Origin: Sphingomonadaceae bacterium
Lineage (GTDB): Bacteria; Pseudomonadota; Alphaproteobacteria; Sphingomonadales; Sphingomonadaceae
Length of the DNA: 32,777 nt
Reading direction: 5' to 3'
NCBI GenBank assembly: GCA_021300355.1
Contig: JAJTEF010000018.1
Span: 1-32,777, forward strand
The notes below the pieces were generated by a model. It saw only the letters and a list, made by a program, of their open reading frames with translations, made no database searches and was not told where the DNA came from. Shown here one piece after another: positions 1-32,777 of the stretch. Position 1 is the stretch's first letter. Each line of letters begins with the position of its first letter. The translations under genes and the position numbers were made by a program.

Positions 1-73
1 CGCGCAGCTTAACCGCTCTATGTTGTGCTATCGCTAAGCTTTTGCGCGCACCTGCAACGTCAGGAAAACAGCT

Positions 74-687
74 TTAGGCGGTGCTCACCAAGAACCAGAT
101 AGCGACCATCCCCAAGAGCACCGCAAATATACGGCGCACTTGGTTCCGGCGGTTGCCCACAGTCATCCATCCATGCGCCTGCGCCGCTATGCAACGATGA
201 CGAGGTGCACCGCTGCTGCAATCGCGACGTAGCTAGCGGACAGCAGCATGGTCTGCGGCACAATCGGCGCATTCGTTGCGATATAGGCTGGCAGGACCGT
301 GACAAAAAACACCGCGGCTTTTGGGTTCAGCAAATTTAGCAGCAAGCCGTGGCGGAACCATGCCGCCATGGCCGTCGCGTCTATGTGGTTGGCCCCAACT
401 TCTTTCTCCCCAAACCATGTTTGCCATGCGAGCCAGAGCAAATAGGCCACGCCTGCATAGCGCAGCAAACTAAAGGCCAAAGGTGCGCGGGCTGCGAGCG
501 CGGCAAGACCCATGGCCGAAGCCAACGCAAGGATCGCAAGGCCCGTTGCAATGCCCGCCACAGCGGCAAAACCCGACCGTTTCTCTTGCGTCGCGCTGGT
601 CAAGGCGAGCCATGCCATGTTCGACCCCGGGGTCAGCTCAATCAACATTGTGGTGATAAGAAAGGGAAGGAACAGCGCAGTGATCAT
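74..687 (-). pseudogene. LysE/RhtB-family amino-acid exporter, frameshifted
   Basis: LysE-type proteins are inner-membrane exporters of amino acids and related metabolites. The reading frame opens with MITALFLPFL at 687, keeps the family signature TPGSNMAW near the start and LNPKAAVFF in the middle, and is strongly hydrophobic. It stops early at 187-189 (TAG, after HLVIVA). The expected C-terminus continues in another frame: IAAQAHGW, then an Arg-rich stretch, then a last membrane helix (FAVLLGMVAIWFLVSTA) ending in TAA at 74-76. A one-base loss near 187-196 explains both pieces, and the joined product of about 205 residues has the usual family length. A GTG start at about 702 is also possible. 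The gene is divergent from the flavin monooxygenase at 763. The family call is firm; whether the frameshift is biological or a sequencing error is open. Confidence 0.8.
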
Positions 688-762
688 CCGCAATTTATAC
701 ACACCTTCACCCGATAGTCGATTGCGCTTGGCATTACGCGTGAACACACCCATTTAGGGTTC

Positions 763-1741
763 ATGACCAATTACTCTTTGCTTGACCTAGTTCCCGTTGT
801 CGAAGGTGGTTCAGTGGCTGGCGCGCTCGCCAACGCCGCAGACCTTGCGGCCCACGCCGAAAGTCTGGGTTTCAGCCGTTACTGGGTTGCCGAACATCAT
901 GGGATGCGCGGCATCGCCAGCGCGGCCACCAGCGTCGTCATCGGGCATATCGCTGCCGCAACAAAATCCATCCGCGTTGGTTCAGGCGGCATCATGCTGC
1001 CCAACCATGCGCCATTGGTCATTGCCGAACAATTTGGCACTTTGGACGCGCTTTACCCGGGCAGAATCGACCTTGGATTGGGCCGTGCGCCCGGCAGCGA
1101 CCAACGCGTTGCCGCAGCGATCCGCCGGACATTGGACAGCGACCCGAACGCGTTCCCGCGCGACGTGATGGAACTGCAAAGCTATTTCGCCGATGAGCGC
1201 AGGCGCAAATGTGCAACTCTATATCTTGGGCAGCAGCCTCTACGGCGCGCAAGTGGCCGCTGCACTTGGCTTGCCCTTTGCCTTCGCCAGCCACTTTGCA
1301 CCGCAAATGCTCGACGAAGCCCTACACATCTACCGCAGCCATTTCCGGCCAAGCGCTATATTGGACAAACCCTATGCGATGGCGGCATTCAACATCATCG
1401 CCGGCGAAACCGATGCGGAAGCGGAATTTTTGGCGAGCTCATTGATGCAAAGCTTTGTCGCCTTACGCACGGGCAACCCGCGCCAAATGCCGCCACCGGT
1501 CGAAGGCTATGTGGCGTCACTTCCACCGCAATTTACGTCCGCGTTGAACGACATATTATCCGCCAGCGCAATCGGCTCCGCTGACACTGTAAAGACAGGC
1601 GCCAAAGCGTTTTTAGCGCGCACGCAAGTGGACGAAATCATCGTCGCCTGTTCGGTTTTCGATCATGAAAAACGAAAACGGAGCCTGGATATTACAGCCT
1701 CCGTTTTCGCGGAACTTAGTAAACGCGTGGCTTCGGCTTGA
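763..1741 (+). pseudogene. LLM-class flavin-dependent oxidoreductase (YhbW-like), internal deletion and frameshift
   Basis: Luciferase-like monooxygenases of this group use reduced flavin; the substrate is not evident. Residues 1-144 read well in one frame: an N-terminal strand [10 protein letters not shown], the WVAEHHGM motif, [13 protein letters not shown], and [11 protein letters not shown]. From about 1193 the match jumps to a second frame, which carries [25 protein letters not shown] and the C-terminal FDHEKRKRSLDI to a TGA at 1739-1741. By comparison with E. coli YhbW as I remember it, about a dozen residues that normally link the two parts are missing at 1189-1200. This is therefore a small deletion with a change of frame, not a simple one-base shift. 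The last 26 bases overlap the sdhA 3' end in convergent orientation. Confidence 0.82.
1673..1709 (-). terminator. Intrinsic terminator after sdhA
   Basis: The arms CGAAAACGGAG (1673-1683) and CTCCGTTTTCG (1699-1709) are perfect inverted repeats. A further CTG/CAG pairing inside a single C-C mismatch gives a 7-base loop. On the minus strand the hairpin begins 6 bases past the sdhA stop and is followed by a T-rich run (TTTTTC at 1667-1672). It lies inside the 3' coding end of the convergent flavin monooxygenase gene. Its position argues that sdhA is the natural last gene of its operon. Confidence 0.75.
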
Positions 1742-3518
1742 TATACTCTGCCTCGTCGGTCAGCGTATAATCATGCACTGGGCGGTAGTCGATTTTCACC
1801 GCGCCGCATGAACCGCCCCAACCTTCGAACCATGAAGCGGTGTGCTTCATCCAATTTGCGTCATCACGCTCTGGATAATCCTCATGCGCATGCGCGCCGC
1901 GGCTTTCCTTGCGGTTGTTGGCGCTTTCGATCGTGCAGACCGCCTGTGCCATCAAATTGTCGAGCTCAAGCGTTTCGATGAGGTCGGTGTTCCAGATCAT
2001 GCTGCGGTCGGTGACGTGCACGTCGGCCAGACGCTGGTTCACCTTTTGCATCTCGGTAACGCCTTCGGCCAGCAATGCTGTGTCGCGGAACACCGCAGCA
2101 TGCTTTTGCATTGTCCGCTGCATTTGCAGACGAATGTCTGCAGTCGGCGAACCGCCCTTTGCTGCACGGAACTTGTCGACGCGGGTCAGCGCCAAATCGG
2201 CGGCATCTTTCGGCAGCGCCTTGTGCGGGGCACCTGGTGTCAATGACGATTTCAAATGTAAGCCAGTTGCGCGTCCAAATACGACCAAGTCGATCAACGA
2301 ATTTGATCCAAGCCGGTTTGCGCCATGCACCGAAACGCATGCTGCTTCGCCAACGGCGTAAAGGCCGCGCACGATGAGTTCGGGGTCATCACCAACCTTG
2401 GTGACAACCTGACCATGATAATTGCACGGAATTCCACCCATATTGTAGTGCACCGTTGGTGTCACGGGCAGCGGTTGACGTGTCAGATCGACGCCAGCGA
2501 AAATCTTTCCGCTTTCGGTAATGCCGGGCAAACGCTGCGCCAAAACCTTGGGATCGATATGGTCGAGATGTAGGTAGATATGGTCCTTATGCGGGCCGAC
2601 ACCGCGGCCTTCGCGCATTTCAAGTGCCATAGACCGGCTGACAACGTCGCGCGATGCCAAATCCTTCGCGGACGGTGCATAACGCTCCATGAAGCGCTCG
2701 CCTTCGCTGTTGGTCAGATATCCGCCCTCGCCGCGCGCGCCTTCAGTGATGAGAACGCCTGCGCCATAAATGCCGGTTGGGTGGAATTGCACGAATTCCA
2801 TATCCTGAAGCGGAAGACCGGCGCGCAGCACCATGCCGCCACCGTCACCGGTGCAGGTATGCGCCGAAGTGGCGGAGAAATAGGCACGGCCATATCCGCC
2901 GGTTGCCAGCACGACGGCGTGGCTCTTGAAGCGGTGGATGGTGCCATCTTCCATGCACATGGCGATAACGCCGCGGCATTCGCCATTTTCCATAATCAGA
3001 TCGAGCGCGAAATATTCGATGAAGAAATCCGCGTCATATTTCAGGCTCTGCTGATACAGGCTGTGCAACATGGCGTGACCGGTGCGGTCGGCCGCTGCGG
3101 CAGTACGCTGGACGGGGGGGCCTTCGCCCATATTCTGCATGTGCCCGCCAAAGGGGCGCTGGTAAATTGTGCCGTCAGCATTGCGGCTAAACGGAACGCC
3201 GGCATGCTCAAGCTCATACACCGCAGCAGGCGCTTCACGCACCATATATTCGATCGCGTCTTGGTCACCCAACCAATCCGACCCCTTTACGGTGTCGTAC
3301 ATGTGCCAGGTCCAATGGTCCGGCGAGTTGTTACCAAGCGACGCCGCAATCCCGCCCTGTGCCGCAACAGTATGCGAACGGGTGGGAAAAACCTTCGTGA
3401 TACAGGCTGTTTTCAAACCGGCTTCAGCGCTGCCCATCGTGGCGCGCAAGCCAGAGCCACCGGCTCCGACAACAACCGTGTCATAGGTATGGTCGATAAT
3501 CTTGTAAGCGTCTGACAT
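1716..3518 (-). CDS. sdhA: Succinate dehydrogenase flavoprotein subunit
   Basis: SdhA oxidises succinate to fumarate in the TCA cycle and passes electrons to the iron-sulfur subunit of membrane complex II. The 600-residue protein has the FAD dinucleotide fold near residues 15-35 ([13 protein letters not shown]), and the SHTVAAQGG motif whose His49 carries covalent FAD. It also has the substrate-site FHPTGI and [19 protein letters not shown], the [16 protein letters not shown] motif, and the usual C-terminal end [10 protein letters not shown]. Length is normal. The start ATG overlaps the sdhD stop as TGATG, which suggests translational coupling. The iron-sulfur subunit gene sdhB, commonly next in alphaproteobacteria, does not follow: a terminator and a convergent gene do. 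The call is very secure. Confidence 0.98.
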
Positions 3519-3910
3519 CAGGCGGATGCTCCGGTAAATGCTAATTTTGCTACGACGAAAATGCCGAACACGGCGCTCGCGACGACATAGAAGTTGAGAA
3601 GCGCCATTGCGCCAAACTTCAATCCTTCGTCATGCACATAATCTTCAATCAAAACCTGAAGACCAAGGCGCACATGCGAAAAAATGATGACGATCATCAA
3701 TATCATCGGAACCGCAACGGTTGGCTGAGCCAGCCATTGCGCCAAAGTTGCCTGATCAAAATTCGGCATGAGAAGCAGCGAGACAACGAGCCACGTCGTC
3801 AGCAAGATATTGCCAATCGCGGTCAGGCGCTGTTTCAGCCAATGTTCGCCACCATGCTTTGCTGAACCCAGCCCACGCACGCGTCCGATATATGTTCTAC
3901 TGTCCATCAT
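3518..3910 (-). CDS. sdhD: Succinate dehydrogenase membrane anchor subunit
   Basis: This small integral membrane protein anchors complex II and helps bind heme b and ubiquinone. After a basic N-terminus ([14 protein letters not shown]) come three hydrophobic helices, centred on [26 protein letters not shown] and [17 protein letters not shown]. The segment [17 protein letters not shown] holds the likely heme-ligand histidine and the Asp-Tyr pair of the quinone site. The start at 3910 gives a TGATG overlap with the sdhC stop; the ATG at 3907 and an upstream TTG at 3913 are alternatives. It is followed by sdhA with the same kind of overlap. The protein is about 130 residues, normal for the family. 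Confidence 0.94.
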
Positions 3911-4296
3911 CAAACTCCCAGAAAGCGCGGTGCCACAAACAGGACAACGAATGCAGTTGCAAAAAAGGCCGCAATGAATGCAGCCGAAGCCCAGGTCCGG
4001 TTAGCCTTCAATTCGTAACCAGCGCCAATATCCAAAACGAGGTGGCGAATGCCAGATGCGAGATGCTGGAAAAAGCTGAAGGTTACAGCCAGGCCCAAAA
4101 GCCGGAAGAACCAGTTGATAGCCGTTTCAAAACCGGTTGCACTTTCACCGGCGGAGACAACATATTTTTGAAAGGTCGCATAGCTCTCCGCGCCACCGCC
4201 AATTGCGGACAACCACCACAGCAAGGTGATCATCTGCGGTGACCAACGATACACCTGCAAATGCGGGGATAACGGGCGGTTCGGGTTTTTCGCCAT
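3910..4296 (-). CDS. sdhC: Succinate dehydrogenase cytochrome b556 subunit
   Basis: SdhC is the other heme b and quinone-binding anchor of complex II in the inner membrane. The N-terminal RPLSPHLQVYRW motif is diagnostic, and the HLASGIRHLVLDIG segment (His78 and His85, counting from the chosen start) supplies the conserved histidines. Three hydrophobic helices are visible. I chose MAKNPNRP at 4296 because AAGGAC lies about ten bases before it; an ATG at 4314 is in frame but would sit on top of that ribosome site. The protein has 128 residues. It is first in the sdhC-sdhD-sdhA operon. The region 4297-4545 between it and the divergent signalling gene must hold both promoters, but I could not assign convincing boxes. 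Confidence 0.95.
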   Translation of the reverse strand: MAKNPNRPLSPHLQVYRWSPQMITLLWWLSAIGGGAESYATFQKYVVSAGESATGFETAINWFFRLLGLAVTFSFFQHLASGIRHLVLDIGAGYELKANRTWASAAFIAAFFATAFVVLFVAPRFLGV

Positions 4297-4545
4297 GATT
4301 TCAGCGTCCTTCATTTAAGCGCGGCCTGTATTAAGCGTCGCTCTTTAATCGTTTAATGGCGTGGCGCAAGGCCTGCACCGTCAGAATCGCGCATTGAGAT
4401 GATGGATTTGTTCAATCACAAACTTGCACAAAATCTGCGCCAGAGCATCGGAGGCGTTCGGGCAATAACCGCCTATTAACCATTTGCCGCTTAAACATGG
4501 AAAATCGGTCCGCATTGCGGAAGACCATGACACAGGAACGCAACA

Positions 4546-5886
4546 ATGGCAGAGAAACGGGACATTGAACCATCGGACGTCCAAGCGATTATTGATGTGT
4601 TTACCGAAGACAAAAACTTTGCGCCCCGCTGCCGCAAGGTCGGTGAGCTGTTGAAAGGCCGGTTATATGACATCAGCAGCTATTATTGGGATTATTGGAT
4701 CAGCATGGGCAAGTTTCCTGAAATGCAGGATCCCGAAAATGTAGAAAAAGCCCGGGTCAAAACAGCCGCCTTTATTGAGAAGCGCCTTAGCGATATCGAA
4801 GGCGCTGAATGGTCAAAGTTTCTAACCCGTCAAATCATGGATTCGTGCCAGCGCGGTATCCCGCTTGAGAATGTCAATGCAGCGTCGACGCGCGTCAACG
4901 CCTTCACGCTGAAGTTGCTCGGTGAAGTATATGGCGTCGAACAGGAAGATTATCAGGACCTCGCAGCTGCCGCTCTGACCGCGACGGGTCTGGAACTGTC
5001 CATCATGGCAATGTGCTATACGTCATATAACGCCAATCAGAACGCGACACGCCGGCGGGAACAGTCGGCGCAGTTTGAATCCGACATTGGCATTGCTGCA
5101 CATGAGGTTGCCGATCGCACGGCCGTATTGCGCCAACAAGCCGCGAGCAGTTCACAAATGGCGAACGGCATGCTGTCCAAGGCGTCGGAAGTTGCTGCAG
5201 CGTCTGAACAATCTGCAGTCGCCATGCGCGAAGCGGCCCAGACGGCCGCAGGCCTCATCCGCGCTATTGAAGATGCACGGACAGAAGTGGAGACCGCAGC
5301 CGACGTCGCAAACCGCGCCGCGGCCGTGGCAACAAAGGGTGCCGTCGCGACCGACACGCTGTCCGAACAATCCCAATCCATCGAGTCGATACTGGGTCTT
5401 ATCCGCGACATCGCGGGACAAACCAACTTGCTGGCCTTGAACGCCACAATCGAAGCCGCACGCGCAGGCGATGCTGGCCGTGGTTTCGCCGTGGTCGCGC
5501 AGGAAGTGAAAAGCCTCGCAAATCAAACGGCGCAGGCAACGGACGAAATTGCGCAGAAGATTTCATCCATTCAAAGTGCGACCAAGGCGTCGGTTGAATC
5601 GAACGCATCCATCCGCGAAACCGTTGACGAAGTGCGCATGTCTGCCGAACGCATCCGGCGGGCGATGGAGGACCAAGCCCAAACGGTGACGATGATTACT
5701 GCGTCCGTTGATGAAACCGCTTTGGCCGCCGATTTAATGTCGAACACCATTTCCGCCATCCGCAGCGATACGGAAAATGTGGTGTCTGAAATCATGCAGC
5801 TTGAGGGCGGGTTTAGCGAAGTAAATGAGAAAATCTCATCGCTTCAAGCCAATGCCACGCGCTTTGTTGGAAACCTCATCCGATAA
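4546..5886 (+). CDS. Soluble methyl-accepting chemotaxis-type protein with histidine-free globin-like sensor
   Basis: This is a 446-residue cytoplasmic signalling protein with no membrane helix. Residues 1 to about 165 resemble the protoglobin/globin-coupled sensor fold ([12 protein letters not shown] near 46-57, then long helices). Residues from about 200 form the coiled-coil MCP signalling domain, with the hairpin-tip motif [20 protein letters not shown] followed by [25 protein letters not shown]. Such proteins normally sense oxygen or redox through heme and signal to CheA. Here the stretch that should carry the proximal histidine reads [16 protein letters not shown], with Cys101 at the expected place, and there is no histidine before His186. 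Heme binding in the usual way is therefore unlikely. AGGAA precedes the start at good spacing. No che genes are nearby, so its partners are unknown. Confidence 0.88.
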
Positions 5887-5906
5887 CTTCGGTTGAAATT
5901 TTGTCG

Positions 5907-5925
5907 GCGCTGTGAAAAGCAGCGC
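5907..5925. promoter_or_regulatory. Small hairpin directly before the SDR start codon
   Basis: GCGCTG and CAGCGC pair around a 7-base loop, and the stem ends two bases before the ATG at 5928. There is no T-run, so it is not an intrinsic terminator, and no Shine-Dalgarno sequence separates it from the start. It could limit translation initiation of the SDR gene, but this is inference from position only. Confidence 0.35.
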
Positions 5926-5927
5926 GG

Positions 5928-6620
5928 ATGAAAACCCATATCCTTATCACCGGCGCATCACGCGGCATCGGCGCTGCTGCAGCCGCCAGCTTTAACCCTG
6001 CAACGACTTCCGTGCTGGCGCTGTCCAGCACAGATGGCGATCTTAACGATCCTGCCACGCCACAACGGCTTTGGAACCATGCGCTTGATCGCCTTGACGG
6101 GCGTGTGGATGCGTTAATCAACAATGCCGGGATATTTGAACAAAACCCGATTTCGGCGTCGGACGAGGAATGGCTCGCCAATTGGAACCGGACCATGCAG
6201 ATCAACCTGACGGCCAGTGCGGACTTGTGTCGCCGCGCTGTCCTGCATTGGCAGGAATCGAACACAAGCAGCAGGATCGTCAACATTGCCAGCCGCGCTG
6301 CGCATCGCGGGGATAGCCCGGCCCATTGGCATTATGCGGCATCAAAGGCCGGCATGGTTGCCATGACCAAGACCATTGCGCGTGCTTACGCTGCCCAAAA
6401 AATCTATGCCTTTGCCATATGCCCCGGTTTTACCATGACTGGCATGGCGGACGATTATCTCGCAAGCCGCGGCGGCGACAAGCTGCTCGCCGATATCCCG
6501 CTCGGCAAGGTTGCTGATCCCGAAGAGGTCGCGGCTATGGTAAAATTCTGTGCGCTGGATGCGCCGCCTTCGATGACGGGCGCCGTTTTAGATATAAATG
6601 GCGCGAGCTATGTACGCTAA
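5928..6620 (+). CDS. SDR-family NAD(P)-dependent oxidoreductase
   Basis: This is a short-chain dehydrogenase/reductase of 230 residues, cytosolic by appearance. It shows the cofactor-binding TGASRGIG at residues 8-15 and the NNAG motif at 65-68. A catalytic Asn in MQINL (residue 93), Ser122, and the YxxxK pair Tyr136 and Lys140 are also present. The C-terminal PGF-x-MTGM loop and the final GAVLDINGASYVR are typical. Substrate and cofactor preference cannot be read from the sequence. Its 3' end overlaps the metallo-beta-lactamase gene by 23 bases, so the two are very likely co-transcribed with prmA. Start choice is clear because MKTHILITGAS is the standard opening; there is no obvious ribosome site. 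Confidence 0.9.
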   Translation: MKTHILITGASRGIGAAAAASFNPATTSVLALSSTDGDLNDPATPQRLWNHALDRLDGRVDALINNAGIFEQNPISASDEEWLANWNRTMQINLTASADLCRRAVLHWQESNTSSRIVNIASRAAHRGDSPAHWHYAASKAGMVAMTKTIARAYAAQKIYAFAICPGFTMTGMADDYLASRGGDKLLADIPLGKVADPEEVAAMVKFCALDAPPSMTGAVLDINGASYVR

Positions 6621-7497
6621 GCTGGGCGCCATATTGGCGTTAGCCCTGACGGCCTGTGCGCCGGTGCCAACGGTCAAGACCATGAGCAGCGGAGCCACAC
6701 TCGCGTCACAGTGCCAAGGCCGTGACGGCTGGAGCGACCCTGCCCCGCCCGCGCTTATCTTCGCGAATGTGTATATGGTGGGCACATGTGGCATCGTGTC
6801 GTTGCTCGTCACGTCACCCAAAGGTCATATCCTCATCGACGGCGCGACCGCCGAAGCTGCGCCGTTCATTGCCGACAATATCCGTACGCTTGGTTTCCAA
6901 CCAACAGATGTGAAATATCTGGTCAGCAGCCATGAACATTTGGATCATGTTGGCGGACTTGCAGCGCTGAAGGGCATTACTGGAGCCCGCATGCTGGCAC
7001 GCGCTGAAGCCCTCAAAAGTCTGGAGACCGGTATTTCGGACCCTACGGACCCACAGTTGGCAATATTGCCGCCCTTCGCAGGTATAAAGGTCGACCAAAT
7101 CGTCAGCGACGGCGAAACCATCACCCTTGGCCCGATAAAAATGACTGCCATCGCCACGCCCGGCCACGCCCCGGGTGGAACGAGTTGGACTTGGAATTCA
7201 TGCGATGGCGCGACCTGTCACCAGTTTGTTTTCGCCGACAGCCTTGGCGCTGTGTCTGCTGATGCGTACCGATTTACCGACCATCCAGAATATGTGGCGG
7301 TATTAAGGGCGACCATGAAACGCGTTTCTGAACTAAACCCATGCGACGTCCTGATTGCACCGCACCCCGCGCAATCACGTTTCTTTGACCGCGTTTCGGG
7401 CAAGGAGCCTCTGGCCAACCCTGCAGGCTGTGCAAATTATGTGAAAGCAGCGATGGAGCGGCTCGACGCCCGCTTAGCCAAAGAAGCCGTGCAATGA
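6598..7497 (+). CDS. Subclass B3 metallo-beta-lactamase, predicted lipoprotein
   Basis: Zinc hydrolases of subclass B3 open the beta-lactam ring in the periplasm. The protein shows all the expected ligands: SSHEHLDH supplies His112, His114, Asp116 and His117, TPGHAPGGTSWTW gives His190, and LIAPHPAQS gives His256. The B3-like early segment NVYMVGTCG and the long C-terminal helix (AAMERLDARLA) are also present. The N-terminus is a signal peptide ending in LTAC, a good lipobox with Cys20, so it is probably membrane-tethered. Length is 299 residues, or 295 if the ATG at 6610 is used; no strong ribosome site separates the two. It overlaps the SDR gene and shares an ATGA with prmA. Family membership is secure, but actual beta-lactamase activity and spectrum cannot be read from sequence. 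Confidence 0.9.
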   Translation: MARAMYAKLGAILALALTACAPVPTVKTMSSGATLASQCQGRDGWSDPAPPALIFANVYMVGTCGIVSLLVTSPKGHILIDGATAEAAPFIADNIRTLGFQPTDVKYLVSSHEHLDHVGGLAALKGITGARMLARAEALKSLETGISDPTDPQLAILPPFAGIKVDQIVSDGETITLGPIKMTAIATPGHAPGGTSWTWNSCDGATCHQFVFADSLGAVSADAYRFTDHPEYVAVLRATMKRVSELNPCDVLIAPHPAQSRFFDRVSGKEPLANPAGCANYVKAAMERLDARLAKEAVQ

Positions 7498-8412
7498 GCT
7501 GGAAGGTGACCCTGCCCTGCACCCGCAACGAAGCGGAAGAACTGCACCATGACGATGAGTGGCTTGCGGCATTGGAACCCATGCCGACAATCGTTGCGGA
7601 CGAAGTCGAAGCCTTCAATGACGAGAAATGGCGGCTTGAAGCCTATTTTAACGAGAAACCAAATGCTCAGGTCATCGCCGCCATCCAAATCCGCTTGCCC
7701 AGTGCGGTCGACGCAAAGGCGGTGGTTGAAGAACTTCCCGATGCCGATTGGGTCGTCATGAGCCAGCAAGGGCTTCAGCCAGTGCATGCCGGGCGCTTCT
7801 ACGTCCACACAATGGCCAACAAAGGCACAGTACCCTGCGGCGCAACCCCGTTCCAAATCGAGGCTAGCCGCGCCTTTGGCACGGGCGGACATGAAACGAC
7901 CAGCGGCTGTCTTGATATGCTCGACCGAATGAAAATTGCTGGCAAACGCTTTGACCTGATTGCCGACATCGGGACCGGGACTGGCCTGCTGGCTTTTGCC
8001 GCGCATGTGTTGTGGCCGAAGGCGTATTTGACGGCATCGGATATCGACCCTGTCAGCATTGATATTACCGCGGCCAATGCCGTGGTCAACAACGTCCCTT
8101 GCGGCGTTGCGCAGGGCCAGCTGGCGCTGTGTGTGGCCGCGGGGACAGCGCACGACCTCATCACCGCCCGCGCGCCTTATGATTTGGTCATCGCCAATAT
8201 TTTGGCGGGCCCGTTAAGCTGGCTTGCTGAATACGCAGGCAGAAGCGGTCACGCGGGCATATCGCCTGCACGGGTTTAGAGTGCAAAAACGCAAGGATAT
8301 GGGCGATTGGCCATGCCTGTGGCTCGTCAAGCGACGCAATTATGGCTGGCAACGCCCGCTGCGCGCGTCAGGCCGCACCAGTCAGCCGCCGGGTGATTTT
8401 GGAACCTGGTAG
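7494..8412 (+). pseudogene. prmA: Ribosomal protein L11 methyltransferase, internal deletion and frameshift
   Basis: PrmA trimethylates ribosomal protein L11 using S-adenosylmethionine. The first frame covers residues 1-241, with the PrmA landmarks RAFGTGGHETT, the SAM-binding DIGTGTGLLAFAA, SDIDPVSI and VIANILAGPL. After 8216 that frame no longer matches and stops at 8277-8279. From 8218 another frame reads AGLLNTQAEAVTRAYRLHGF and MGDWPCLWLVKRR, the normal PrmA C-terminus, to TAG at 8410-8412. The roughly 20 residues that usually join the two are absent, so a deletion of some 60 bases (not a multiple of three) sits at 8213-8218. The start is fixed by the ATGA overlap with the beta-lactamase gene. 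The last 31 bases overlap phhA tail to tail. Confidence 0.85.
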
Positions 8413-9269
8413 CCCTTCACATATTCCTGAGTGCCCTTGGTGATAAGCGCATCTTCGGCAATGATTTCGCCAACCAATATGTAGGGCAAGGATTCGAGCC
8501 GTTGATACAATGGCGCGAAATCGGTCTCGACAGTCACCTTAAGCAGCCGATCCATGCTGGAGACCACAAAATAGTTCTGCTGAAAATCATCAATCCGGTA
8601 ATGGCTGCGCATCACGCGTAGCAGGTCGAATGCGATCCGGTTGGGACTTGGGTCCTCCAGCGCAAAAATGCTCTCTGCATAGCTTGAGACGATCCCAGCG
8701 CCATAAATCCGCAAGCCATCGGCCTGCTGAATGAGGCCGAACTCCACCGTATACCAATATAGCCGCGCGAGATGGTCAAGCGCGCCAAAGCCAAGCGAGC
8801 GCAATCCGCCCTTGCCATAAGCGACCATATAATCGGCAAATACGGGATCTGCCAACATGGGAACATGCCCGAAAACATCATGGAAAATGTCGGGTTCTTG
8901 CAGATAATCCAGCTGCTCCGGCGTGCGGATAAAATTGCCTGCCGGAAAACGGCGATTGGCAAGATGGTCAAAAAACACGTCATCGGGAACCAAGCCCGGC
9001 ACGGCAACGATTTGCCAACCGGTGGCCGCCATCAAACGCGCGTTCAATTCGCGATAATCGGGAATGCCGGGGCGCGTTAGTTTAAGAACGTCGATCCCCC
9101 GCAGAAATGCGTCCGCCGCGCGGCCCGGTAGCATCGCGGTTTGGCGCGCAAAAAGCCGGTCCCACATCGCATGTTCATCAGCGCCAAAGGCGTCCCAATT
9201 CTGGGGCACGGTCCAATCGGCATTTGCGCCAGCAGGCGGCGCGTCATAAACATGGCTCGAGCTATCCAT
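8382..9269 (-). CDS. phhA: Phenylalanine 4-monooxygenase
   Basis: This non-heme iron, pterin-dependent enzyme hydroxylates phenylalanine to tyrosine in the cytosol. The 295-residue protein carries the iron ligands His130 and His135 in PDIFHDVFGHVP and Glu176 in YWYTVEFGLI. The family segments RRFPAGNFIR and YGAGIVSSYAES are also present. Length fits the bacterial single-domain form; there is no N-terminal regulatory ACT domain. It lies 83 bases downstream of ligA on the same strand, a gap with no visible terminator, so read-through is possible. No pterin-4a-carbinolamine dehydratase gene or Lrp-type regulator is adjacent. The start has only a weak ribosome site. Confidence 0.95.
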   Translation of the reverse strand: MDSSSHVYDAPPAGANADWTVPQNWDAFGADEHAMWDRLFARQTAMLPGRAADAFLRGIDVLKLTRPGIPDYRELNARLMAATGWQIVAVPGLVPDDVFFDHLANRRFPAGNFIRTPEQLDYLQEPDIFHDVFGHVPMLADPVFADYMVAYGKGGLRSLGFGALDHLARLYWYTVEFGLIQQADGLRIYGAGIVSSYAESIFALEDPSPNRIAFDLLRVMRSHYRIDDFQQNYFVVSSMDRLLKVTVETDFAPLYQRLESLPYILVGEIIAEDALITKGTQEYVKGYQVPKSPGG

Positions 9270-9352
9270 GGCAATTGGTTACACTTGAAACCGTTTTGCA
9301 TCAACCGCGTTGGCAGCGATCTTATGAGCTCAAAAGACTTTGCTAGTCACCG

Positions 9353-11954
<2,602 letters not shown>

Positions 11955-11958
<4 letters not shown>

Positions 11959-13610
11959 ACAACCTCCAAAAGACGTTTTGCTTGCGCGCGCGCTTCATCT
12001 GTCACTTCGGCGCCCGAAAGCATCCGAGCAATTTCTTGGCTGCGCGCGTCATTATCCAACAAGACCACGCCCGTGCGCGTCACCGTCCCTTGGCTGGATT
12101 TGGCGATGAAGTAATGCGCCTTGCCTTTAGCCGCGACCTGCGGACTATGCGTGACCGCCAGCAACTGCGTATGTTGGGCCAAGCGCGCAAGCCGCTCGCC
12201 GATCGCAGCCGCCACAGCACCGCCGACGCCGCGGTCGATTTCATCAAAGATGATTGTCGCTGCCCCGCCCTCTTCCGCCAACGCGACTTTCAGCGCGAGG
12301 ATGAAGCGCGACAGTTCGCCGCCCGATGCGATTTTGGCCAGTGGCGCGAATGGTGCGCCCGGATTTGTCGAAATCAAAAACTCAACGCGGTCCATGCCCG
12401 ATGCGGCCCAGCGCTCTTCGGGAAGCTGCTCGACAGATGTTTGGAACTGCGCCGCGTCCAGCTTTAACGGCGCCAATTCCACCTTAACGGCGGCATCCAG
12501 CTTCGCTGCTGACGCACGTCGCGTTTCCGACAGCGCCGTGGCGGACGTGACATAGGCCGCTTGCTTTGCAGCGACCTCAGCCTCTAACAGAGCGAGCCCC
12601 TCACCACCGGCCTCAATCGACTGAAGCTGCGCGGTCAGACGCTCCTGCAGGGCAATGATGCCGTCCGGCGCGACATTGTGCTTACGGGCCAGCGCGCGCA
12701 ATTCGAACAGGCGCTCTTCAATTTCATCGAGACGTGCTGGTTCATATTCAATTGCCCGCGCAGCCGCATTCAACTTGTCCTCGGCTTCGCTTGCTTCGAT
12801 GACGGCACGGTCAAGCGATGTCAGCGCTTCTGCCAGCAACGGATGTGCATCCGCCAAGCGATCAAGCTTGCGTGCCGCAGATCGGATAAGCGAAAGGCCG
12901 CTTTTGGGGCCGTCAAAGCTTTCGAGCACCGCCTTCAGATCTTCGGCGATGCGCTCGCCCTTTTGCATGTCCGACCGCTCGCCAGCCAGTTCCTCTTCCT
13001 CGCCCGGCTGCGGATTAAAGGCGGCAAGTTCCGCCACCGCATGTTCAAGCCACTCTTGATCGCGCGCGGCGTTTTCCAAAGCTTCGCGTGCGATATCAAG
13101 CCGCACTTTCGCCTCATGCCATGACGTGAAATTGGCCGCGACCGTTGCGGTGTCGCACCGGCCAAAGGCATCAAGCAGCGCCCGATGCCCGCGCGGGTTC
13201 AGCAACCCCCGGTCATCATGCTGTCCGTGTATTTCAACCAAAGATGCACCGACATCGCGCAACAAAGCGGCAGAGCAAGGCTGATCATTTATGAACGCCT
13301 TACTGCCGCCATCGGCCTTAACCAAACGGCGGATCAGCAGCGGTTCGCCTACGTCAATTTCAATGTCATTTTCGCCAAGCAACGCGACCACATTGGCTGG
13401 CGCATCAAAGCTTGCCGTCACTTGCGCCTTATCAGCGCCTGCCCGAACAAGGCCGCTATCGGCGCGCGCACCCAGCGCAAGGCCCAGAGCGTCCAGCAAG
13501 ATCGACTTACCAGCCCCCGTCTCCCCGGTTAACACACCAAGGCCGTTTGCAAATTCAAGGTCCAGCGCCTCGATCAGCACCACATCGCGGATCGACAGCC
13601 CCGTTAGCAT
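11955..13610 (-). CDS. recN: DNA repair protein RecN
   Basis: RecN is an SMC-like ATPase that helps hold and repair broken DNA ends. The 551-residue protein has the Walker A motif GETGAGKS at residues 29-36, the HGQHDDRGLL segment, and a central coiled-coil rich in Glu, Ala and Leu. The ABC signature KIASGGELSRFILALK and the Walker B segment TIIFDEIDRGVGG follow, then a VTHSPQVAAK switch motif. Length is normal. It starts 4 bases after the bamD stop and overlaps the next lipoprotein gene by 4 bases, so it is embedded in that operon. No LexA-type box was identified before it, which fits the absence of a promoter of its own. Confidence 0.97.
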
Positions 13611-13614
13611 GTCA

Positions 13615-14409
13615 TTACGCGGCGGGCGCGTTCTTCTGCATCAGGTCATAAGCGCGCTGATACCATTCGCTACCGGGGTAGTTGGCACCCAGCACAGCCG
13701 CAGCTTTCTTCGCCTCTTCCGGCACGCCCATCGCCAAATAGCTTTCGGTCAAACGGTACAAAGCCTCTGGCGTATGCGTTGTCGTATCAAATTTGTCGAT
13801 GACTTCGCGGAAACGCAAAGAGGATGCGAGCCACAAGGCACGACGTTGATAGAAACGGCCAATCTCCATTTCCTTGCCCGCCAAATGGTCACGCACCAGA
13901 TCGATTTTCAACGTGGCGTCCGCGGAATAGCGCGAATTGGGATAGCGACGCTGCACTTCACCCAATGCTGCCAATGCCTGCTCCGAGATCTTTTGATCGT
14001 GGGTCACATCGCTCATCTGTTCATAATAAGACAAGGCGATCAGATAATATGCATAAGCCGCATCTTTGTTACCCGGATGGATCGACAGGAACCGGCGCGA
14101 CGATTGAATCGATTCGTTATATTTCTGCGCCATGTAATAGCTAAATGCGCTCATCAGCTGCGCGCGGCGGGCCCATGGAGAATAAGGATGCTGGCGTTCG
14201 ACTTCGTCAAACAAAGCGGCAGCAACTTCATATTGCTTGTTATCCAGCTTGTCCTTTGCCGCCGTGTACAACGTATTGACGTCACGCGCGACATAACGGG
14301 TGTTGCTGCCCGGCTTTGCGCCGCCGCCGCCAAGGCCAAGCATAGCGCAACCGGAAAGCATGGAAACCGAAGCCAGCAAGCCAGCGGACACAAGGATTTT
14401 TCTGTTCAT
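13615..14409 (-). CDS. bamD: Outer membrane assembly lipoprotein BamD
   Basis: BamD is an essential part of the BAM complex that inserts beta-barrel proteins into the outer membrane. The start MNRKILVSAG at 14409 is preceded by AAGGAC at good spacing; in-frame codons further upstream lack such support. A signal peptide ends in the lipobox LSGC, giving Cys21. The 264-residue protein then shows TPR-like helices: LYTAAKDKLDNKQYEVAAALFDEV, HPYSPWARRAQLMSAFSYY, and QALAALGEVQRRYPNSRY, the last typical of BamD. It is first in an operon with recN, the small lipoprotein gene and ligA. The usual upstream neighbour lpxC is not present here; the 216 bases upstream end at the pnp terminator. Confidence 0.96.
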   Translation of the reverse strand: MNRKILVSAGLLASVSMLSGCAMLGLGGGGAKPGSNTRYVARDVNTLYTAAKDKLDNKQYEVAAALFDEVERQHPYSPWARRAQLMSAFSYYMAQKYNESIQSSRRFLSIHPGNKDAAYAYYLIALSYYEQMSDVTHDQKISEQALAALGEVQRRYPNSRYSADATLKIDLVRDHLAGKEMEIGRFYQRRALWLASSLRFREVIDKFDTTTHTPEALYRLTESYLAMGVPEEAKKAAAVLGANYPGSEWYQRAYDLMQKNAPAA

Positions 14410-14553
14410 GGGATTGTCCTTAGATACTCTTGGGGCCGTCGCCAAGGGTTTTGCGCATGTTAGTGCGAGATGCTGTATCGGGCATGAACTGAAGGCGAGA
14501 CAGCGTCGGGGGCAACCGGCTTTGCCCATTAACGGCGGCTAATGCCCACAACG

Positions 14554-14582
14554 AAAAAGGGGCCACCGCAGCGACCCCTTTT
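14554..14582 (-). terminator. Intrinsic terminator after pnp
   Basis: On the minus strand AAAAGGGGTCGC and GTGGCCCCTTTTT form a GC-rich stem (with G-U pairs) around a TGCG loop, followed by five T. It lies about 45 bases past the pnp stop and is the likely end of the long nusA-infB-pnp transcription unit. Confidence 0.8.
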
Positions 14583-14625
14583 CCTCTCCAATCCTTTTGC
14601 AGGATGTTCTGTGTGCCGCGTGGGC

Positions 14626-16950
14626 TTAGTCCTTCAGGAATGCTGGAACATGGTCGGGATCGCCCCCGCCGTTGTTTCCGCCTTCTGAACGCTCTTGGCG
14701 TGGACCACGGTCGCCGCGGCCTTCACCACGACCACCGCCATCACGACGCGGTCCGCGATCGCCACGGCCTTCGCCGCGTCCGCCACCGCCGCCTTCACGA
14801 CGGGGACCACGATCGCTGCGTTCGCTCTTTTCACGTGGCGGCCGTGTGTCTTCCAATTCTTCACCGGTTTCCTGATCTACGACGCGCATCGACAGGCGAA
14901 CCTTGCCACGTGGATCGATTTCAAGAACCTTGACCTTAACGTCCATGCCTTCGCTGACGACGTCGGTAACCTTCTCAACGCGCTCGTTGCGCATTTCGCT
15001 GACGTGGACGAGACCGTCCTTGCCACCCATGAAGTTTACGAACGCACCGAAATCGACGAGATTGACGACCTTGCCGTCATAGATTTTGCCGACTTCAGCT
15101 TCTTCAACGATGCCGGAAATCCACTTACGTGCAGCTTCGATCTGGGCAACGTCGGACGACGAGATCTTGATAAGACCTTCATCATCGATGTCGACCTTCG
15201 CACCAGTGGTGGCGACGATTTCACGAATAACTTTACCACCGGTACCGATGATGTCGCGGATCTTCGCTTTGTCGATCTGCATGGTTTCGATGCGTGGTGC
15301 GTGCGCCGACAATTCACCGCGGGCTTCGCCCAAAGCTTTTGCCATTTCACCAAGGATATGCGCGCGGCCTTCCTTGGCTTGGTTCAATGCAGCTTCGAAG
15401 ATTTCACGGGTAATACCGGCAATCTTGATGTCCATCTGCATCGTGGTGATGCCTTCTGATGTACCAGCAACCTTGAAATCCATATCGCCGAGATGATCTT
15501 CATCACCCAAGATGTCGGAGAGGATCGCAAAATCCTTACCTTCAAGGATAAGACCCATTGCGATACCCGAAACCGGACGCTTGATAGGCACGCCTGCGTC
15601 CATCATGGCGAGGCTTCCGCCGCAAACCGACGCCATCGACGAAGAGCCGTTCGATTCTGTAATGTCGCTGGTCAAACGGATTGTGTACGGGAACTCGTCC
15701 TTGGTTGGCAGCACTGGGTGCAGCGCACGCCATGCAAGCTTACCATGGCCAACTTCGCGGCGACCAGGCGCACCGAAACGGCCAACTTCACCAACGCTGT
15801 AGGGTGGGAAGTTGTAATGCAGCATGAAGTTTTCATAATGCAGACCGCCAAGACCGTCGATCATCTGCTCTGCGTCCTTGGTGCCCAAGGTGCAGGTTGC
15901 GATGGTTTGCGTTTCGCCGCGTGTGAACAAGGCAGAACCATGTGCGCGTGGCAAGAAATGCGTTTCCGAAACGATTGGACGGATTTGCGTGGTGCTGCGA
16001 CCGTCGATGCGGGTTCCGTCCTTAAGGATGGCGCCGCGAACGATTTCAGCTTCAAGCTTCTTCATCAACTTGCCAGCGGCAAGCTGATCCTGAGGCGCAG
16101 CGTCAACAAACGCTTCCTTCGCCTTTGCGCGTGCAACGTTCAACGCGTTGCTGCGTTCCGACTTGTCGGTCAGCTTATAGGCTGCAGCAATATCCTTGCC
16201 GATCAGCTTCTTAAGCTTGTCCTTGGCCGCGGACAGGTCAGCCTGCTCCGCCATTGTCCAAGGATCCTTGGCAGCTTGTTCAGCAAGCTTGATGATTGCC
16301 TTGACGACTTCCTTACATGCGTCATGCGCAAACAGGACGGCACCAAGCATGATTTCTTCCGAAAGCTCATTGGCTTCGGATTCAACCATCATCACGGCGT
16401 CATATGTCGCTGCAACAACAAGATCGAGGTCACCTTCGGCAACCTGCTCATCCGTTGGGTTCAGGATATATTCGCCGTTCAGGTAACCAACGCGTGCTGC
16501 GCCGATTGGGCCCATGAAAGGAACGCCCGAAATGGTCATCGCAGCTGATGCGGCAACAAGCGCCAAAATGTCAGGCTCATTCTCGCCATCATAGCTAAGA
16601 ACTTGCGCGATTGCGTTGATTTCGTTGTAGAAACCTTCTGGGAACAACGGACGCAATGGACGGTCGATCAAACGGGAAACCAAAGTTTCCTTTTCAGTCG
16701 CGCCGCGTTCCCGCTTAAAGAAGCCACCGGGGATACGGCCGGCTGCCGAATATTTTTCTTGATAGTGAACGGTCAATGGGAAGAAGTCCTGACCATCCTT
16801 TACCGACTTCGCCGCGGTAACCGCGCAAAGTACAACAGTTTCGCCCAAAGACGCCATAACAGCGCCGTCAGCTTGACGGGCAACCTTACCCGTTTCGAGT
16901 GTCAGGGTTTGTCCGCCCCACTCGATTGATGCAGTTTTCGTATTAAACAT
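14626..16950 (-). CDS. pnp: Polyribonucleotide nucleotidyltransferase
   Basis: PNPase degrades RNA 3' to 5' by phosphorolysis and works in the RNA degradosome. The protein has two RNase PH-like domains (first with [15 protein letters not shown] and [11 protein letters not shown], second with [13 protein letters not shown] and the catalytic [14 protein letters not shown] and MGLILE segments). A KH domain follows ([25 protein letters not shown]), then an S1 domain ([15 protein letters not shown]). The start MFNTKTAS at 16950 follows AAAGGAA at about 6 bases; codons upstream to 16971 are unlikely. Length is 774 residues. The last 78 or so residues are an acidic then Gly/Arg-rich tail with repeated RGDRGPR-type units, ending in HVPAFLKD. 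It follows rpsO and the terminator between them, so some transcription must read through or start in the 162-base gap. Confidence 0.97.
14690..14830 (-). repeat. RGG-like repeat tract encoding the PNPase tail
   Basis: Three to four imperfect repeats encode units of the form (E)GRGDRGPR(R/Q) separated by Gly runs. The repeats are in frame and low in complexity, so they probably arose by slippage. They look like an RNA- or protein-binding disordered tail, as in other degradosome proteins; this is inference. Confidence 0.6.
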
Positions 16951-17079
16951 AGATTTTCCTTTGACCCGCATGCCCTATGCGATGCGGGGCCTCAATTGAG
17001 CGGATGATCCGATCCGCAAACGGCCGGGGCATTTCAAAGCCCCCATGGCAGTCCAGCCTCATTGCCGGACCCCCCATGC

Positions 17080-17109
17080 AAAAAGCGGCCCCGATTGAGG
17101 CCGCTTTTA
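17080..17109 (-). terminator. Intrinsic terminator after rpsO
   Basis: On the minus strand AAAAGCGGCC pairs with GGCCGCTTTT around an 8-base loop and ends in five T. It begins only a few bases past the rpsO stop. Partial termination here would let S15 be made in excess of PNPase, as is common where rpsO and pnp are adjacent. Confidence 0.85.
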
Positions 17110-17112
17110 AAT

Positions 17113-17382
17113 TTACTTACGAAGGCCGAGCTTCGCGATGAGCTCCGCGTAACGGTCGCCATCGATTTTTTTCAGGTAATCCAAAAGCGAACGACGCTTG
17201 TTGACCATCTGAAGAAGACCACGACGCGAATGATTATCCTTGTGGTGGTCTTTAAAGTGGCTGGTCAGCGTATTGATACGGTCAGTCAGGATTGCAACCT
17301 GCACTTCTGGTGATCCGGTATCATTTGGCTCGCGTGCGTGCTCTTTGATGACCTGTGCTTTACGTTCTGCAGTAATTGACAT
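17113..17382 (-). CDS. rpsO: 30S ribosomal protein S15
   Basis: S15 binds 16S rRNA early in assembly of the small-subunit platform. The 89-residue protein is full length with the family landmarks [36 protein letters not shown] and [12 protein letters not shown], ending in GLRK. It begins 16 bases after the truB stop, so it can be read from the nusA operon, and is followed at once by a strong terminator, then pnp. S15 usually represses its own mRNA through a leader structure; with so short a leader here, any such element would have to reach into the truB end. Confidence 0.98.
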
Positions 17383-17398
17383 ATTTTTCCTTCGAACA

Positions 17399-18358
17399 TC
17401 AAAGAGTTAGGTTAAAGCCACGGACGGTTTTTAACGCACCGTCGATGTTCTCCACCAGTGCAATAGGCCGCAAATCTGCGTCCCTCGCCCAATGAAGCCC
17501 ATCTTTCATGGCAATCCCGGTCAAGACGCGACCTTGTTGGATCGCCCTTGCCTGTTCCGGGGAGAGATCAAGAGCCGGGATGTCGACCAGCCCTGCCTCT
17601 ATCGGCAAGATAATGTCTTCTTGGGCTGCCCCTTGGCCGAATGCATTCAGTTTGTCCAGCGAAATCGCGCTATTCAGGGCAAACGGACCGGCACGCACGC
17701 GGCGCAGCATAGAGACATGGCCGACGGTACCCAAAGCATAGGCAATATCTCGTGCCAAGCTTCGGATGTAGGTACCTTTGGAAACGTCGGCAGTCAGTGT
17801 GATTGAACCCAAAAGCGCGTCACCCTGAACTTGTTTCAGGGTCTTACTTTCATCCCGGTCAAAGTAAGATGCTGAAACAAGTTCAGCATGACAAATAGTG
17901 AGCTGATAGACCGTCACGGCCCGCGACTTCATCTCGACCACTTCCCCTGCCCGCGCCAAATCATAAGCGCGCTTGCCATCAATTTTGATCGCGGAATAAG
18001 CAGGCGGAACCTGTTCAATCGGCCCTGTAAACTGCGCAAGTGCTTGCTGCACCTGTTCCAGCGTGGGCCGCACGTCTGACGTCGCAACAACCTCGCCCTC
18101 GGCATCTAGGCCGCTGGTCTCTGTCCCAAAGTAGATGGTAAAATCATAAGTCTTGGACGCGTCGAGCATCCGGCCACATAATTTGGTCGCCTCACCCAAT
18201 GCGATGGGGAGCACACCGGTGGCGAGCGGATCAAGCGTACCGCCATGCCCGACCTTGACCTTGCCAAAGCCTGCGGAACGCAAGTTGCGCTTTACCGCTG
18301 CAACGGCCTGCGTTGAACCCAGACCAAGCGGTTTATCGAGGATGATCCAGCCATGCAT
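17399..18358 (-). CDS. truB: tRNA pseudouridine-55 synthase with in-frame palindromic-element insertion
   Basis: TruB makes pseudouridine 55 in the T-loop of tRNAs. The start [12 protein letters not shown] at 18358 has AAGGG at about 6 bases; a GTG two codons earlier is also in frame. The catalytic Asp43 lies in [14 protein letters not shown], and the conserved [19 protein letters not shown] and [13 protein letters not shown] segments follow. A C-terminal PUA-like tail completes the 319 residues. Residues 156-180, between the strand TVYQLTI and [15 protein letters not shown], are foreign to the family. They begin CHAELVSAS and end KTLKQVQGD, and are encoded exactly by a 75-base palindromic repeat. 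The insert falls in a loop before a core strand and the reading frame is kept, so the enzyme is probably still active. Neighbours are rpsO downstream and a DUF6491 gene upstream. Confidence 0.95.
17819..17893. repeat. Protein-coding palindromic repeat element inside truB
   Basis: The 75-base element is a double palindrome. Two local hairpins, CCCTGAA/TTCAGGG (17823-17841) and ATGCTGAA/TTCAGCAT (17869-17889), each close on a five-base CTTGT or ACAAG loop. They flank an outer stem CTTACTTT/AAAGTAAG (17843-17850 and 17861-17868) with a ten-base centre. The two 32-base halves match as inverted copies except at four sites, and those four sites are paired within their own small hairpin, so structure is conserved. 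Length is 25 codons, so the truB frame survives. The encoded CHAELVSAS...KTLKQVQGD peptide is one I recognise as recurring in unrelated predicted proteins of sphingomonads and some other bacteria, comparable to Rickettsia palindromic elements. Only one copy is visible in the window. Confidence 0.9.
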
Positions 18359-18390
18359 GCCCACCCTTTAGGGCGCGGTGTAGCATCAAG

Positions 18391-18822
18391 TCAATTTGAA
18401 GGCGCCGCAGCATCCTTGCCTGCGGCCAAAGCTTGCTTGCGGAGCTTTAAGCGCTCTTTACGCGGCAAAGGCTTATTGGCGGTCACAAGGCTCGCCAATT
18501 GGCATTTGTCGCCAGCAACGATGATCGTGCTGAACCTGTCGAAAGTCGCCGAACCGCGCGTATCAAACCCAATCGCTTGCGCGAAATCAAGTTCCTGGCA
18601 TCCACCAAGCAGTTCGGCATAATACCAGCGCCGCTGCCGGTCCTCCAGCCATATGCCGTCATTGCCATCGGCTTCGAAATTGCGGATCGCACCGTGATTG
18701 GGAAAATTGATCTTGGTTTCCACGCCGACTTCGGGCCACACATAGGGCTCCGGCCTTTTGGAATGCACAGGCGCCGCGATGGCGGCTGCGACCAAAAATG
18801 AGAGCATGGTTTTTTTCATCAT
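18391..18822 (-). CDS. DUF6491-like secreted protein of unknown function
   Basis: The product of about 143 residues starts with a Sec signal peptide (MMKKTMLSFLVAAAIAAPVHS), so the mature protein is predicted to be periplasmic. The mature part shows NFPNHGAIRNFEADGNDGIWLEDRQRRWYYAEL, a cysteine in GGCQELDFAQAIGFDTR, and SATFDRFSTIIVAGDKC. I associate this pattern with the DUF6491 family found in sphingomonads; its function is unknown. The two cysteines may form a disulfide. The start could be 18822 or the next ATG at 18819; a GTG at 18828 is less likely. It lies between tdk and truB on the same strand with gaps of only about 30-45 bases, so it seems to have joined the infB-truB operon. Confidence 0.75.
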   Translation of the reverse strand: MMKKTMLSFLVAAAIAAPVHSKRPEPYVWPEVGVETKINFPNHGAIRNFEADGNDGIWLEDRQRRWYYAELLGGCQELDFAQAIGFDTRGSATFDRFSTIIVAGDKCQLASLVTANKPLPRKERLKLRKQALAAGKDAAAPSN

Positions 18823-18865
18823 AGGCACGACGATATGCCTTTCTGGATGAACGGCAAATGAAAAG

Positions 18866-19447
18866 TCAGCCTAAGCCGCGCGCCTCGTTAAAATGCTTCC
18901 GGCACATTGCGACGTAACGATCATCGCCGCCAATTTCGGTTTGTGCGCCATCGACAACGGCTTTGCCGGTTTCATCAACGCGCAAATTCATCGTCGCTTT
19001 GCGGCCGCAGTCACACACGCCCTTTAATTCAACCAGGCTGTCCGCAATGCCCAGCAATGCAGCGGAGCCGGGGAAAAGTTCACCCTGAAAATCCGTGCGC
19101 AAGCCATAGCAAACAACCGGAATACCAGCCTTGTCGGCTAAGCTCGCCGCCTGCCAAACCTGTTCTTTGGTAAGAAACTGCGCTTCGTCGATCAGCACGC
19201 ACGCGAGCGGCGTTTCTGCGTGCTTGGAGAGGACTGCGCTTTCGATGTCCGTGTCGCTTTCAAAGCGGCTGGCATCGCCGGCGAGACCAATGCGCGAGCT
19301 GATGGCGCCGAAACCCGGGCGGTCATCAATAGCGGCGGTCCACAGCATCACCTGCATACCGCGCTCGCCATAATTGAATGCCGCCTGCAGCAATGTCGTC
19401 GATTTGCCAGCGTTCATCGACGCGTAATAGAAATATAGCTTGGCCAT
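18866..19447 (-). CDS. tdk: Thymidine kinase (type II)
   Basis: This enzyme phosphorylates thymidine to dTMP in the nucleoside salvage pathway. The 193-residue protein has the P-loop SMNAGKST at residues 10-17, the magnesium-site DEAQF motif, and the lasso region YGLRTDFQGELFPGSAALL. Zinc ligands are in VCDCGRKATMNLR and the C-terminal MCRKHF. Length is normal for the family. Its ATG overlaps the rbfA stop as TAATG, so translation is likely coupled to RbfA. The gene is unusual company for rbfA and truB, which are normally neighbours; it appears inserted between them together with the DUF6491 gene. Confidence 0.96.
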   Translation of the reverse strand: MAKLYFYYASMNAGKSTTLLQAAFNYGERGMQVMLWTAAIDDRPGFGAISSRIGLAGDASRFESDTDIESAVLSKHAETPLACVLIDEAQFLTKEQVWQAASLADKAGIPVVCYGLRTDFQGELFPGSAALLGIADSLVELKGVCDCGRKATMNLRVDETGKAVVDGAQTEIGGDDRYVAMCRKHFNEARGLG

Positions 19448-19851
19448 TATTCTGCGTCGTCGGTCAAATCTTGTTGCACCTTGGGCTGCGCCAACAAGCC
19501 TTCGATATGCGTGGCTTGGTCGAAGCTATCGTCGGCCAAAAATTTCAGCTTCGCCGCATATTTCATGCTCACGCGCGAGGCGACTTCCTTTTGGAAGAAC
19601 GCCGTATTGGTGCGAAGCGCCTTAAGCACCTTTTCTTCATTTGCCCCCAACAGCGGCTTAATGAATGCCGTTGCATGGCGCAAATCGGGGGACATACGCA
19701 CTTCAGTCACGCTGACGCTGTGGCTGTTAAGAACATCGTCATGCACTTCACCACGCGCGAGCAGTTCCGACAATATATGCCGGAATTGTTCGCCTACGCG
19801 CAGCAACCGCACGGAACGGCCCTCGGTACCAGTGTCGTTATGTTTGGCCAT
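19447..19851 (-). CDS. rbfA: 30S ribosome-binding factor RbfA
   Basis: RbfA helps 16S rRNA 5'-end maturation and 30S assembly. The 134-residue product shows the family pattern [20 protein letters not shown], then [22 protein letters not shown] in the KH-like fold, and the C-terminal [34 protein letters not shown] lies about 5 bases before the start. It begins 29 bases after the infB stop and overlaps tdk by one base of the stop/start TAATG. The position after infB is the standard one in bacteria. Confidence 0.96.
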
Positions 19852-19880
19852 ACAGCTCCCCTTTCAGGTTCGAGCTAAGC

Positions 19881-22394
19881 TCACAACGTCCGTTCACGTT
19901 CCTCGACTTCAAAGACCTCGAGCATATCGCCTGCCTTGACGTCGTTGGTATCCGCCAACACAACACCACATTCGAGACCAGCACGAACTTCGTCGATATT
20001 GTCCTTGAACCGGCGGAGCGAGGCAATCGTGGTTTTCGACACGATAACGTCTTCGCGGGTAAGACGTGCATGAAGGCCCTTTTTGATGATGCCTTCGGTG
20101 ACCAGCAAACCAGCGGCCTTGTCACGCTTGCCAGACTTGAACACGTCCTTGACCTCTGCACGTCCGACGACGGTTTCGATGATTTCCGGACCAAGCTCGC
20201 CCGCCATTTCCTTGGCGATGTCTGCAGTCAGGTGATAAATCACATCGAAATATTTCAACCGGACCCGGTCACGTTTCGCAAGCGCCGCAGCCTTGCTGTT
20301 CGGACGCACGTTAAAGCCGATCAGCGGCGCATTGGACGCGGCAGCAAGCAGCATATCCGATTCCGTGATACCGCCAACGCCAGCCAACAGAACGCGAACC
20401 TTGATCTCGTCTGTGGAGATATTGTTGAGCGCAGTGACAATTGCTTCGACCGAACCCTGCACATCGCCCTTGATGACGACAGGATATTCCTTCGCCCGCG
20501 TGGCGGACAAATTATCAAACAGGTTTTCAAGATTTGGCGTAACTTGCGCGGTGCGCACCTTCGTGGACTGTTCCTTGCGGTACAGGGCAACTTCGCGGGC
20601 ACGCGCTTCGTTTTCTACAACGGTCAGAACGTCACCAGCAGATGGCACACCCGTCAGGCCGAGCACTTCGACCGGCGTTGCCGGGCCCGCTTCGGGCACC
20701 TGTTGGCCCTTGTCATTAATCAGCGCGCGGACCTTGCCGCTTTCTGCGCCAACAACGAAGATATCGCCACGCTTCAACGTGCCGCGCTTTACCAGCACGG
20801 TCGCAACCGCGCCGCGGCCCTTATCAAGCTGTGCCTCAACCACAACGGCTTCCGCCGCGCGATCAGGATTGGACTTGAGTTCCATCACTTCGGCCTGAAG
20901 TGCCAACTTGTCGAGCAGATCGTCCAAGCCGGTTTTCTTGAGCGCGGAGACTTCCACGTCCTGAACATCGCCACCCATCGCTTCGACAACGACTTCATGT
21001 TCAAGCAGACGTTCACGCACCTTCTGTGGGTTTGCGCCTTCCTTGTCGATCTTGTTGATCGCAACAATCATCGGCACATTGGCAGCCTTGGCATGCTTAA
21101 TGGCTTCGATCGTCTGCGGCATAAGGCCGTCGTCGGCTGCAACCACCAGAATGACGATATCGGTAACCGAAGCACCACGCTGGCGCATTTGCGTGAACGC
21201 TTCATGGCCCGGAGTATCGAGGAAGGTGATGAGCGAGCCATCCTTTGTCTTCACCTGATAGGCACCGATGTGCTGCGTAATACCGCCAGCTTCACCCGAA
21301 ACGACATTTGCGCCGCGCAAGGCGTCAAGCAGCGATGTCTTACCATGGTCGACATGGCCCATGACCGTCACGACAGGCGGACGCGCCTTCAACGTTTCTG
21401 GGGCATCAACATCTTCGTCATGAACGATGTCAACGTCAGCGTCAGAAACGCGGGTGATGTTGTGGCCAAACTCTTCAACCAACAATTCCGCCGTATCTTG
21501 GTCGATGGTCTCGTTGATGGTGACGGGCATGCCCATTTTGAACAGCGCCTTGACTAGGTCACTGCCCTTTTCAGCCATACGGTTGGCCAGTTCCTGAACG
21601 GTAATTGTTTCAGGGACAACGACGTCACGGGTCTGCTTGACCTGTGCCTGACGGCTGCCACCGCCATGCAAACGCTTTTCTTTTTCACGCGCACGCTTCA
21701 GCGCAGCGAGTGAACGCGCACGGGCGCCATCATCGCCCTCAAGCGCGCGGGTGACGGTGAGCTTGCCCGACTGGCGGCGATCATCCGCTGCACCGCGCGT
21801 TGGGCGATGCGGAGCTTTCTTGACCTCTTCACGCTCGCGGTCAGGACGCTTAGGCGCTTCAACGGGTGTGAAGCGACGCGGCGCAGGTGCTGCGGCGTCC
21901 TGGCTGGCTTCTTCAGCTACAGGTTCAGATGTCTCAGGCTCGGCAGGCGCTGCTGCAGCTGGCGGCGGCGGCGGAGCCGCGGCTTCCTCACGATTGGCTT
22001 GCGCACGCTGGCGCTCTTCTTCGGCGCGCTGTGCACGCTGCTCGGCTTCACGGCGGCTGCTTTCTTCCAGCATGGCCAAACGTGCTTCTTCGGCTTCGCG
22101 AAGCAGCTTTGCCTGACGTTCCTGACGGCTCAGCATGTCATTGCCAGTTGGACGCGGTGCTGGTGCAGCCGGGGCCGGCGCAGCGGGTGGTGGCGGAGGT
22201 GGTGGTAGCGCGGCTACTTCAGCCTCAGGCGCATAACCGGGCTTACCGACAAGCTTCTTGCGCTTAACCTCGACAACAACTTTGTTTGTCCGGCCATGGC
22301 TAAAGGTCTGTTTGACTTCACCAGACTCGAGCGAGCGGCTCAAAGTGAGCGGCTTGCGCGTTAATGTCGGTTTATTGTTGGTATCATCACTCAT
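19881..22394 (-). CDS. infB: Translation initiation factor IF-2
   Basis: IF-2 is the GTPase that brings initiator tRNA to the ribosome. The 837-residue protein has a low-complexity N-terminal region with Pro runs (64-70 and 141-145) and charged Glu/Arg repeats, then an IF2N-like segment ([22 protein letters not shown]). The G domain has GHVDHGKT at 346-353, DTPGHEAF at 393-400 and NKID at 447-450. Domains II to IV follow, including [20 protein letters not shown]-like sequence and a C-terminal ERERTL. It is complete. The start at 22394 has AAGGACGGG upstream at somewhat long spacing. It sits between ylxR and rbfA as usual. Confidence 0.98.
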
Positions 22395-22415
22395 CGAAAC
22401 AGAACCCGTCCTTAC

Positions 22416-23126
22416 TCAGTCAATTGCGGAGACGTCAGAAATATGGCCCCGCACGTCCGCAACCGAAGCTGCGGAATCGAGGGGCGCATTACTGCATCCT
22501 TTGAAATTTAGCCAGCGCCCAAGATGATGCATCACCCTATCTGCCGCTTTTTGGTCAATCAGTGCGACATGAACGGCATTTGACCGTCCAAGCGCTCCAG
22601 ACAATGCGTGACGGTCGACGGGCAGTCTTAAACCACCCTTGCCCGTCCCTTCGGCATCTTCACCAACGCGCCAAGCCTGGTCGCGCTTGCCACTGCCGTC
22701 GGCGCTGGCATCGGAAGCATGCAAAAGCAAACGGACCTGCCCGCTGCGTGATGCAGAATCGATCTTCTCAGCACCCAAGATAAGGTGCCCTGCCCGCGCT
22801 TCCAACCCAAGCCGGTCGAGAAAAGCCTTTTCAAGCCCGCGATCAATGCGGCCGCTCAAATCATCAATGATGTCAATCTTGTCGGTTTTGAAGGCGCGGC
22901 GCAGCAAGCCGGCAAGTTTGCCCTTTTCCTGCGCCTTTCTCAGCTCCGCGCCGGATACGCCAATCCACGCGCCACGGCCGGGGGCCTTGGCGAACAAATC
23001 AGGCGCGATGCTTCCATCGGGGCCGAGGGCAAGCCGGATGAGCTGGGCACGAGTCCCATGCTCACCTGACAATATGCACTTCCTTATTGGGGAGTGTCGG
23101 TTCTCATTGGGAGTCGTCCGCTGCAA
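22416..23126 (-). CDS. YlxR-family RNA-binding protein with L7Ae-like C-terminal half
   Basis: YlxR (DUF448) proteins are small RNA-binding proteins encoded between nusA and infB. Residues 1 to about 90 carry the DUF448 pattern RKCILSGEHGTRAQLIRLALGPDG and KAPGRGAWIG. From about residue 95 a second part begins with FLDRLGLEARAGHLILGAEK and runs to LGRWLNF, and it resembles an L7Ae/L30e RNA-binding fold. Total length is 236 residues, the long form found in many alphaproteobacteria. The start overlaps the nusA end by 23 bases, and infB follows 21 bases after the stop. The exact role is not established; a role in transcription or RNA folding is suggested by operon context only. Confidence 0.88.
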   Translation of the reverse strand: MQRTTPNENRHSPIRKCILSGEHGTRAQLIRLALGPDGSIAPDLFAKAPGRGAWIGVSGAELRKAQEKGKLAGLLRRAFKTDKIDIIDDLSGRIDRGLEKAFLDRLGLEARAGHLILGAEKIDSASRSGQVRLLLHASDASADGSGKRDQAWRVGEDAEGTGKGGLRLPVDRHALSGALGRSNAVHVALIDQKAADRVMHHLGRWLNFKGCSNAPLDSAASVADVRGHISDVSAID

Positions 23127-24747
23127 CCGCGTCCTCCTCTATGATATCCGAAGCTGGCGCGCTGTCTTCGTCGTCGAACCAGTGTGCGCGTGCGGCCATG
23201 ATGATTTCATTGCCCTGTTCTTCGGACAATCCAAACACCGCCAAGACGCCAGCCTTATCTTCCGTACGATTGCGGCGCATTTCGCGATCGCTACGTTCGT
23301 TGCGGCGTGGCTCACGTGCCTTTTGGATCAGTTCGTCGGTCGCCAAGTCAGCGAGATCATCAAGTGTCTTGATGCCGGCCTTACCTAGTACAACAAGCAT
23401 CGCTTCTGTCAGAATGGGAAGTTCCGCAAGTGCGTCTTCAACACCCAATTCGCGGCGTTCGGTCCGGTTGCCTTCCTCACGGCGATCAAGCGCTTCTTGT
23501 GCGCGGCTCTGAAGCTCTTCCACCAGACCTTCGTCAAAGCCTTCGATGGCAGCGATTTCAGACGGATCGACATAAGCGACTTCTTCAAGTTCGCTAAAGC
23601 CTTCAGCCACCAGAAGCTGCGCCAAGGTTTCGTCCACATCCAGCTCTTGCTGGAACATTTCCGAACGCTCAACGAATTCCTTCTGACGCTTTTCGCTCGA
23701 TTCCGCTTCGGTCATGATGTCGATACCACGGCCGGTCAGCTGCGAAGCCAAACGGACGTTCTGGCCACGACGACCAATGGCAAGGCTCAACTGATCGTCA
23801 GGAACGACAACTTCGATGCGGCCTTCTTCTTCGTCGATGACAACGCGGCTTACGGTCGCAGGCTGAAGTGCGTTGACGATGAACGTCGCTGTATCTTCCG
23901 ACCATGGAATGATGTCGATTTTCTCGCCCTGCATTTCCTGAACGACGGCCTGAACGCGGCTGCCCTTCATACCGACGCATGCGCCGACGGGATCGATGCT
24001 GCTATCGTGGCTGATAACACCAATTTTGGCGCGGCTGCCGGGGTCACGCGCGGCGGCCTTGATTTCGATGACGCCGTCGTAAATTTCAGGCACTTCCTGC
24101 GCAAACAGCTTCTTCATGAAGTCAGGATGCGCACGGCTCAACAGGATCTGCGGGCCACGATTTTCGCGCTGCACCTTCATGATCAGCGCCCGGACGCGGT
24201 CGCCACCACGAACAACTTCGCGCGGGATTTGCTGGTCGCGGCGAATAACGCCTTCTGCGCGGCCAAGGTCCACAACGACATGGCCGAATTCAACGGACTT
24301 CACGACGCCCGTGATGATTTCGCCGGTGCGGTCCTTAAACTCTTCAAACTGGCGCTCGCGCTCTGCATCGCGCACCTTTTGGAAGATAACCTGCTTTGCG
24401 GACTGCGCATCGATACGGCCCAGATCAACAGCTGGCAGCGGATCGACAATGAAGTCGCCAACAACGGCGCCCTTTTGCAACTTGTCCGCCTGCTTCAGGT
24501 CAACTTGTTTGAAGTAATCTTCGACTTCTTCAACAACTTCCACAACGCGCCACAGGCGAAGATCACCAGTCTGCGTATCAAGTTTCGCGCGAATGTCATT
24601 TTCTGCGCCATAACGTGCACGGGCAGCGCGCTGGATGGCTTCTTCCAACGCCTCAATGACAATAGCCTTGTCGATCATCTTTTCGGCAGCAACCGCATTG
24701 GCAATTGCAAGCAATTCAGCCTTGTTCGCGGCAATCGTGTTAGCCAT
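23104..24747 (-). CDS. nusA: Transcription termination/antitermination factor NusA
   Basis: NusA binds RNA polymerase and controls pausing, termination and antitermination. The start MANTIAANKAELLAIANAVAAEK at 24747 fits the conserved N-terminus; upstream in-frame codons overlap rimP and were dropped. Domains are an N-terminal RNAP-binding region, then S1 (TGEIITGVVKSVEFGHVVVDLG). KH1 with VGACVGMKGSRVQAVVQEMQGEKIDIIPW and KH2 with SLAIGRRGQNVRLASQLTG follow. C-terminal helix-hairpin-helix repeats include AEGFSELEEVAYVDPSEIAAIEGFD. Its 547 residues end in an acidic tail. It begins 4 bases after rimP ends. Confidence 0.97.
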   Translation of the reverse strand: MANTIAANKAELLAIANAVAAEKMIDKAIVIEALEEAIQRAARARYGAENDIRAKLDTQTGDLRLWRVVEVVEEVEDYFKQVDLKQADKLQKGAVVGDFIVDPLPAVDLGRIDAQSAKQVIFQKVRDAERERQFEEFKDRTGEIITGVVKSVEFGHVVVDLGRAEGVIRRDQQIPREVVRGGDRVRALIMKVQRENRGPQILLSRAHPDFMKKLFAQEVPEIYDGVIEIKAAARDPGSRAKIGVISHDSSIDPVGACVGMKGSRVQAVVQEMQGEKIDIIPWSEDTATFIVNALQPATVSRVVIDEEEGRIEVVVPDDQLSLAIGRRGQNVRLASQLTGRGIDIMTEAESSEKRQKEFVERSEMFQQELDVDETLAQLLVAEGFSELEEVAYVDPSEIAAIEGFDEGLVEELQSRAQEALDRREEGNRTERRELGVEDALAELPILTEAMLVVLGKAGIKTLDDLADLATDELIQKAREPRRNERSDREMRRNRTEDKAGVLAVFGLSEEQGNEIIMAARAHWFDDEDSAPASDIIEEDAVAADDSQ

Positions 24748-24751
24748 GTTC

Positions 24752-25312
24752 TTACTCTTCCTGTGCTTCGTCGTGAATGGGGTCTGCCTCAACTTCGTCA
24801 GCCCCATCGCTGTTGATGGGGGCAGTCGACGCAATAAGGCGGTCTGTCAAGAGCAGCTTGGCGCTGCCCATATTGGAAAAGGCGAATGTCAGTCGTCCGG
24901 ATTTGCGGTCATCGACATGAACATTGTCACCGTCGACGCCAACAATATCGCCACGGATATTCTTGCGGCCGTCCATTGGCTCAGCCAACTCAACCTTAAC
25001 CTCATGGCCCGCCCAATCGGTAAAATCGGCAAGGCGGGTCAATGGCCGGTCGATGCCGGGCGAGCTAACCTCAAGCCTGTACGCTTCGACAATTGGGTCA
25101 AGCTCGTCAAATTTGTCGGATATACGGTGCGACAACGCCGCACAGTCGTCGATGCCAAGCTGCCGCGTATCGGGGCGCTCGGCCATCACCTGCAAAGTTG
25201 GCTCGTCGCTGCCCTGCCCGCCGGTTTCAAACCACGCGACACGCACCAGCGCAAAGCCGAGCGCTTCTGCTTCGGGTGCAATCAACGCAGTCAGTGTATT
25301 CAGGTCAGGCAA
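24752..25312 (-). CDS. rimP: Ribosome maturation factor RimP
   Basis: RimP is needed for maturation of the 30S subunit. The 186-residue product shows APEAEALGFALVRVAWF in the N-terminal domain, the diagnostic YRLEVSSPGIDRPL motif, and a C-terminal beta-barrel part ending in an acidic tail. The start is a TTG at 25312; I chose it because PDLNTLTALIAPEAEALG is the usual opening and no ATG lies in frame close by. The ribosome site AAGAAAG is weak, so initiation may be inefficient. It is first in the nusA-infB supercluster, and the promoter should lie in 25313-25499. Confidence 0.93.
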   Translation of the reverse strand: MPDLNTLTALIAPEAEALGFALVRVAWFETGGQGSDEPTLQVMAERPDTRQLGIDDCAALSHRISDKFDELDPIVEAYRLEVSSPGIDRPLTRLADFTDWAGHEVKVELAEPMDGRKNIRGDIVGVDGDNVHVDDRKSGRLTFAFSNMGSAKLLLTDRLIASTAPINSDGADEVEADPIHDEAQEE

Positions 25313-25405
25313 ATTCAGTCTTTCTTATACGACATGCAAAGCTTCTGGCTGCCAGCACCTAGTGGCGCTAGCCCTTCCAAGTTCTCACAATGTAAGGATG
25401 ACAGC

Positions 25406-25434
25406 CGTATAGCGCCGAACTCTCTTATATGCAA
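25406..25434 (-). promoter_or_regulatory. Candidate sigma-70 promoter for the rimP operon
   Basis: On the minus strand TTGCAT (25429-25434) and TATACG (25406-25411) are separated by exactly 17 bases. This would place the transcript start near 25399 and give a leader of roughly 85 bases before the TTG start of rimP. The match to consensus is moderate and there is no experimental support. The -35 box lies inside the perfect inverted repeat at 25426-25448. Confidence 0.4.
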
Positions 25435-25448
25435 GCCTCTTGCATATA
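25426..25448. promoter_or_regulatory. Perfect inverted repeat in the rimP / sugar-dehydrogenase divergent region
   Basis: TATATGCAAG (25426-25435) and its exact reverse complement (25439-25448) flank a three-base spacer. Size and symmetry suit a dimeric helix-turn-helix regulator. The site lies about 52 bases before the sugar-dehydrogenase ATG and overlaps the candidate rimP -35 box. No regulator gene is next to it, so the ligand and target cannot be named. Confidence 0.55.
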
Positions 25449-25499
25449 CCCCGGTCAGTACCCAACTGCGATAAGCCGATATTTGAGGAGCACTTATAC

Positions 25500-26633
25500 A
25501 TGTCGAAATTATCATTCCTAATTGGCGCGTCTTTTTTGGCAGCAGCCTGCCAGCCATCCGTGAGCGATGCAGCGCCCACCGATAATGCATCGCAACCGTT
25601 CGATGTCACGGTGATGGCGGACTTTGAAGAGCCTTGGGCGATGACGTTCGTTCCCGGCACGCCATATGCGCTGGTGACGGAGAAGAAGGGCAAGCTGAAG
25701 CTTTGGAAAAAGGACGGCGCCGCTGTCGACGTCACGGGCGTCCCCGCAGTCGCCTATGGCGGACAAGGCGGCTTGGGTGATGTCATACTCCACCCCGACT
25801 TTGCGAATAACAAGTTCGTTTACATCAGCTTTGCTGAAGCAGGCGAAGGCGGGTTTGGCGCCGCTGTCGCGCGCGGCAAGCTCGATCTTTCAGGTAACAC
25901 GCCGACATTGTCCGACGTTCAGGTCATCTGGCGTCAGGAGCCAAAGGTTTCGGGCCAAGGCCACTTCGGACACCGTTTGGCATTTGGACCTGACGGGATG
26001 CTGTACATCAGCAGCGGTGACCGCCAGAAATTCGACCCTGCCCAAGATCTCAACCAGAATCTAGGCAAAATCGTCCGTCTGACCGATGGCGGCATGGTAC
26101 CATCGGACAATCCCTTTTACGACCAAGGCCGCGTGAAGTCGCAAATCTGGTCCTATGGCCACCGCAATCCGCTAGGCATCGCCTTTGATGCGCAGGGGCG
26201 TTTGTGGAACCAGGAAATGGGGCCTGCAGGGGGCGACGAGCTGAACCTTGTCAAGAAGGCCGCCAATTATGGCTATCCCACCGTGTCCAACGGCGATCAT
26301 TATGACGGCCGCAACATCCCCGACCACGCGGCAGGCGATGGTTTTGAAGCACCGAAGCTATTCTGGAACCCTGCGATTTCACCCGGCGGCCTGATGATTT
26401 ATTCGGGCAATATGTTCAAGGATTGGAAGGGCAGCGCATTTATAGGCGGCCTTGGCGCAAAAGCGTTGGTCCGCGTAAAATTGGACGGTGAAAACGCAAC
26501 CAAGGCTGACCAATGGAATATGGGCGCCCGCATTCGTGAAGTCGAACAGGGTCCAGACGGCGCAATCTGGCTGCTGGAAGACGAGCGCGCCGGATCGCAG
26601 GGCCGCCTGCTGAAGCTTACGCCAAAGAAGTAA
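25500..26633 (+). CDS. PQQ-dependent sugar dehydrogenase, predicted lipoprotein
   Basis: Members of this family oxidise aldose sugars in the periplasm with the cofactor pyrroloquinoline quinone. The start MSKLSFLIGASFLAAACQ follows GGAG at 9 bases; in-frame codons from 25440 are less likely. The signal sequence ends AAAC with Cys17, a slightly weak lipobox. The beta-propeller has EPWAMTFVPG, GGQGGLGDVILHPDF, the likely catalytic base His155 in GHFGHRLAFGPDG, GHRNPLGIAFD for PQQ binding, and GGDELNLVKKAANYGYP. At 377 residues it matches the aldose sugar dehydrogenase (YliI-like) group. No pqq biosynthesis gene lies in the window, so cofactor supply is unknown. The gene seems to stand alone between two oppositely directed genes. 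Confidence 0.92.
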   Translation: MSKLSFLIGASFLAAACQPSVSDAAPTDNASQPFDVTVMADFEEPWAMTFVPGTPYALVTEKKGKLKLWKKDGAAVDVTGVPAVAYGGQGGLGDVILHPDFANNKFVYISFAEAGEGGFGAAVARGKLDLSGNTPTLSDVQVIWRQEPKVSGQGHFGHRLAFGPDGMLYISSGDRQKFDPAQDLNQNLGKIVRLTDGGMVPSDNPFYDQGRVKSQIWSYGHRNPLGIAFDAQGRLWNQEMGPAGGDELNLVKKAANYGYPTVSNGDHYDGRNIPDHAAGDGFEAPKLFWNPAISPGGLMIYSGNMFKDWKGSAFIGGLGAKALVRVKLDGENATKADQWNMGARIREVEQGPDGAIWLLEDERAGSQGRLLKLTPKK

Positions 26634-26638
26634 AACGT

Positions 26639-26663
26639 GCGGCGGCGCTTAAGGCGCCGCCGC
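26639..26663. terminator. GC-rich hairpin between convergent genes
   Basis: GCGGCGGCGC and its exact complement flank a five-base TTAAG loop, giving a 10-base-pair stem just after the sugar dehydrogenase stop. One arm doubles as the Ala-Ala-Ala-Pro codons at the end of the DUF1499 gene, whose TAA lies in the loop. The T-run on either side is poor, so termination strength is uncertain. Confidence 0.55.
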
Positions 26664-27509
26664 TACTGTTCCTGTTAAGTCCGCAAGAAACGCGCGAACG
26701 CGCTTCGCATTCATACCCAGATCGCTGACCCCAACCCGGCTGACCGATCGCATATCAACAATGCTGCCCTCGCCGGTTTCTGATGGACGAACGCGCAGCA
26801 CCACATCATCCTTAAACTGAAAGAACGCGCTGGTCTCGGTAGCCTCAAAGCGCCCTTCTTCAGGCAAGGACACTGCCACCTCCCAACCACGCGCTTTGGC
26901 GAGGCGTTCTGCCTTGGCGATGACCATGGGAACCGGTTCATTGCTGCGTACCGAGCGAATATCGCCATAAGCTTTTTGATGCACAACCGCCCAACGTTGC
27001 AGCGGCGTGAGGCCCCTCATATCTGCATCATCCGCGCCAGGAATATTGTCGAGGTTGTCAGCGCGCAAGGTTAAGGTCTGAAATGCCGGCGGGTCTGCCA
27101 AATCCGTTGAGACATCGTGGATCGCAGGGACGGTCAACGCCGCCATCAAAAACGTTCCCACCCAGGCAACATATGCAAGCGCAACACCCATACCGACCCA
27201 TCGACGCGCACGCGGCGGCGGGTTGACAGCTTTACGCACGCGCCAGCCTTGCACTGCGCCGATCAATATGGCGCCAAGACCCAGCAAAAATGCGCCCGCG
27301 ACGCCCTTTAATCCGGACGTATATTCCCAAAATCCCCAACCGGTTCCAACGGCAGAGACAAGCCCCCAAAAGAGCGCGCCAACGCCAGCGGCTAAGACAA
27401 TATAGCCCCAATAGTCGGTCTTCTGTAGAACAGGCTCGCCCTGTTGCGGGGACGCCGAAAACGCTTGCGCATTATTGGTATCCTGAGGAATGTCTTGATC
27501 GTTCACCAT
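26649..27509 (-). CDS. DUF1499-family membrane protein
   Basis: The 286-residue protein begins with a polar Gln/Asn-rich stretch of about 30 residues. Three hydrophobic helices follow: YIVLAAGVGALFWGLVSAVG, VAGAFLLGLGAILIGAV and MGVALAYVAWVGTFLMAAL. The C-terminal half is the DUF1499 domain, with IHDVSTDLADPPAFQTL, YGDIRSVRS, FFQFKDDVVLRVRPSETGEGSIVDMRSVSRVGVSDLGMNAKRVR-type sequence that is diagnostic. The topology suggests the DUF1499 domain faces the periplasm. Function is unknown. AGGAGAG lies about 5 bases before the ATG. It is convergent with the sugar dehydrogenase and divergent from the acetyltransferase gene. Confidence 0.88.
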   Translation of the reverse strand: MVNDQDIPQDTNNAQAFSASPQQGEPVLQKTDYWGYIVLAAGVGALFWGLVSAVGTGWGFWEYTSGLKGVAGAFLLGLGAILIGAVQGWRVRKAVNPPPRARRWVGMGVALAYVAWVGTFLMAALTVPAIHDVSTDLADPPAFQTLTLRADNLDNIPGADDADMRGLTPLQRWAVVHQKAYGDIRSVRSNEPVPMVIAKAERLAKARGWEVAVSLPEEGRFEATETSAFFQFKDDVVLRVRPSETGEGSIVDMRSVSRVGVSDLGMNAKRVRAFLADLTGTVAAAP

Positions 27510-27678
27510 ATTCTCTCCTGCGCAGCATTGGCAACTCGTTCAGGCTAAACGATGTTCCTGCCAAACGCAATTTGCCAAGTTGATATGTTAAGATCATCGA
27601 TAATCGAATGGACAAATGCTGGCTGCAATGACAGGGGCCGCATATGTTTCGTCCAACATCCCTCTCGCGCGATTAATC

Positions 27679-28158
27679 ATGCACGCAACGGCACTCTCAA
27701 ACCTTGCCGATGGCGTTGTAGACGCGTTGCTGGATGATGCCTTTGGCCTCGACCGCCATCAACGCACCGCTTATCTGCTGCGCAAGGGGATGCGGGCGAT
27801 TGGCCATTTGTCGCTCGGTATCTTGGACGGCGACGAACTTGTCGGAAGCATTCAATGTTGGCCAACACGCATCAGCGACGCCGCATTGATATTGGTCGGC
27901 CCGGTCGCGGTAGCCAGTCACCGTCAGAATGCGGGCATTGGGACACGGCTGATGCAGCTCATGCTCGACGCAATGCAGCCGGACGATGCACCGATGGTGA
28001 TGATTGGCGACCCTGAATATTATGGGCGATTTGGATTTAGCGCTGAAGGCACATCGGGTTGGACTTTGCCGGGCCCATGGGAACCGCGCCGACTGTTGCT
28101 GCGCAACCCGGCAATGCTGGCCTTGCCGGAACATGGCGCGCTCGGTCCAGCCGACTAA
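27679..28158 (+). CDS. GNAT-family N-acetyltransferase
   Basis: This enzyme would move an acetyl group from acetyl-CoA to an unknown amine. Landmarks are VVDALLDDAFGLDRHQRTAYLLRKG near the start, LVGPVAVASHRQNAGIGTRLMQLML with the acetyl-CoA-binding turn, and MIGDPEYYGRFGFSAEG, which is typical of the YhbS-like branch. The start is uncertain: ATG at 27679 fits the family length (159 residues) but has no clear ribosome site, and an in-frame ATG at 27616 would add 21 residues that match nothing I know. It is followed by the DUF1285 gene after a gap of about 38 bases on the same strand, which suggests an operon with nudix and cca. Confidence 0.85.
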   Translation: MHATALSNLADGVVDALLDDAFGLDRHQRTAYLLRKGMRAIGHLSLGILDGDELVGSIQCWPTRISDAALILVGPVAVASHRQNAGIGTRLMQLMLDAMQPDDAPMVMIGDPEYYGRFGFSAEGTSGWTLPGPWEPRRLLLRNPAMLALPEHGALGPAD

Positions 28159-28196
28159 GCTTTGACGACCGTCCGCTTTAGCCGTATCGCCAGTCT

Positions 28197-28748
28197 ATGC
28201 CTTACGAAGCCCCTGATCTCGCGAACCTGAGCCTTTCGGACATTGCCGAGCTTGTGGCGGCACGAAAACTGCCACCGGTCGAAAGCTGGACGCCTGAACA
28301 AACAGGCGACAGCGAAATGCGTATCGCTGCCGATGGAAAATGGTATCATCAGGGCGGCGAGATTAAGCGTCCTGCAATGGTCCGCGCTTTTTCGAGCTTG
28401 TTGTTATGCGACGCCGATGGAAAGCACTGGCTTGTCACGCCACAACAAAAGCTGTCCATTGCGGTCGATGATGCGCCGTTCATCGCGGTTGAACTGCAAA
28501 GCGAAGGTGAAGGCAAAGATCGCACTCTCGCGTTCCGATTGAACAGCGACGATCTGGTCTTTGCAGATGCCGACCACACCATCGAAATGCGCAATGGCCT
28601 GCCCTATTTGCATGTGCGCGGCGGACTTTGGGCAAAGCTCGCACGGCCAGTCTACTACGAACTTGCCAACCTTGCGCTCGCCGAGGACCCCGAAGGCGTC
28701 ACCATCTCCAGCAAAGGTGCGCAATTCAGCTTGATGGCGCCTGCATGA
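28197..28748 (+). CDS. DUF1285-family protein
   Basis: The 183-residue soluble protein shows the family pattern DSEMRIAADGKWYHQGGEIKRPAMVRAFSSLL. LVTPQQKLSIAVDDAPFIAVEL and RGGLWAKLARPVYYELANLAL follow. The biochemical role is unknown. It has no signal peptide or membrane helix. The stop shares an ATGA with the downstream Nudix gene, which points to translational coupling, and the same arrangement links that gene to cca. A linked role with CoA or tRNA metabolism is only suggested by this arrangement. Confidence 0.9.
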   Translation: MPYEAPDLANLSLSDIAELVAARKLPPVESWTPEQTGDSEMRIAADGKWYHQGGEIKRPAMVRAFSSLLLCDADGKHWLVTPQQKLSIAVDDAPFIAVELQSEGEGKDRTLAFRLNSDDLVFADADHTIEMRNGLPYLHVRGGLWAKLARPVYYELANLALAEDPEGVTISSKGAQFSLMAPA

Positions 28749-29320
28749 GTTGGCGACACCGGATACATCAGGCGCTGGACTCCGCGCTGGATATCGAGAT
28801 TGAGGATGAGCGCTACTTGGGTGACACGGTTCAACATCGTGCCGCTGCCGTCCTTATCCCGATAACCGACCGCGCCGAACCGGGTGTTATCCTCACCCAG
28901 CGCCCCACATGGCTGCGCAGCCATGCCGGCCAAGTCGCATTTCCCGGCGGCAAGGTGGACGATACCGACGAAAGTTCGATCTTTGCGGCACTGCGCGAAG
29001 CAGAAGAAGAGTTGAACATACCGCCAGCCCGCGTCGAGGTAATCGGCGTGGCCGACACTTATTATTCAGGCAGCGGATACAGCATTGCCCCAGTTGTTGG
29101 TATCATCCCGCCTGACCTTGAGCTTCAGCCCAACCCGCAAGAGGTGGAAGACTGGTTTGAAGTCCCGCTTGCGTTTCTGCTTGATCCTGCCAATTCCATC
29201 AAGAAAGAGACCAACTGGAATGGGCAGCAGCGTAGCTATTACGACATGCAATGGGGCGAACGGCGGATATGGGGCGTAACGGCGGGAATAATCGCCAATC
29301 TGGTGCGGCGGCTGGCATGA
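28745..29320 (+). CDS. CoA pyrophosphatase, Nudix family
   Basis: Nudix enzymes of this branch (NudL-like) cleave coenzyme A to adenosine 3',5'-bisphosphate and phosphopantetheine. The ATG at 28745 overlaps the DUF1285 stop and opens a protein of 191 residues. The Nudix box lies at about 68-91 as GGKVDDTDES, then LREAEEELNI, preceded by the CoA-branch motif TQRPTWLRSHAGQVAFPGG. YYSGSGYSIAPVVGIIPPDLEL and EVEDWFEVPLAFLLD follow. The product is cytosolic and complete. The downstream cca gene starts within the stop codon context (ATGA). Confidence 0.93.
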   Translation: MSWRHRIHQALDSALDIEIEDERYLGDTVQHRAAAVLIPITDRAEPGVILTQRPTWLRSHAGQVAFPGGKVDDTDESSIFAALREAEEELNIPPARVEVIGVADTYYSGSGYSIAPVVGIIPPDLELQPNPQEVEDWFEVPLAFLLDPANSIKKETNWNGQQRSYYDMQWGERRIWGVTAGIIANLVRRLA

Positions 29321-30546
29321 TTGCGGCACAGCTTCCTCACGCCGAATGGCAACAGGCCGCGGGCTTAAAAAAGGTGCTGGCGCTGCTGGCAGATTCTTAT
29401 GGTGGCCCCCGATATGTTGGCGGCGCCGTGCGCGACACATTATTGGGGCTACCCGTTTCGGACGTTGATATTGCCACCGCATTGTTACCCGAAACGGTTA
29501 TGGACCGATTGGAAGCTGGCGGCGTCAAAGCCGTTCCGACGGGGCTAGACCATGGCACGATCACTGCGGTCGTAGACGGCAAAAATTATGAAATCACCAC
29601 ATTACGCAGGGATGTCTCCACCGATGGTCGGCGCGCGACGGTGGCTTTCGCCACCGATTGGCGGGAAGATGCCGCACGGCGGGATTTCACGATCAACGCG
29701 CTCTATGCTGATCCACAAACAGGAGAAGTTTTCGATTATTTCGGTGGCCTAACCGATCTCGAAAACGGCTGCCTGCGCTTCATCGGCGACGCGACGCAGC
29801 GGATCGCCGAGGATTTCCTGCGGATATTGCGGTATTTCCGTTTTCTTGCTCGATTTGGCAGCGGTCCGGTGGATGCAGACGCAATTACCGCCTGCGCGCA
29901 AGGTGCGCATGGGCTGACGGCGTTGTCCCGCGAGCGCATTGCGCAGGAACTCGCCCGGTTGTTGTCGCTCAAAAACCCAGCCGCGTCTGTCGGTCTCATG
30001 ATCGACAATGGCATTTTCGCACCGTTTCTTCCCGAACTTTGCAATGACGCCAGCGAGCGATTTCAGCGGCTTGTGGAACGAGAGCAGTTGCTCAATCAAC
30101 CGCTCTCGCTCCCTGCCCGGCTGCTCAGCATATTGGTGACGGACCCCGTCGCGGTCGACAAAGTGGCAGCACGGCTGAAGCTGTCGAACAAAATGCGGGA
30201 GAATCTCGCCAACCGGTTGAACGCTGGCGCGCCGACCGAGAGCAACATCCGTGCCATCGCTTATCGTTTTGATAATGACACCGCGAGCGATGTCGCCATG
30301 TTGTTTGCCGACGACAATGCCCTGCCGCAATGTCTGGCGCGCTTGGACAATTGGGATAGCCCCATCATGCACATAAAAGGCGGCGATCTTATCAAAATGG
30401 GATTGCCCGCAGGTCCGCTCGTGGCAAAAACCTTGCAAGAGCTGGAAGCCAACTGGGTTGCCGAAGATTTCCCGGTTTCGGACCGCCAGTCCGAATTGGC
30501 GCTTCAGCTTGTTGAGGCCGCCATGTCAGCGGCCAAAAAGGCATAA
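29317..30546 (+). CDS. cca: CCA tRNA nucleotidyltransferase
   Basis: This enzyme adds or repairs the CCA end of tRNAs. From ATG 29317 the 409-residue protein carries GGAVRD at 35-40 and the metal-binding DVD at 49-51. GRRATVAFATDWREDAARRDFTINALY follows in the head domain, then LRILRYFRFLARFG, and RERIAQELARLLSLKNP in the neck. A helical C-terminal tail with no HD phosphohydrolase domain makes it the shorter class II form common in alphaproteobacteria. The start overlaps the Nudix stop as ATGA. Its 3' end overlaps the EAL remnant on the opposite strand by about 43 bases. Confidence 0.95.
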   Translation: MIAAQLPHAEWQQAAGLKKVLALLADSYGGPRYVGGAVRDTLLGLPVSDVDIATALLPETVMDRLEAGGVKAVPTGLDHGTITAVVDGKNYEITTLRRDVSTDGRRATVAFATDWREDAARRDFTINALYADPQTGEVFDYFGGLTDLENGCLRFIGDATQRIAEDFLRILRYFRFLARFGSGPVDADAITACAQGAHGLTALSRERIAQELARLLSLKNPAASVGLMIDNGIFAPFLPELCNDASERFQRLVEREQLLNQPLSLPARLLSILVTDPVAVDKVAARLKLSNKMRENLANRLNAGAPTESNIRAIAYRFDNDTASDVAMLFADDNALPQCLARLDNWDSPIMHIKGGDLIKMGLPAGPLVAKTLQELEANWVAEDFPVSDRQSELALQLVEAAMSAAKKA

Positions 30547-30670
30547 GCCGCATCTTCGGGCAAAGGGCGCGCAAAATAAAAGCCCTGCCCAACGGAACAG
30601 CAAAAGCGGCGTCCACCTGCTCTTCAAAACCGATGCGGCTGCAAAATCCGGTCAGGCTATCGCTCAGCAT
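30504..30670 (-). pseudogene. GGDEF-EAL signalling protein remnant
   Basis: The upstream part reads MLSDSLTGFCSRIGFEEQ, the opening of a GGDEF domain (usual form DxLTGxxNRxGF). After VDAAFA the match jumps frame and continues CSVGQGFYFARPLPEDAAYAFLAADMA to TGA at 30504-30506, which is the end of an EAL domain (QGFYFxRP). All the rest of both domains, on the order of 1.1 kb in intact relatives, is missing at about 30597-30605. An intact gene would make or degrade the second messenger cyclic di-GMP; this one cannot, as it lacks the GGDEF and EAL catalytic residues. A possible upstream part is also cut short by a stop. It lies downstream of parC and convergent with cca. Confidence 0.75.
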
Positions 30671-30736
30671 TACGCGGCGTTAAGCATAGCGATTGTAAAA
30701 GATGTTCACCCCGTGCGTGGTTAATTTACATTAAAC

Positions 30737-32776
30737 CTAATCGAAGCGGTTATTCCTTGGGAAACCTTGCGGCGGAAGTCGACCCGCTGCGCCGCGCGCC
30801 ACACGCCACAAGGACATGTCATTTTCCGTGCGCATCCGGCCACTATCGCCGCCCATCGCCCAGCTGAGCCCTTCGCTCATCTTAAAGCAGACGGCATCTG
30901 CAAGGCCGCCATCCTTATAACGCTGCAAGGTAACGCCCTGCCCCTTGGCCATTTCGGGGATTTCACTGAGCGGGAAGACCACCAATTTGCGGTTGTCACC
31001 CACTACGGCAACATATTGGTCCTTCAACCTCGCTTCGTCCGTGGCCTCTGTCGGAGCAAGGCGAACCACAGACAGCTTCGTTCCCGGTTTCAACGTGACG
31101 ACGCCGCGTCCTTTGCGGGTTTCGGCGATAATGTCGCTCATCCGCGCGATAAAGCCCTTGCCCGTTGAAGCAGCCAGCAACATCCGCCCGTCTGCGACTG
31201 CAGGGAACGCCGCAACGATATCATTCCCGGCTTCGATGTCGATCATTGTGCCAACAGGTTCCCCGAAACCGCGGGCACCGGGCAACTTGTCAGCACCCAA
31301 GGTGTAAAAACGGCCATTCGCTGTTGCGATCAGGATCTTGTCGGTCGTCTGCGTATGGAATGCAAAGGCGGGGCCATCCCCTTCCTTAAACTTGAAATCG
31401 GCGCGCGCAGACAAATCCGCATGCCCCTTCATGGCTTTAATCCAGCCACGTTTTGACATGATAACCGTGACGGGTTCGCGTTCGACAAATGCCTCGAGCG
31501 AAATCTCGCGCGCTTGCCCTGCTTCTTCCAAGCTTGTGCGGCGCCGGCCAAGTTCGGTATCTTCACCGTAATTTTTGCGCAGCGCAGTCAGATCTTTTTT
31601 CAAACGCGTCTTCTGCCGCGCGGGGCTTTCGATGAGCTTCACCAGCTCTTCGCGCTCAGCTTCCAAGCCCTCAAGCTCGCGCCGAAGCTCCATTTCTTCC
31701 AATCGGCGGAGCGAACGCAAACGCATGTTGAGGATCGCTTCAGCCTGCCGGTCATTCAGCTGGAACTCGGCCATCATAACGGGCTTTGGTTCATCTTCGT
31801 TACGGATGATTTCAATGATGCGATCAAGGTTCAAGAACGCAATGATATAACCCTGAAGCAATTCAAGGCGGCTATCGATCTTTTCCAGCCGATGCTGCGA
31901 TTTGCGGACCAACACTTCGATCTGGTGTGTCAACCAACGCAGCAAAACTTCGCCCAAGCCCATGACCTTTGGGGTCCGGTCGGCATCGAGCACGTTCATG
32001 TTCAACGAAAAGCGTGTTTCAAGATCCGTAAGGCGGAACAAAGCGTTTTTCAGATCTTCGGGATCGACATTGCGGCTTTTGGGCACAAGCACGATACGAA
32101 CGCGTTCGTCACTTTCGTCGCGAATGTCGTCCAATATGGGCAGCTTTTTATCGGCAATCAGTTGCGCGATTTGCTCGATCAGCTTGCCTTTTTGCACCTG
32201 ATACGGAATTTCCGACACAACAAGCTGCCACGTGCCACCGGGCAGTTTTTCAACGCCTGTGGGTTCCCAGCTTTTCTCGCTGTCCTGCCATCCGTTTGAA
32301 AAACGCGCGCGCACGCGCATAGCACCGCGGCCACTCGCATAGGCTGCACTTATGACCGCTGGGCTGTCTACGAGCACGCCGCCCGTTGCAAAATCGGGCC
32401 CCTTGACGATTTCCATCAACTGTTCGTGACGTGCCTGTGGCTCATCAATGAGCAGCATGGAAGCATCGATAATCTCGGCCGCGTTATGCGACGGAATGCT
32501 GGTCGCCATGCCGACGGCGATGCCGCTTGCACCATTTGCCAACAAATTGGGGAACAGACCGGGCATAACCTCGGGCTCTTCGTCTTCACCATTGTAGGTT
32601 GGGCGAAAGTCCGTTGCGTTCTCATCAAGCCCGTTCATGAGCTCAATGGCCGTGCGCGTCAGACGTGCTTCGGTATATCGATACGCCGCCGCATTATCGC
32701 CGTCGATGTTGCCAAAGTTGCCCTGCCCGTCAACCAGCGGATACCGCAGCGAAAAAGTCTGCGCGAGCCGGACCAT
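30737..32776 (-). CDS. parC: DNA topoisomerase IV subunit A, 5' end outside the window
   Basis: ParC is the DNA-cutting subunit that unlinks daughter chromosomes. The window holds about 679 C-terminal residues; roughly the first 80-100 are cut off by the right edge, so the true start is not here. The active-site tyrosine lies in [10 protein letters not shown] (residue 34 of this part). [36 protein letters not shown]-type sequence marks the breakage-reunion domain, and a coiled-coil tower includes [17 protein letters not shown]. The C-terminal beta-pinwheel is present ([32 protein letters not shown]). ParC rather than GyrA is chosen from overall sequence pattern. Confidence 0.92.
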
Positions 32777-32777
32777 T

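Follow-up and report, generated by a model that had tools for sequence, protein, structure and literature searches.

The palindrome that lies in frame in truB of the analysed DNA (the window, a stretch of 32,777 nucleotides) is, judged by its sequence, a dimer of CGTC-tagged repetitive extragenic palindromes (REPs), a member of an already known repeat family. It is best explained, we think probably correctly, as a non-autonomous CGTC REP dimer that is served in trans by a candidate GIY-YIG nuclease. The dimer would have entered the turn of a TruB beta-hairpin before the window's species and four close relatives split from one another, and it may stay there because it reads through in frame and because the turn appears to tolerate extra residues. 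The REP family and its truB targets have been described before; new here are the genes of a GIY-YIG subfamily that lie between outward-facing CGTC hairpins.

The truB gene (17399-18364, reverse strand) encodes tRNA pseudouridine synthase B, a protein of 321 aa from a GTG start, identified by profile search (TruB_N, 1.7e-48; TruB_C_2; TruB_C), and alignment places the insert in the turn between two strands. The dimer is a 76-bp inverted pair with outward tags (17818-17893), delimited by the sequence, a genome repeat search and comparison of TruB proteins. Its two halves of 26 bp, defined by sequence and by stem pairs over the 52 halves of the genome, each carry an 8-bp stem and the 5-nt loop CTTGT: half 1 (17818-17843, forward strand) has a CGTC tag and the stem ACCCTGAA/TTCAGGGT, and half 2 (17868-17893, reverse strand) has a mutated tag, TGTC, and the stem ATGCTGAA/TTCAGCAT. 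Between them, folding and an inverted-repeat search delimit a type B spacer (17844-17867) with complementary arms TTACTTT (17844-17850) and AAAGTAA (17861-17867) separated by 10 nt, a spacer class that recurs in other REP pairs of the window's genome. Taken over their full length, the inverted arms (17819-17850 and 17861-17892) comprise 32 nt, are complementary at 28/32 positions (88%) and stand 10 nt apart. The first-pass annotation had described 75 bases making up 25 codons. They coincide exactly with codons C158-D182 if numbering begins at the GTG start, or 156-180 if it begins at the inner ATG; once the CGTC tag is included, the length of the element is 76 bp, which is not a multiple of three. 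The two hairpins and the outer stem of that description can both be folded, the minimum free energy structure being a single long outer stem (-41.9 kcal/mol vs a shuffle mean of -13.99; z -9.7; 0/200 shuffles equally stable) and the two-hairpin form the alternative fold. A known RNA family was ruled out as the identity of the element, since no Rfam family matches anywhere in the window.

A search of the 2.18-Mb genome with the core CTGAAACAAGTTCAG (at most one mismatch) gave 52 occurrences, the reversed-pattern control gave 0, and the suspected dispersed palindromic repeat is thereby confirmed. The halves form 25 head-out inverted pairs with tags outward, counted over 94.8 kb of genome stretches with at most three mismatches per half, and single copies also occur. 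CGTC REPs are present in 44/45 genomes of the same genus. Over the 52 halves the tag is CGTC in 45 and TGTC in 3, stem pair 6-24 is C-G in 24 and T-A in 28, and stem pair 7-23 is C-G in 34, G-C in 16 and C-T in 2. The first stem pair is A-T in 50/52 halves, and the second is T-A in 28 and C-G in 24. At the outer four stem pairs 205/208 positions are paired, against a mean of 169.9 and a maximum of 182 in 1000 shuffles. The compensated stem changes seen earlier in the truB copy are borne out by this covariation of the outer pairs, which makes compensation a rule of the family and not a peculiarity of one copy. The compensated changes themselves are observed; that the hairpins are maintained as a structure of DNA rather than of RNA we infer. 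The specific RNA role once suggested for the element is left unsupported, as a DNA hairpin accounts equally well for the covariation.

Most of these features agree with the CGTC REPs of Di Nocera et al. 2013 (PMC3733652), whose hallmarks, in the passages of that paper drawn on here, are an unpaired end tag, a stem of 8-9 bp, a loop of 4-5 nt, A-T at the first and second stem positions and a 3-nt tail that is mostly, not always, CCA. The elements described here likewise have an unpaired CGTC tag, an 8-bp stem, a short loop, a predominance of inverted dimers, no adjoining Y1 transposase and in-frame copies in genes. The truB copy differs in its tail, which is CTTA instead of the CCA of that account and of other pairs in the window's genome, and in having TGTC as one of its tags. 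The same passages list REPs in truB of E. litoralis, S. alaskensis and S. maltophilia without a position inside the gene, and name tRNA synthetases among further targets. They also place RPE-1 in truB of R. conorii and equate RPE-4 and RPE-6 of that species with CGTC REPs, so that the likeness to Rickettsia palindromic elements (RPE) noted at the outset holds. The RPE and the present elements share a palindromic make-up and an in-frame position in house-keeping genes (truB and cysS here, TruB in R. conorii); RPE-1 is longer and, by the account in those passages, unrelated.

Comparison with TruB proteins that lack the element shows what the insertion changed. Seven same-genus TruB frames without it have 302 aa, where the window's frame, measured alike, has 322 aa; as trimmed for alignment they have 301 aa and the window's 320 aa, so that the insertion added 19 codons (57 nt) net and about 19 bp of the native turn are gone. 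Compared with these seven proteins the truB insert shows no target duplication, and in place of the clean duplication that had been envisaged some 19 bp of native sequence seem to have been replaced. Comparison with homologues had been proposed as the way to expose a native loop, and the short turn of the seven same-genus proteins leaves the insertion standing. That the segment is an ordinary long turn, palindromic by accident through neutral drift, is hardly credible: such loops do exist, one clade of the family (about a dozen loops) sharing a long, conserved, non-palindromic native loop at this very place, but the 52 core copies against a control of 0, the seven TruB proteins without the segment and the different palindrome families found in the same turn all speak against it.

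The occupancy of the turn was surveyed in 87 TruB loops, 35 from the genus, 12 from other families of the order and 40 hand-picked, and hence non-random, from the family list; TruB was matched in 133/142 genomes of the class. CGTC hairpins occur in 20/87 loops (11/35 of the genus, 9/40 of the hand-picked set and 0/12 of other families), distributed over eight genus codes, with at least four stem types (CTGAACTTGTTTCAG, CCGGACTTGATCCGG, CCCGCGAAAGCGGG and CCCGGCGGAAGCCGGG). The tag begins at an identical alignment position in the G000 clade, G016, G036 and G028. Other palindromes, without a CGTC tag, are found in the TruB turn of G099, G110, G289 and G136, with codon-shuffle z values of -5.7 to -11.0. 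One TruB turn is thus used repeatedly within the family, which adds to the list of Di Nocera 2013. A single-sequence structure model of TruB was unusable (pLDDT 30.7), so the turn is called a surface turn from its alignment, by sequence, with TruB of known structure. The insert has a higher dN than the rest of the gene (0-0.053 vs 0.008-0.016) and a lower dS (0-0.138 vs 0.118-0.221); third-position variability in insert and rest (3/25 vs 77/295) showed no significant difference (Fisher p 0.15).

Several observations stand beside this survey. Further CGTC-less repeats occupy the TruB turn of G099, G110, G289, G136 and G158 (loci L315, L335, L334, L333 and L358), the first four of which fold strongly. 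Another palindromic repeat (TTCACGCAGAGGCGCAGAG ... CTCTGCGCCTCTGCGTGAA) was found in relatives (L255:3050-3140, L253:3630-3715, L262:3590-3690 and, on the reverse strand, L264 at about 741-807), while G000 and G008 keep a short remnant there; a piece of it also occupies the truB turn of G007 and G034. Twenty phage records match TruB, including Acinetobacter phage MD-2021a with an annotated truB, and several of them are short 'Bacteriophage sp.' contigs of possibly bacterial origin.

In-frame residence is not confined to truB. By ORF span, only 2/25 pairs of the window's genome lie inside a frame longer than 300 aa, those of truB and of cysS (PF01406, 1.3e-80), which affirms in-frame presence in genes. 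TruB and CysS bear out the claim that the encoded peptide recurs in unrelated proteins; the remaining ORFs that span a pair (61-205 aa) in the window's genome look spurious. Ten genomes were aligned at the cysS site. The pair of G000 (C40:6446-6536) and that of G014 are of type A, whereas the sisters G008 and G015 carry a type B pair at the identical site with the frame kept; type-A-like pairs occur in G010, G003 and G007, and decayed pairs in G018 and G017. With type A and type B at one site, the pairs seem to have been swapped in place with the frame preserved, and the aligned sequences would point to replacement or conversion of REPs in place. The alignment showed pair-for-pair replacement and no fresh insertion, and a clean recent empty site of a REP pair was not found.

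How CGTC REPs move is left open by Di Nocera et al. 2013, in whose consulted passages these repeats seem to be without a dedicated transposase. The RAYT enzyme, which serves GTAG REPs, was rejected as their mover: no PF01797 (Y1 transposase) is present in the window's genome, only 4/45 genomes of the genus have one, and none of the five Y1-transposase loci of the genus (0/5) has a CGTC hairpin.

A different candidate is found between the repeats themselves. In the REP pair C32:26557-26959 of the window's genome, a spacer of about 350 bp encodes a GIY-YIG nuclease, and the domain (PF01541) is present in 45/45 genomes of the genus. Four partner proteins match PF01541 with E-values of 5.7e-16 to 4.2e-19, and alignment A1 displays the invariant Y, G, R, H, E and N of the GIY-YIG site, which we take to be the catalytic residues. 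NCBIfam, PADLOC and PHROGs gave no named family for the partner, just weak GIY-YIG matches. Its predicted structure (pLDDT 90.6) has UPF0213, UvrC and Slx1 as the nearest solved folds, which would suit, without proving, a nuclease for branched or hairpin DNA.

The setting of these genes was examined with a hairpin detector that requires tag, stem and loop and has a background, in truB loci, of 0.014 per 150 bp and strand. The genus test covered 70 loci, 64 small frames and six long ones (UvrC and one other); two small rows below the Pfam cut-off and most UvrC rows were left out, and the two rows of one broken gene were counted once. Outward hairpins within 600 bp on both sides flank 28/64 small GIY-YIG genes vs 0/6 long ones. 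Within 150 bp of the ORF ends, at least one outward hairpin accompanies 40/46 genes of the subfamily, as assigned by a motif rule drawn up after the sequences were seen, and 23/46 have them on both sides; among the others, which include a 397-aa frame, the count is 1/19. The small UPF0213/YhbQ-like GIY-YIG proteins share fold and size with the partner and differ in that, in the same genomes, that subfamily is unframed by CGTC hairpins (the same 1/19 non-REP-type genes).

The arrangement extends well beyond the genus. A scan of named genomes with alignment A1 gave more than 580 stretches and at least 568 relatives, of which the best 80 were analysed; their hosts include alpha-, beta-, gamma- and deltaproteobacteria, Planctomycetes, Bacteroidetes and others. 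Within 400 bp, 33/80 of these best-scoring loci have outward hairpins on both sides and 62/80 on at least one, compared with 8/80 and 38/80 for the inward-orientation control, which is not low because the loci often hold REP pairs of both orientations. Within 150 bp, after removal of two duplicates of genus loci from the best 80 of at least 568, 60/78 have an outward hairpin and 27/78 have one on both sides, and the outward density there is 36.9 times that at 300-900 bp. No outward hairpin lies within 150 bp in 18/78 of these best named loci and 6/46 genus loci. Among 33 PLSDB records with a match, eight of different hosts were examined; in all eight (8/8) a CGTC hairpin, in one orientation or the other, lies no more than 175 bp away, and 4/8 have outward hairpins within 110 bp on both sides. 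They include Neisseria, S. meliloti, A. lipoferum and N. aromaticivorans, whose groups are named as CGTC carriers in the passages of Di Nocera 2013 (PMC3733652) used here. The suf operon of the Azospirillum lipoferum 4B plasmid AZO_p3 (L351) carries, between sufB and sufC, a GIY-YIG gene that CGTC hairpins flank on either side. The 'plasmid' records of 2.17 and 4.94 Mb at L348, L349 and L353 (Neisseria gonorrhoeae, Aeromonas caviae) appear to be mislabelled chromosomes.

Nuclease and hairpin type go together. In 59 two-sided units the left and right hairpins agree at 26.9/30 sites, against a mean of 16.3 and a maximum of 19.4 in 2000 shuffles, and G012 has four units, each with a matched REP type of its own. 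In a tree of 142 GIY-YIG nucleases, many of whose forks are poorly resolved, the 96 typed rows need 8 changes of REP loop type, where 200 shuffles gave a minimum of 25; within the genus 38 rows need 5 changes, with a shuffled minimum of 7. Three unit spacer classes (CCA, CTT and AAC after the hairpin) correspond to three REP-pair classes. The seven orthologues of the window genome's unit have dN/dS of 0.03-0.13 (21 pairs), so these sequences indicate that the gene is under purifying selection.

These results bear on two other accounts of the nuclease. A selfish homing-type GIY-YIG gene might land in REP dimers and replace the spacer, the REPs spreading by other means; the units do resemble a REP dimer whose spacer became an ORF, GIY-YIG is a homing-endonuclease fold, and insertion sequences are reportedly able to sit in REPs, as ISPpu9 does. 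We regard this as unlikely in view of the few gene copies in genomes where REP sites number in the dozens, the way hairpin type follows the nuclease tree and the strong purifying selection at one locus in seven genomes. That selection, together with the nearest folds UPF0213, UvrC and Slx1, could also be read as a sign of house-keeping, the nuclease resolving REP hairpins or cruciforms on the host's behalf without moving the repeats, like the branched-DNA nuclease Slx1. Yet its presence is patchy among close relatives and the gene is encoded between two REPs, which house-keeping would not need, and we hold such a role to be quite improbable.

Several results speak against the preferred reading, service of the REPs in trans. 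REP abundance tracks the nuclease only loosely. Across 45 genomes, with kinship ignored, abundance is associated with nuclease type for CTTG (p=0.0026) and TTCCCGCG (p=0.0053), and one cross-comparison is also low (p=0.027). REP-rich genomes without a matching nuclease are G010 (100 halves, remnant only), G033 (87) and G031 (70), and G025 has 40 TTCCCGCG halves without a nuclease of that type. The window's genome itself has a unit of type A and no nuclease of the type B class to which the spacer of the truB element belongs. A search for clean empty sites of GIY-YIG units, the L119 unit included, found none; G015 lost its unit by a 578-bp deletion with 5-bp microhomology. In G010, at the place of the window genome's unit (L256:1-200, contig C50), the left REP is kept and the ORF is lost, a remnant that is possibly a step from unit to short element.

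By position, matching ends, agreement with the tree and purifying selection, the small GIY-YIG nuclease encoded between two CGTC REPs probably serves CGTC REPs in trans as RAYT serves GTAG REPs. On that analogy it would recognise the CGTC-tagged hairpin or cruciform, as TnpA-REP is described as reading hairpin and tag in the part of PMC8266576 consulted; it would then nick the hairpin base and so set off the copying by which the REP pair reaches new sites. The REPtron (RAYT/TnpA-REP with GTAG REPs) is built alike, with usually few nuclease genes between inverted tagged hairpins and many short pairs elsewhere; it differs in its enzyme, HuH/Y1 (PF01797) instead of GIY-YIG (PF01541), and in its tag, GTAG instead of CGTC. 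The proposal of a GIY-YIG partner is also what sets the present account apart from Di Nocera 2013 (PMC3733652), which, in the passages drawn on, has no dedicated enzyme. In the open-access literature, we found no paper joining GIY-YIG with repetitive extragenic palindromic or dRS3, and none treating CGTC, REP, RAYT and alphaproteobacteria together, subscription journals and preprints lying outside the scope of both searches; the open-access matches listed for GIY-YIG and palindromic included no REP paper. The wider claim, that the small GIY-YIG nucleases supply the dedicated enzyme so far missing for CGTC REPs, Neisseria dRS3 included, and form a second, independently evolved REP-mobilising system of many phyla in which nuclease and hairpin type co-evolve, we consider evenly poised between true and false.

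CGTC REPs are spread over the alphaproteobacteria and beyond, and a gene between repeats with matching ends makes the question of their mover testable in vitro. If the proposed partnership is true, the origin of the in-frame peptide inserts in TruB and CysS would be explained, and RAYT would have a counterpart, a second nuclease that lives off hairpin repeats.
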